From Chloroflexota bacterium (lineage in GTDB: Bacteria; Chloroflexota; Anaerolineae; Anaerolineales; UBA4823), in contig JAJUJL010000027.1 of the NCBI GenBank assembly GCA_029265355.1, positions 1 to 51,075 of the forward strand: DNA of 51,075 nucleotides, in the 5' to 3' direction. The translations under genes were made by a program, and so were the position numbers. The notes beneath the pieces are model-generated. The model was given only the letters and a program-made list of their open reading frames with translations, made no database searches and was not told the origin of the DNA. Positions 1-51,075 of the stretch are shown one piece after another (the first letter of the stretch is position 1; each line of letters opens with the position of its first letter).

Positions 1-265
1 CCTGGGTCGCCCCGACGGAAAACGGGCCCCCCGCACCCCACCGCAGGGCATGGGCGACCCGCACCTTACCTGCCATCCGGCGCAATAGCCGTGTTGAATC
101 GCCAGCCGGATGGCGATCACCTCTCGCCTGGGTCGCCCCGACGGAAAACGGGCCCCCCGCACCCCACCGCAGGGCATGGGCGACCCGCACCTTACCTGCC
201 ATCCGGCGCCATAGCCATGTTGAATCGCCAGCCGGATAGCGATCACCTCTCGCCTGGGTCGCCCC
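1..265. repeat. 126-bp tandem repeat, two full units plus a stub
   Basis: Unit 1 spans 1-126 and unit 2 spans 127-252; they differ at only a few bases. A third unit starts at 253 and loses similarity after about 13 bases. Since unit 1 starts at base 1, the array probably continues to the left. Each unit holds an inverted repeat: GCCATCCGGC (72-81) pairs with GCCGGATGGC (105-114), and the second copy has one mismatch (198-207 with 231-240). A short open frame through the array looks like a by-product of GC-rich repeats. I see no gene in 1-397. Confidence 0.9.
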
Positions 266-362
266 AGCATGTGAAAATGGGGTTGGGAGAGGTCGCGCTG
301 GGCGGGAGGCATTCCCCAGCGCCGGCCTGGACAAGCTGACACTTATCCTACCTGCCTGCCTC

Positions 363-391
363 TTGATTCTTACCTTCGATTTCTGTATGAT
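363..391 (+). promoter_or_regulatory. Promoter of the patatin-like gene, probably leaderless
   Basis: A -35 hexamer TTGATT (363-368), a 17-bp spacer and a -10 hexamer TATGAT (386-391) form a good sigma-70 type promoter. The expected transcription start falls at about 398, which is the A of the ATG of the next gene. No Shine-Dalgarno sequence precedes that ATG, so the message is probably leaderless. Confidence 0.6.
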
Positions 392-397
392 TAAATC

Positions 398-1333
398 ATG
401 ATCGCACTCGTTCTCTCCGGAGCAGCCAATTTCGGTTCTTTGCAGGCTGGCGCGGCTGCCGCCCTGCTCGAAGCCGGCTTGCAGCCCGACCTGATCGTGG
501 GCACTTCTGCCGGGGCGATGAACGCCATCTACCTGGCGAGCGACCCGACCCGCGAGGGCGCCTTCGCCCTGGGGCGCATCTGGGAACGCGTCCGCCCGGA
601 TATGGTGGGCAAAGGCGGTATTTTCACCGGGCTGCGCCGCTTGCTGGCGCGCCAGGATAGCCTGTATCCCATCGAGCCAGTGGCAGACTTTTTCCTGGAA
701 AACCTGCCCGCCGACCTGCGCACTTTTGGCGATCTCGCCCGGCTGCGAGGCGTGCGCGCTTACACCGTGGCGGTGCAAATCGAGAGCGGGCAGGTGGCGG
801 TGATGGGCGATCACCCGGAGGACCTGCTCCTGGACGGCGCCATGTCCAGCATCGCCCTGCCGCCCTACTTCTCCCCCTGGCGCATCGACGGGCGGCGCTA
901 CATGGATGGCGGGGTGCTGACCAAGCTGCCGCTGCTGGCTGCCATCGAGCGCGGCGCAACCCAGGTGGTGGGCGTCAACATCGAGAACGCCATGGGCAAC
1001 AGCAAAAACGCAACCGACTTGTTCGGCATCAGCTCTTACGCCCTGGCGCTGATCTCCGACCGCCAGGCGCACATGGAGATCGCCTGGGCGGAGGCGACCG
1101 GCGCGCAGGTGCGCGTCCTGCACCTCAGGGCCCCGGAAGAGGTGCGCTTCTGGGATTTCTCCCAGGCGGCGCAGTTGTTCGAGCTGGGATATCGGTCTGC
1201 CCAGCTTGAGCTGCAGAAAGAGCCGCTCAAGCTGCTGCCCAAGTGGCAGGTGCGCCTGCGCCAGACCGTCGCACAAACCGTCAACCCGGTGCTGAGACCA
1301 GGCTACATCGACGAGAGCATGGAACACCCATGA
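398..1333 (+). CDS. Patatin-like phospholipase family protein
   Basis: A 311-residue protein of the patatin family, serine acyl hydrolases that use a Ser-Asp dyad on phospholipids or other acyl esters. The nucleophile elbow GTSAG is at residues 35-39, with Ser37 as nucleophile. The catalytic Asp is Asp170 in YMDGG. The oxyanion-hole segment near residue 7 reads SGAANFGS instead of the usual glycine-rich GGGxRG, so it is somewhat divergent. No signal peptide or membrane segment is seen, which points to the cytoplasm or a peripheral membrane site. Length is normal for the bacterial RssA/YlbK-like group. It ends 16 bp before the convergent end of the giant sensor. The true substrate cannot be read from the sequence. 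Confidence 0.9.
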   Translation: MIALVLSGAANFGSLQAGAAAALLEAGLQPDLIVGTSAGAMNAIYLASDPTREGAFALGRIWERVRPDMVGKGGIFTGLRRLLARQDSLYPIEPVADFFLENLPADLRTFGDLARLRGVRAYTVAVQIESGQVAVMGDHPEDLLLDGAMSSIALPPYFSPWRIDGRRYMDGGVLTKLPLLAAIERGATQVVGVNIENAMGNSKNATDLFGISSYALALISDRQAHMEIAWAEATGAQVRVLHLRAPEEVRFWDFSQAAQLFELGYRSAQLELQKEPLKLLPKWQVRLRQTVAQTVNPVLRPGYIDESMEHP

Positions 1334-1349
1334 GGGGAATTTTTTCCGG

Positions 1350-4300
1350 CTAATTTTCGAGCAGGTAAGCTTCGGCAGCGCGGGCTTGCAGCGGGCGGGC
1401 AAAGAAGAACCCCTGCCCATACGGACAATTCACCGCGCGCAAGTACTCGAGCTGCTCGGAAGTCTCGATCCCTTCCGCCACCACCTGGATGCCCAGTTCA
1501 TGCCCCATCAGCACCATGGTGCGCACCAGGTCTGAGCCACGCCGGTCGTCACCATGCACACTCATGAAGGAGCGGTCGATCTTGATGGCGTCGATGGGGA
1601 ACTGGCGCAGGTAGCTGAGGGCGGAATAGCCGGTGCCGAAGTCGTCGAGATGCACCGAGACGCCCATCGCTTTCAGCTCGCGGATGATGCCCAGGGTGCG
1701 CTCCACATCGCGAATTAAGGCGCTTTCGGTCACCTCCAGGCACAGGCTCTGCGGCGAGAGACGGCTGGCTTCCAAGGCGTGGCGCACCACCCCCACCAGG
1801 TCGGACTGGGCGAGCTGCAGGCCAGAGATATTGACATGGATTGTCACCCGCCTGCCCAATGGCAGGAGCGCCTGCCATTGGCGCATCTGGCGGCAAGCTT
1901 TGTGCAGCACCCACTCGCCCAGCGGCAGAATCAGCCCGGTCTCCTCGGCAATTGGGATGAAATGAATGGGCGGCACCGCTCCGCGCTGCGGGTGATTCCA
2001 GCGCAGCAGGGCTTCGAATCCCACCACCCGGGTGGTCTGCAGCTCAACGATCGGCATATAGCAGACCTGGAAGTGTTCCAGCTCGACCGCCTGGCGCAGG
2101 TCGTTCTCGAGCTCCAGGCGCTTGACCACCTGCTCGCGCATCTCAGCATCGAACACCTCGAAGCGGTTGCGCCCGGCAGACTTGGCGCGGTACATGGCAA
2201 TATCGGCGTCTCGCAGGTAAGCCTCGCTGGTGGTGTAGGCCGGGTCGCTCATCACCACACCGATGCTGACCGTGAGATAGATCGGCTCGCTCTCCAGGTA
2301 AAAAGGCTGCCGGAACTGGATCAGGATGCGCTCGCACAGCGCGCTGGCATCCAGAATGTCGCGGATATCTTCCATCAAGATGACGAATTCATCGCCGCCC
2401 AGGCGAGCCACGGTGTCGACAGCGCGCACGCACGTCTCCAGGCGGCGCGCCGCCAGCACCAGCATCCTGTCGCCCAGGAAATGACCGCGCGTGTCGTTGA
2501 CCTTTTTGAACTGGTCCAGGTCCAGGAACAAGATTGCAAAACTATGCTTGCGGTTGCGGTGGTAGCGGGCGCTGGCGCGCTCCAGGCGCTCCAGGAGCAG
2601 GGCGCGGTTGGGCAGGTTGGTCAGCCCGTCGTGAAAAGCCTCGTAGCGCAGGCGCTCCTCGACGCGCACGCGCTCGGTGATATCGCGCAGGATGCACTGT
2701 ATCACCTGGCGGCCGCCGTAGACGAGCGGGGCGCCAGTCACTTCCAGGTGCATCTCGCTCCCGTCGCGGCGCCGGTGCAGGGTGCGCAGGTGGAAGCTGC
2801 TGTTCTCGACCAGCACCGCTTCCCATTGGCGCTGCTCGGCTGCCGGGTCGAGGCTGAGCGCCATCAGATCCATCTCCAGCAGCTCCTGGCGGGAGTAGCC
2901 GTACATCTCACAGGCATGCGGGTTGACTTCCTGGATGCGCCCATCTTGCAGGTCGAAGAGCAGTATGGCGTCGTGGGCGTTCTCGAACAGGCTGCGGTAT
3001 TCCTGCTCCGACTGGCGCAGTCGCTTCTCCACCTGCTCGCGCTCGCGAATCTCGCGCTGCGCGGTGACATACAGGCGCGATTTCTCGATGGCGATGCTGG
3101 CTTGCTGGGCAATTGCCTGGCACAGGCGCAGCTCCGCTGGGCTAAATTCCCTGCGCTGGCGCGTCTCCCACACTTCGATGTAGCCGATCAAACCTTCTCC
3201 AGCCTGGATGAGCGGCAAAAACAGCACCGATTGCACTCCATGCCGGTTAAGGTGTTCCTCGTACTCCGGGTTCAACACCCACTGACCGGCGTGCTGCACC
3301 ACGGGTACCCCCTGCAGCAACATGAACATCAGCTCGGAGGTGTCATCGTAGTAGGAAACCCCCAGGTCGGATTGGCGCTCCTGCTCGGCGGCCGCCGGGC
3401 CGATGTATTCCGCGATCACGGCATAGTTGTGCTCTTCGGTGTTGTAAAAGATGAAATAAGCGCTGGTGGCGTCGATCGCTTTGCCCAGGGTTTCCGCCAG
3501 GCGGGTGGTGACCTCGGAAAGGTCTTGCGAAGCCAGCACCACATCGGCTGCGCTCATCACCGCGCTGCGCTCCTGGAGGCGCTGCTGGAGCTCGGTGTAC
3601 AGGTGCGCGTTCTCAACCACCGTGGCGGCGATGTTGGCCAGGTCACGGCACAGCTCGATCTCATCGTATGTGAAGCGTCGCCTGGCGCGGGTTTCCCAAA
3701 GTTCGGCAAAGAATGCCACCTGGCCGCGCACTTCCAGCGGCACCAGCACCACCGTCTGGCAGCCATAGGCTTCCAGATGCTGGCGCTCTTCGGGACTGAG
3801 CAGGTCATCGTCCCAATCATACTGCATCACGCCCTGCGACAGGCGCAGGCCAGTCTCGGCGTAGACAGTGTAGCTCTTACCAAGGTCCGAAACCTGTTCC
3901 GCCGGGGAGGCATTTTCGGAGATGAATTCGGCCAGCACTTTGGTGTCCCCGGCGCTGGGGTCGATGCTGCACAGGTAAACGCTGGTCACATCCAGGGCGC
4001 GACCAAACTGCTCCGCCACCCGGCGCAAGACAAGCTCCATGTTCAGGCTGCTGTGCCAGGCTTCGGAGGCCTCCCGCAGCAGGGTTTGCCGGCGGAGCTG
4101 GCGGGTGGTCTCAGCGTGCAGGCGCGACATCTCCAGCGCCACCCCCACCTGGTTGCCGAAGATGCTGAGGGCGGGAATATCTTCCCGCCGCAGGTTTTCA
4201 CCCCAAATCGCCAGGATACCCTGCACACCATCCGGAGTGCGCAGCGGCATCCAAACGGCGTGGCTGCTTTCGTTGACGCCTGCCAGTTGGATCACCTGTG

Positions 4301-7300
4301 GGATCACTCGCCTGGGCAGGAACGTCATGTAGTCGCCGAGCAGCTCCGGCAGGTTATCGATGAATACCGTCTCGCCCGCCAGCACGTCGCGCGCCGGGTA
4401 CAGGTGTTCCGACAGGCGCACTTTTGGCAGCGTCACCTCTCCCAGCTTCTCCATGATGCGCAGCCTGCCCAGGTTCACGGACATGTAGCGCACGAATAAA
4501 CCGCTCCCATCGGGATGCCGCTCCGCCACGTAGCACTCCAAACCCAGGTTATTCAGCTCTTGCCCGAGCATTTTGAGCACTTCATCCGGTTGCAGCAGGC
4601 TGCGCAGCCGGGCAGCAATCTCGCCCAGGGCGGCAATGCGCTCATTGGAGCGCCCAAGCAGGGCAGCGCGTTGCTGCACGATGTCATACAAGCGCACGAA
4701 TTTCAGCGCCGAGGACACCTGTGAGGCAAAGATGGCGATGGCAGGCACATCTTCTGCCTGCAGCTCTGCACCCCACACACCGATCAAGCCGATGGTGCGC
4801 CCATCCAGGCTGAGCGGCGCGTAGGCGGTCGGCGCTGATTCAGACAGGCCGAGCATCTTCCACACCCGCTTGGCCAGGTGATCTGGCAGGCCCGACATGA
4901 AAGAGCGGAACAAGGCGCTGCCATCCCTGAGATAGGCAGCTTGCCCACTCTGCAGCACCTTATCCAAAGGCTGGATCCGCGGGTTTACCCGGTAGGCGCT
5001 GCGAGAGAGGCGCAGCACGCGCTCAATTCTCTGCAGCAGCCCATCTTCGAGGTTGATGTAGGGGATTTGGAGCATGCCGCTCTCATCCAGCTCAGCAAAA
5101 TAGCAGTTGAGCCCCAACTGCCTGAGCTGGACGCCGACCGTGGACATCACCTCTTGCGGCGTCATGCTCAACGGCAGAGCGGCTGCTGCCCGGCTGAGCG
5201 CCGCCAGCAGCTCATTCGTGCGGCGGGCAGATTTTGCGCGCTGCTGTTCTTGCTGCAGCAGGCGACCACGGAGCAGTACAGCCGATATCTGGTTGGAAAA
5301 GACTTCCAGAGCCAGCAGATCTTCCTGGCGCAGATCGCTGCCCCACACGCCAAAGATGCCCACGCGCCCGTCGCCCAGGTTGAGCGGCAGGTAAGCGCCC
5401 GGTGTGCCGGGAGGGACGCCCACCATGCGATAGATCTGCAAAGCCATCGCCGGGGGAAGTTGGGGCAAAAATGCGCTGCTGAAGGCGGTCATATCCTCCA
5501 GGAAGACCGGCTTTTGTTGGTTGAGAACCGGCTCCAAAGGGCCGAGATTCTCCGGCAGATGGTAGGTAAAGCGCGAGAGGTTCGATAACCTTTCCGCAGC
5601 CGCCAGCATTTGCGGGTGGGTAGAGATGTAACGCAGCCGCAATCGGCTTGGATCGCCAGCGTAATCGGCAAAATAACAGGTGAGCGACAGGCGCCGCAAG
5701 CCAGCGCCTACGGCAGCCATGATCTCATCCGGATCGGCAGAGACCGGCAACAGAGCAGCCACCTGCCCCAGGACAGCCAGCAGGGTGCGCGAGCGCTCGA
5801 TCTCTTCAGCGCGCTGCTCCTGCTGCTCCTGGAGGCGACGGTTTTCCATAACGATGGCCGCCTGGGCGGCTGTGCGCCGCAGCGTCTCCTGCTGGTAGGG
5901 GGTGAGCGATACAGAGCGGGCAACCGCCAGGATGAATCCCAACACCAGCCCGCCCACCTGGCACGGCACAGCGCAGCAAGCGTTCAACCCAGAGCGCTTC
6001 AACACTTGCTGGCTGTGCACGGCAGAAGTCCAGGGAGTGAAATACGCCTCCAGGCGCTGGTCAATGACGGTCTCGCCCCGCAGCAAACGCTGGTACACCA
6101 GCGCCTGGTCGTCGGGCAAGGTCGCCGGCTGCGCAGGGAGGGCCTGCCGGCGAGCGTCGCCCCCGATCAGTCCCAGCATCTCCCCCGCCAGGCGATTGCC
6201 AAGCTGGTGGCGGTATGCCAGCCAGGTCAGGTTGCGCTCCCTGCCCCCCAGGCGAGCGATCCAGACTGCATCCAGGTCCAGGCTCGAAACCAGGGCTTGC
6301 GCCACGCGATCCATCACCACCGGCAGGCTTTCCAGGCTCAGCATCGTCTCGGTGATGTAGTGGCTGCTGCCCAGCTCGCGTACCACGCGTCCCAATTGCG
6401 GCTCCAGGTCATCGGCGGAATCAGCCAGGCGCAGGGTGAGCAGAGCGCGAAAAGGCAACCAGGCGCTGTCTTGCAATTCGGAGCGGCGCACACGGTAGCG
6501 GCGGATGAGCGGACCGTCCTGCAAATTGATCAGCACATCCCAGGCCCGGTTGCGGCCCAGGGTGGGCTGGGCTGCCAGCGCCTGAGAGATGCGCTGCGTC
6601 AGCTCGGGCCAGGCCTCCGCCAGCGGGCGGCGAAAAGCGGCCTGGCGCGGCGCGCCGATCAATTGCAGAGCAGCCTGGTTGGCATCCACAATCCTCTCCT
6701 GGCGGTCGAGCACCAGGTAGGGATCGGTCAACTCTTCCAGCGCATTCCAGCGCAGCCTGATCTGTTCATCGCGCTCGCTGAGCCGCGCCAGGTTCCAGGT
6801 GACGCCCAGCGCCAGGCTGCTGTAGACCAGGGAGGTGAAGCGGTAGTAAGGCATTGGGCTGGCCTGGCTCAAATCCAATCCGGCAGTGACCAGGGTGAGC
6901 AGCGCCACAGCCGACAGGTTGATTGCCTGGTATGGAGCGCCGGTGGGGCTGTTCCTCAGCCCCAACCAGAGACGCAGGCTGCTCCATCCGCCAATCAGGA
7001 GAGCCCATCCAAGGAAGAGGAGGTAGGTCGGTTGGCGAAGCTGTTGAAGCCATTGATTACCCCCGGCGGAGACCAGCCAATAGGCGACAGTCACCCAGCG
7101 CTGTCCGGCGCTGAACAAAAACAGCAGCGTAAATCCCAGGCTGATCGCCACGACAACGGCGGTCGAAATTGGCTCTCTCCGCCTGCGTCGCGTGGAAAGC
7201 AGAAAGTAACCCAACAGCAGCAGCGCGATGATGGCGTGCTGCACGTTGTCCCACCAAATCTTCGAAGAGATGGAAAGGTTGCCGTACTCCAGCGCATCCG

Positions 7301-7451
7301 CAGCCACCCAGGCGATGCCGCCTGCCATCATCACGGACGTCATCCGGGTATGGTTGGTTCGCAGGGACGTTTGCACTTTCGCCAGGCTGTAGAGCAGCGC
7401 AGCGATCAGCATCAAGTGCGGCAAAATCCAGGGCAGCCACCGCCAATTCAT
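1350..7451 (-). CDS. Giant membrane GAF/PAS sensor with GGDEF and EAL domains
   Basis: About 2033 residues, probably turning over cyclic di-GMP in response to several signals. The N-terminal ~240 residues hold seven or eight membrane segments. Next come a PAS domain, about six GAF-type repeats (roughly residues 360-1490; three of them share the word VWG or IWG near their ends), a second PAS domain, GGDEF and EAL. The cyclase signature RLGGDEF is intact near residue 1690, and an RxxD inhibitory site (RAVD) lies five residues before it. The EAL domain keeps EALLRW, the DDFGTG loop, KIDRSF and EGIE, so both activities look possible. I chose the ATG at 7451, just before the first membrane helix. 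An in-frame TTG at 7481 would add ten residues. Neither has a clear ribosome binding site. Confidence 0.9.
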   Translation of the reverse strand: MNWRWLPWILPHLMLIAALLYSLAKVQTSLRTNHTRMTSVMMAGGIAWVAADALEYGNLSISSKIWWDNVQHAIIALLLLGYFLLSTRRRRREPISTAVVVAISLGFTLLFLFSAGQRWVTVAYWLVSAGGNQWLQQLRQPTYLLFLGWALLIGGWSSLRLWLGLRNSPTGAPYQAINLSAVALLTLVTAGLDLSQASPMPYYRFTSLVYSSLALGVTWNLARLSERDEQIRLRWNALEELTDPYLVLDRQERIVDANQAALQLIGAPRQAAFRRPLAEAWPELTQRISQALAAQPTLGRNRAWDVLINLQDGPLIRRYRVRRSELQDSAWLPFRALLTLRLADSADDLEPQLGRVVRELGSSHYITETMLSLESLPVVMDRVAQALVSSLDLDAVWIARLGGRERNLTWLAYRHQLGNRLAGEMLGLIGGDARRQALPAQPATLPDDQALVYQRLLRGETVIDQRLEAYFTPWTSAVHSQQVLKRSGLNACCAVPCQVGGLVLGFILAVARSVSLTPYQQETLRRTAAQAAIVMENRRLQEQQEQRAEEIERSRTLLAVLGQVAALLPVSADPDEIMAAVGAGLRRLSLTCYFADYAGDPSRLRLRYISTHPQMLAAAERLSNLSRFTYHLPENLGPLEPVLNQQKPVFLEDMTAFSSAFLPQLPPAMALQIYRMVGVPPGTPGAYLPLNLGDGRVGIFGVWGSDLRQEDLLALEVFSNQISAVLLRGRLLQQEQQRAKSARRTNELLAALSRAAAALPLSMTPQEVMSTVGVQLRQLGLNCYFAELDESGMLQIPYINLEDGLLQRIERVLRLSRSAYRVNPRIQPLDKVLQSGQAAYLRDGSALFRSFMSGLPDHLAKRVWKMLGLSESAPTAYAPLSLDGRTIGLIGVWGAELQAEDVPAIAIFASQVSSALKFVRLYDIVQQRAALLGRSNERIAALGEIAARLRSLLQPDEVLKMLGQELNNLGLECYVAERHPDGSGLFVRYMSVNLGRLRIMEKLGEVTLPKVRLSEHLYPARDVLAGETVFIDNLPELLGDYMTFLPRRVIPQVIQLAGVNESSHAVWMPLRTPDGVQGILAIWGENLRREDIPALSIFGNQVGVALEMSRLHAETTRQLRRQTLLREASEAWHSSLNMELVLRRVAEQFGRALDVTSVYLCSIDPSAGDTKVLAEFISENASPAEQVSDLGKSYTVYAETGLRLSQGVMQYDWDDDLLSPEERQHLEAYGCQTVVLVPLEVRGQVAFFAELWETRARRRFTYDEIELCRDLANIAATVVENAHLYTELQQRLQERSAVMSAADVVLASQDLSEVTTRLAETLGKAIDATSAYFIFYNTEEHNYAVIAEYIGPAAAEQERQSDLGVSYYDDTSELMFMLLQGVPVVQHAGQWVLNPEYEEHLNRHGVQSVLFLPLIQAGEGLIGYIEVWETRQRREFSPAELRLCQAIAQQASIAIEKSRLYVTAQREIREREQVEKRLRQSEQEYRSLFENAHDAILLFDLQDGRIQEVNPHACEMYGYSRQELLEMDLMALSLDPAAEQRQWEAVLVENSSFHLRTLHRRRDGSEMHLEVTGAPLVYGGRQVIQCILRDITERVRVEERLRYEAFHDGLTNLPNRALLLERLERASARYHRNRKHSFAILFLDLDQFKKVNDTRGHFLGDRMLVLAARRLETCVRAVDTVARLGGDEFVILMEDIRDILDASALCERILIQFRQPFYLESEPIYLTVSIGVVMSDPAYTTSEAYLRDADIAMYRAKSAGRNRFEVFDAEMREQVVKRLELENDLRQAVELEHFQVCYMPIVELQTTRVVGFEALLRWNHPQRGAVPPIHFIPIAEETGLILPLGEWVLHKACRQMRQWQALLPLGRRVTIHVNISGLQLAQSDLVGVVRHALEASRLSPQSLCLEVTESALIRDVERTLGIIRELKAMGVSVHLDDFGTGYSALSYLRQFPIDAIKIDRSFMSVHGDDRRGSDLVRTMVLMGHELGIQVVAEGIETSEQLEYLRAVNCPYGQGFFFARPLQARAAEAYLLEN

Positions 7452-7598
7452 GGTCAATGACCCGACATCGATCCAAAGCAAGGTAAACTAACCTATGTTA
7501 ACCCAATTTTTACGCCCCGGCGCGCACAGCTTGGATAGAAACCAGCACCTAACAAGTCTGTTAAGCTGGCAGGGCGCGGTGGGCAAGCCTACACATGA

Positions 7599-7627
7599 TT
7601 GACACGCTCTCAGAATGCATATACACT
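7599..7627 (+). promoter_or_regulatory. Strong sigma-70 type promoter of the LysM/cytochrome c pair
   Basis: The consensus -35 TTGACA (7599-7604), a 17-bp spacer and TACACT (7622-7627) give a start near 7634 and a leader of about 75 nt. In that leader a GGGGAGG run near 7648 can pair with CCTCCCC near 7682, just ahead of the ribosome binding site AGGAGG. Confidence 0.65.
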
Positions 7628-7708
7628 GGTAATGCAGACAGAAATTGGGGAGGTGAGCTTGGCGATCCAGCGGTGAACGATTCCTCCCCCCACCCAACAG
7701 GAGGACAG

Positions 7709-8077
7709 ATGACAGACAAACCCCGCCCTGAAGATGGCGAACCCGAGGATCTTTCGGCTGTAGATCCGGTGAAGCGCACTCGACCCGCCGCCAGCCGGCC
7801 AGCGCGTCCAGCCAGCCCTGGCGGAGCGCCGCGCCCATTAGCGCCGCTCGGCGCAACACGACCGGCTGACGAGCCATCAGCGCAGTTCATCGCCGAGCAC
7901 ACCCTGGCCGCCGACGAGACGCTCAGCCACCTGGCGCTGAAATACTACGGGCACGCCACGCCCCCCTACTGGAAGCTGATCTACGAAGCCAACAAAGCGC
8001 TGATCGGCGATAATCCGAATCGCGTGCGCCCGGGGATGGCGCTCAAAATTCCCGCCCTGCCAGAGGATATGAAATAG
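7709..8077 (+). CDS. LysM domain protein without signal peptide
   Basis: A 122-residue protein. The first ~65 residues are rich in Pro, Arg and Ala and look disordered. The C-terminal ~55 residues form one LysM fold: a start around EHTLAADETLSHLALKYYG, the middle IYEANKALIGDNPN and the end RPGMALKIP. LysM domains usually bind N-acetylglucosamine chains in peptidoglycan, but no signal peptide or membrane helix is visible, so a role outside the cell is unclear. The ATG at 7709 is chosen because a strong AGGAGG lies 7 bp upstream; an open frame reaching back to 7595 would overlap the promoter. The cytochrome c gene follows 6 bp after the stop, so the two are probably co-transcribed. Confidence 0.8.
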   Translation: MTDKPRPEDGEPEDLSAVDPVKRTRPAASRPARPASPGGAPRPLAPLGATRPADEPSAQFIAEHTLAADETLSHLALKYYGHATPPYWKLIYEANKALIGDNPNRVRPGMALKIPALPEDMK

Positions 8078-8083
8078 GCTCCT

Positions 8084-8884
8084 ATGTTGACAAGATGCGC
8101 CACCCTGATACTGCTGTCGGTCTTGCTGGCAGGATGCAGCCTGCTGCCAGCCAACCCCGAAGCTGCCCCGACGCCCACCACCAGCGCCGGGGTGGGTATG
8201 GGTATGGGTATGGGCCCAGGCTCGAGCATGTCGGCTCGCCACCATGCGCCAATCCCCGAGCCGTACAGTAACCTGACCGCTCCCCCGGTTGATGAAAGCG
8301 CGCTGGCGCGGGCTGCCGACATCTACACGCAGCACTGCGCCTCCTGCCACGGCGATGGCGGTTGGGGCGATGGGCCCGCCGCACAGGGCCTGGATCCCGC
8401 ACCTGCGCCCCTGGCGCGCACCAGCACACGCATGTCCGACGCTTACCTGTTCTGGCGCATGAGCGAAGGCGGCGCCCCCTTTGCCTCCGCCATGCCCGCC
8501 TGGAAAGATACGCTCAGCGAGCAGCAGATTTGGGAGACGATCGCCTACCTGCGCGCCCTGGGCAGCGGCCAGGTGACGCCGCAGGCCGCCTCCGGCGGCC
8601 AGGCGTTATCGCCAGAGCAGCAAGCCCAACAGCAAGCTGAAACCCTGGCAAAAGCCGTGGCGCAGGGCGTACTCACCCAGGACGAGGCCGATACTTTCGC
8701 CCTGCTGCACACGCTGCTGGAAGAGCGCCTGGCGCAGGCAACCCCCGCTCCCGGCGAGACGATGGATATCCGCCAGGCGGCCGCCCTCGCTGCCCTGCTG
8801 GCGGAAGGCGCTGTGACCCAGGCGCAGGTGGAGCAGTTCAACCAGGCGCATGATAAACTGATGGCGGCGGGTCTGGAACCGTAG
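8084..8884 (+). CDS. Class I cytochrome c lipoprotein
   Basis: A 266-residue lipoprotein with a lipobox LLAG-Cys18, so it should be anchored outside the cytoplasmic membrane. Residues about 75-165 form a single cytochrome c domain: the heme motif CASCH (Cys85, Cys88, His89) and a downstream MPAW whose Met is the likely sixth ligand. The family carries electrons to oxidases or other periplasmic partners. The C-terminal ~90 residues are Ala/Gln-rich helices with two short repeats of the type 'GVLTQDEAD' and 'GAVTQAQVEQF'; I do not recognise them as a known domain. Between the lipobox and the heme domain is a Gly-Met repeat coded by GGGTAT units. The gene follows the LysM gene by 6 bp. Confidence 0.9.
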   Translation: MLTRCATLILLSVLLAGCSLLPANPEAAPTPTTSAGVGMGMGMGPGSSMSARHHAPIPEPYSNLTAPPVDESALARAADIYTQHCASCHGDGGWGDGPAAQGLDPAPAPLARTSTRMSDAYLFWRMSEGGAPFASAMPAWKDTLSEQQIWETIAYLRALGSGQVTPQAASGGQALSPEQQAQQQAETLAKAVAQGVLTQDEADTFALLHTLLEERLAQATPAPGETMDIRQAAALAALLAEGAVTQAQVEQFNQAHDKLMAAGLEP

Positions 8885-8909
8885 CCTGGCCGAGCGGACA
8901 GCGACTCCC

Positions 8910-8950
8910 TGTCATTGCGAACCCAGCGTTGTGTGCCGGGTGAAGAATCT
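8910..8950. repeat. Dispersed intergenic repeat (CATTGCGAACCC type)
   Basis: The stretch around CTGTCATTGCGAACCC and TGTGCCGGGTGAAG recurs in inverted orientation near 43327-43370, where it ends in GGGTTCGCAATGACAG. It belongs to the common class of short intergenic palindromic repeats. Confidence 0.6.
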
Positions 8951-8955
8951 GGCAC

Positions 8956-8984
8956 TTGACAATGGGGATAAAAATCTATATACT
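8956..8984 (+). promoter_or_regulatory. Promoter of the LacI-type regulator gene
   Basis: A consensus -35 TTGACA (8956-8961), a 17-bp spacer and a -10 TATACT (8979-8984). The predicted start, near 8991, lies inside the operator at 8987-9016. Confidence 0.8.
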
Positions 8985-8986
8985 TT

Positions 8987-9016
8987 AAAGCGAACGTTCG
9001 CCCGAACGTTCGCTTT
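8987..9016 (+). promoter_or_regulatory. Double palindromic operator for the LacI-type regulator
   Basis: A perfect 14-bp inverted repeat (AAAGCGAACGTTCG at 8987-9000 and its reverse complement at 9003-9016) is separated by 2 bp. Each arm contains the 10-bp palindrome CGAACGTTCG with a central CG, the typical form of a LacI/GalR-family site, so there are two sites 12 bp apart. They cover the predicted transcription start, which fits repression by the gene's own product. Confidence 0.75.
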
Positions 9017-9029
9017 GACAGGAGAGAGC

Positions 9030-10046
9030 ATGCAGCGCCAGGTCACCCTCAAGGACGTCGCCCTCGAAGCGGGCGTCAGCTACCAGACGGTCTCGAAAGT
9101 GCTCAATGGTCACGGCCAGGTTTCCAAAGAAACCGAAGAGCGCATCCGCGCCGTCGCCCGCCAGCTCGGCTATCGCCCGCATGCCATTGCCCGCAATATG
9201 CGCGCCCAGCGCAGCTTCATGATCGGCTATTCCTGGGTACCCACCGGCCCTGACCAGGTCAACCACATCCTCGACCAGTTACTGACCAGCATGGTGGAGG
9301 AAGCCGAAGCAGCCGGCTACCACCTGCTGCCGTTCACCTACCGCGATGGCAGCGCCCAGGTGGAGGATTACCGCCAGCTCATCGACAGCGGCATGGTAGA
9401 TGGCTTTGTCATCACCAGCGTGAACTACGATGATCCGCGCATCCTGTACCTGATGAAGCGCGGATTTCCTTTTGTGGCCTTCGGGCGCTCCAACCCTGAG
9501 TATGATTTTTCCTACGTCGATGTCGATGGCGCCGATGGGTTGAGACAGGTTGTAGAACACCTGGTCTCGACTGGGCGGCAGCGCATCGCCATCCTGGCAT
9601 GGCCAGAAGATTCACGGGTAGGCAATGAACGCCTGGCGGGATTTTTACAGGCGATGGCGGCTGCCGGTCTCGAGCCCGACCCGAACTGGGTGTTGCGCGG
9701 CGAAGGTACGTTCGAGTTTGGCTGCCAGGCGGCTTCGCGCCTGCTGGCTATGCCCGCCGGTAGGCGGCCCAACGCCATCGTCACCCTGAATGACACACAG
9801 GCAATCGGCGCCATGCGCGCCGCCCACGACCTGGGGTTGACCATCGGCAAAGATATCGCCATCATCGGTTTTGACGATGCGCCGATGGCTCAGTACCTGT
9901 TCCCCCCGCTGAGCAGCGTGCGGCAGCCCATCCGCGCTGCCGGGCGCAAGTGCGTCGAGATTTTGCTGCATTTGATGCGAGGTGAGAAGCCGGCAGAAGA
10001 TAAAGTACTGCTCAAGCCCAGCCTGGTTGTGCGAGCCTCGGGATAA
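9030..10046 (+). CDS. LacI-family transcriptional regulator of the sugar operon
   Basis: A 338-residue repressor-type protein. An N-terminal helix-turn-helix (TLKDVALEAGVSYQTVSK, residues about 5-22) and hinge helix are followed by a periplasmic-binding-protein-like sugar domain from about residue 60. The recognition helix YQTVSK closely resembles that of E. coli LacI (YQTVSR). The ATG at 9030 has a good GGAGAG ribosome binding site; an earlier in-frame start would run through the promoter and operator. It stands directly upstream of, and in line with, the binding protein, permeases, GH65 phosphorylase and phosphoglucomutase, so it very likely controls them. The operator on its own promoter suggests autoregulation. 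The effector is probably a glucose disaccharide or a product of it, by context only. Confidence 0.92.
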   Translation: MQRQVTLKDVALEAGVSYQTVSKVLNGHGQVSKETEERIRAVARQLGYRPHAIARNMRAQRSFMIGYSWVPTGPDQVNHILDQLLTSMVEEAEAAGYHLLPFTYRDGSAQVEDYRQLIDSGMVDGFVITSVNYDDPRILYLMKRGFPFVAFGRSNPEYDFSYVDVDGADGLRQVVEHLVSTGRQRIAILAWPEDSRVGNERLAGFLQAMAAAGLEPDPNWVLRGEGTFEFGCQAASRLLAMPAGRRPNAIVTLNDTQAIGAMRAAHDLGLTIGKDIAIIGFDDAPMAQYLFPPLSSVRQPIRAAGRKCVEILLHLMRGEKPAEDKVLLKPSLVVRASG

Positions 10047-10069
10047 AAAAAGCCCCGGCTCCAATCTTG

Positions 10070-10114
10070 CCAGAAGAGAGCGAGGTGCTGGCGAGCGCGC
10101 TGCTCTCTTGCTGG
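10070..10114 (+). terminator. Hairpin after the LacI gene, weak terminator or attenuator
   Basis: CCAGAAGAGAGC pairs with GCTCTCTTGCTGG (one bulged G), giving a stem of about 12 bp. The sequence after it, TCTGTTCT, is only partly T-rich, so termination is probably partial and readthrough into the sugar transport genes is plausible. Confidence 0.4.
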
Positions 10115-10132
10115 TCTGTTCTACCACCAACC

Positions 10133-10144
10133 AAAGGAGGTGAT
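10133..10144 (+). other. Near-perfect Shine-Dalgarno sequence without a start codon
   Basis: AAAGGAGGTGAT matches 12 bases of the complement of the usual 16S rRNA 3' end. No ATG, GTG or TTG follows at a usable distance, and the next gene begins about 100 bp later with its own AAGGAG. Its role is unknown. Confidence 0.5.
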
Positions 10145-10242
10145 ATCTGATCGATTAAGCCGAGGCGCATCACTTTTACCATATTTTGGCTGATTTGCCT
10201 ACTCACTGAGTCCCGAATAACTAATGGAAGGAGAACTTTGAA

Positions 10243-11589
10243 ATGAACCGCGTATTCGCCTTTCTGAGCGTGCTTTTGATCGCCGCATTTGCCCTGTCAG
10301 CCTGCGCGCCGCAAGCGCAGCCCACCCCCGAGAAGATCGTCGAGACGGTCGTCGTTCGTGAGACCCAGGTGGTCGAAGTGCCGAAAGAGGTGCAGGTGGA
10401 GAAGACCGTCGAGGTCGAAAAAGAGCAGACCGTGGTGCGTCTCTCCGGTTGGGCTTCCAGCCCGTCCGAGACTGCCTTGCTCGAGTCGCTGCTCTACCGC
10501 TTCTCTGTCGAAAACCCGGACATCCTGGTGAAGTACGAACCGATCACCGGCGACTACAAGCAGGCCCTGCTGACTTCGATCGCCGCCGGCACCGAGCCGG
10601 ATGTTTACTACATGGATATCTTCTGGTGGCAGGAGCTGGCCAAGAACGATGTGCTGCAACCGCTGGACGATCTGATGGCGAGCAGCGGCGTGAAAAAAGA
10701 AGATTTTATCCCGGCGCTGATCGATGCTTTCACCTATGAAGGCGTTGTCTACGGCATCCCCAAGGATTTCAACACCCTGGGCCTGTTCTACAACAAGGAT
10801 ATGTTCGATGCGGCTGGCCTGGAGTATCCCACCGACGACTGGACCTGGGACGAACTGACCATCGCGGCGGAAGCGCTTTCAGATCCCGCCAACAATGTCT
10901 TCGGCTTTGGCGTGCCGGCCGACCCGGGGCGCTTCCCGGTGTTCGTGTTCCAGAACGGCGGCAATATCATGAACGCCGACTTCACTGATACCGAACTGGA
11001 CAGCGAAGCTGCCATCGGCGCCGCCCAGTTCTACACCGACTTACGCGCCTTCCAGATCGGCGCGCTGCCCTCCGACCTGGGCGAAGGCTGGCAGGGCACC
11101 CTGTTCGGCAAGGGACAACTGGCGATGGTGTACGAGGGTGGCTGGTTGATCCCCTACCTGCGCGAGCAATTCCCCAACACCAAGTACGGTGTGGTCATGC
11201 CGCCTGCCGGTCCGGGCGGCGAGGGTAACCTGATCTTCACCGTGGCCTGGGGCATTTCGAAGAATTCCAAGAATCCAGAGGCCGCCTGGCGCGTGGTGGA
11301 TTTCCTGACCAACGAAGCCAGCCAGAAGACAGTGCTGGAGAGCGGGTTTGCCCTGCCTTCCCGCACTGCGCTCAAGGATAGCGACTACCTGAAGAACAAT
11401 CCGAACTCTGCAGCGATCTTCAACGGCTCCTTCAACGGCGCTCGCCCGTTCTTCTGGGGCGCGGTGGGTTCGGATGTCAACGACCAGATGGGCAAAGCTA
11501 TCGAGCGCATCTTCAAAGAGGGACAGGCTGTCGCCGATTCCATGAAGCAGGCCGCCGAAGCTGTGCGCAAAGCGCTCGCCGACCAGTAA
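10243..11589 (+). CDS. ABC transporter sugar-binding lipoprotein (CUT1 type)
   Basis: A 448-residue extracellular solute-binding protein of family 1. The signal peptide ends in the lipobox LSA-Cys (about residue 21). Residues about 28-65 form a charged Val/Glu/Lys linker of repeated 'VEKTVEVEKE' style, frequent in Chloroflexota binding proteins, and the binding domain follows. The stretch EPDVYYMDIFWWQELA and the downstream GKGQLAMVYEGGWL are typical of maltose or trehalose type binding proteins. The start has the ribosome binding site AAGGAG. It delivers sugar to the two permeases downstream; the GH65 and phosphoglucomutase genes suggest an alpha-linked glucose disaccharide. No second copy of the CGAACGTTCG operator lies in the 196 bp before it. 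Confidence 0.93.
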   Translation: MNRVFAFLSVLLIAAFALSACAPQAQPTPEKIVETVVVRETQVVEVPKEVQVEKTVEVEKEQTVVRLSGWASSPSETALLESLLYRFSVENPDILVKYEPITGDYKQALLTSIAAGTEPDVYYMDIFWWQELAKNDVLQPLDDLMASSGVKKEDFIPALIDAFTYEGVVYGIPKDFNTLGLFYNKDMFDAAGLEYPTDDWTWDELTIAAEALSDPANNVFGFGVPADPGRFPVFVFQNGGNIMNADFTDTELDSEAAIGAAQFYTDLRAFQIGALPSDLGEGWQGTLFGKGQLAMVYEGGWLIPYLREQFPNTKYGVVMPPAGPGGEGNLIFTVAWGISKNSKNPEAAWRVVDFLTNEASQKTVLESGFALPSRTALKDSDYLKNNPNSAAIFNGSFNGARPFFWGAVGSDVNDQMGKAIERIFKEGQAVADSMKQAAEAVRKALADQ

Positions 11590-11603
11590 TTTCTTCTCCT
11601 TGC

Positions 11604-11637
11604 GGCATGGAGAGCAGGCGCAACTGCTCTCCATGCC
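11604..11637 (+). terminator. Perfect hairpin between binding-protein and permease genes
   Basis: GGCATGGAGAGCAG (11604-11617) and its exact complement (11624-11637) form a 14-bp stem with a 6-base loop, 14 bp after the stop of the binding protein. No T-run follows. Such hairpins often protect the upstream message end, giving more binding protein than permease; partial termination is the alternative. Confidence 0.65.
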
Positions 11638-11730
11638 AATCACCCGTGGATGGCTGCCAGGGCAGCCAAAGCTACCATACCCGCATGGCAGCGCGGCCAC
11701 CGCGCCTGCCAAGTATCAAGAGGAGGAAAC

Positions 11731-12618
11731 ATGGCGACACGTCTCAACCGCGCCAAATGGAATGAAGCCGCGATGGGCTATCTTTTCACCCTGCCCTGGT
11801 TGTTCATCTTCTTCACCTTCATCGTGTTCTCGATCGGCTACGCCTTCTATCTTTCCTTCACCAAGTACAACCTGCTCAGCCCGCCCGAGGTGTGGGGGTT
11901 GGAAGGCTACCGGCGCGTGCTCAGCGACGAGCTGTTCATGACCAAGGCGCTGCCCAACACCTTCAAATACACTCTGATCGTCGTGCCGCTGCAAACCTTC
12001 ATCAGCCTGGTGCTGGCCTTTGCCATGGATCAGAAGCTGCGCCTGCGGCGCGTCTTTCGCACCATTTTCTACCTGCCGTCGGTGACATCTTCGGTGGTCA
12101 TCTCGCTGATCTTCGTCTGGCTGTTTGCGCCGCAGGGCGTCATCAACCAGATTTTCAGGCTGAGCGTCAACTGGTTGGACAACGTCAACACCGCTTTCTA
12201 CGTGATCATGGGCATGAACATCTTCACCACCAGCGGCACGCTGATGCTCATCTTCCTGTCTGGGCTGCAAGATATTCCCACCAGCCTGTACGAGGCAGCA
12301 GAGATCGATGGCGCGGATAAGATGCAGTCTTTCTTATACGTGACCATCCCCATGCTGCGACCGGTGATTTTCTTTGTCGTCACCGTGGGGGTCATCGGTT
12401 GCTTCCAGGTCTTCGACCAGATTTTTGTCATGACCGCCGGCGGCCCGCTGGACAGCACCACCACCCTGACCTACCTGATCTACAAGTGGGCCTTCCGCGA
12501 CACCACCATCAAGATGGGACAGGCGGCGGCGGCGGCGGTGATCCTTTCCCTGATCATCCTGGGCGTTACCTTGCTGCAGCGCCGCGTCATCGAAGGCAGC
12601 GGCAGCAGCACCGCATAG
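11731..12618 (+). CDS. Sugar ABC transporter permease (MalF/UgpA type)
   Basis: A 295-residue inner-membrane permease with six predicted membrane segments. The cytoplasmic EAA loop, EAAEIDGADKMQSFLYVTIP, lies near residue 195 and contacts the transport ATPase. It forms a heterodimer with the next gene product. The ATG at 11731 sits 6 bp after a strong AGGAGG; the frame is open further upstream but that part lacks a membrane-protein character and crosses the hairpin region. The gene is separated by 9 bp from the second permease. No ATPase of the MalK/MsmX type is present in the window, so a shared ATPase coded elsewhere is expected, which is common for CUT1 systems. Confidence 0.93.
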   Translation: MATRLNRAKWNEAAMGYLFTLPWLFIFFTFIVFSIGYAFYLSFTKYNLLSPPEVWGLEGYRRVLSDELFMTKALPNTFKYTLIVVPLQTFISLVLAFAMDQKLRLRRVFRTIFYLPSVTSSVVISLIFVWLFAPQGVINQIFRLSVNWLDNVNTAFYVIMGMNIFTTSGTLMLIFLSGLQDIPTSLYEAAEIDGADKMQSFLYVTIPMLRPVIFFVVTVGVIGCFQVFDQIFVMTAGGPLDSTTTLTYLIYKWAFRDTTIKMGQAAAAAVILSLIILGVTLLQRRVIEGSGSSTA

Positions 12619-12627
12619 GAGGCAGCC

Positions 12628-13560
12628 ATGGCAACTGGAACACAGTCTTTTCCCAAGCAAGCTGGACAGCCCGATTGGATCGACCGGTTGGAGCAGTTCA
12701 AAACCCCGTTTTTCTACGCCATCCTGATCGCCTGGGCGATCATCTGCCTGGCGCCGCTGTACTTCACCCTGGTGTTTTCGCTCAAGCCGGTGGAGAACGC
12801 CTACACCGCTCCGATTTGGTGGCCCACCCCCTTCACCCTGGCAAACTACGATACGGTGCTGCGCTCCTTCGATCTCTTCCCGCGCTGGCTGATGAACAGC
12901 ACCATCGTCGCTGTGGTGACCACGGCCCTGCGCGTCCTGTTTTGCTCGATGGCAGGCTATGCCTTTGCGCGCATCGAATTTCCCTTCAAGAACTTCCTGT
13001 TCAACGCCTTGCTGCTCTCGATGATGATGCCCGGCGTGGTCACGCTGATCCCGAAATTCCTGATCATCGGCCCCGGCATCCTACGCGGCGGGCTGGAGAT
13101 CGGCAGCCTGACGATTCCCACGGGCTTCAACATGATCGACAAGCTGGGAGGCGTCATCCTGCCGCATGTTGCCGACGCCTTCGGCGTCTTCATGATGACC
13201 CAGTTCTACAAGTCTTTCCCCAAGGAGCTGGAAGAAGCTGCCACCATAGACGGCACCGGCAGGTTGGGCACCTTCTTCCGCATTGTGCTGCCCGTCAGCC
13301 AGACTCAGCTCATCACCCTGGCCTTGCTGACCTTCCAGGGCGAGTGGAATCGCTTCATGGAACCGCTCTTGATCCTGCGCAGCCCAGAGAATTTCACCCT
13401 GCCGCTCGGGTTGCAGTGGTTCCGGGGCGAGTACTACACGCTCTACTCCATCGTGCTGGCGGGATCGCTGTTCAACACGCTGCCCATCCTGGTGCTGTTC
13501 TTCCTCTTCCAGCGCTACTTCATCCAGAGCATCGCCACCACCGGCTCGAAAGAGGCCTGA
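12628..13560 (+). CDS. Sugar ABC transporter permease (MalG/UgpE type)
   Basis: A 310-residue carbohydrate permease, partner of the gene before it. Six membrane segments are visible, the first at residues about 30-50. The EAA loop reads ELEEAATIDGTGRLGTFFRI near residue 210. A segment of about 35 residues (roughly 140-180, including GPGILRGGLEIGSL) between membrane helices is longer than in E. coli MalG and is seen in some CUT1 permeases with large periplasmic or cytoplasmic loops. The ribosome binding site is GGAGG. The GH65 gene begins 39 bp after the stop, so the transporter and the enzymes belong to one operon. Confidence 0.93.
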   Translation: MATGTQSFPKQAGQPDWIDRLEQFKTPFFYAILIAWAIICLAPLYFTLVFSLKPVENAYTAPIWWPTPFTLANYDTVLRSFDLFPRWLMNSTIVAVVTTALRVLFCSMAGYAFARIEFPFKNFLFNALLLSMMMPGVVTLIPKFLIIGPGILRGGLEIGSLTIPTGFNMIDKLGGVILPHVADAFGVFMMTQFYKSFPKELEEAATIDGTGRLGTFFRIVLPVSQTQLITLALLTFQGEWNRFMEPLLILRSPENFTLPLGLQWFRGEYYTLYSIVLAGSLFNTLPILVLFFLFQRYFIQSIATTGSKEA

Positions 13561-13599
13561 GGCCGGTTACCCCAACATCCCACAACAGAAGCTGATCCT

Positions 13600-15744
13600 A
13601 TGTGGACAATCACTGAAACGACCTTTGATCCAGCTCATCAGAACCATAGAGAGACCATTTTTACCACCGGCAATGGTTACCTCTCCACGCGCGGCGCGTT
13701 CGAAGAAGGCTACCCCGGCGAGCAGCGCGCCACCTTCGTGCACGGCGTCTTCGACGATGCGCCGATCGTGTTCACCGAGCTTGCCAACGCCCCAGACTGG
13801 CTCCCCGTGCAGGTCTTGCTGGATGGCGAGCGCTTTAACCTGGCGGATGGCAGGCTGGAGGCTTATGAGCGCCAGCTCGATCTCTCCTGCGGGCTGCTGA
13901 CCCGGCGGGTGCGCTGGAGCTCGCCCCAGGGACGGCGCGCAGAGATCGTTTTCGAACGCTTTGCCTCGCTGGCAAACCCGCACCTGCTGGCGCTGCGCTG
14001 CGTGGTGACGCCCGATTTCGATGGTTCGCTCAGCTTCCAGGCCGGCTTGAACCTGTTCATGGACAACGAGGGGTTGGCGCACTGGCGCCTGGTGGACCAG
14101 GCATTGAAGAACGGGGCAGCCCTGCTGCGCGCCCGCACCCGGCGCACTGGCATCGAGCTCGCCCTGGCAATGCGCTGCCAGGCCGGAGGTGAAGACCTGC
14201 CGGAGTTCTGGGATGTGCGGGGTTGCCCGACCTTTGCGGTGACACTGCCAGCGCGGCGCGGTCAACCGATCGAGCTGGTCAAGTGGGTGGGCATTGCCAC
14301 CTCGCGGGACGGCGCAGACGCGCCTGGGCTGGCGCTGGCAGCCCTGCAGGAGGTTGACAGTTTCGCCTCTGCACTCGAGCGCCAGCGCCAGGCGTGGGCG
14401 CAAGAGTGGGCGCGCTGCGATGTGGTCGTCGAAGGCGATGAAATCGCCCAGCAGGCGCTGCGCTTCAGCCTGTACCACCTGCTGATCGCCGCGCCGCGCC
14501 AGGACGACCGGGTGAACATCGGCGCCAAGTCGCTTTCCGGGTTTGGCTACCGCGGCCATTCCTTCTGGGATACCGAAACCTTCATGCTGCCGGTGTTCAT
14601 CTTCACCTCGCCGCACATCGCGCGCAACCTGCTCAACTACCGCTACCAGCGCCTGGCAGCCGCCCGCGCCCGGGCGCTCGCCCACGGCTTCGAGGGGGCG
14701 CAATTCCCCTGGGAGAGCGCCGACAGCGGGGAGGAGGTCACCCCCACCTGGGTGCCGCATTTCTCCGACCCCACCCGCCTGGTGCGCATCTGGACCGGCG
14801 ATATCGAAATCCACATCTCAGCCGACATCGCCTATGCGGTGCACCTGTATTGGAAGGTCACCGGCGACGACGACTGGTTCATCGAACGGGGCGCTGAAAT
14901 CATCCTGGACACCGCCAAGTTTTTCGCCTCGCGCGCTGAATGGAACCCGGAGCGGCAGTGCTACGAGTACCGGGATGTGATCGGACCGGACGAATATCAC
15001 GAGCACGTGGACAACAACTTCTTCACCAACCGCATGGCGCAGTGGAACCTGCAAACCGCATTGAGCGTGCTGGATTGGCTGCACCGCCACGCCCCGCACC
15101 AGGCCAGCCGCCTGATCGAGCGCCTGGATTTGAACGCCGAGCGCCTGGAAAAATGGAAGGACGTCATTCAGCGCATGTTCCTGCCCATCGGCGATGATGG
15201 TCTGATCGAGCAGTTCGAAGGCTACTTCCAACGCCGGGATGTCAACCTGGCAGCCCTCGAGCCGCGCTCCGTCTCGGCCCAGGTGCTGTTCGGCATCGAA
15301 GGGTGCAACGAAACCCAGGTGCTCAAGCAAGCCGACGTGCTCATGCTGCTCTACCTGCTGCGCAGCGAGTACAGCGATGCCATCCTGCGGGTCAACTATG
15401 ATTACTACACCCCCCGCACCGACCTGACCTATGGATCATCCCTGGGTCCTTCGATCCAGGCCATTGCCGCCTGCGAGACCGGGAAGATCGAAGAAGCCTA
15501 CCAGCACTTCATCCAGGCGGCGCGCGCCGACCTGCACGATGTGCGCGGCAACGCGGGCGATGGCATCCACGCTGCGTCAGCCGGCGGCATCTGGCAGGCG
15601 ACCGTCTTCGGTTTCGCTGGTTTGAAAGTGAGCGATGAGGGCTGGACGGTTTCGCCGCGGCTGCCTGCCCATTGGAAACGGCTGGCATTTCGTTTCTACT
15701 ATCGCGGCGAGCCGCAGTGCGTCGATCTGCGCAATGAACGGTAG
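13600..15744 (+). CDS. GH65 family disaccharide phosphorylase (maltose, kojibiose or trehalose type)
   Basis: A 714-residue glycoside hydrolase family 65 protein, an inverting phosphorylase that splits an alpha-glucoside with phosphate into beta-glucose 1-phosphate and a second sugar. The N-terminal beta-sandwich begins with FTTGNGYLSTRG (residues about 22-33). The catalytic (alpha/alpha)6 barrel holds the general-acid motif GPDEYHEHVDNN with Glu465, and the phosphate-site segment TYGSSLGPSIQAI lies near residue 610. Length is slightly short of the usual 750-780. No signal peptide is present, so it acts in the cytoplasm on imported sugar. The ATG at 13600 lacks a strong ribosome binding site. 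The exact linkage (1,4; 1,2; 1,1; 1,3) cannot be decided by eye. The pgmB gene follows 7 bp later. Confidence 0.9.
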   Translation: MWTITETTFDPAHQNHRETIFTTGNGYLSTRGAFEEGYPGEQRATFVHGVFDDAPIVFTELANAPDWLPVQVLLDGERFNLADGRLEAYERQLDLSCGLLTRRVRWSSPQGRRAEIVFERFASLANPHLLALRCVVTPDFDGSLSFQAGLNLFMDNEGLAHWRLVDQALKNGAALLRARTRRTGIELALAMRCQAGGEDLPEFWDVRGCPTFAVTLPARRGQPIELVKWVGIATSRDGADAPGLALAALQEVDSFASALERQRQAWAQEWARCDVVVEGDEIAQQALRFSLYHLLIAAPRQDDRVNIGAKSLSGFGYRGHSFWDTETFMLPVFIFTSPHIARNLLNYRYQRLAAARARALAHGFEGAQFPWESADSGEEVTPTWVPHFSDPTRLVRIWTGDIEIHISADIAYAVHLYWKVTGDDDWFIERGAEIILDTAKFFASRAEWNPERQCYEYRDVIGPDEYHEHVDNNFFTNRMAQWNLQTALSVLDWLHRHAPHQASRLIERLDLNAERLEKWKDVIQRMFLPIGDDGLIEQFEGYFQRRDVNLAALEPRSVSAQVLFGIEGCNETQVLKQADVLMLLYLLRSEYSDAILRVNYDYYTPRTDLTYGSSLGPSIQAIAACETGKIEEAYQHFIQAARADLHDVRGNAGDGIHAASAGGIWQATVFGFAGLKVSDEGWTVSPRLPAHWKRLAFRFYYRGEPQCVDLRNER

Positions 15745-15751
15745 GAAACGC

Positions 15752-16414
15752 ATGCCCGTACGCGCCTTTATCTTCGACCTGGATGGAGTGCTCACCGACA
15801 CGGCTGAATATCACTACCGCGCCTGGAAGCGCCTGGCCGATGAAGAAGGTTGGCCATTCACCCGCCAGGACAACGAGGCCCTGCGCGGCATCCCCCGCCG
15901 GGAATCGTTGCTGATGATCTTGAAAGGTCAAACGCTGCCCGAGGAGCGCATCCTCGAGCTAACCGAACGCAAGAATCGCTACTACCTGGAGTACATCCGA
16001 GAGGTCTCACCAGGCGACCTGCTTCCGGGGGCGCGAGAATTTCTGCAAGAGCTGCGCGCCGCAGGTCTCAAGACTGCGCTGGGTTCCGCCAGTAAAAACG
16101 CGCCCCAGGTGGTCCAGCAGTTGGGCATCGCCGAGCTGCTGGATGTGATCACCGATGGCAGCAGCGTCGCCCGCCAAAAACCCGCTCCCGACCTGTTTCT
16201 TTACGCGGCGGAAAGGTTGGGGGTGCCGCCCGCAGAGTGTGTGGTCGTCGAGGACGCGGCCGCCGGCATTGCCGCGGCGCGGGCGGGTGGTTTTCGCAGC
16301 ATCGGGCTGGGTCCGGTCGAGCGGGTGGGCGCGGCGGACGTGGTGCTGCCCAGCCTGGAGGGGGTGCGCCTGGAACAACTTTTGCCGCATCTGCTGGCTC
16401 TCGAAAGCCGCTAG
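15752..16414 (+). CDS. pgmB: Beta-phosphoglucomutase
   Basis: A 220-residue HAD-superfamily enzyme that converts beta-glucose 1-phosphate to glucose 6-phosphate through a bisphosphate intermediate. The motif FDLDGVLTDTAEYHYRAW carries the nucleophile Asp9 and the general acid/base Asp11. The next signature, LRGIPRRESL (about residue 48), is typical of beta-phosphoglucomutases and not of general HAD phosphatases. GSASKNAP (about residue 113) and VVEDAAAGIAAARAGG (about 167) complete the HAD core. The ATG at 15752 has the ribosome binding site GGTAGGAAA. It directly follows the GH65 gene, whose product it consumes. Its stop codon overlaps that of the convergent neighbour: the four bases CTAG (16411-16414) serve both. 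Confidence 0.93.
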   Translation: MPVRAFIFDLDGVLTDTAEYHYRAWKRLADEEGWPFTRQDNEALRGIPRRESLLMILKGQTLPEERILELTERKNRYYLEYIREVSPGDLLPGAREFLQELRAAGLKTALGSASKNAPQVVQQLGIAELLDVITDGSSVARQKPAPDLFLYAAERLGVPPAECVVVEDAAAGIAAARAGGFRSIGLGPVERVGAADVVLPSLEGVRLEQLLPHLLALESR

Positions 16415-17193
16415 GGAACGAAATCCAGGATGAGATCGCGCGTTCCAACCAGCAGCTCGCCCTGGGCATCGCTGCCGGCTTGCAGCGCCACCAGCAAAGC
16501 ATTGGCGGCATCGCCAGCGGAGGCGAAGATGCCATCGGCGCTGGCGGCTAAGTCATCGGGGAAATAGAACTGGGTGGTGAGCAGCTCGCGTCCATCGCGC
16601 TTGATCTTGACATGGATGTGGCGCGGGCGCGGCTCGTATTCTCCGGGGACGATGGTCAGGAAGCTGTAGGAGCCGTCCGCGGCGGTGAGCGCCTCGCCGT
16701 AGAACTGGAAATTGGGGTCGCGACGGGCGGTGTTGGCGTCGCCGGGGTGCAGGTAGATGCCGTTGGCGTCGGTTTGCCAGATTTCGATCAGCACGCCGGG
16801 CAGCGGCTGCCCGTTGCGGTCGTAGACGCGCCCCTGCAGCAGCAAGCGCTCGCCCGCCGGGCTGCCCGGGGCGCCGGCTACACTGGTCAGGTCGTTGTCA
16901 CGCTCTTGCGGTTTTTGCTGCGGGTAGTAAGGGCCTTCCGCCTGGGCAGGGGTGAAATAGGTGACAGGGATGCTGGCGGGCGTCTCGACCGGCGGTTGGG
17001 CGTCGGCAGGCTGCGGGCTGGAAGCCAGCGTCGGCGGGGGCAAAGTGGGCGGCGCTGGCGTTGGCTGCGACAAGGGGGCTGGCTCGGTTGCGATCGGCGT
17101 GGCGGGCGTCTCTGGGCTGCAGCCGGTAAATAAAAACGCTGCCATCCCGACGATCAGTCCAATCCAAAGATACACAGGCCTGGCAATTTTCAT
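16411..17193 (-). CDS. Intradiol ring-cleavage dioxygenase-like lipoprotein
   Basis: A 260-residue protein. A lipobox (FTG-Cys, about residue 22) shows export and lipid anchoring. Residues about 25-75 are a Pro/Thr/Ala-rich linker. The C-terminal domain has the fold and ligands of intradiol dioxygenases: AEGPYYP near the start, IEIWQTDANGIYLHPGD with the first Tyr ligand, VPGEYEPRPRHIHVK with the second Tyr and the two His. All four non-heme Fe(III) ligands appear present. Cytoplasmic members open catechol rings; the role of exported ones is poorly known. The ATG at 17193 is preceded by GGAG. It is convergent with pgmB and shares CTAG as stop. Confidence 0.85.
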   Translation of the reverse strand: MKIARPVYLWIGLIVGMAAFLFTGCSPETPATPIATEPAPLSQPTPAPPTLPPPTLASSPQPADAQPPVETPASIPVTYFTPAQAEGPYYPQQKPQERDNDLTSVAGAPGSPAGERLLLQGRVYDRNGQPLPGVLIEIWQTDANGIYLHPGDANTARRDPNFQFYGEALTAADGSYSFLTIVPGEYEPRPRHIHVKIKRDGRELLTTQFYFPDDLAASADGIFASAGDAANALLVALQAGSDAQGELLVGTRDLILDFVP

Positions 17194-17369
17194 GGTTGAG
17201 TCTCCAAAAGAAGTTACCAATAAACGGTCGAATTCCCACCCATTATATCCGATAGACTCAAACGCTAACAAACTCCACATCGAAAGCTAACAACTTCTGA
17301 ACAGGCTGGCGCTATGATTTGGGCATCATTTAACAACCTGACCGGTGTTAGGTTGCCTTGGAGGTACGC

Positions 17370-18155
17370 ATGAAGCTCAATTCACACATCAAACACTTAA
17401 CGATCGACGCCGGGCTGTTTGTTGGCTTCTGGCTGGCATTCTGGCTCGACCTGACCGGGCTGGCGTTGCACCAATGGCTGGGCGTCGCCCTGGCGGCTGC
17501 GGCGGTCTATCACCTGCTACTGCATCAGAAATGGGTGGAAGCGGTTTCGGAGCGCTTCTTCGGGCGCACATCGGCGCAAGCGCGGCGCTATTACATCCTG
17601 GACGTGCTGCTGATGGCCGGCTTCAGCCTGATAACGATCACCGGCTTGCTGATCTCGAGCTGGCTGAACCTGGCGTTGGCTGATTTTGGCCTCCTGCGCC
17701 TGCTCCACGTGTGGAGCTCGATCCTCACCGCCGGGCTGGTGGTGGTGAAGATCGCCCTGCACAGCGGTTGGATCAACCAGGCGCTCCACAGGAGCTTCGG
17801 GCGCGAACGGGCAGGCGCGGCCGGGGGCGTATCGGCAGGAGCTGCGCCACGCGGCGCGCCGCGGCTGTTGAACGCCGAGCGGCGCGCCTTCCTCAAGCTG
17901 GTGGGCGTCACCGGTGTCGCCACGCTGATCGCCGTCAGCCGGGCGCTGCCAGGGGCGGTGGAGGCGCTGGCGGGCGACGAGGCGCAGGCCAGCGCGGCGA
18001 GCAGCCAGACCGTCTCGCTGGGCGGCGCGCAGAGCAGCGCCCTCTCCAGCGGTTGCGTGGTGCGCTGCGACCGGGGCTGCAGCTATCCCGGTCACTGCCG
18101 GCGCTACACCGACAGCAACCAGAATGGGCGCTGCGACCTGGGAGAATGTGTGTAG
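17370..18155 (+). CDS. DUF4405-type membrane protein with internal Tat-like motif and Cys-rich tail
   Basis: A 261-residue protein in three parts. Residues 10-135 hold four membrane segments of the DUF4405/cytochrome b-like type; His34, His48, His52, His113 and His131 are candidate heme ligands. Residues 171-195 read RRAFLKLVGVTG plus a hydrophobic stretch, which looks like a twin-arginine signal but sits in mid-protein. The tail has six Cys (229, 233, 237, 243, 255, 260) around SYPGHC and the EF-hand-like DSNQNGRCDLGE. The tail could bind an iron-sulfur cluster or calcium. An electron-transfer role at the membrane is inferred. The ATG at 17370 is preceded by GGAGG. It ends before a strong bidirectional terminator. 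Confidence 0.8.
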   Translation: MKLNSHIKHLTIDAGLFVGFWLAFWLDLTGLALHQWLGVALAAAAVYHLLLHQKWVEAVSERFFGRTSAQARRYYILDVLLMAGFSLITITGLLISSWLNLALADFGLLRLLHVWSSILTAGLVVVKIALHSGWINQALHRSFGRERAGAAGGVSAGAAPRGAPRLLNAERRAFLKLVGVTGVATLIAVSRALPGAVEALAGDEAQASAASSQTVSLGGAQSSALSSGCVVRCDRGCSYPGHCRRYTDSNQNGRCDLGECV

Positions 18156-18162
18156 CTGAGAT

Positions 18163-18203
18163 AAAGAGGCTCCAAAGGTTTTGAAAACCTTTGGAGCCTC
18201 TTT
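18163..18203. terminator. Bidirectional intrinsic terminator
   Basis: A nearly uninterrupted 20-bp perfect stem (18163-18182 with 18184-18203) is followed by TTTTC on the plus strand and, on the minus strand, by TTTAT-like sequence. It lies between the convergent ends of the DUF4405-type gene and the subtilase. Confidence 0.85.
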
Positions 18204-18220
18204 TCAACGCGATGGGTCGC

Positions 18221-19612
18221 TTACGGCGTGGCGCTGATGGCCGCATCGACCTGCAGCAAGCCAGCGCCTACCGGATCGCAGGCCTCGCCGCCGCAGTCGG
18301 TGTCCCAGGCGATAACTGCCCAGTGATCGAAATCGAAAACGGTGCGGCTGTCAATGGCTGGCATGGGCAGGGCGGTGGATTTGAGCAATTGCTCGACCTG
18401 CGCCTGCGTCAAAGTTGGGTTCTTCTCCAGCAGCAGCGCGGCGGCAGCCGCCACGTGCGGCGTCGCCATGGACGTGCCGCCGACGTAGTAGAAGTTGCCA
18501 GGGTTCACACCGTAGACATCGCCCATCCCCTTCGACCACCACGGCAGGTGACTGTAGCCTGGCACGCCGGGGTATGGCCCGCGCACCCAGGATCCAGGGG
18601 CCAGCACGTCCAGCTCTTCGCCCAGGCTGGCCCAGGCGCGGCTGGAGAAATCGGTGACATAAACATCCTCCGCCACGGTCGGGTCGGCGACCTCGCCCGA
18701 GCCCGGCATCATCGGATCATCGAAGTATTGCAGCCACCACATGCGGTAGCGCGGCTCCTGGGTATCCGGGAAGAGCCACTCGCCGGTCCAACCGACAGCG
18801 CCGGCCGAGATGACCGGCGGGTAAGCGCCAGGATAATCCATGCCAGCTTCACCGTCGTTGCTGGCAGCCGCCACCACGATCACGCCGTTGGCGATTGCCC
18901 GGTCAAGCGCCTCTTGCTCGATCGGCGACAGCTCCGAGCCGCCCAGGCTCATGTTGATCACCATTGGGCGGTAACCCTGGATGGCCAGGTCGGTGACGTA
19001 GTTGATGCCAGCCGCCACCATCTGATCGGTGCCGAACACGACTTTCTCCGATGGCAGCGGGCCAGGATCGTCGCAGTGCGGCAAGGCTGGGATGGTGTAA
19101 TCGGTCAGCACCTTGACCGGGATGACGGTCACTTCGGGGGCGATGCCGCGCACCATGATCGGCGGCAGCGGGTAACCGTTGAGTGCATCGTAATTGCTGT
19201 AGTAGGAATAACCCAGGATGGTGCTGGCGACATGCGTGCCGTGCGTGGAACCCGTCGAGCCGACCCAGGTGGTCTGGTGCAGGTTATCCATGTACACTTC
19301 GAGGCCGCAGGGGTCGTCATTCTTCTGCTTGAAGATCACCTGCTGTTCGAAGCCGGTGCCCAGTTCGGTGGCGACGCGCGGCTCGGGGAAATAATCGCGC
19401 CAGTAAGGCACCAGGCCAGTGTCCAGCACCGCGACATACACGCCAGCGCCGGTTTGAGTCACCTGCTCGATGTTGATCATATCCGAGTCCCAGGTGGCGT
19501 AGCCGTTGACTGTGCTGGTTTCCTTGCGAAACGGGTTGCCAGCCAGGGCTATCTGGACCGTGATCGCCAGTATGACGAGAACTGCCAGGATGGTGAATGC
19601 GGATCGTTTCAT
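18221..19612 (-). CDS. Secreted subtilisin-like serine protease (family S8)
   Basis: A 463-residue exported protease. The signal peptide covers about residues 1-24 (hydrophobic core FTILAVLVILAITVQ, cut after ALA). The catalytic triad is complete: Asp64 in VAVLDTGL, His124 in STHGTHVAS and Ser381 in GGTSMATPHVA. The usual oxyanion Asn region reads VVAAASNDGEAG. Only about 40 residues separate the signal peptide from the Asp, so no I9-type propeptide is visible. Insertions around residues 95-120 and 150-195 carry Cys residues that could form disulfides. The ATG at 19612 has the ribosome binding site TAGGAGG; an earlier frame start is not supported. Its promoter is at 19778-19806, giving a leader of about 160 nt. 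Confidence 0.92.
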   Translation of the reverse strand: MKRSAFTILAVLVILAITVQIALAGNPFRKETSTVNGYATWDSDMINIEQVTQTGAGVYVAVLDTGLVPYWRDYFPEPRVATELGTGFEQQVIFKQKNDDPCGLEVYMDNLHQTTWVGSTGSTHGTHVASTILGYSYYSNYDALNGYPLPPIMVRGIAPEVTVIPVKVLTDYTIPALPHCDDPGPLPSEKVVFGTDQMVAAGINYVTDLAIQGYRPMVINMSLGGSELSPIEQEALDRAIANGVIVVAAASNDGEAGMDYPGAYPPVISAGAVGWTGEWLFPDTQEPRYRMWWLQYFDDPMMPGSGEVADPTVAEDVYVTDFSSRAWASLGEELDVLAPGSWVRGPYPGVPGYSHLPWWSKGMGDVYGVNPGNFYYVGGTSMATPHVAAAAALLLEKNPTLTQAQVEQLLKSTALPMPAIDSRTVFDFDHWAVIAWDTDCGGEACDPVGAGLLQVDAAISATP

Positions 19613-19777
19613 CGTGGAGAACCTCCTACAACAAGAGAAATAACCGGGTCGCGCCAATCCCTTAGCAGCGAACTGGATGGGCGCTTTCCAGGCGGCGCGC
19701 GCCGCTCATGGCGTTGGCTTTGGCGAATCCTTTCGCTCTCCCCCCGGAAATTGCAAGCAAGATATTCTGCTGCAATT

Positions 19778-19806
19778 ATTATATACAATTTATGGTGAGA
19801 ACTCAA
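19778..19806 (-). promoter_or_regulatory. Promoter of the subtilase gene
   Basis: On the minus strand TTGAGT (19806-19801), a 17-bp spacer and the consensus TATAAT (19783-19778) point toward the subtilase. Start predicted near 19771. The 269 bp between 19613 and 19881 hold no gene that I can see. Confidence 0.7.
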
Positions 19807-19881
19807 GAAGAAGCAGTGGCGCTTTCTACAACTGTGCGGAATCCACCGGTGAACACCGATCGAAACAGATAAGACAAAGAA

Positions 19882-21105
19882 TTACTCTCGGGTCACGGCT
19901 GCGATGGCGCGTTGGAGCTGGATGAGGTGCTCATCGTCCAGGTGCGCGGGAGTGACCTGCGTGGCCCATTGCACCAGGCGGCGGTAGTAGTGCTTGCGCC
20001 AGCGGGTGAAAGATTCGGGCAGCGCTTCCAGCAGTGCGCAGGTCTCCTCCTGCGCCCGCGCCAGCTCGTCCAGCAGCCCCTGGCGGCCGCCGCAGCGTTT
20101 CACCAGCGCAGCGATGCGCTCATCGACATTCGGCCGAAATTGCAAATCGTCGTTGGCCTCGTTATCGCGCAGCATGTCCGCTGCCCAGGATTGAAATTCG
20201 CGCTCGGTGAGGACGAAATGGGCGATGATCTCGTTCACTGACCACTCGCCCGGCTCAGGCTTGCGGGCGGCCTGGGCTTCGCTCAACCCGGCGGTCACGC
20301 GGCTGATCTCGTGATGCACGCGGGCATCAACCTGGCGGGCGCTCTCCGCCAGGGCAGCAGGGCTTTCCGGCAGGGGCGTCATAGGAAATGAGCCCAGCGT
20401 GAGCGGGAGGGTGTGTTTTTTTGCGCCGCGATAGAACGCCACCAGCGGGCTGTCGCCGGCTTTGAGTCCCTTCAGCGCGAGGCTGAACGAATGCGGGCCC
20501 ACCAGAGGTACACCGTTCAAACTGACCAGCACATCGTCTTTCTGCAGTCCGGCAGCCTGGGCGCCGCTGCCATCTGCCACGCCGCCCAGCAGCACGCCCT
20601 CGCTCACCGGTGTTCCCAATTTCGCGGCAATTTGAGCGTTGAACTCATCGAAGAAAATACCCAGGCGCGGGCGGTGCGCAAAGCGCAAATCGATGCCCTC
20701 CACCAGAAAAGACTCCAGGTTTTCCAGGGCTGAGCGCCACAGCGCGGCCAGGTTGCTGCGAGTGGCCGCCCAATGTTCACCTTCGCCCAGGCCCTGCTGC
20801 TCCAAAGAAAGCCGGACGCCGTCCCCTTGCGGGCTGAGCGTCACGCACACTTCCATCAAGCCGGGTTCCAGGAAGCCATCCCAGGTCAATTCCAGGTAGT
20901 GGGGCGGGTCGAAGACGGTGAACGCGCCGGCGGCATAGTAGCCATCCTCCCAGCGCAAAAAGAGGTGCCCGCCCTTGCGCGCCTCAAGGCTGGCAGCGTC
21001 GCACAACCAGTCACGCAGCGCCGCGGCATGGGTGAAGGCGCGAAAGACTTCTTCGGCTGGGGCGGGGATGGTGCGCACAAAATTCAGACCGCTGTTTTCG
21101 TCCAC
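19882..21105 (-). CDS. SRPBCC-PDZ-DinB three-domain fusion protein
   Basis: A 407-residue protein joining three domains that are normally separate. Residues 1-145 are an SRPBCC/AHSA1-type domain (FVRTIPAPAEEVFRAFTH; LRWEDGYYAAG; LELTWDG). Residues about 165-240 look like a PDZ domain (LGGVADGSGAQAAGLQKDDVLVSLNG in short pieces). Residues about 260-400 are DinB-like four-helix (PGEWSVNEIIAHF, then TPAHLDDEHLIQLQ) with candidate metal His residues. SRPBCC domains hold hydrophobic ligands; DinB proteins are often metal-dependent thiol-linked enzymes. No signal peptide is seen with the GTG start at 21105, which I chose because GGAGG lies 5 bp upstream; a TTG at 21171 is the alternative. Function unknown. 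Confidence 0.8.
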   Translation of the reverse strand: MDENSGLNFVRTIPAPAEEVFRAFTHAAALRDWLCDAASLEARKGGHLFLRWEDGYYAAGAFTVFDPPHYLELTWDGFLEPGLMEVCVTLSPQGDGVRLSLEQQGLGEGEHWAATRSNLAALWRSALENLESFLVEGIDLRFAHRPRLGIFFDEFNAQIAAKLGTPVSEGVLLGGVADGSGAQAAGLQKDDVLVSLNGVPLVGPHSFSLALKGLKAGDSPLVAFYRGAKKHTLPLTLGSFPMTPLPESPAALAESARQVDARVHHEISRVTAGLSEAQAARKPEPGEWSVNEIIAHFVLTEREFQSWAADMLRDNEANDDLQFRPNVDERIAALVKRCGGRQGLLDELARAQEETCALLEALPESFTRWRKHYYRRLVQWATQVTPAHLDDEHLIQLQRAIAAVTRE

Positions 21106-21299
21106 GGGGACCTCCGACGGGAATGAATGGATCAGGGGCGCTCTTTGAATCAAGTCTACCACGCAAACCAAAACACGCTGAGGGAATTTGCCTCGCGGGC
21201 AGAAAACTCCCCTGGCCCGGGAACCCGTTGGGCTGCTGAAACGTCTTAACCAACAGAGGCGCCGCGCACAATTTCCGAAATTGCCCTAGGTTCCAGACC

Positions 21300-21327
21300 T
21301 TGTGCTCTTAAAATAATTACGTATAGA
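21300..21327 (+). promoter_or_regulatory. Possible promoter of the secreted-protein gene
   Basis: TTGTGC (21300-21305), a 16-bp spacer and TATAGA (21322-21327) stand in an AT-rich stretch 80 bp before the next start. The rest of 21106-21407 shows no gene. Confidence 0.4.
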
Positions 21328-21407
21328 TGATAGAATATATCGGAAATACCGCGAACTACCCGAAGCAACTTTTTACCCCAAGCCACATTTATCAGATTGG
21401 AGGACAA

Positions 21408-22187
21408 ATGAATATCCGAAACCTTGCAACCATGCTGCGGTTCATCGCCGTGCTGGCAGTCGCTGCGATACTGCTGATTGGTGGCGTCACGTTGGCGCAA
21501 AACAACCTGCCCGCCACCGAGGGCGGGGCGCGCGCCGAAGCGCTCGGTTCCCAGGGTCAACCGGATGGCGCGCTGCAGGAAGCCATTGCGCCAGAAGGCA
21601 GCCAGGCTGCCACCGAGACGGGCATCAAACCAGAGGTGGAAAGCTCGGCGGTGTACGTGGATGGCTTTGCCCCAGACGACAACCCGCCGGTCACGGCCAA
21701 CTCGCCGAGCGCGCCCAGCGCCGTATTTTCATACTACACCATCGTCGGTCCCGAGATGCAACCGCGCACCACAGCCAATAACCAGGCATACGGCAGCTCA
21801 GGCTGCTCGTACATGACCTCCGGCACCGGAACCGGGCTGCTTTCTGGCTCCGGCCTGCATATCCCCGATGACTCGGTGATCAAATACATCCGGCTGTACT
21901 ACTACGACATCAACGCCTCTGCTGGTGTGGATGCCTACCTGACACGCTACGCGCCGGGAACCAGCGTATCCGACCTGGTCTTCACCGGTTCGACCAATGC
22001 TTTTGCCGGCGGAGCTGGCTTCGTGGTCAGCCCAGAGATCACCGAAACAGTCAACACCGCCGCCTACACCTACATGCTCTATGGCTGGCCGGATTCAGCC
22101 AGCAACACATTGCAGTACTGTGGTATACGCGTGGCGTATTACGCGCCAACCATCAGCAGCGTGTACCTGCCCATGCTGCGCCGCTGA
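21408..22187 (+). CDS. Secreted protein of unknown function with LP-x-x-R tail
   Basis: A 259-residue exported protein that I do not recognise. The signal peptide is clear (hydrophobic core FIAVLAVAAILLIGG, cut near TLAQ, about residue 29). Residues about 30-105 are low in structure and rich in Ala, Gly, Pro and Glu. From residue ~110 to the end is a beta-rich domain with Cys pairs in GSSGCSYM and LQYCGIRV. It ends in VYLPMLRR. The same kind of tail (LRLPIILR) ends the 1080-residue repeat protein in this window, and tails of this form are frequent on Chloroflexota secreted proteins, so it may be a surface-sorting signal. The ATG has the ribosome binding site GGAGG. Confidence 0.75.
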   Translation: MNIRNLATMLRFIAVLAVAAILLIGGVTLAQNNLPATEGGARAEALGSQGQPDGALQEAIAPEGSQAATETGIKPEVESSAVYVDGFAPDDNPPVTANSPSAPSAVFSYYTIVGPEMQPRTTANNQAYGSSGCSYMTSGTGTGLLSGSGLHIPDDSVIKYIRLYYYDINASAGVDAYLTRYAPGTSVSDLVFTGSTNAFAGGAGFVVSPEITETVNTAAYTYMLYGWPDSASNTLQYCGIRVAYYAPTISSVYLPMLRR

Positions 22188-22295
22188 TCAGGCGCCGCAC
22201 GAGCTGATCTGCCCCAACGGGGCATTGCCAGGTGGGGGTGCTGCGGCGCTGTGAGCTGCAGCACCCCCACACCTCGATAAACTTCGGATCGAAGC

Positions 22296-23396
22296 TCAAT
22301 CCAACACCTGGCGCAGGAGCTGGCGAGAAGCATCCAGCCGACCGCGCCAGGCCTGGGCGTACGGGCTCCAGGCGGGAAACTGGCGCGCCAGGGCGGCGTA
22401 TTCCTGCCCAGCGTCGGAGAGTGCGCCGATCAAGCGCGCCAGCAGTTGGTCGAGCACATCGTACTGGTCTGCCAGCTCGAAGAGCGACTGCAGCATGCGT
22501 AAGCGCTCACCGGCGCCCACCGGCAGCTCGAGCGCCCGTCCCAGGCCGGCCAGGTCCTGGCGGGTGAGGTACAGGCCAGCTTCACGCGGCGTCAGCAGGC
22601 AGCGCAGCAGGGCCTTGAGACCGGCCCTGGCGGGTTCTGGGGGGAGGTCGGTTTCCATGTCTTCCTGGCTGGCAAGCTCTGAGCCATCCTCGGGCAGGTT
22701 GGCTCGGTACTTGGGCGCGGGCGGCAGGGCCGGGAAGAGATTCGAGGGTTGCTCACCGGCGGGGGGGAGCGGGCTGTTGGCTGGCAGGTAAGCCAGGAGC
22801 AGCTCCAGGGTGGATTCTCCCAGCGCCTGGTAGAAAGGATGGGGGTGCAGGCGGCGCAGGGTAAGTAGAAAGACCGGCGCCCACAGGGCCAGGTGGTCAC
22901 GCCACAGCGCCAGGGCTGCGGCCGCTTGCGGGTTGTGGTTCAGATCCACATCGACCCACCCGGCCATCGTCGCGCCGCGCACAGCCTGTCCATTCGCGGC
23001 ACTGGCCGGTAAGCTCTCGGCCGCGGAAGGCAACCGAGCTGCAGTCCACAGGTCAGCCAACGCCAGCATCTGCAAACCCAGGTGATCGCTGGCGGCGGCG
23101 CGGGCGTTGGTCGGCGGCTGCCAGCCAGCGCGCTGGTAGAGCGATTGCACCAGCGAGGCCGCCGGAGCGCCGAGCAACCCGGAGGGATCCACGAAAATGC
23201 TTTCATAAGGCGGCAGGTTGAAACCGAGCAGGCGCTGGTATTCGACCGCCAGCTCGAGCAAGCCCGCCGCGTCTTGGGGGAGATGCCCGCCCAGGTCCGT
23301 CAGCGTGGCAAGCAGGCGCACATCCTCCCGGCGCACTTCGGTCAACCAGGCCTGCCCCATCAATTTGACCAGCAGCATGAAGGCGTCGAAGCTCAT
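22296..23396 (-). CDS. TorD-family molybdoenzyme chaperone
   Basis: A 366-residue protein. The N-terminal ~215 residues fit the TorD/DmsD/NarJ-type helical chaperones that assist folding and cofactor loading of molybdopterin enzymes: FNLPPYESIFVDPSGLLG, SDHLGLQMLALADL and WRDHLALWAPVF are typical. The remaining ~150 residues are an extra helical part after a Pro-rich linker (around residues 210-250) that is not in standard family members of about 200 residues. Its start codon overlaps the GlpX stop (TAATG), so the two are translationally coupled. The molybdopterin subunit two genes upstream (26675-29737) is the obvious client, by inference. Confidence 0.75.
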   Translation of the reverse strand: MSFDAFMLLVKLMGQAWLTEVRREDVRLLATLTDLGGHLPQDAAGLLELAVEYQRLLGFNLPPYESIFVDPSGLLGAPAASLVQSLYQRAGWQPPTNARAAASDHLGLQMLALADLWTAARLPSAAESLPASAANGQAVRGATMAGWVDVDLNHNPQAAAALALWRDHLALWAPVFLLTLRRLHPHPFYQALGESTLELLLAYLPANSPLPPAGEQPSNLFPALPPAPKYRANLPEDGSELASQEDMETDLPPEPARAGLKALLRCLLTPREAGLYLTRQDLAGLGRALELPVGAGERLRMLQSLFELADQYDVLDQLLARLIGALSDAGQEYAALARQFPAWSPYAQAWRGRLDASRQLLRQVLD

Positions 23397-24388
23397 TATT
23401 CCAGCTCTTTCAGAGGGTGCTCGGCGGTGATCGTTCGAGAGATGCCAGAGCGCCCATTGAGCACCAGCGAGTGCGTGGTGGCGCCGCGCGCATGGTAGCG
23501 CACACCTTGCAGCAAGAGACCATCGCTGATACCGGTAGCGGCAAAAAAGACGTCCCTGCCAGCCACCAGCTCATCGGCAGAATAAATCTGTTCCGGATTA
23601 TACCCCCGCTCCTGCAGCGCCTGTCGTTCGTCTGCGCTCTGCGGATCCAGGCGGACGTACAGGCCAGCGCCCATCACTTTGAGGGCTGTGGCTGCCACCA
23701 GTCCTTCGGGTGTGCCACCCGTGCCCATCAGGAGATCGACGCCGTTATTTGGAAGACCCGCCAGCAGCGCGCCGGCCACATCGCCTTCCTGGCGCAGCAG
23801 CACGCGCGCCCCGGCGCTGCGCAGATCGGCGACCAACGCCTGGTGCCGGGGGCGGTTGAGCACAAACACGGTCAGGTCGGGCACCGCCTTGCCCAGGGCG
23901 CGCGCCACCATGCCCAATACCCAGGCAGGCGGGGCGTCCAACGCCTCGGGACCCACGGCGCCCGCCGCGAGCGAGTTGATAACCAGCTTTTGCATGTAGC
24001 GGGAAGGGCCAAAATCTTTCATCGCCCCTCGCCGGGCAATTCCAATCACCGAGACGACCTCGGGCTGGCCCTCCGCCAGCAGGCGGATGCCCTCGATGCT
24101 ATCCACCAGCACGTCCATTTCGGGGCCGCCGCAGCCAACCGCCGATCCGCCGGTGAGCGACACACCCGCATAGCGCTGCTCCTCGCCGATCACCACCCGA
24201 CCATCGATGGGAACGGTCTTCATCACCGCCTCGATCGCTTGCGCCGCCTGGGTATCCGGGATTTCTCTTTCACCCCTGCCCACCCAGCGACCAGCCACCA
24301 GGGCAGCCGCTTCGGTGGCTCTCAGGATGCTCAACCCCAGGTTGCGCAGAATGGCGTTTTCTTGTTCGGCAGCGTCGATATTGGACAT
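23396..24388 (-). CDS. Divergent GlpX-like class II fructose-1,6-bisphosphatase
   Basis: A 330-residue member of the GlpX family, which remove the 1-phosphate of fructose 1,6-bisphosphate with Mn2+ or Mg2+. The whole fold is recognisable: RATEAAALVAGRWVGRGE, VVIGEE, VDSIEG, GTGGTPEGLVAATALK and FFAATGISDGLLLQGVRY. Key sites differ from E. coli GlpX: the Asp of GRGDK is Glu40, the segment GEGEIDEAPMLYIGE is replaced by GEEQRYAGVSLTGGS, and DPIEGT is DSIEGI. Metal ligands matching Glu57, Asp85, Glu88 and Glu213 of E. coli are kept. Substrate specificity may therefore have changed. It lies inside the sulfur/molybdoenzyme array between SulP-rhodanese and TorD, not with sugar genes. Start ATG at 24388, with GGAT upstream. 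Confidence 0.8.
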   Translation of the reverse strand: MSNIDAAEQENAILRNLGLSILRATEAAALVAGRWVGRGEREIPDTQAAQAIEAVMKTVPIDGRVVIGEEQRYAGVSLTGGSAVGCGGPEMDVLVDSIEGIRLLAEGQPEVVSVIGIARRGAMKDFGPSRYMQKLVINSLAAGAVGPEALDAPPAWVLGMVARALGKAVPDLTVFVLNRPRHQALVADLRSAGARVLLRQEGDVAGALLAGLPNNGVDLLMGTGGTPEGLVAATALKVMGAGLYVRLDPQSADERQALQERGYNPEQIYSADELVAGRDVFFAATGISDGLLLQGVRYHARGATTHSLVLNGRSGISRTITAEHPLKELE

Positions 24389-24460
24389 TCTATCCTTTTT
24401 TTGATCTTAGCTGTCATCGTGGAAAAATCCACGCCGGCCAGAGATTCACTCGGCGGGGTG

Positions 24461-26611
24461 TTATTCAACCGCCATGGGGTAGCCCGCCGCTTCCCAGGCC
24501 AGCATACCGCCGTTGAGATTATACACCTGGCTGTAGCCCAGGTCCTGCAGGATAATCGCCCCCAGCCGCGAGCGGCGCCCCGAGCGGCACACCAGCACCA
24601 GCGTGCGGTCACGGGGCAGCTCGCTGCCCTGCTGGGGAAGCATGCGCAAAGGCAGCAGGCTGGCGCCGGGGATATGCCCGGCTTTGAACTCGCGCGGTTC
24701 GCGCACATCCACCAGCAGCACGTCTTGCCCGTTTTCCAGGTTGGCGCGCAAGGTGGAGGGCAGCCAGGTGGGCACGATGTGCCGGGTGATATCGCCCGGA
24801 GCCTGCAGGTGCTCTTTCAGGCTGGTCTTGGGCAGCGCCTGGCATTCGGCGAAGACGCGCACATCGCACTCGTAGATGCACACCGAGGGCTGCAACACTT
24901 TGTGGAACAGGAAAGAGATGGCTTCCTCACGCGGCAAGAAGTGATCGTGACCCAAAAAGCTGTCAAAGCCGACCGCTGCCATGCGCTCGTGCACCCCCCG
25001 GCGGACGCCAGACAGGTACACATCGCCGCCGCGCTTGCGGTACAGGCGCACCACGCTCTCCAGCATGTGAATGCCGGAGACATCCAGGTGATCGACCATG
25101 TGCATGCGCAGCAGCAGGAAGGCCTGCTCCGGGTGTTTTTCCTGGTTGGCGCGGATAGCCTCTTCCACGTGGTGCGCGGCGCCAAAATAGAGCGGTCCCT
25201 CCATGGTCATGATCCCCAGTTGTGGGCAGTACGGCAAATCTTGCTGACTGACGAAATGCTGGAAGCTGGCATCCGGCACCACCGGGTAGACATTGGGCAT
25301 GCTGGTGCGCAGGATAAAGCGGGCGAAAGAGACGATCATGCCGGCCAGCACGGCGAACTCGAGCTGCAGGAAGAGCGTCGCCAGCATCGTAGCTGTCATG
25401 ATCGCCGAATCGCCAGCCGAGCCGCGCCAGATGCGGCGCATCTCATCGCGATCGATCATGTTGTAGGCAGTGACGATCAGCACACCTGCCAGGGCGGCGC
25501 GCGGCAGGTACACCGCCAGGGGAGCGAAAACCAGCACCGCCCCCAGCACAAACAAACCAGAAAAAACGCCCGCCAGTGGGGTGCGCGCCCCGGCGGTGTA
25601 ATTGACCGCTGAGCGGGTGAACGAGCCCGAGCACGTGTAGCCGGAGAGAAATCCCGCCGCCAGGTTGGCCATGCCCTGGCCGACGAATTCCTGGTTGGAA
25701 TCGAGGTGCTGGCCGGTTTGAGCGGCGATCGAGCGCGCAATCGACAAGGCTTCCACCAGGCCAATCGCTGAAACCGCCAGCGCGCCGGTGGAGATGCGCC
25801 CAATCAGTTGCAGGTCCAGCAGCGGCGGTTTTGCCAACGGCGGCAGGGAGCGCGGCAACTCACCCAGCACCTGCACCCCCTGCTCGTGCAGATCGAAGAA
25901 GCCCACGGCGAGCGAGGCCAGCGCCATGCCGATCAGCGCATTTGGCCAGGTGGGACGAAAGCGCTTGAGCAGCACCATCGCCAGCGTGGTGCCCGCCGCA
26001 AGCAGCAGGCTGGGCAGGTGGGCTTCGGGCAGGTGGCGGGCGGTTTGCGCCAGGGTCTCCACAAACGAGAGCTCCGAAGCCAGCTCCATGCGCAAGAAAT
26101 GGCGCAGTTGGTTGGCAGAGATGAGCACACCCGCCCCGGCGGTGAAGCCGATAATGACCGAATCGGAGACGAAATTGACCAGCACGCCCAGGTGCGCCAC
26201 GCCCATCAGCAAGCGCGCCACGCCCACCATCACCGCCATCAAGCCTGCTGCAGCCAGGTACTGCGGCGTACCTGGGCTGGCAACCGCCAGCAGCGTGGAA
26301 AGCACCAGAAGCGAGGCGGCGTTGGTGGGACCGGTGTGCAGGTGGCGCGAGGAGCCCCACAGCGAGCCGACGATGGCGGCCACGATGGCCGCGTACAACC
26401 CGGTCTGGGGCGGTAGCTCGGCGATCAGGGCATAGGCGATGGCCTGCGGCAGCAGCACCACCGCCACGGTGAGGCCTGCCAGCAGGTCGGGCAACAGGTC
26501 AGCGCGCTGGTAACCGCGCAGGTGGTGCAGCGGCTGAGAGAGATATTTCAACAAGTCCCCGCTGAAGCGGCGGGCCGCGCGGGAGGCGGCAGGCAGGCTC
26601 AGGGTGCTCAT
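24461..26611 (-). CDS. SulP anion transporter fused to STAS and rhodanese domains
   Basis: A 716-residue membrane protein. Residues about 25-420 are a SulP (SLC26-like) transporter with the opening LLPDLLAGLTVAVVLLPQAIAYALI and the conserved TGPTNAAS. SulP proteins move sulfate, bicarbonate or similar anions. Residues about 450-570 form a STAS domain (IMTMEGPLYFGAAHHVEEAI; DHLDVSGIHMLESV). Residues about 605-716 are a rhodanese domain with the active loop CRSGRRS, Cys675. A rhodanese at the end of a SulP protein suggests a link to sulfane sulfur transfer. The ATG at 26611 is chosen; a TTG at 26671 near the stop of the molybdoenzyme would add 20 residues. The gene follows the catalytic subunit by 63 bp. 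Confidence 0.9.
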   Translation of the reverse strand: MSTLSLPAASRAARRFSGDLLKYLSQPLHHLRGYQRADLLPDLLAGLTVAVVLLPQAIAYALIAELPPQTGLYAAIVAAIVGSLWGSSRHLHTGPTNAASLLVLSTLLAVASPGTPQYLAAAGLMAVMVGVARLLMGVAHLGVLVNFVSDSVIIGFTAGAGVLISANQLRHFLRMELASELSFVETLAQTARHLPEAHLPSLLLAAGTTLAMVLLKRFRPTWPNALIGMALASLAVGFFDLHEQGVQVLGELPRSLPPLAKPPLLDLQLIGRISTGALAVSAIGLVEALSIARSIAAQTGQHLDSNQEFVGQGMANLAAGFLSGYTCSGSFTRSAVNYTAGARTPLAGVFSGLFVLGAVLVFAPLAVYLPRAALAGVLIVTAYNMIDRDEMRRIWRGSAGDSAIMTATMLATLFLQLEFAVLAGMIVSFARFILRTSMPNVYPVVPDASFQHFVSQQDLPYCPQLGIMTMEGPLYFGAAHHVEEAIRANQEKHPEQAFLLLRMHMVDHLDVSGIHMLESVVRLYRKRGGDVYLSGVRRGVHERMAAVGFDSFLGHDHFLPREEAISFLFHKVLQPSVCIYECDVRVFAECQALPKTSLKEHLQAPGDITRHIVPTWLPSTLRANLENGQDVLLVDVREPREFKAGHIPGASLLPLRMLPQQGSELPRDRTLVLVCRSGRRSRLGAIILQDLGYSQVYNLNGGMLAWEAAGYPMAVE

Positions 26612-26674
26612 ACCCAGGCGTAAAGCTCCCCCCGGCTCGCCAGGTTTCGGCGGATAAGCCAGGGGGAGCAAGGG

Positions 26675-29600
26675 CTACTCTTCTTGCCGCCCCGGCAGCG
26701 CGTAGGCTCTGCGCGTGGGACGGAAGGGGCGCAGCAGCCAGTACGGGCGGCGCGTGCCATCCGGCGAGACTCGCTCGGCGGGGCGCGTCATCGCCAGCCA
26801 CTCTTTGTAGATCTCGTGGGCGCGGCGGGTGTCCACGAAGATATCGCCGTAGCGGTCGCCGGGTTGGGCAGCTTCGACAGTCACCTTCTGGTGCCAGCAG
26901 TGCATGCCCGAGACCGGATCGGGGTGCACAGGAAAGGTCAGGTTCTGGTGCACGCCCACATCCGTCCACCAGATGCGCTGCGAGTCGGGATCGCTGCTCT
27001 CGAAGGGTTTCACACCCTCGATGTGGCTCATGCGCCAGCCATCCTCCTCGCGCTCCAGCTCCACCAGCGCTGAAGACCAGCGCTCCATGGCAGTGTCCTG
27101 CAATCGCCAACGACCCATGTGGTGCGAGCAGGCCACCACGCCGGGACGAATGCCCTCCGTCACCCACACCTTGATCACGAAGTAGCCGATCTCGGTGGTC
27201 ACGCGCACCAGGTCATTGGTTTCCACGCCCAGGCGCCCGGCGTCTTCGGGGTGCATCCACAGCGGGTTCTTGTGGGAGATCTCGTACAGCCACTTGGAGT
27301 TGCCCGAGCGGGTGTGGATCAAGTTCGGCAGGCGAAAGGTGGGGATGAGCACCATCTGGTTAGCCTGGCGATCGATCTTTTCGGGGTGGACGTGAGAATG
27401 GATGTAGGTGGGCAGGGCGTATTCGGGCCAGCCCCAATCGCGCAGCGTGGAGGAGTAGAATTCCAGCTTGCGCGAGGGGGTGTCGAAGCCGCGCAGCGCC
27501 TGCCCATCCACTTCGACGCCCACCGGGCGGCCGCGCTGGTCGCCGGGGAAAGCCGGGTGGGGGGTGATATTGGGCGAGGCTGGGGCCGGCTGGGTGGTGT
27601 AAACGATCTTCGTCTGCGGGTCGACGCTGGCGCTGGCGGTGATCTCAACCGGCAGCGGCTGGCGGTAGGGCGCTTCCACGCCGTGGCGCATCTCAAAGGC
27701 GCCGTACTTCTGCATGTACTGCAGCGGGGTCAGCCCTTCGGCGGCAGCGGCTTCCGGCAAGCCTGGCAGGGAGTTCTCGAACATCCAGGAAAAATATTCG
27801 TGCACGGTGATCTTTTCGCCGGGGCGGTAGGGCGACTCGAAATACTGGCGGATGCCCATCGCGCCATCTGGATCGATGCGCCAGGAAAGCTCGATCCAGA
27901 ACTCGGTTTCTTCCCAAACTTCGCCCGGGTTGGCTTCGTAGGTGTAGGTGATCTTCTGCCCCATTTTCTCCATCGCCACGCGGCGCACCGGTTGGCGGAA
28001 AGCCATCCAGCGCCCGGCGTGCGTCTCCAGGCTGACGATGTCGTGCCGCTCGGAGCCGTGTCCCATGGGCAGCACGTAGTCGGCAAACCAGGCGGTCTCC
28101 GACCAGGTGGGCGAAAGGCACACATGCAGGCCGACTTTGTCTTCGTCGGTCAGCGCTTCGAGCCAGGACATGCCATCCGGGTTGGTCCAGATGGGATTGT
28201 AGACGCGGGTGAAATAGGTGTCCAGCTTGCCGCGGCCTTCCTTCAGGAAATGCGGCATCAAGATGCTCAGCTCATAGAAGGTCAGCGGGTACTCGCGTGG
28301 CCAGGTGATCTCGTTCCAGCGATCGGGGTGCGGGGGCAGGTTGTGCGGGCGCGGCACCCATTTATCCCAGGCGTTGGCGCTGGTGCCGCCAGGTACACCG
28401 ATCGAGCCGGTGAGCACGTTCAAGAACCACAAAGCGCGCGCCACCTGCCAGCCGCCCAGGTTGCCGGCGGCTGCCGAGCGCCAGGTGTGCGAGGAGAGCT
28501 TGCCCTGGCACTCCGCCACGATCTGTGCCACCTGGGCGATCACATCGGCGTCGACGCCCGATTCTTGGGCGGCGTAGTCAAAAGTGAAGGAAGCGTACAG
28601 CGCTTTGAGCTTGCTTTCGAAAACATCGTAGGTCAGCGGCTCGTTGGGCCATTCGGCTCTCAGGTATTCCTCCCAGTTGACCCACTGGCGCACGAACTCG
28701 CGGTCGTACTGACCGGTCTGGATCAGGTGGTTGGCAATCGCCAGCAGGATGGCGGCTTCTGAACCGGGCCAGGGCGAAAGCCAGTGATCGGCGTGGCTGG
28801 CGGTGTTGGAGAGGCGCGTGTCCAGGACGATGAGCTTTGCACCGCGCATCTTGCCTTCGATGATGCGCTGGGCGTGCGGGTTGAAGTAGTGACCGGTCTC
28901 CAGGTGTGCGGAGACGAGCAGGATCACGTTGGCGTTGGCGTGATCGGGGGAAGGACGATCCAGCCCCATCCAGAAGGCGTAACCGGCGCGCGCCCCGGCG
29001 GAGCACACGTTGGTGTGAGAATTGTGCGAGTCGACGCCCCAGGCGAACAGGATCCACTCCATCAGGCCCTCGTGACCCGGTCGCCCGACGTGGTAGATGA
29101 CTTCGTTGTGGCGCTGCTCCTGGAAAGCTTTGCGCAGGCGAGCGCCAATATCGTCCAGCACCTCATCCCAGGTGACGCGCACCCATTTGCCCTCGCCGCG
29201 TTTGCCGACGCGCTTGAGCGGGTACAGGATGCGCTCCGGATCGTAGACCTGGTTGTGCGTGGCGGGGCCCTTGGCGCAGTTGCGGCCGCGCGAGCCGGGG
29301 TGCAGCGGGTTGCCTTCGAATTTCTGCACCTCCAGGGTTTGTTTGTCCACGTAAGCCAGCAGACCGCAGCCCGATTCGCAGTTGAAGCAGGCGGTTGGGA
29401 TGAGCCAGTAGTTGCGCTCCTTGCGCTCGGGCCAGGCCTTGGGGTCGAATTCCACCCAGTCGTCCCACTTTTCGACTGGCGGATAGGAGGCCAGGCCGGT
29501 GCCGGGACGGTGGAGCGACCCGGCGTAGCGCTGTGAAACGGCCGGCGCGGTCGTCTCGGCAGGGCTGCCTGGGACGCTTTCGGCGCGGCTGTGCAGGTGG

Positions 29601-29737
29601 GTCTGCGCTGAGCCTGGTGAAATGGGCGCAGCCGATCGAGCGCCCGGCTGCCCGGCGCTAGCCAGCGCCGGGGTGAGCTGGCCCGATTGCACCAGCGCTT
29701 CGACGTTTGCAAGCAAGCGTTTGAGTCTCTCGGTCAT
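26675..29737 (-). CDS. Molybdopterin oxidoreductase catalytic subunit (PsrA/SoeA-like)
   Basis: A 1020-residue member of the DMSO-reductase superfamily. A [4Fe-4S] motif is formed by Cys117, Cys120, Cys124 and Cys154 (CFNCESGC ... NCAKG). The Mo/bis-MGD domain follows, with Cys245 in SHTNVCSAGARAGY as the likely metal ligand, and a dinucleotide-binding domain occupies about residues 800-1000. The first 90 residues are Pro/Ser/Ala-rich and contain no twin-arginine signal, so the enzyme should stay in the cytoplasm, as known for sulfite dehydrogenase SoeA and unlike periplasmic PsrA/PhsA. Its partner is the fused Fe-S/NrfD gene 10 bp upstream. With TusA, DsrE-like and rhodanese genes next to it, a sulfur substrate is likely; arsenic or other oxyanions cannot be excluded. 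Confidence 0.88.
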   Translation of the reverse strand: MTERLKRLLANVEALVQSGQLTPALASAGQPGARSAAPISPGSAQTHLHSRAESVPGSPAETTAPAVSQRYAGSLHRPGTGLASYPPVEKWDDWVEFDPKAWPERKERNYWLIPTACFNCESGCGLLAYVDKQTLEVQKFEGNPLHPGSRGRNCAKGPATHNQVYDPERILYPLKRVGKRGEGKWVRVTWDEVLDDIGARLRKAFQEQRHNEVIYHVGRPGHEGLMEWILFAWGVDSHNSHTNVCSAGARAGYAFWMGLDRPSPDHANANVILLVSAHLETGHYFNPHAQRIIEGKMRGAKLIVLDTRLSNTASHADHWLSPWPGSEAAILLAIANHLIQTGQYDREFVRQWVNWEEYLRAEWPNEPLTYDVFESKLKALYASFTFDYAAQESGVDADVIAQVAQIVAECQGKLSSHTWRSAAAGNLGGWQVARALWFLNVLTGSIGVPGGTSANAWDKWVPRPHNLPPHPDRWNEITWPREYPLTFYELSILMPHFLKEGRGKLDTYFTRVYNPIWTNPDGMSWLEALTDEDKVGLHVCLSPTWSETAWFADYVLPMGHGSERHDIVSLETHAGRWMAFRQPVRRVAMEKMGQKITYTYEANPGEVWEETEFWIELSWRIDPDGAMGIRQYFESPYRPGEKITVHEYFSWMFENSLPGLPEAAAAEGLTPLQYMQKYGAFEMRHGVEAPYRQPLPVEITASASVDPQTKIVYTTQPAPASPNITPHPAFPGDQRGRPVGVEVDGQALRGFDTPSRKLEFYSSTLRDWGWPEYALPTYIHSHVHPEKIDRQANQMVLIPTFRLPNLIHTRSGNSKWLYEISHKNPLWMHPEDAGRLGVETNDLVRVTTEIGYFVIKVWVTEGIRPGVVACSHHMGRWRLQDTAMERWSSALVELEREEDGWRMSHIEGVKPFESSDPDSQRIWWTDVGVHQNLTFPVHPDPVSGMHCWHQKVTVEAAQPGDRYGDIFVDTRRAHEIYKEWLAMTRPAERVSPDGTRRPYWLLRPFRPTRRAYALPGRQEE

Positions 29738-29747
29738 AATTGCCTTT

Positions 29748-31433
29748 TTATGAATTGGGGATCTCTTGGGGGGCCATCACAAAGGCATACTCATAGGCAA
29801 ACAGGCCTGCCAATGCGGCGATGGCGGTGGTGACCAACACGGGTTGGTTGAACGGCAGGAAGAAGCCCGAGATCAACAGCGCCAGGGGCAAGATATGCCC
29901 CACCAGTATGGCGCCGATCCAAAAGTGCAGGCGGTATTTGCCGTGGCTGATCTGGTGGGCGGCGCGCGCTGCCAGCTCGGAGGCGTGCGGCATGCTGAAT
30001 TCGCCCACCAGGGTGATGAACAGGTCGAGGATCAACGATACCCCGAACATGAGCAGCAACGCGGCGGCGAAACCGGGCGGCGGGTTCAGGTAGAGCGCCA
30101 GCAGCAGCAGGGCAGCCGCGCCAGCCATGAAAGCCTGCACCACCAGGTGGAAGGGCAGCAGCGAGGACTGCCACAGGTCGCGCCCTTCGGCCTGCCCGAA
30201 GAGAAAGGCGGTGTAGATCGCGGCGAGGATGGCCAGCACAAAGCCGACCGCCAGGATCAAGAGCCGCAGCCAGCCGGGTGGACTGAACTGCAGCCAGCCC
30301 AATTGGATGCCGCCCTCCAACAGGAACCAGGCGCCGGCCACGCCGGAGAAGGCGATCAAGATGAAGGCGCCGCGCGTCAGCCAGGATTTCCACTGCGGGC
30401 GAGTCAAAATGGTGAAGAAGCGCCGCGGCTGTTCCAGGTCGTGCACCAATAAACCGGTGGTCAGGCCGATGAAAAGAAGAGAGATGAAGTTGCCTGCCAG
30501 GGCGAAGCGCGCGTTGAACTGCGCCAATCCCAATCCGAAGAACAGCGCCATCAAAGCAAACACCCCGCTGCCGATGGCTTTGGTCACCAGGTAGGCCGGA
30601 ACCTGCCAGTGCCAGGGAACCTTGTGCTGGGCGTTGTAGGCGGTTTGCACCATGTGCTCTGCCATGCTGCCCTCGCCGATCATGATCGGTCCTTGCTCGC
30701 GGCCCAACCCCTGGGCGGACGGCGTGCGGATGGCGACGCCGGAATAGGCGCTGGCAGTCCTGGCGGCTGCGCCCCTGCCGTTGCCAGAAGCGACATGGCT
30801 CTCGCCCCACACCGGGATTTCCTGCTCGGTGATCAGGTCGGCGAAAGCGAACGAACCGTTCATGGGCGAGGCGGTGGGGGTCAGGCTGACCTGGTCGCCT
30901 TCGATGTAGAACAGCTTGGGCGCCGTGCCCTGCTCGGATTTGCGCACGGAGACCTGCTCGCGGGCGATGAGCTGGCTGATTTCGGAGTGCGGGTCGTTCA
31001 GATCGCCAGCGATGATGGCGTGCTCTGGACACACCACCACGCAAGCCGGCTCCAGGCCGACCTCGACGCGGTGCGAACAGTAGTGGCACTTGGCGGCGGT
31101 GTGGGTTTCGGGGTCGATGTAGATGGCGTCGTAAGGGCAGGCCTGCATGCAGGCTTTGCAGCCGATGCAGATGCGCGGGTCGAACTCCACAATACCGTCC
31201 GTGCGCTGGTACATGGCGGTGACGGGGCAGATGCGCACGCAGGGTGGGTTGGCGCAGTGATTGCAGCGCGTCACCTGGAAGGAGCGCCGCACGTTGGGAA
31301 ACTCGCCCTTCTCCGTGTATTTCACCCAGGTGCGGTAAACGCCCAGCGGCACCTCGTTTTCCGCTTTGCAAGCTGTGCTGCAGGCGTGGCAACCGATACA
31401 CTTCCTGTTGTCAATGAGGAAGCCGTAATTCAT
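29748..31433 (-). CDS. Fused iron-sulfur electron-transfer and NrfD-type membrane subunit
   Basis: A 561-residue fusion of two subunits that are usually separate (PsrB/SoeB and PsrC/NrfD). Residues 1-175 carry sixteen Cys arranged for four [4Fe-4S] clusters: CIGCHACSTAC, CNHCANPPCVRIC, CIGCKACMQAC and CHYC ... CVVVC. Residues about 190-275 are a Gly/Ala/Ser-rich linker. From about 285 to the end there are eight or nine membrane segments of the NrfD family, with HDLEQPRRFFTIL as the family signature. It should pass electrons between the cytoplasmic catalytic subunit and the quinone pool. The ATG at 31433 has GGAG upstream. The catalytic gene follows after 10 bp, so both are co-expressed. Confidence 0.9.
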   Translation of the reverse strand: MNYGFLIDNRKCIGCHACSTACKAENEVPLGVYRTWVKYTEKGEFPNVRRSFQVTRCNHCANPPCVRICPVTAMYQRTDGIVEFDPRICIGCKACMQACPYDAIYIDPETHTAAKCHYCSHRVEVGLEPACVVVCPEHAIIAGDLNDPHSEISQLIAREQVSVRKSEQGTAPKLFYIEGDQVSLTPTASPMNGSFAFADLITEQEIPVWGESHVASGNGRGAAARTASAYSGVAIRTPSAQGLGREQGPIMIGEGSMAEHMVQTAYNAQHKVPWHWQVPAYLVTKAIGSGVFALMALFFGLGLAQFNARFALAGNFISLLFIGLTTGLLVHDLEQPRRFFTILTRPQWKSWLTRGAFILIAFSGVAGAWFLLEGGIQLGWLQFSPPGWLRLLILAVGFVLAILAAIYTAFLFGQAEGRDLWQSSLLPFHLVVQAFMAGAAALLLLALYLNPPPGFAAALLLMFGVSLILDLFITLVGEFSMPHASELAARAAHQISHGKYRLHFWIGAILVGHILPLALLISGFFLPFNQPVLVTTAIAALAGLFAYEYAFVMAPQEIPNS

Positions 31434-31603
31434 TTGCTCTCCATTCGATCGGGGATTGGTTGGCCTGGAATCCATTGTAATACATACCTGAATTTTTATC
31501 CTGCCGGCTGGCTGAAATTGCGCAAACCTTCACGACAGCAAGGCGCTTGAGCAGCCTGCCGGGTGATATTCTCCACCCAGGTGGTTGTGGAAATCAGCAT
31601 TGC

Positions 31604-31666
31604 GGTAATGCATCCGGCCGGAGACAGGTGCTGTCACAGGTGGTGGATTGTGCCGGATGCTTTACC
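31604..31666. repeat. Long inverted repeat upstream of the Fe-S/NrfD gene
   Basis: GGTAATGCATCCGGC (31604-31618) pairs with GCCGGATGCTTTACC (31652-31666), 14 of 15 positions. The 33-bp loop contains a smaller stem, GACAG/CTGTC, near 31622. It lies 10 bp after the rhodanese/MBL stop and about 170 bp before the Fe-S/NrfD start. No T-run follows on the minus strand. It may be a terminator, a regulatory leader structure or a remnant element. The remainder of 31434-31676 shows no gene. Confidence 0.6.
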
Positions 31667-31676
31667 CCTATGCCTT

Positions 31677-32858
31677 TTAATACGCAGTCGACAGGGCGCA
31701 CACGTTCTTGCCTAGCTCGAGTTCCATGGCGCGCTGCTCATCGGGGCGAGAAAGCCCGGCGTTGACGCGCTTGATCTCGATGTACTGCTGGGGCATAGTG
31801 GGCAGATGGCTGAGCACAAACTCGATGAACTCATCCTTGCCCACCTGCAGGTCGGGGTTTTTCTGCCACAGCTCAGCCAGGGGCATGGCGTACAGGCCGT
31901 CTTCATTGGCTTCTTTGTGCAGCGCGTAATGACCGGGCAGCACCAGGGCTTCGCCCGGCACCACAGATTTGATCTTCTCGAAGATCGCCTGGTAAACCAA
32001 CGGCGCCCAGGACTGCCCCTGCCCTCCCAGGTCGGGTCGTCCGAAGGAATTGATGAACAGGCTATCGCCGGTGAAGAAGAAAGCCTGCCCATCGGGAGCG
32101 GTTACCAGGAAATTGACCAGCCCCAGCGTGTGCCCAGGGACATGCAGCGCCTGGAGGGTCAGCTTGCCCAGGGTGAAAGTCATGCCATCCTTGAGCATCT
32201 CATAAGCGATCGTCGCCGGCAGCATATCGAAGGGGTGGATGCCGTCGTATGGGTGCAGGTAATAGGGCGCGCCGGTGTGCTGCGCCAGGGCTGGCCCGCC
32301 GGAGATGTGGTCGGCGTGGGCGTGGGTGTCGAGGATCAGCGCCAATTCGGCGTCTTTTTCCTGGAGAAAATCCAGGTATTGCTGGGCGTGGCGGGCTGGA
32401 TCGATCAGCGCCGCCTGCCCCTGGCTGACGAGGATGTAGCTCAGGCAGCCGCGCGATGGACGGTCCACCTGGTAGATGGAATAGTCCTCGGTGGTGACGA
32501 CTGCCTGGCGGCGGTAGAAGTTGCCCCAGGCGATCATACCGCCTTCCAGGTTGACCGCCGGGATGTTATGGAATTCGCGCAGCCTGTCCGCCACGTATTC
32601 GCTGGCCCCGCCCTTGGCGCACACCACCACCATCGGGCGATCCTTGGGCAGATGAGCGACGAACGCCTCTTCGTCCTCGACAAATTCGCCATAGAAGCGG
32701 TGCAGCGTCGGCGGGGTGTTGCGCGCCTCGATCTTCCAGGCTTCATACTCTTCATCGTTGCGCACATCCAGCAGCAAGAGATCGTTGCTGCGATTGATGC
32801 GGTTGAACAGTTCTTCGGCAGAGATATCGATGTCGGTGAAATCGGCTACCTGGCTCAT
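31677..32858 (-). CDS. Rhodanese-metallo-beta-lactamase fusion (persulfide dioxygenase-like)
   Basis: A 393-residue fusion. Residues 12-120 are a rhodanese domain with Cys80 in VVVCAKGGAS. Residues about 125-345 are a metallo-beta-lactamase fold of the ETHE1/glyoxalase II type: DTHAHADH (His179, His181, Asp183, His184), VPGHTLG, FTGDSLF and LPGHY supply the metal ligands. ETHE1 proteins oxidise glutathione or other persulfides to sulfite with Fe and O2; related fusions are known in several bacteria, usually with the domains in the opposite order. The last ~50 residues form a separate helical end. The ATG at 32858 follows GGGAGG. It lies 13 bp after the DsrE-like gene. Activity on persulfide is inferred, not shown. 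Confidence 0.85.
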   Translation of the reverse strand: MSQVADFTDIDISAEELFNRINRSNDLLLLDVRNDEEYEAWKIEARNTPPTLHRFYGEFVEDEEAFVAHLPKDRPMVVVCAKGGASEYVADRLREFHNIPAVNLEGGMIAWGNFYRRQAVVTTEDYSIYQVDRPSRGCLSYILVSQGQAALIDPARHAQQYLDFLQEKDAELALILDTHAHADHISGGPALAQHTGAPYYLHPYDGIHPFDMLPATIAYEMLKDGMTFTLGKLTLQALHVPGHTLGLVNFLVTAPDGQAFFFTGDSLFINSFGRPDLGGQGQSWAPLVYQAIFEKIKSVVPGEALVLPGHYALHKEANEDGLYAMPLAELWQKNPDLQVGKDEFIEFVLSHLPTMPQQYIEIKRVNAGLSRPDEQRAMELELGKNVCALSTAY

Positions 32859-32871
32859 GGCGTCCTCCCGC

Positions 32872-33390
32872 TCAGATGAATAGCTGAACATCGGCGTCGG
32901 CGGCGTACTCCAGGAAGGTGGCCGCGCCGCCCACCGTGCACTGTTCGATAAAATCTTCTTTCTTGAAGCCGAAGACGTCCATCGTCATCTGGCAGGCGAT
33001 CATGTTGACATCCATCTCCAGGCAGGCGTCGCGCAGTTCGGGGATGGAAGCCACACCTTTGTTCTTGAAGGTCTGTTTCATCAGCGTGGTGGTGAGGTCG
33101 TTGAAGCCGGGCAGCGCCATCGCCAGGGTGGGAATGGGCCAGTTGATGCCCTGGAAGCTCTGCGAGCCGAAGGGCATCTTCATCGGCATGGCGGGGTTGC
33201 CCAGCGGCGAGACCTTGGGCTTCAGATCTTTGAGCAGCAGCGGCAGGCCGTAAAAGGTAAAAAAAATGCCCACCTCCCAACCCATAGCGCCGGCTGCGGA
33301 AGCCAGGATGAGCGGGGGGTAGGCCCAGTCAAGAGTACCCTTGCTGGCGATCATTGCCAGGCGTTTGGGGGCGTTCGGATCGGATTTCAT
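32872..33390 (-). CDS. DsrE/DsrF-like (DsrE2-type) sulfur carrier protein
   Basis: A 172-residue protein of the DsrE/DrsH-like group, small Rossmann-type proteins that bind sulfane sulfur on Cys and pass it to or from TusA. The start (RLAMIASKGTLDWAYPPLILA), the segment WEVGIFFTFYGLPLL and the Cys133 motif NMIACQMTMDVFG are typical. Two further Cys (123 and 151) flank it. A Met/Pro/Lys-rich loop occupies residues about 58-80, and some DsrE2 proteins use the corresponding hydrophobic part as a membrane-associated segment. The ATG at 33390 has an excellent AAAGGAG. It stands between tusA and the rhodanese/MBL fusion, and a 115-bp repeat element separates it from tusA. Confidence 0.85.
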   Translation of the reverse strand: MKSDPNAPKRLAMIASKGTLDWAYPPLILASAAGAMGWEVGIFFTFYGLPLLLKDLKPKVSPLGNPAMPMKMPFGSQSFQGINWPIPTLAMALPGFNDLTTTLMKQTFKNKGVASIPELRDACLEMDVNMIACQMTMDVFGFKKEDFIEQCTVGGAATFLEYAADADVQLFI

Positions 33391-33422
33391 GGCAATCTCC
33401 TTTGGCATGGTTGCCGGATGGC

Positions 33423-33537
33423 TAAGTAAAACGCCGAAAGTGTTTAGAGTAAATCGACTATCGCGATGGTGGTTTACTCCAGGGTTTCACCGGTGCTCGT
33501 TCACATTTAGGTAAAAATACTTCCGGCGAAACACCTA
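33423..33537. mobile_element. MITE-like 115-bp element, copy 1
   Basis: This stretch is about 85% identical, without gaps, to 45143-45257. Both copies begin and end with TA. The ends are imperfect inverted repeats: AGTAAAacgCCGAAAGTGTTT on the left matches the reverse complement of the right end at roughly 15 of 21 positions. A TA boundary and no transposase are features of miniature elements moved by IS630/Tc1-type transposases. The right-hand TA supplies part of the tusA stop codon (33535-33537). Confidence 0.7.
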
Positions 33538-33771
33538 TTTGCTGCGCTTGATAAAGTAGACGAACTTATCGCCTTCCTTGAGCGAGGCGAGCATCTCGTT
33601 GCCGGTCTGGCGCGACCAGGCTTCCATATCGGCCTGGGAGCCAGGGTCGGTGGCAATCATCTTGAGGATTTGTCCAATCTCGATGGTCTTGATGGCTTTG
33701 GAGGTTTTGATGACGGGCATGGGGCAGGAGAGGCCGGAACAATCCAATACCTGATCAGCTTGGTAGGTCAT
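33535..33771 (-). CDS. tusA: TusA-family sulfur carrier protein
   Basis: A 78-residue TusA/SirA-type protein. The signature CSGLSCPMP (Cys11, Cys16) holds the sulfur-carrying Cys16 in CPxP. The family relays persulfide sulfur, for tRNA thiolation, molybdenum cofactor sulfuration or, next to dsrE genes, in sulfur oxidation. The ATG at 33771 is preceded by AAAGGAT. An open frame upstream of it is not credible. The stop codon TAG is made by the end of the MITE-like element, so the insertion has set, or exactly matches, the protein end: KRSK-stop. It is the first gene of the minus-strand sulfur array. Confidence 0.92.
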   Translation of the reverse strand: MTYQADQVLDCSGLSCPMPVIKTSKAIKTIEIGQILKMIATDPGSQADMEAWSRQTGNEMLASLKEGDKFVYFIKRSK

Positions 33772-33909
33772 ACGAACATCCTTTCTGTGCCAATGAGGAA
33801 TCTGGCGGGGTCGCTTCTCACCACCCAGCATCATAGTCCAACCGTGTTCGACCGTCGTCACCCCCAGGGGGGATACGCGGGGTGATTTTTGCGCTGGCGG
33901 TTCAAAAGA

Positions 33910-33937
33910 TTGCCATGAGAGTTTTTGGGTGTATAAT
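33910..33937 (+). promoter_or_regulatory. Promoter of the second SulP gene
   Basis: TTGCCA (33910-33915), a 16-bp spacer and the consensus TATAAT (33932-33937). Start predicted near 33944, which rules out the GTG at 33929 as translation start. Confidence 0.7.
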
Positions 33938-33973
33938 TCGCCGCTACACTTTTCAAGCGAAGGAAATTGCATC

Positions 33974-35710
33974 GTGTCGAACTTATTCATCGAATGGCTC
34001 GAGCTTTTGCGCGCCGAATTCAAGGGCTACACGGTGGCCACTTTTCAGAAGGACCTGCTCGCGGGCTTAACCGTCGCCGCGGTTGCCCTGCCGCTGGCGC
34101 TGGCTTTCGGCGTGGCGTCTGGGGCGGAGGCCGCCGCCGGGCTGGTGACCGCCATACTGGCTGGGGTGGTGATCGGCGCGCTCTCCGGCGCCCCTTACCA
34201 GATCTCGGGGCCGACCGGCGCAATGTCGGCGGTGCTGATCGTGCTGGCCTCGCGCCACGGTCTGCAAGGAGTGTTCCTGGCGGGCTTGCTCTCCGGGCTG
34301 ATGATCCTGGGGCTGGGCATCTTCCGCCTGGGGCGGGTGGTGTCGCTGATACCGGCGCCGGTGATCTCCGGCTTTACCAGCGGCATCGCCGTGATCATCG
34401 CCATTGGGCAGATCGACAACTTGTTGGGGATCAAGACGCCGGCTGCCGAAAATGTGCTGGAGAAGCTCTCCAGCTATGCGCAAGCGGGGCTGAGCCCCAA
34501 TCCGCAGGCGTTGCTTCTGGCGCTCATCGTCATGCTGACGATGGCGCTGTGGCCGCGCCTGCCCTTCGGGCGACAGGTGCCCGGCTCGCTGGTCGGCATC
34601 GTGCTGGCCACGCTGCTCTCCACCCTGGCAGGCTGGGATGTGCCGGTCATCGGCTCCATCCCGCGCAGCATCCTGCTGGATGACCGCCTGCGCCTGGATG
34701 CACTCCCTTGGAACGAGCTGGGCAACCTGGTGGTGCCCGCCATGTCCCTCGCGGCCCTGGGCGCGATCGAGAGCCTGCTGTGCGGCGCGGTGGCTGGCAA
34801 CATGACTGGCATTCGCATGCACAACAGCGTGGAGCTGGCGGCGCAGGGCATCGGCAACATGCTCATTCCCTTCTTTGGCGGCGTGCCAGCCACGGCTGCC
34901 ATCGCCCGCACCAGCGTTAACATCAAGAGCGGCGGGGTGACGCGCCTGGTTTCGATCCTGCATGGGCTGGTGCTGCTCGCCTCAGCCCTGGCGCTTGGCC
35001 CGGTGATCGGGCGCATCCCCCTGGCTGCGCTGGCAGGTGTGCTGCTGGTCACCGCCTGGCGCATGAACGAGTGGCACGCCATACGCTTCTACTTCCAGCG
35101 GCGCTTGAAGCATGCCATTGCAGCTTTCGTCATCACCCTGCTGGCAACCGTGCTGCTCGACCTGACGCAAGCGATTGTGATCGGTTTTGGAATCAGCACC
35201 TTGATCTTCATGGCGCAGATGAGCGACCTGCACATCGGGCGGCAAACCGCCGATGTGGAGCGCATGGCAGCCGCCGGTCACAACTTCGTGCACCCACAGC
35301 GCACGATCGTTGTCTACTACATCAGCGGGCCGCTGTTCTTCGCCGCAGCGCGCAAGCTGATCGAAGAGATCGAGAAGCATGATCCCCCTTCCAGCACGCT
35401 GATCCTATCCATGCGCGGTGTGCCGCTGGTGGACGCCACCGGCGTGGAGGTACTGCGCGAGCTCTTGAAGCGCCAGCGGGAAGGCGGCGGGGAGCTGCTG
35501 CTGGCCGCGGTGCAGCCCCGCGTGGACGGTTTGCTGGAGCGCATGGGCTTCATGGACGAGATCGGCTGCGAGCACGTGTTCTGGTCCAGCGACCGGGCGA
35601 TCCTCTCGCGAGGCGCGCAGCCGCCGGATATCTCCCGCCAGACGGAAGAGCCCGGCGCCGGGTTGGAAGCGACGCTGGAGCTCTCCCCCGACGAGCAGCG
35701 CGGCGACTGA
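33974..35710 (+). CDS. SulP family anion transporter with STAS domain
   Basis: A 578-residue SulP protein, a sulfate, bicarbonate or related anion transporter or exchanger. Membrane part at residues about 25-420: FQKDLLAGLTVAAVALPLALAF, then SGPTGAMSAV, and the signature GNMTGIRMHNSVELAAQGIGN. A STAS domain covers about 440-550 (VYYISGPLFFAAARKLIEEI; VPLVDATGVEVLRELL). The last 25 residues are charged. I choose the GTG at 33974 because AAGGA lies about 10 bp upstream and because the promoter overlaps any earlier start. It diverges from tusA with about 200 bp between. It lacks the rhodanese tail of the SulP at 24461-26611, so the two copies are not recent duplicates. Confidence 0.9.
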   Translation: MSNLFIEWLELLRAEFKGYTVATFQKDLLAGLTVAAVALPLALAFGVASGAEAAAGLVTAILAGVVIGALSGAPYQISGPTGAMSAVLIVLASRHGLQGVFLAGLLSGLMILGLGIFRLGRVVSLIPAPVISGFTSGIAVIIAIGQIDNLLGIKTPAAENVLEKLSSYAQAGLSPNPQALLLALIVMLTMALWPRLPFGRQVPGSLVGIVLATLLSTLAGWDVPVIGSIPRSILLDDRLRLDALPWNELGNLVVPAMSLAALGAIESLLCGAVAGNMTGIRMHNSVELAAQGIGNMLIPFFGGVPATAAIARTSVNIKSGGVTRLVSILHGLVLLASALALGPVIGRIPLAALAGVLLVTAWRMNEWHAIRFYFQRRLKHAIAAFVITLLATVLLDLTQAIVIGFGISTLIFMAQMSDLHIGRQTADVERMAAAGHNFVHPQRTIVVYYISGPLFFAAARKLIEEIEKHDPPSSTLILSMRGVPLVDATGVEVLRELLKRQREGGGELLLAAVQPRVDGLLERMGFMDEIGCEHVFWSSDRAILSRGAQPPDISRQTEEPGAGLEATLELSPDEQRGD

Positions 35711-35725
35711 GGACCTCCCTCAAAA

Positions 35726-37435
35726 TCATTGGGGGGCGGGGTTGTTGATCAGCCGGTAGATGGTCACCGTGGCCTGGTAGTTCATCGTCGGGCGATAGCC
35801 CACCAGCCATTGCTCGCGGTCGATGGCAAACACAGCGATCTCCTGCAGGTGGAAGAGCGGCGGGGAAGCCACCCCAATGACACCGCTCAGCTCCAGCCAG
35901 CCGTCGCCGGAAGCGGCCAGGCGGTCGGGCAACACCAGGCAGGTGACCCGGCGACTGGCCAGGTATTGCTCGAGGCGGCCGCTGGTGTAAACGCTGACCA
36001 GCTCTGGATCCACCAGCCCGCCCAGGTCGAGCAGCGGCGCGCCAGCATAGAAGCGCAGCGCGCCGATATCCACCGCGGCGCAAAAATCACCCACGGCGAG
36101 ATTTTCAGCCAGGTAACGGGCGGCGCGGATGCGCACCTGCTGCATGTGGGCCAGGTTGGCGTCGTAGACGCTGTTCCAATAGACCGTGTTGCACAGGGCG
36201 GTGACCAGCAGCCAGCCGGCGCACAGCCAGCGGAAGCGCTTGCTTTCCACAAAGCGAAAGATGGTAAGAGCCAGCCCGCACCACAGCAGGATATGATTGA
36301 GCGCGCCATAACGGCTGGCGGTGCCCGGGGTGGGCAATACCAGCATGTAGATGAGATTGTGCAGCACAGCCCACAGCGCCAGCGCCAGCAAGGGCCGAAA
36401 GGCCGCCTCATCCAGCCAGCGCCTCCAGGCGGGTTGGCGAGCGAGCCGCCGCCCCGCCATCCACAGCAGCGGCGTCAACACCACCGCCCAACCCAGCAGC
36501 GCCCAGAGGGAGAGCCAATACGGTATGCGGGCATCGGAAAGTTCGATCTGCAGGCGCGGCGGGGGCAGCGCGGCGCCGCCCAGCACGAATTCCAGCAGAT
36601 AGATGATCCACAAAGGGAGGTAGAGCAACTGCGGGTAGCGCCCCACCTCTGCCAATCCTTCCACCCGCTGCATGGCAAAGCTCAGCGCCAGCGTGGTGGT
36701 GAGCTGCTTGCCCAGCCCGCTGGTGGGCAACCAGTGACCGGTGCGGGCATACAGGTAGATGAACCACGGCGCGCAGACCAGCGCAGCCCGCGCCGCGGCG
36801 CGCAGCAAACCGACGGGCACGCGCCGGGCGCGCCATACTTCCAGCAGCCCAATCACCACCGCCAACGCCAGCCCCTCCGGTCGAACCAGCGCCAGCAAGC
36901 CCAAGGCAACGCCCAACCAGACCCAACGAGCCTGGCGGTAGAGCAGCAGCGCTGTGAGCCCGACCGCCAGGAAGAGCACCGTCTCCATGCCACTCAGCGC
37001 AAACCACAGCAGGCTGCCGGAGAGCGCCGTGAGCAGGCTGCACGCCAGTGACAGGCCCCAGCCCGCCTTGGGCCGCAGCAGGTGGAAAAGCAACATGCCC
37101 GTGGCAACCAGCGCGGCGATGCCCAGCGCTTTGGCGGTCAGGTGCAGGGAGAGCCCCAGCCGGTAGCCTGCCGCTAACAGCAGCACCCACAGGAGGCTGG
37201 TGCTGCCCACCCCACTCTCGCCCGGCGCATTGAACATCAGGTGACCGTGCTCGACCAGGTTCCTGGCGTAGACGAAGTGGATGTAGGTATCATCCATGGG
37301 AAATTCCAACGGGGTGGGCCGCAGGTACCAGAGCGAGGCAGCCAGCACACCCGCGGTGATCAACATTGCCGGAAGCCAGCGCGGCGCAGGTTGGCCAGGC
37401 TGGCGGAGCGGGAGCTTGTTTGCAAGAGACGCCAT
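35726..37435 (-). CDS. GT-C type membrane glycosyltransferase
   Basis: A 569-residue membrane protein with about eleven membrane segments. Near residue 47 it has MDDTYIHFVYARNLVEHG followed by GSTSLLWVLLL; the acidic pair in the first outer loop and the downstream 'S-LW' word are typical of GT-C glycosyltransferases that use polyprenyl-phosphate sugars (ArnT, PMT and arabinosyltransferase relatives). The last ~130 residues form a soluble outer domain. The acceptor is unknown; a role in cell envelope or glycoprotein decoration is inferred. It is convergent with the second SulP (15 bp apart). The ATG at 37435 has no clear ribosome binding site. Confidence 0.75.
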   Translation of the reverse strand: MASLANKLPLRQPGQPAPRWLPAMLITAGVLAASLWYLRPTPLEFPMDDTYIHFVYARNLVEHGHLMFNAPGESGVGSTSLLWVLLLAAGYRLGLSLHLTAKALGIAALVATGMLLFHLLRPKAGWGLSLACSLLTALSGSLLWFALSGMETVLFLAVGLTALLLYRQARWVWLGVALGLLALVRPEGLALAVVIGLLEVWRARRVPVGLLRAAARAALVCAPWFIYLYARTGHWLPTSGLGKQLTTTLALSFAMQRVEGLAEVGRYPQLLYLPLWIIYLLEFVLGGAALPPPRLQIELSDARIPYWLSLWALLGWAVVLTPLLWMAGRRLARQPAWRRWLDEAAFRPLLALALWAVLHNLIYMLVLPTPGTASRYGALNHILLWCGLALTIFRFVESKRFRWLCAGWLLVTALCNTVYWNSVYDANLAHMQQVRIRAARYLAENLAVGDFCAAVDIGALRFYAGAPLLDLGGLVDPELVSVYTSGRLEQYLASRRVTCLVLPDRLAASGDGWLELSGVIGVASPPLFHLQEIAVFAIDREQWLVGYRPTMNYQATVTIYRLINNPAPQ

Positions 37436-37546
37436 GCCGTTCGATCCGCTCGCGGCTCAGGAGGGTGACTTCCGCGCCAACCAGGCGGCGACGGCGCGAG
37501 TCTCGATGCGCGGCCTGGCTGCTGGGCGAGTGCGGTGAGGTCGAGT

Positions 37547-40500
37547 TTACCTCAAAATGATGGGCAGGCGGAGCTTGTGTTGCAGCGGCGGCTGGCGATA
37601 CAGGCTGACCATGTTCTCCGCCGGGCGCCCAATGATGTATTGGCCGAGCAGGCTGTCGTGGTGAAAGGTCATGCTGGGGCCGCCGCCAGCCACCGCGCCC
37701 AACAGGCTGTTTTGGGCGGTGATCTCGCCGGTGGTGGCGCTCTCCAGGCCATCCATCCAGGTGACCGCCCCGGCATCCAAAATGTCACCGTTATCCCAAT
37801 GCGGTGAGAGCACCACGTAATCGCCCCGCTCCGAGCCGCCGACGCTGTTGTGCGCGCCGAGGTTGTCGTTGGCGCTGCTGCCCACCAGGCTGTTGGCGCT
37901 CGAAACCACGCCGGAAACGCCGCCCAGGCTGCTGCCCCAGGTGACGGCGCCAGCCTCCACCGCTGCGCCGTTGTCCCACAGCGGGCTCAGCACCAGGTAA
38001 CTGCCCAACCCCAGGCTCACAATCTCCTGCCCGACCGCATCGCCGTCGCTGCCGCCCACCAGGCTGTTGGCGGCGCTGATGGCGCCCACCCGCCCGGTTT
38101 GCCCATTCACCCAGGTGACCGCGCCGGCATCCGGAATGCTGCCGTTGTCCCAATCCGGGCTCAGGACGAGAAAACTGCCGTCGATCACGTTGTTCAGGCG
38201 CTCGATGGGGTAGAAACCGACCAGGTCATTGCTGTGAGTGCCCACCAGGCTATTGAGCGGGGAGACAAAGCCGGTAATGCCTGTGGCGCCGTTCGCCCAG
38301 GTCACGGCGCCGGCGTCCACCGCCAGCGCCTGATTCGACTGTGCGCTGGCGGCGCCAGCGAAACTGGCGGCGCCAGCGAAACTGGCGGCGGTGTTATCCC
38401 ATTCTGGACTGCGCACCACGTAATTGCCGTTGTACAGCTCGCTGATCCCCGCCGAGCCGATGCGATCGCCGGCGCTGGCGCCCACCAGGCTGTTGGTGGG
38501 AGAGACCAGGCCGCGCACGCCCGCCGCGCCGTCGCCCCAGGTGACAGCGCCAACGTCGACCAGCGCGCCGTTGTCCCAATCCGGGCTGATCACCAGGTAA
38601 TTGCCGTTTTCCAGCGCCCACAGCTCAGTCCCCACCCGATCCCCGGCGGAGACCCCCACCAGGCTGTTGGCGCCGGAGATCTCCCCGGCAATGCCAGCGG
38701 CGCTGCTGCCCCAAACGACCGCCCCGGCATCCACAATGGCGCCATTGTCCCAGTCGGGGGCGCGGATCACGAAATTGCCCTGCGCCAATTCCATCACCGG
38801 AGCATACCCACCCAGGTCGCCCGAGGCGCTGCCGACCAGGCTGTTAGCCGATGAAAGCACACCCGAAAGTCCCGCCGCCCCACTCGACCAGGTGATCGCC
38901 CCGGCGTCGCTGGCCATGGGGCTGTCCCATTCCGGGCTGTGCACCAGGTAGCTGCCGTTGGAGAGCAAGAATAGCCCACCCGATCCAAGCCGGTCGCCGT
39001 TTTTACCGCCTACCAGGCTGTTGGCGATGGAAATTTCGCCCGAGGCGCTGCTCGCAGTGCTCAGCCAGGTGATCGCGCCGACGTCCACCAGCCCGCCATT
39101 GTCCCAGTTTGGAGTGAGCACCACCCATCCGGCTGAGCCGACTTCTGCCGCGTCGCCCAGGCCAACATTGTCTCCCGCCGAGCTGCCCACCAGGCTGTTG
39201 GCAGCCGAGACTTCGCCGACCAGGCCGGTCGCCCCGTTCACATAGGTGATCGCGCCGGCGTCCACCAGCGCGCCACGGTCCCAGGACGGGCTCTTGACGG
39301 CGTAATGGTCGCTTGGGAACACGCTGATACGCCCCGATCCGACCCGGTCATTTGCGGCGCTGCCCACCAGGCTGTTGGCGTCGCTGACCGGGCCGCTGAG
39401 TCCCTGGCTGCCATCCACCCAGGTGACCGCCCCGGCATCGGCGATCGCGCCGCGATCCCAAAGGTAACTGGCGACCACTGCATTGCCGTTCGGCAACGGG
39501 TAAATGGTGTTGGGGAAGCCAACCATGTCATTGGGCGAGCTACCGACCAGGCTGTTGGCAGGCGAGATCACCCCGGAGACGCCGCCCGCGGCGCTGCCCC
39601 AGGTCACAGCGCCAGCATCCACAGCCAGCGCATAACCCGACTGTGGGCTGGCGGCGCCAGCGTCCACGGCGCTGGCATTGTCCCACAGCGGGCTGCTGAC
39701 CAGGTAGTTGCCGTTGGACAGGATCGTCACCCGGCCCTGGTCGCCGACCCGGTCGTTGGTCGAGCCGCCCACCAGGCTGTTGGCGGGGCTGACCACCCCA
39801 GAGACGCCGCCCGCGGCGCTGCCCCAGGTCACAGCGCCAGCATCCACTGCCAGCGCATAACCCGACTGTGGGCTGGCGGCGTTGGCGTCCACGGCTGCGC
39901 CGTTATCCCAGAATGGGCTGAGCACCAGGTAACTGCCATTGGGCAGTTGCAACGGGTCCAGCACACCAACCTGGTCGTAAGCGGTGGCGCCCACCAGGCT
40001 GTTGGCGGCGCTGATCAGGCCAGAGACGCCGCCCGCGGCGCTGCCCCAGGTGGCGGCGCCGGCATCTACCTGGTCGCCATTGTCCCATTCCGGGCTGAGC
40101 ACCAGGTAGTCGCCATTTTTCAGCACCACCAGGCTGCCCTCGGCGCCGATCCGGTCGCCGTTCGAGCCGCCCACCAGGCTGTTGGCGGCGCTGATCTCGC
40201 CGGTGACGCCGCTCGCGCCATTGCCCCAGGTGACAGCGCCGGCGTCAATGGCCGCGCCGTTATCCCAATCCGGGGACAGCGCCAGGTAGTTGCCATTGGG
40301 CAGCCCCACCACCGCCTGGGCGGCAGAGCCGAGGTGGTCATCGTTGGCGCTGCCCACCAGGCTGTTGGCAGGCGAGACGACGCCAGCAACGCCACTGAGA
40401 GCGCTGCCCCAGGTGATGGCGCCCGCGTCCACGGCTGAGCCGTTGTCCCAAGAGGGACTAGAGAGCACAAAATTGCCATTGGCCAGCACGGTCACGCCGC

Positions 40501-40789
40501 CTGAGCCAACCTGGTCGCCGGCAGTGCTGCCGGTGAGCGCGCTGATCATGGCGCCCGTCTTGCCATCGTACAGGTAAACCGCCCCCACATCCGCTGCACC
40601 AGGAGCGTCGTAGCCAGGATCGCAGATCACCAGGTTGCCATTGGGCAGCACGGTAATCGCTGCGCCAAAGTCATCGCTGCCGGTTGGCCCAGGAATATCC
40701 TGGGTCAACGCTGCAGCAACCAGGGTCGCCAGGCAGGCCACGACCGACAGCACAGCGCTGGCCGCACACAGCCGCTTGCGGATACTCAT
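37547..40789 (-). CDS. Secreted protein of about 15 tandem 60-70-residue repeats
   Basis: A 1080-residue exported protein. The signal peptide spans about residues 1-27 (core SAVLSVVACLATLVAAAL). Nearly all the rest is repeats built on 'NSLVG.S.GDRVG', 'L.NGNYLV.SP.WDNGA', 'VDAGAVTWG.G..G'. The NSLVG word occurs fourteen times plus a variant NSLLG. These look like the DUF5650-type repeats known in cyanobacterial and Chloroflexota surface proteins, as I recall them. Three repeats carry an extra insert of the type AASPQSGYALA. Two neighbouring units (near 39590-39660 and 39815-39885) are almost identical in DNA, a sign of recent duplication. The end LRLPIILR resembles that of the 259-residue secreted protein. 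ATG at 40789 with GGGAGG upstream. Adhesion or surface-layer role is inferred. Confidence 0.85.
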   Translation of the reverse strand: MSIRKRLCAASAVLSVVACLATLVAAALTQDIPGPTGSDDFGAAITVLPNGNLVICDPGYDAPGAADVGAVYLYDGKTGAMISALTGSTAGDQVGSGGVTVLANGNFVLSSPSWDNGSAVDAGAITWGSALSGVAGVVSPANSLVGSANDDHLGSAAQAVVGLPNGNYLALSPDWDNGAAIDAGAVTWGNGASGVTGEISAANSLVGGSNGDRIGAEGSLVVLKNGDYLVLSPEWDNGDQVDAGAATWGSAAGGVSGLISAANSLVGATAYDQVGVLDPLQLPNGSYLVLSPFWDNGAAVDANAASPQSGYALAVDAGAVTWGSAAGGVSGVVSPANSLVGGSTNDRVGDQGRVTILSNGNYLVSSPLWDNASAVDAGAASPQSGYALAVDAGAVTWGSAAGGVSGVISPANSLVGSSPNDMVGFPNTIYPLPNGNAVVASYLWDRGAIADAGAVTWVDGSQGLSGPVSDANSLVGSAANDRVGSGRISVFPSDHYAVKSPSWDRGALVDAGAITYVNGATGLVGEVSAANSLVGSSAGDNVGLGDAAEVGSAGWVVLTPNWDNGGLVDVGAITWLSTASSASGEISIANSLVGGKNGDRLGSGGLFLLSNGSYLVHSPEWDSPMASDAGAITWSSGAAGLSGVLSSANSLVGSASGDLGGYAPVMELAQGNFVIRAPDWDNGAIVDAGAVVWGSSAAGIAGEISGANSLVGVSAGDRVGTELWALENGNYLVISPDWDNGALVDVGAVTWGDGAAGVRGLVSPTNSLVGASAGDRIGSAGISELYNGNYVVRSPEWDNTAASFAGAASFAGAASAQSNQALAVDAGAVTWANGATGITGFVSPLNSLVGTHSNDLVGFYPIERLNNVIDGSFLVLSPDWDNGSIPDAGAVTWVNGQTGRVGAISAANSLVGGSDGDAVGQEIVSLGLGSYLVLSPLWDNGAAVEAGAVTWGSSLGGVSGVVSSANSLVGSSANDNLGAHNSVGGSERGDYVVLSPHWDNGDILDAGAVTWMDGLESATTGEITAQNSLLGAVAGGGPSMTFHHDSLLGQYIIGRPAENMVSLYRQPPLQHKLRLPIILR

Positions 40790-40910
40790 CTTCACCCTCC
40801 CAAAGATAGAGCGCGCCCCCGCAGGCGCAGGCTTCCACAACTGGTTATCACTACTGTAGCAATGATCGTCAGAAAAAGCAAGTAGGGCGCGCGGTTAGCT
40901 TGCCCACTCA

Positions 40911-40929
40911 GACCGGCTGACAGCCGGTC
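40911..40929. repeat. Short palindrome of a common intergenic repeat type
   Basis: GACCGGCT, a 3-base loop and AGCCGGTC form a perfect 8-bp hairpin, with AGTAGG and CCTACT flanking it further out (40881 and 40927). Such blocks are common dispersed repeats in large GC-rich genomes. It lies between divergent genes, and a TATAAT at 40945-40950 just after it may be the -10 of the next gene. Confidence 0.5.
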
Positions 40930-40983
40930 CTACTTATCGCCGGGTATAATTCAGGTGGCGAGTGATTGCCTGCCTGTAAAAAA

Positions 40984-41643
40984 ATGATGAACACCTTGCC
41001 CGCTGAATTTGGCTATTCCTTCACGCCGCGCCTCGGCGCTGGACTGCACGCCCACACGCGCCTGGAAATTCACCTGCGCAGCGCCCCCACCCACCATCAC
41101 TTCGACCCGGAGGAGGTGCTTCTGGATGAGATCTTGACCGGCTCGCCGCCCCAGATCAGCCATCTGCGCGTTGCTCACCCCTGGCCGCGAGCTGAAGAAC
41201 ACCTTGCCTGCTGCGGGCCGCTGATCGCCGTGGATCGCCTTGGGAAAGAGGTGCAGGCCTTCACCTTCGGCGGCGCGCTGGGCATTCAGCCGGGCGAAAA
41301 TCAAACCATTGCCGTGCTGACCTCCCCCGCGCCGATTTTCGAGGTCAACCCCCTCAACCCGGTCACCGAGCTGTTCATCGACGAAATCGAAATTCTGCTC
41401 GCCATGCGGCGGGCTGCCAACCTGGAAACGCCAGGGCTGTATGAGCAGCGACTGGCGAGCAGCGAGAGCCTGGCTTTGTACCACGCCTGCCTTAGAGGCG
41501 TGCAGCAGCGCCTGCACAGCCTGGGCGAGCTGGACGCCCCGCTGCCCTCCACGCTGTGGAACCAGCTCGCCGCGGAAATCCAGCGCATCGAGCAAGAGCA
41601 TCCCAGTCTGAAGGCAGCACCCTGCCTGGAAGATCTGCTCTGA
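40984..41643 (+). CDS. Protein of unknown function, 219 residues
   Basis: I do not recognise this protein. It has no signal peptide or membrane helix. The N-terminal half is beta-rich and has a His cluster, PTHHHFDPEEVLLDEI (about residues 34-49), that could bind metal. The C-terminal half is helical (ELFIDEIEILLAMRRAAN; LHSLGELDAPL). Codon use is like its neighbours and the frame is clean, so it is very likely a real gene. Two in-frame ATG codons stand together (40984 and 40987) without a ribosome binding site. The dehydrogenase gene starts 63 bp after the stop, so the two may be co-transcribed and share a pathway. Confidence 0.7.
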   Translation: MMNTLPAEFGYSFTPRLGAGLHAHTRLEIHLRSAPTHHHFDPEEVLLDEILTGSPPQISHLRVAHPWPRAEEHLACCGPLIAVDRLGKEVQAFTFGGALGIQPGENQTIAVLTSPAPIFEVNPLNPVTELFIDEIEILLAMRRAANLETPGLYEQRLASSESLALYHACLRGVQQRLHSLGELDAPLPSTLWNQLAAEIQRIEQEHPSLKAAPCLEDLL

Positions 41644-41706
41644 AGTCAAGACCCGCCTCGAACCAACGCCCGGCCTCAATCCAAACCCCCGAGAGGAGCA
41701 CAGCGC

Positions 41707-42684
41707 ATGTCCAAGCCCAAAGTGTTCGTCACCCGCATCATCCGCGATCAGGGGCTCGACCTGGTCAAAGATTTCTGCGAAGTTGACCTGTGGCCAGACG
41801 AGCTTCCGCCGCCGCGCCCGGCGCTGCTGGAGCGGGCGCGCGGCGTGGACGGGCTGCTGACGCTGCTCACCGACCGCGTGGATGATGAGCTGCTCGACGC
41901 CGCCGGTGCGCAGCTCAAGGTGGTCAGCAACCACGCCGTGGGGGTGGACAACGTGGACATCGCCGCCTGCACGCGGCGCGGCATACCCGTAGGCAACACG
42001 CCCGGCATACTGACCGACGCCACCGCTGACTTCGCCTTCGCCCTGCTGCTGGCCGCCGCCCGGCGGGTGGTGGAAGCGGACGCATACGTGCGCCAGGGGC
42101 GCTGGAAAACCTGGGGGCCATCCATTTTGCTGGGTGCGGATGTGGCCGGGGCGACGCTGGGCATTATCGGCTACGGGCGCATCGGGCGCGCAGTGGCGCA
42201 GCGCGCCGCCGGCTTCAACATGCGCATCCTGGTCAATGACCCCAATCCGATTCCTGAAGCGGAGCAAAACCGGGTTCAGGCGGTGGATCTGGACGCCCTG
42301 CTGCGCCAGTCTGACTTCATCAGCCTGCACACCCCGCTCACGCCCGAGACGCGCGGCCTGATCGGCGCCGACGAGCTGGCGAAGATGAAACCCTCCGCCA
42401 TCTTGATCAACACCGCCCGCGGCCCAGTGGTGGACCAGCAGGCGCTGTACGAGGCCTTGAAAGCGCGGCGCATCGCCGCCGCCGCGCTGGATGTGACCGA
42501 TCCGGAGCCATTGCCCCTGGATAGCCCCTTGCTGGCGCTGGACAACCTGATGATCGCCCCGCACATTGCCAGCGCCAGTTACGCGTCAAGGGACAGGATG
42601 GCGTATCTGGCGGCGCAGAACCTGATCGCCGGCCTGAAGGGCGAGCGCCTGCCGCACTGCGTGAATCCGGAAGTGTATGGGTAA
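41707..42684 (+). CDS. D-isomer-specific 2-hydroxyacid dehydrogenase (glyoxylate/hydroxypyruvate reductase type)
   Basis: A 325-residue NAD(P)-dependent dehydrogenase of D-2-hydroxy acids. The Rossmann motif is [12 protein letters not shown] (residues about 153-164). The catalytic set is present: Arg in [10 protein letters not shown] (about 237), Glu in DPEPL (about 264) and His in APHIASAS (about 287). The segment [15 protein letters not shown] and the length fit the glyoxylate reductase/D-glycerate dehydrogenase subgroup. The substrate within that group cannot be settled by eye. The ATG is preceded by GAGAGGAG. It ends at the convergent terminator shared with the ferritin-like gene. Confidence 0.9.
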
Positions 42685-42697
42685 CTGGCTAAAAAAA

Positions 42698-42728
42698 GAC
42701 CCCAAAGGGTTTCTCATCCTTTGGGGTC
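42698..42728 (-). terminator. Intrinsic terminator of the bacterioferritin-like gene
   Basis: GACCCCAAAGG (42698-42708) and CCTTTGGGGTC (42718-42728) form an 11-bp stem. On the minus strand it is followed by seven T, a standard terminator for the ferritin-like gene. On the plus strand the trailing bases are less T-rich, so it may act weakly for the dehydrogenase. Confidence 0.85.
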
Positions 42729-42735
42729 CGCCTGT

Positions 42736-43236
42736 TTACTCGGCTGCTGGGCCGGGCGCTGAGATGCTCTTGCTGCGCTCGATCGACTGCAGCGCCAGGT
42801 AGCGATCACCGAATTTCGCGATGTTTTCCATCTCGGTTTCGTACTGGTCGCCGTGGCGCTCTTCGTCGTCCACCAGCGCCTCGAAGATCTTCTTGGTGCC
42901 GGCGTCGGCGTGGGCCGCGCACTCGTTGGCCCAATGGTTGTAATCCCTGGCGCTGGCGGCTTCCATATCGCGCGCCATTTCCAGCATCTTCTTGACATCG
43001 TGGATCTTGGCCACCGGCTGGGCAGGCACCATCTCGACTTCGCCGCCGATGAACAGGATGCGCTCGGCGCAGCGCTCGATGTGCCCCATCTCCTCGATGG
43101 CAGTCTTGAGGAAGAGACCGGCTAACAAATCGTAGCCCTGGTCGTCGCAGTGAAAATGGAAATACATGTACTGGTGTACGGCCGAAAGCTCATCGGCCAC
43201 CGCTTTATTGAGCAATTCGATGCTTTTCTCGTGCAT
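42736..43236 (-). CDS. Bacterioferritin-like protein
   Basis: A 166-residue four-helix ferritin. Diiron ligands are present: Glu in VADELSAVHQY (about residue 16), EEMGH (Glu, His), Glu in the third helix and EERH in the fourth (DDEERHGDQYE). The Met of EEMGH is at the position of heme-ligating Met52 of E. coli bacterioferritin, so heme binding is possible. The sequence ERILFIGGEVEM followed by DVKKMLEMARDMEAAS is characteristic of bacterioferritins, not rubrerythrins. It probably stores iron and detoxifies peroxide in the cytoplasm. The ATG at 43236 follows GGAGG, and a TATAAT lies on the minus strand at 43282-43277. Confidence 0.88.
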   Translation of the reverse strand: MHEKSIELLNKAVADELSAVHQYMYFHFHCDDQGYDLLAGLFLKTAIEEMGHIERCAERILFIGGEVEMVPAQPVAKIHDVKKMLEMARDMEAASARDYNHWANECAAHADAGTKKIFEALVDDEERHGDQYETEMENIAKFGDRYLALQSIERSKSISAPGPAAE

Positions 43237-43317
43237 ATTGACCTCCGGGTTTGTTTTGAACAACGGGCCTTAATCAATTATATCCCGGCTTGCTCAAACA
43301 GACCCGCAGAAAGGGGT

Positions 43318-43500
43318 GATGAATGGAGATTGCTTCACCCGGCACAGTACGCCGGGTTCGCAATGACAGGCGAGGCCAGAGGATTGACCCTTACACTCGG
43401 GTTGCGGCGGTTTCATCAGGAGAGAATTGGTCCGCGATCTCCCAGGGGGTGAATGGAGGTTGTTACACCCGGCACAGCCCGCCGAGTCCGCAAGGACGAG
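43318..43500. repeat. Two diverged copies of a dispersed intergenic repeat
   Basis: Copy 1 (about 43318-43378) reads GGGGTGATGAATGGAGATTG, then CACCCGGCACAG and GCCGGGTTCGCAATGACAG. Copy 2 (about 43445-43500) repeats it with many changes (CACCCGGCACAGCCCGCCGA). Copy 1 is the reverse complement of the block at 8910-8950. The whole span 43237-43629 shows no gene apart from the promoter at its end. Confidence 0.65.
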
Positions 43501-43520
43501 CGACAGCGGCGTTTGCCCGT

Positions 43521-43549
43521 TTGCCAGAAAGCGGCGTGTGGGGTATGAT
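43521..43549 (+). promoter_or_regulatory. Promoter of the saccharopine-dehydrogenase-like gene
   Basis: TTGCCA (43521-43526), a 17-bp spacer and TATGAT (43544-43549). Start predicted near 43556, leaving a leader of about 74 nt. Confidence 0.65.
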
Positions 43550-43629
43550 ACTTAACCGGGGAACAGCAATGGCTTTCAGGCAATCTCCTACGCGCAGGTC
43601 GAAGAGCGTGGGAGTCAGGAGGCACAAGC

Positions 43630-44685
43630 ATGGCACAACCATTTCTCATCTACGGCGCCAACGGCTTCGTCGGTCGGGTGATCGCTCACCGGGCAGTCGA
43701 GCAGGGCTTGCAGCCGGTGGTCGCCGGGCGCAACGCCGCGGCGATCCAGTCCCTGGGCGAAACGCTGGATGTGGAGCGCCGCGTTTTCGACCTGGCCGAT
43801 CCCGATGAAGTCGATCGCGGCCTGGCGGGGATGCCCGTCGTGCTGCACTGCGCCGGTCCGTTCATTCACACCTACAAGGCCATCGCCGAGGGGTGCCTGC
43901 GCCGCGGCGCTCATTACCTGGACCTGACCGGCGAGATCCCTGTGTACAGCGCCCTGGCAGAGTGGGACGCGCCGGCCAAACAGCGCGGCGTGATGCTGCT
44001 GCCGGGCGCCGGCTTTGATGTGGTGCCCAGCGATTGCCTGGCGGTGCACTTGAAAGAGCGGCTGCCATCCGCCACCTACCTGGCGCTGGCCTTTCACAGC
44101 CGTGGGCCGGGCGGCATCCCACCGGGAACGGCGCGCACCAGCATCGAGAATCTGCAGTACCCAACACGCGTGCGGCGCGGCGGAGAGTTGATCGCTGCGC
44201 CTGATCCCGGCAAAACCCGCCTGGTGGACTTCGGCTACGGCCTGCGCCGCGCCGGGCTGATCTCGTGGGGCGATATTTTCATGGCTTACCACAGCACGGG
44301 CATTCCCAACATCGAGAATTACATCGTGCTGCCGGCGCGCATGGTGCGGATGCTGGCGCTCTTCTCGCGGGTGCGCCCCATCTTCAAGTACGAGCAAGTG
44401 CGCAAGCTGGCGCTGCCCTTCGTGCCTTCCGGTTCGACGCCCGAGCAGCGCGCCCAGACCACCACCCACCTGTGGGGCGAGGCGACCGATAACCGGGGCA
44501 ATCGCGTCGCGGCGCGCCTGCACGGTCCTGAAGCGGGCGTGGATTGGACCACCCTGGCGGCGCTGGCGGTGGTCAAGCGCGTCCTGGCGGGCGATTTCCA
44601 GCCCGGATTTCAGACACCCGGGCGCGTTTACGGCGCCGATTTCGCTCTGGAAGCGCCAGGGGTCGCTCGCGAGGAGCTCGCATAA
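43630..44685 (+). CDS. Saccharopine dehydrogenase-like NAD(P)-binding protein
   Basis: A 351-residue protein with an N-terminal Rossmann fold (IYGANGFVGRVIA, residues about 7-19) and the further family words VVAGRN, VLHCAGPF and HYLDLTGE. This matches the saccharopine dehydrogenase/trans-acting enoyl reductase group. The long middle part contains PGAGFDVVPSDCLAVHL, conserved in the group. True saccharopine dehydrogenases make lysine-pathway products, but most bacterial relatives of this size act on unknown, often lipid, substrates. No signal peptide or clear membrane anchor is seen. The ATG follows CAGGAGG. No functional link with its neighbours is evident. Confidence 0.85.
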   Translation: MAQPFLIYGANGFVGRVIAHRAVEQGLQPVVAGRNAAAIQSLGETLDVERRVFDLADPDEVDRGLAGMPVVLHCAGPFIHTYKAIAEGCLRRGAHYLDLTGEIPVYSALAEWDAPAKQRGVMLLPGAGFDVVPSDCLAVHLKERLPSATYLALAFHSRGPGGIPPGTARTSIENLQYPTRVRRGGELIAAPDPGKTRLVDFGYGLRRAGLISWGDIFMAYHSTGIPNIENYIVLPARMVRMLALFSRVRPIFKYEQVRKLALPFVPSGSTPEQRAQTTTHLWGEATDNRGNRVAARLHGPEAGVDWTTLAALAVVKRVLAGDFQPGFQTPGRVYGADFALEAPGVAREELA

Positions 44686-45075
44686 GAAACCCTGAAACAG
44701 TCAGGATGCCGGGCTGCCGCTTCACGGGTCATGGCGAGTAATTCCACAGCGCCAGGTGCTTTTCTTTCAGGCAGATACCTGCGAGGAAGGCGCACTGTGC
44801 CCGACGAAGCAATCTCCCGGCTGGCAATAGACTGCTTCGTTTCACTCGCAGTGACCGGTCACGCTTCGCTGTGACATGACTGTTTCTTAAGAGCCCCGAA
44901 GAGGCGTGGCAATCCCCTGGATGATCGCGGAGATCGCTTCGTTGTCGCTCGCGATGACAGCCTGATCATCTTTGTCCAAACTGTTCACCGAACTGGCGAA
45001 TTTCTTTGCTGCGATTCAGCGCGATAATAAAACTGGATACCTGGTCAGCCGTTCAGACCCTGGAGGGAGGCTGCC
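44686..45075. repeat. Intergenic region with degenerate dispersed repeats
   Basis: No gene is seen. Fragments such as GACTGCTTCGTTTCACTCGC (44841 region), GAGATCGCTTCGTTGTCGC and TCGCGATGACAG (about 44932-44960) belong to the widespread class of short 'CGCGATGACA' intergenic repeats. Confidence 0.5.
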
Positions 45076-45234
45076 ATGAGGAACCTGATCGCGTTTCTGC
45101 TGGCGCTGCTGGTGATTTACTTCTCCGCTGTGCTCGAGAAGCTAAGTAAACCGCCGAAAGTGTTTAGAGTAAATCCGCCATTGCGTCGGCGGTTTACTCC
45201 AGGGTTTCGCCGCTGCTCGTTCACATTTTTGTAA
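45076..45234 (+). CDS. 52-residue ORF: membrane segment fused to MITE-coded tail
   Basis: The ATG at 45076 follows GGAGGGAGG. Residues 1-22 form one membrane helix (MRNLIAFLLALLVIYFSAVL). From residue 23 on the reading frame runs through the 115-bp element and ends at TAA 45232-45234, giving an Arg/Pro-rich tail. It is either a small gene cut by the element or a new fused membrane peptide. It lies 32 bp ahead of a second small membrane-protein gene. Confidence 0.45.
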   Translation: MRNLIAFLLALLVIYFSAVLEKLSKPPKVFRVNPPLRRRFTPGFRRCSFTFL

Positions 45235-45257
45235 AAACACTTCCGGCGAAACACCTA
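45143..45257. mobile_element. MITE-like 115-bp element, copy 2
   Basis: It aligns without gaps to 33423-33537 and is flanked by TA at both ends. This copy has the better internal palindrome: GTAAACCGCCGA (45146-45157) pairs exactly with TCGGCGGTTTAC (45186-45197). A second pairing joins AGGGTTTCGCCG with CGGCGAAACACCT at the right end. It has no coding capacity of its own beyond an open frame present in both copies. Confidence 0.7.
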
Positions 45258-45266
45258 ACGCAGATC

Positions 45267-45641
45267 ATGCGTCAGCAAACCGCCAGCGATTTACAAATCT
45301 CGCCGCGCATCTGGCTGTTCGTTGGATTGGAAGCGGCTTTCATTGGCGCCATCCTGCTGCTGGCGTGGGCGGTGGCCTTCCGCCTGCAACCGGATCGCTG
45401 GCTGGGGGCGGTGTGGCTGGCCCTGGGCGCAGCCGTGGTGCTCTACCTGCCGCTGCTCGCCAGCGGGCCCGAATGGTTGGTTCGCGGGCTGCAATCCGAT
45501 TTTCTGCAGGCGCCGCGCCTGGCGATCATGGAAGGCGGTCTCCATTCCTATATTCAAGATACCAGCGCGGCCATTGCCATCGTGGGCGGGTGGTTGCTGT
45601 TTCACAGGCGCAGGCAGGAAAATTGGTCAGCGACGGTGTGA
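45267..45641 (+). CDS. Small membrane protein of unknown function
   Basis: A 124-residue protein with three likely membrane segments at about residues 16-36 (LFVGLEAAFIGAILLLAWAV), 45-65 (LGAVWLALGAAVVLYLPLLA) and 98-113. The ends are polar. I do not recognise a family. It begins 10 bp after the MITE-like element, which separates it from the truncated-looking 52-residue ORF; the element may have changed its expression or split an older gene. No strong ribosome binding site precedes the ATG at 45267, so the start is uncertain. Confidence 0.6.
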   Translation: MRQQTASDLQISPRIWLFVGLEAAFIGAILLLAWAVAFRLQPDRWLGAVWLALGAAVVLYLPLLASGPEWLVRGLQSDFLQAPRLAIMEGGLHSYIQDTSAAIAIVGGWLLFHRRRQENWSATV

Positions 45642-45755
45642 TGCACGCCGGGCTCTACGGCAGGATCGCACCAGGCGCGGCTTTGATGATACAGACGGCT
45701 TTTTAGCACGCCCAGAGCGTGGGGCGGGCATGCCGTGGGGGAATTTATAGAAAAA

Positions 45756-45764
45756 TGGTATGAT
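45756..45764 (+). promoter_or_regulatory. Possible extended -10 promoter of the hyp operon
   Basis: TGGTATGAT in an AT-rich patch (45749-45780) fits an extended -10 element. No good -35 is seen. The predicted start is about 60 bp before hypA. Confidence 0.4.
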
Positions 45765-45832
45765 TTTAGTATGACAGAACTCACTGTGCGCTGCTCTGCG
45801 CTTGTGGTATGCTCAAGAGCACGGAGCGCCGC

Positions 45833-46177
45833 ATGCACGAGCTGCCAGTCGCCCAATCCATCCTGGACATCACCCTGCGCCACGCCGGGCAGCACAACGC
45901 CCGCCGCGTGCGCACCATCTACGTGGTGATCGGGCAGCTTTCGAGCATCATCGACGACTCGGTGCAGTTCTACTGGGACATGATCGCCGAAGGCACGCTG
46001 GCGGAAGGCGCAAAGCTGGAATTTCGCCGCCTGCCGGCCGTGCTGCAATGCCAGGCCTGCGGCGAAAAATACACCCCGCTGCCCGGCGAGCTGGCCTGCC
46101 CGAAGTGTGAGAGTATGCAAGTCAAAGTGATCTCCGGCGAAGAGTTCTACCTGGAAGCCATCGACATCGAGAACTGA
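45833..46177 (+). CDS. hypA: Hydrogenase nickel incorporation protein HypA
   Basis: A 114-residue metallochaperone that hands nickel to the [NiFe]-hydrogenase large subunit together with HypB. The invariant start Met-His-Glu is present; His2 is the nickel ligand, which settles the ATG at 45833, preceded by GGAG. The zinc site is formed by two Cys pairs, CQAC (about residues 65-68) and CPKC (about 81-84), with the loop GEKYTPLPGELA between. Length is standard. It opens the operon hypA-hypB-hypF-hypC-hypD; hypB starts 4 bp after its stop. Confidence 0.95.
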   Translation: MHELPVAQSILDITLRHAGQHNARRVRTIYVVIGQLSSIIDDSVQFYWDMIAEGTLAEGAKLEFRRLPAVLQCQACGEKYTPLPGELACPKCESMQVKVISGEEFYLEAIDIEN

Positions 46178-46181
46178 ACCT

Positions 46182-46853
46182 ATGAACCAACGCATTCCCG
46201 TTGTTGAGAAAATCCTGAATGCCAACGACCGCCTGGCAGCCGAAAACCGCCGCTTGCTGGACGAGCACGGCGTGTTTGCCATCAACCTGATGGCTTCACC
46301 CGGCGCCGGCAAGACCTCCTTGATCGAGCAAACCGTCCCCCGCCTGGCAGCCGAGCTGCGCCTGGCGGTGGTGGACGGCGATATCGCCACCTCCCTGGAC
46401 GCCGACCGGGCGGCAGCCGCCGGCGCTATCGCCGTGCAGATCAACACCGGCGGCGACTGCCACCTGGACGCGGTCATGCTGCAGCAGGCGCTGGCGCAGC
46501 TCGATTTGCGCGCCGTCGACCTGCTGATCGTCGAGAACGTCGGCAACCTGGTTTGCCCCGCCAGCTTCGCCCTGGGCACGCATCTCTCTGTGCTGGTGGC
46601 TTCCGTGCCGGAGGGCGACGACAAGCCCTATAAATACCCCGGCATGTACCGCGGTGTGGAGGCGCTGGTGATCAACAAGATCGACCTGCTGCCCTACGTG
46701 CCTTTCAGGATGGATTACTTTCGCCAGGGCGTCGAGCTGCTCAACCCTGGCCTGCGCACCTTCCCGCTGTCGTGCCGCACCGGCGAGGGCCTGGAAGCCT
46801 GGCTGGACTGGCTGCGCGGCGAGACCCGGCGCCGCCAGGGCGAGCATCGTTGA
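46182..46853 (+). CDS. hypB: Hydrogenase nickel incorporation GTPase HypB
   Basis: A 223-residue SIMIBI-class GTPase that drives nickel insertion. The P-loop ASPGAGKTSL is at residues about 38-47, VVDGDIATSLDADR follows as switch region, and NKID gives guanine specificity. The conserved Cys-His of the metal site in the G domain is seen in GGDCHLDAVM (about residue 90). The N-terminal His-rich stretch and the CxxCGC motif of some HypB proteins are absent, so nickel storage is unlikely and metal supply should depend on HypA. The gene is 4 bp from hypA and 21 bp from hypF. Confidence 0.95.
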   Translation: MNQRIPVVEKILNANDRLAAENRRLLDEHGVFAINLMASPGAGKTSLIEQTVPRLAAELRLAVVDGDIATSLDADRAAAAGAIAVQINTGGDCHLDAVMLQQALAQLDLRAVDLLIVENVGNLVCPASFALGTHLSVLVASVPEGDDKPYKYPGMYRGVEALVINKIDLLPYVPFRMDYFRQGVELLNPGLRTFPLSCRTGEGLEAWLDWLRGETRRRQGEHR

Positions 46854-46874
46854 GCCATTGACAACCGCCTGCCG

Positions 46875-49217
46875 ATGAACCGGAAAAGCGCTGTCCACAT
46901 CCACATCACGGGCATCGTCCAGGGGGTCGGTTTTCGCCCGTTTGTGTATGGACTGGCCCAGCGCCTGGGCGTCACCGGTTGGGTGCGCAACACCTCCGCC
47001 GGCGTGGACATCCTGGCAGAGGGCGGTGAGCCGGTCTTGCAGCGCTTCGCCGCTGAGCTGCGCTCGCAGGCCCCACCGCTGGCGCAGATCGAGAGCCTGC
47101 GGGTGGAAGCGGCAGCCGCCAACGGCTGCCAAGCCTTCGAGATCCTCGAATCCGAGCCCATCCCCGCCGCTTTCATGCCCATCTCGGCGGATGTCGCCAC
47201 CTGCCCGGACTGCTTGCGCGAGCTTTTCGACCCGTCCGACCGGCGCTACCGCTACCCTTTCATCAACTGCACCAACTGCGGACCGCGTTACACCATCGTC
47301 ACCGACATCCCCTACGACCGACCCAACACCACCATGGCCGGCTTCCCGCTGTGCGCGGACTGCGCCGCCGAATACCACAACCCGCTCGACCGCCGTTTCC
47401 ACGCCCAGCCGGTCGCCTGTGCGCAGTGCGGGCCGCAAATATGGCTGGAATACCCCGTAGGGCAAGCTGAAGGACAAGCTGACAGCTCAGCCTGCATCAG
47501 CGGCGACGAGGCGCTGCTGCAGGCGCAGAAGCTGCTCGCAACCGGCGCGGTCGTGGCCATCAAAGGCCTGGGCGGTTTCCACCTCGCCTGCGACGCCGCC
47601 AACGCCGAGGCAGTCGAGCGCCTGCGCCAGCGCAAACTGCGCGTGGACAAGCCCTTTGCCTTGATGATGCCCGACCTGGAGACCGTTCGCCAGCACTGCC
47701 GGGTGAGCGATGAAGAAGCCGCGCTGCTCGAATCGCGCCAGCGCCCGATCGTCATCCTGCAGCGCCGCCCGGAATCGACCATCGCTGCGCAGGTCGCGCC
47801 GCAGCAGCACACGCTGGGTGTGATGCTGCCCTACACCCCCCTGCACCACCTGCTCTTCGCTGCCCACCCGCTGGCGCCCGGCTTCACTCCACCCCAGGCG
47901 CTGGTGATGACCTCTGGCAACCTGTCCGAGGAGCCGATCGCCACCGACAACGACGAGGCGCGCCGCAGGCTGGGCGGGCTGGCGGACGCCTTCCTGATGC
48001 ACAACCGCCCCATCCGCACGCGCTGCGACGATTCGGTGGCGCGCGCCGACCTGCCGGCCGTCCCCTCCCTGCTGCGCCGCTCGCGCGGCTACGCCCCCTC
48101 GCCGCTTTACCTGCCCTGGGAGACGCCGCCCCTCTTCGCCGCTGGCGCCGAGCTTAAGAACACCTTCTGCCTGGCGCGGGAGCAGCGCGCTTTTCTCAGC
48201 CACCACATCGGCGACCTGGAGAATTTCGAGACGCTGCAGGCCTTCGAAGACGGCGTCCAGCACATGCAGCGCCTGTTTCGCGTGGCGCCGACCGCCATCG
48301 CCTACGACCTGCATCCCAATTACCTGGCCACGCGCTACGCCCTGGCGCGCGCCGAACGAGAGGGACTGCCCGCCCTGGGCGTGCAGCACCACCACGCCCA
48401 CATCGCCGCCTGCCTGGCAGACAACGGCCTGGATGGCAGCCAACCCGCGCTGGGGCTGGCTTTCGATGGCACCGGCTACGGCGAGGATGGCGCTATCTGG
48501 GGTGGCGAGTTCCTGCTGGCGGATTACCAGGGTTTCCAGCGCCTGGCGCACCTGCGCTATGCCCCGCTGCCCGGCGGCGACGCCGCTATCCGCCGCCCGG
48601 CGCGCACTGCGCTGGCCTTCCTGTGGCAGTGCGAGCTGGCGTGGGAGCCGGAGCTGCCACCCTGCCAGGAGCTGTGCGCCGACGAGCGCACGCTGCTGCG
48701 CAGCCAACTCGAGCACGCTATCAACAGCCCGCCCACCTCCAGCCTGGGACGCCTGTTCGACGCCGCCGCGGCGCTGGCCGGCGTGCGCCAGCGGGTCAAC
48801 TACGAAGCCCAGGCAGCGATCGAGTTCGAAGCCATGATCGACCCGCTGGAGACCAGCGCCTACCCGTTCGAGCTTTTCGGCAGCGACCCGATCATCATCG
48901 ACTATACGCAGTGCCTGCACAACCTGGCGCAGGATGCGCTGCGCGGCGTTCCCCCATCCACCATCGCCGCTCGCTTCCACAACGGGCTGGCCAACATGGC
49001 GCTCGCCGTCTGCCTGCGCCTGCGCCAGGCGACCGGCGTGCGCGCCGTGGCGCTCTCCGGCGGCGTGTGGCAAAACCGCGCTCTGCTGCGCCGGGTCGCT
49101 GACGGCTTGCAGGCGCAAGGTTTCACGCTCTACACCCACCAGCGCGTCCCCGCCAACGATGGCGGCCTGGCTTTGGGCCAGGCGGCGATCGCCGCCTGGC
49201 GATTGACCCATTCGTAA
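46875..49217 (+). CDS. hypF: Carbamoyltransferase HypF
   Basis: A 780-residue protein that starts synthesis of the cyanide ligands of the [NiFe] centre by making a carbamoyl adenylate from carbamoyl phosphate and passing it to HypE. Domains in order: acylphosphatase (VQGVGFRPFVY, Arg21; about residues 1-90), two zinc-finger-like units (CPDC at about 110 with CTNC, then CADC with CAQC), a YrdC/Sua5-type domain (about 200-390) and a Kae1-like carbamoyltransferase domain with HHHAHIAACLADNG near residue 505. All key motifs are intact. The start ATG 46875 has a weak ribosome binding site. Confidence 0.95.
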   Translation: MNRKSAVHIHITGIVQGVGFRPFVYGLAQRLGVTGWVRNTSAGVDILAEGGEPVLQRFAAELRSQAPPLAQIESLRVEAAAANGCQAFEILESEPIPAAFMPISADVATCPDCLRELFDPSDRRYRYPFINCTNCGPRYTIVTDIPYDRPNTTMAGFPLCADCAAEYHNPLDRRFHAQPVACAQCGPQIWLEYPVGQAEGQADSSACISGDEALLQAQKLLATGAVVAIKGLGGFHLACDAANAEAVERLRQRKLRVDKPFALMMPDLETVRQHCRVSDEEAALLESRQRPIVILQRRPESTIAAQVAPQQHTLGVMLPYTPLHHLLFAAHPLAPGFTPPQALVMTSGNLSEEPIATDNDEARRRLGGLADAFLMHNRPIRTRCDDSVARADLPAVPSLLRRSRGYAPSPLYLPWETPPLFAAGAELKNTFCLAREQRAFLSHHIGDLENFETLQAFEDGVQHMQRLFRVAPTAIAYDLHPNYLATRYALARAEREGLPALGVQHHHAHIAACLADNGLDGSQPALGLAFDGTGYGEDGAIWGGEFLLADYQGFQRLAHLRYAPLPGGDAAIRRPARTALAFLWQCELAWEPELPPCQELCADERTLLRSQLEHAINSPPTSSLGRLFDAAAALAGVRQRVNYEAQAAIEFEAMIDPLETSAYPFELFGSDPIIIDYTQCLHNLAQDALRGVPPSTIAARFHNGLANMALAVCLRLRQATGVRAVALSGGVWQNRALLRRVADGLQAQGFTLYTHQRVPANDGGLALGQAAIAAWRLTHS

Positions 49218-49240
49218 GCAGTAGACTTGAGGAGGTAGCC

Positions 49241-49540
49241 ATGTGCCTGGGAGTTCCTGGAAGGATCATTGACCTGTACGAGCGCAACGGCCTGCTGATG
49301 GGCATGATCGATTTCGGCGGAGCGCGGCGCGAAGCCTGCCTGGCCTATGTGCCCGAAGCCAAAATCGGTGATTACACCGTCATCCACGTCGGCTTTGCCC
49401 TGCACCTGATCAGTGAAGAAGAAGCCATGGAGACGCTGGAACTGCTGCGCCAGGTGGCTGCCGCTGGCGGCGATGACGCCCTGGCAGAGCTGGGGGTGAC
49501 CCCGGAGCAACCAACCCCCACGCCGCCGGAGGGCGCATGA
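49241..49540 (+). CDS. hypC: Hydrogenase assembly chaperone HypC
   Basis: A 99-residue member of the HypC/HybG family. The invariant Met-Cys-Leu-Gly-Val-Pro start is present; Cys2 binds the Fe(CN)2CO unit with HypD and also contacts the hydrogenase large subunit. The core covers residues 1-75, and the Ala/Pro/Thr-rich last ~20 residues are a loose extension. A strong GAGGAGG precedes the ATG. Its last codons overlap the hypD start by 4 bases (ATGA), so both are translated together, in line with their complex. Confidence 0.95.
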
Positions 49541-50652
49541 AGCACCTGAGCGAGTACCGCGATGCCGCCCTGGTGCAGGGTGTGATCAAAGAGATCGCCC
49601 GCACCGTCACCCGTCCGTGGGTGATCATGGAGATCTGCGGCGGGCAGACGCACGCCATCCTGCGCTACGGGCTGGATCAGCTCCTGCCGGCTGAGATCGA
49701 GCTGGTGCACGGACCGGGCTGCCCGGTGTGCGTCACGCCGCTGGAGCTGATCGACAAGGCCCTGGCGATCGCCGCCCGTCCTGAGGTGATCTTCACCTCC
49801 TACGGTGACATGCTGCGCGTGCCCGGCAGCCGCGACGACCTGTTCTCGGTGCGCGCCCGCGGCGGGGATGTGCGCGTGGTGTATTCGCCGCTGGACGCGG
49901 TGCGGCTGGCGCAGGAGAACCCCGAGCGCCAGGTGGTGTTCTTTGCCATCGGCTTCGAGACCACCGCCCCCGCCAACGTGATGAGCGTGCTGCAAGCCCA
50001 GGCGCTGGGTTTGAAGAACTACTCGGTGCTGGTCTCGCACGTGCGCGTACCTCCCGCCATGCACGCCATCTTGTCCTCGCCGCTCAACCGCGTGCAGGGC
50101 TTCCTGGCGGCGGGGCATGTGTGCGCCGTGATGGGCTACTGGGAATACCCCCCCATCGCCGAGCGCTACCGCACACCCATCGTGGTGACCGGCTTCGAGC
50201 CGCTGGACATTCTCAACGGCATCCTGATGACCGTGCGCCTGCTGGAAGCAGGCCGACCCGATGTGCAGAACGCCTACACGCGCGTGGTGACCTACGAGGG
50301 CAATCGCCCGGCGCAGGGCGTGATCCAGCAGGTGTTCGAGACGTGCGACCGCAAGTGGCGCGGCATCGGTACGATACCCGCCTCGGGCTGGCGCCTGCGC
50401 CCAGAATACGCCGCGTTCGACGCCGAGCAGCGCTTCGCGGTGAGCGAAATCCGCCCCGAAGAGCCTTCGGTGTGCATCGCCGGTCAGATCCTGCAGGGTC
50501 TGAAGAAGCCGCACCAATGCCCGGCCTTTGGCAACCCGTGCACGCCGGAGCGTCCGCTGGGCGCCACCATGGTCTCCTCCGAAGGCGCCTGCGCCGCCTA
50601 TTACCACTACCACGCCTCCAGCCCGCTGGCGGCAGGAGCAGTTGGCGATTGA
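49537..50652 (+). CDS. hypD: Hydrogenase maturation Fe-S protein HypD
   Basis: A 371-residue iron-sulfur scaffold on which the Fe(CN)2CO group is built with HypC. The Cys motifs are all in place: EICGGQTH (about residue 34), [11 protein letters not shown] (about 62-72), GFETTAP (about 145), and the [4Fe-4S] cluster region near the C-terminus with [17 protein letters not shown] and [12 protein letters not shown]. Length is normal and the gene is complete. hypE, expected next in many operons, does not follow: instead a repeat block starts 16 bp after the stop. Confidence 0.95.
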
Positions 50653-50667
50653 ATGTGTAGAATCTTG

Positions 50668-51075
50668 TAGGGGCGGGTTTGCACCAGCCAGGCGCTCTAC
50701 CCGGCACACCGCCGCCCAGGCCTTTCGATCCGGCCGGGTATCGCCCAAACCCGCCCTGCCCGCCCGCACGATCGGCCCCATCGGCCGGGCGGGGGTGGGT
50801 TTTGGCCCTGGTTGGCTGGTTGGAAAACCCTGATGCAAGGCCGTGCGCGCCGGCGCGCCTTGCCTGCACACCGCCGCCCAGGCCTCTCGATCCGGCCGGG
50901 TATCGCCCAAACCCGCCCTGCCCGCCCGCAGGATCGGCCCCCAGGCGGTGGGCGCCCCCGGCGATGGGAAGCCGGGTGACAATCGAACAGGCCTCGGGTA
51001 GGGGCGGGTTTGCACCAGCCAGGCGCTCTACCCGGCACACCGCCGCCCAGGCCTTTCGATCCGGCCGGGTATCGC
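50668..51075. repeat. Large direct repeat, period 331 bp, cut by the window end
   Basis: Bases 50999-51075 repeat 50668-50744 without change. Inside one period a 76-bp block (50704-50779) occurs again at 50866-50941 with about two changes. The DNA is very GC-rich and contains TAGGGGCGGGTTTGCACCAG, a type seen often in intergenic repeat families. No gene is seen here; open frames on the minus strand repeat with the DNA and are not believable. Confidence 0.9.

Follow-up and report, generated by a model that had tools for sequence, protein, structure and literature searches.

The locus and its two tailed proteins

The window, the whole stretch of DNA analysed here, is one contig (C2, 51,075 bases) out of the 64 that make up a 5.05 Mb genome. 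The phylum is Chloroflexota, since G012, which is placed in the phylum of the home genome, has an 800-base stretch identical to part of a Candidatus Oscillochloris fontis record. On its forward strand, positions 21408-22187 encode a 259-residue exported protein that has no Pfam match. A Shine-Dalgarno-like GGAGG at 21399-21403 (+) backs the ATG start at 21408, and approximately the first 31 residues (21408-21500, +) form a predicted signal peptide, assigned by a crude home-made rule and coinciding with a confident helix over residues 3-32 in a single-sequence AlphaFold2 model (pLDDT 38.6, usable for the signal helix only). The protein ends in the tail VYLPMLRR, which occupies positions 22161-22187 (+) together with its TGA stop codon. 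On the reverse strand, positions 37547-40789 encode a second exported protein, of 1080 residues and with 18 DUF5650 repeats by Pfam, whose tail, LRLPIILR, is found with a TAA stop at 37547-37573 (-).

The first-pass annotation had drawn attention to these two endings on what it took to be unlike secreted proteins. Reading of the DNA confirms both tails, and the carriers are indeed dissimilar, with no Pfam family in common (none in the first protein, 18 DUF5650 stretches in the second); both have a signal-peptide-like N-terminus by the crude rule. The window also encodes a subtilase-like protein (18221-19657, -; identity by reading of the sequence) with a signal-peptide-like start that ends in ISATP without a tail, and the tag is thus absent from some exported proteins.

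A catalogued motif

The tag is real and is already catalogued, so that the earlier view of it as a signal without a name no longer holds. NCBIfam 20.0 contains two models, NF050076 (11 columns, short name sort_motif_YLP) and NF053834 (10 columns, short name ultrashort_CTERM), both entitled 'YLP-box putative sorting motif-containing protein'. In position and residues these models resemble the window tails, and in seven of ten tail fragments scanned their alignment covers the final 8-10 residues, but many tails are missed by them. The C-terminal 95 residues of the 259-residue protein are matched by NF053834 (12.4 bits, cut-off 10, E=0.13) and not by NF050076, and an NCBIfam scan of the whole protein gives no match to either YLP model. 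The second window tail, LRLPIILR, is matched by neither. Among 43 tailed proteins, NF050076 matches nine and NF053834 six at E<=1, and one of six home-genome tail fragments is matched by the YLP models. The model titles name no partner and term the function 'putative', and within the open-access literature no paper was recognised as describing the YLP box. A sorting role is likely, as a prediction, and the new and testable part of the present analysis is a candidate link, by correlation, to a PorU-like peptidase of family C25.

Distribution across the class and phylum

The class was scanned with a DNA pattern encoding Y-L-P-h-h-x-R (h being L, I, V, M or F) followed by TRR, with the reversed pattern as the control. 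Matches are found in 73 of 100 class genomes. Across the 70 of these that were also scored for other protein families there are 246 matches against 62 for the control (Wilcoxon p=4e-5), and the highest genomes give 48 versus 0 (G140), 19 versus 0 (G212), 19 versus 3 (G201) and 14 versus 0 (G130). A narrower form of the pattern, applied to 121 genomes of the phylum, gives matches in 13, most of them from two families that lie outside the class, with counts of 10 in G012, 10 in G061, 6 in G024 and 8 in G070 against controls of 0, 0, 0 and 1, respectively.

An exact YLPLV-h-R-stop pattern was also searched over a collection of 84,980 species and returned 29 stretches, 27 of which are Chloroflexota by title, several sharing an organism (five, for example, are from Candidatus Viridilinea halotolerans). 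The phylum placement was looked up for Aquidulcis, Thermoflexales, Oscillochloris and Brevefilum, and the other names we take to be Chloroflexota. In 24 of the 27 stretches the pattern ends a frame of at least 60 codons or one truncated by the edge of the stretch; in L244, L245 and L259 it ends short frames. The two remaining stretches, from Marinobacter and Terriglobia assemblies, represent a P450-like end (our own reading) and a 25-codon frame, and a Roseiflexus record is matched in a 40-codon frame only. The scans agree with the remark in the first-pass annotation that similar ends occur on many Chloroflexota proteins.

Because TRR admits TGG as well as stop codons, the class pattern carries its own internal control. 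Of the 150 matches listed, a true stop closes 144 and TGG six. In the 144 true-stop matches the last residue is always arginine, though the pattern permits serine, and the leucine is retained in 143, though phenylalanine is permitted; these matches comprise 143 distinct DNA strings encoding 71 peptides, so that selection acts at the protein level. Recurrence at the ends of genes is what might be expected of a DNA or RNA element, such as a repeat, a terminator or an uptake sequence, that codes for LP incidentally. The freedom of synonymous change and the preponderance of true stops reject such an element, and we regard its probability as negligible.

Enrichment on exported proteins

To complement the scans there are direct counts of open reading frames (ORFs). 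Both the ORFs and their signal peptides were assigned with home-made means (a picker and a rule, respectively, the latter in place of SignalP), such that single assignments may err. The home-genome sample covers 851 kb of the 5.05 Mb and contains 761 ORFs, of which 131 have a signal peptide, 542 have none and 88 have a signal peptide together with membrane segments. The excess on exported proteins that the first-pass annotation had proposed looking for is present: LP within the last ten residues together with a terminal R or K is found in 9/131 signal-peptide ORFs against 6/542 others (p=5e-4), and in 7/129 against 6/542 (p=0.005) after removal of the two discovery proteins. The strict LPxxx[RK] ending, again with the discovery proteins removed, gives 2/129 against 1/542 (p=0.10).

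Blind samples were taken from three further genomes, G061, G118 and G110. Each yields too few tails to be decisive by itself, the lowest p value (0.035) coming from a single motif out of several tried in G110, and in G061 the test for LP with an R/K end shows no excess (1/32 versus 4/136). When the home genome and the three blind genomes are pooled, without the discovery proteins, the same test gives 9/224 against 12/947 (p=0.01), and hP-h-h-x-[RK] gives 5/224 signal-peptide ORFs against 2/947 others (p=0.004). Both of these signal-less matches are incomplete, one (L128) being the cut end of a signal-peptide protein (L231) and the other (L125) reaching the edge of its stretch. Control motifs, which were reversed, substituted or acid-ended, yield 0-1 matches each. 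On their own the ORF samples provide moderate evidence for enrichment of the tail, and it is the pattern scans that carry the case.

Twelve tailed ORF ends can be named in the home genome: two in the window, two at L012 and one at each of L014, L031, L038, L039, L044, L047, L052 and L219, the last on a C25 protein. One of the two tails at L012, VYLPALPNQ, is without a basic residue, and the loci fetched for L031, L038, L039, L044 and L047 do not extend to the N-terminus. At four further home-genome loci, L029 (= L049), L033, L037 and L045, typical tails are found just past an in-frame stop, as if through a frameshift or an assembly error.

Anatomy of the tail and its carriers

The consensus of the tail is about [V/I]-[Y/F]-L-P-h-h-x-[R/K], located at the C-terminus or a few residues from it. 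Homologues of the 259-residue protein occur in 17 of 298 class genomes, its own included (16 others). Among 19 other, diverged homologous ORFs, 18 retain an [LIM]P box past a variable linker, and 16 have R or K four residues after the proline. The single box-less homologue (L264) has its stop within the match, and a neighbouring paralogue (L278) retains the box. The first-pass annotation had placed the motif at the exact terminus; this is true of both window proteins, but 12 of the 16 homologues with the basic residue carry 1-5 further residues beyond it, and the box is therefore not necessarily terminal. In G140, the genome with the most pattern matches, 38 tails from 20 contigs (picked for their matches rather than blind, and biased towards R) have YL ahead of the proline in 36 cases, R or K as the fourth residue after it in 30 and 8 cases, and no extra residues in 32. 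VP and IP variants (VDVPLLQR, FIPLIGR and FVPVIVR) are encoded in G118, a single-contig genome from the family of G012. A stretch of G140 (L187:4573-13745) harbors five tandem genes with the box, four of which are similar over their last ~15 residues.

The carriers are diverse, the 43 tailed proteins matching 56 Pfam families, which include C25, subtilase, M4, M6, CAP, amidase, GDSL lipase, PKD and beta-helix. Ten of the 43 also match a choice-of-anchor Q domain of NCBIfam at E<=1, a name that presumably denotes domains found ahead of various sorting signals. A linker rich in P, T and S was considered as a general feature of the tail and rejected (0.27 versus 0.23), and an exclusion of lipoboxes (odds ratio 0.41, p=0.047, by a crude rule that gives several false lipoboxes) was likewise not accepted as strong support.

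Some carriers have Ig-like or beta-helix domains, and this raises the question of whether the tail lacks a role of its own, being either the terminal strand of widespread C-terminal domains or a coincidental ending. The loss of significance for the strict form in the home sample once the two discovery proteins are removed would agree with such an account. Against it, the tail follows many unlike folds as well as low-complexity linkers, and the box is conserved across the variable linker in diverged homologues. Furthermore, many C25 proteins have a domain that terminates at a GDPALRL-like stretch; past that point the tail adds ~15-25 residues in some of them, while others lack it. We consider a last strand or chance ending very improbable.

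A PorU-like C25 peptidase as candidate partner

The occurrence of the C25 (PF01364), subtilase and sortase (PF04203) families was compared over 70 class genomes, where tail-rich means a net count of 4 or more and tail-zero is defined by the strict pattern, several tail-zero genomes bearing variant tails on C25 proteins. The C25 scoring covers 70 of 100 class and 90 of 106 non-class genomes, the remainder being mostly of lower completeness. C25 is present in 15/15 tail-rich and 9/20 tail-zero genomes (p=4e-4), subtilase in 15/15 and 20/20, and sortase in 15/15 and 17/20. Rank correlations with the tail counts are 0.51 for C25, 0.48 for subtilase and 0.23 for sortase; with the other family held constant, the partial correlations are 0.29 for C25 and 0.26 for subtilase. 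The 49 C25-positive class genomes contain 234 tails against 46 for the control, whereas the 21 C25-negative class genomes show no enrichment (12 against 16), a contrast that persists when the genomes are split by their number of subtilases.

Outside the class, C25 is found in 8/9 tail genomes and 7/81 others (p=7e-7; 90 of 106 genomes scored, the genomes of all these comparisons not being independent of one another), and the association holds when counted by family (35 families, p=0.002). G009, with TGG instead of a stop at its sole match, is not counted here as a tail genome, and G084 has a weak C25 match (E=3e-6). Counter-cases are G200, with 11 C25 proteins and no strict tails; G209, with nine and a single strict tail; and G015, with two tails but, in a genome 84% complete, no C25. 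The PorU-like C25 peptidase may be the co-occurring protease that the first-pass annotation suggested seeking, albeit by correlation only.

PorU is a C25 peptidase. Of 40 aligned C25 domains, 39 have retained the catalytic His and Cys residues, and for a tailed C25 protein of G118 the sole PDB match at E<=1e-5 is PorU itself (6za2, E=1.6e-12). Both G118 and G070 have one C25 match each. The Chloroflexota proteins are PorU-like without reaching the PorU model NF033707, which scores ~200 bits against two home-genome C25 proteins with a cut-off of 420. They are also frequently tailed: complete C25 proteins carry the tail in 16/27 cases in tail-bearing genomes (10/20 counting the first-fetched set only) and in 3/23 in genomes with few tails or none, and more variant ends occur in each group. 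Since the peptidases are so often tailed cargo, enzyme and passenger are not separated here, and C25 may be a passenger. Some C25 genes are grouped with PqqD-, HprK- and radical-SAM-like genes, a setting that hints at a different function.

Sortase, present in every tail-rich genome, invites the view that it handles the box as an LPXTG-like signal cut down to LP, and its gene adjoins a C25 gene in G070, G110, G158 and G212 (L212, L213, L214 and L215). However, the box has no T-G after the LP and no membrane segment, and the enzyme occurs in most tail-zero genomes too. The presence of sortase fails to separate tail-rich from tail-zero genomes, and it is rejected as the discriminating partner. 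In addition, a C25 neighbour in G118 bears an LPXTG-type signal and one in G158 ends in LPETGRR, so the sortases there have other likely substrates. We consider a sortase-based reading of the box improbable.

A non-covalent form of display has also to be weighed, in which the terminal strand would slot into a surface receptor or lattice protein, in a PDZ-like manner or by strand addition, with no enzyme involved and C25 as one cargo family among many. This is consistent with the lack of a transmembrane segment after the box, a helix-like hydrophobic C-terminus being found in just 2/52 tailed exported ORFs, one of them a doubtful tail. The greasy residues and the basic end would fit a beta strand, extra residues after the box are tolerated, and C25 proteins are frequent among the tailed cargo. 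Such display leaves unexplained why, by genomes counted, tails exceed the control only where C25 occurs, and we hold it to be rather doubtful.

Relation to known sorting systems

In LPXTG signals, as in the YLP box, an LP core and a basic residue lie near the end of exported proteins, but the box has neither the TG nor a transmembrane helix. With the window proteins ending in LPMLRR and LPIILR, and with the rarity of helix-like C-termini noted above, an LPXTG signal is rejected. The PEP-CTERM, GlyGly-CTERM and MYXO-CTERM systems are similarly genome-wide C-terminal tags on unlike exported proteins, in which, according to PMC11980579, the motif is followed by a hydrophobic helix and a basic end. 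No helix follows the YLP box, and a tripartite signal of this type is also rejected.

The type IX system of the Bacteroidota is similar in combining an N-terminal signal peptide with a C-terminal signal. PMC11285876 describes this signal as a folded Ig-like domain whose last residues matter yet may be extended, a tolerance that resembles the extra residues found past the YLP box. In contrast, the box is about ten residues in length and not a folded Ig-like domain. When 22 tailed proteins or C-terminal fragments, some of them twice, were scanned with NCBIfam, no T9SS sorting-domain model was found; the scans of the 43 carriers bear on this as far as the first 25 families listed. A search for SprA matched 0/26 genomes, and no control genome was matched either.

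A proposed role for the YLP box

The reading that we prefer, and to which we give an even chance, is that the YLP box is a short linear C-terminal sorting peptide of the Chloroflexota, acting in surface sorting after export, possibly via a PorU-like peptidase. The carriers, to judge from their N-terminal signal peptides, would be exported by Sec. Once outside the membrane, the box, itself devoid of a membrane-spanning segment, would present an extended peptide for recognition in trans, and this recognition would direct the carrier to retention on, or attachment to, the cell surface. The most likely reader of the box would be a PorU-like C25 peptidase, given its conserved catalytic His and Cys and the restriction of the tail excess to C25-containing genomes among those counted; this assignment, which draws on co-occurrence, is tentative.

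A more specific version envisages a minimal counterpart of type IX sorting, in which an ultrashort Arg/Lys-ended peptide replaces the folded domain and a PorU-like C25 processes or attaches the carriers, partly in lineages with atypical outer layers; we consider it unlikely. Concerning such outer layers, PMC7332563 describes the envelopes of Chloroflexus aggregans and Ca. Viridilinea mediisalina, but not that of Roseiflexus castenholzii, as diderm-like.

Overall, the interpretation offered in the first-pass annotation is partly supported, and a role of the tag in surface anchoring or secretion is putative. With so little understood about the Chloroflexota envelope and the placing of proteins on it, a label for exported proteins would make some of the surface proteome predictable on the basis of sequence only, and, if the PorU-like link is true, C25-based sorting would extend beyond the Bacteroidota.

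Neighbourhoods of C25 and sortase genes

At L219:1447-10739 of the home genome (C36:46446-55738), an HprK-like kinase, the tailed C25 protein, a PqqD-like chaperone, a signal-peptide-bearing membrane protein, and another C25 protein, this one untailed, are encoded. The mixtures that include a radical SAM gene, found in L212 and L213, have the appearance of a system for peptide modification. Elsewhere in the home genome (C29), L218:3658-6522 encodes a 954-residue protein in which DUF11-type repeats are fused to a sortase domain.
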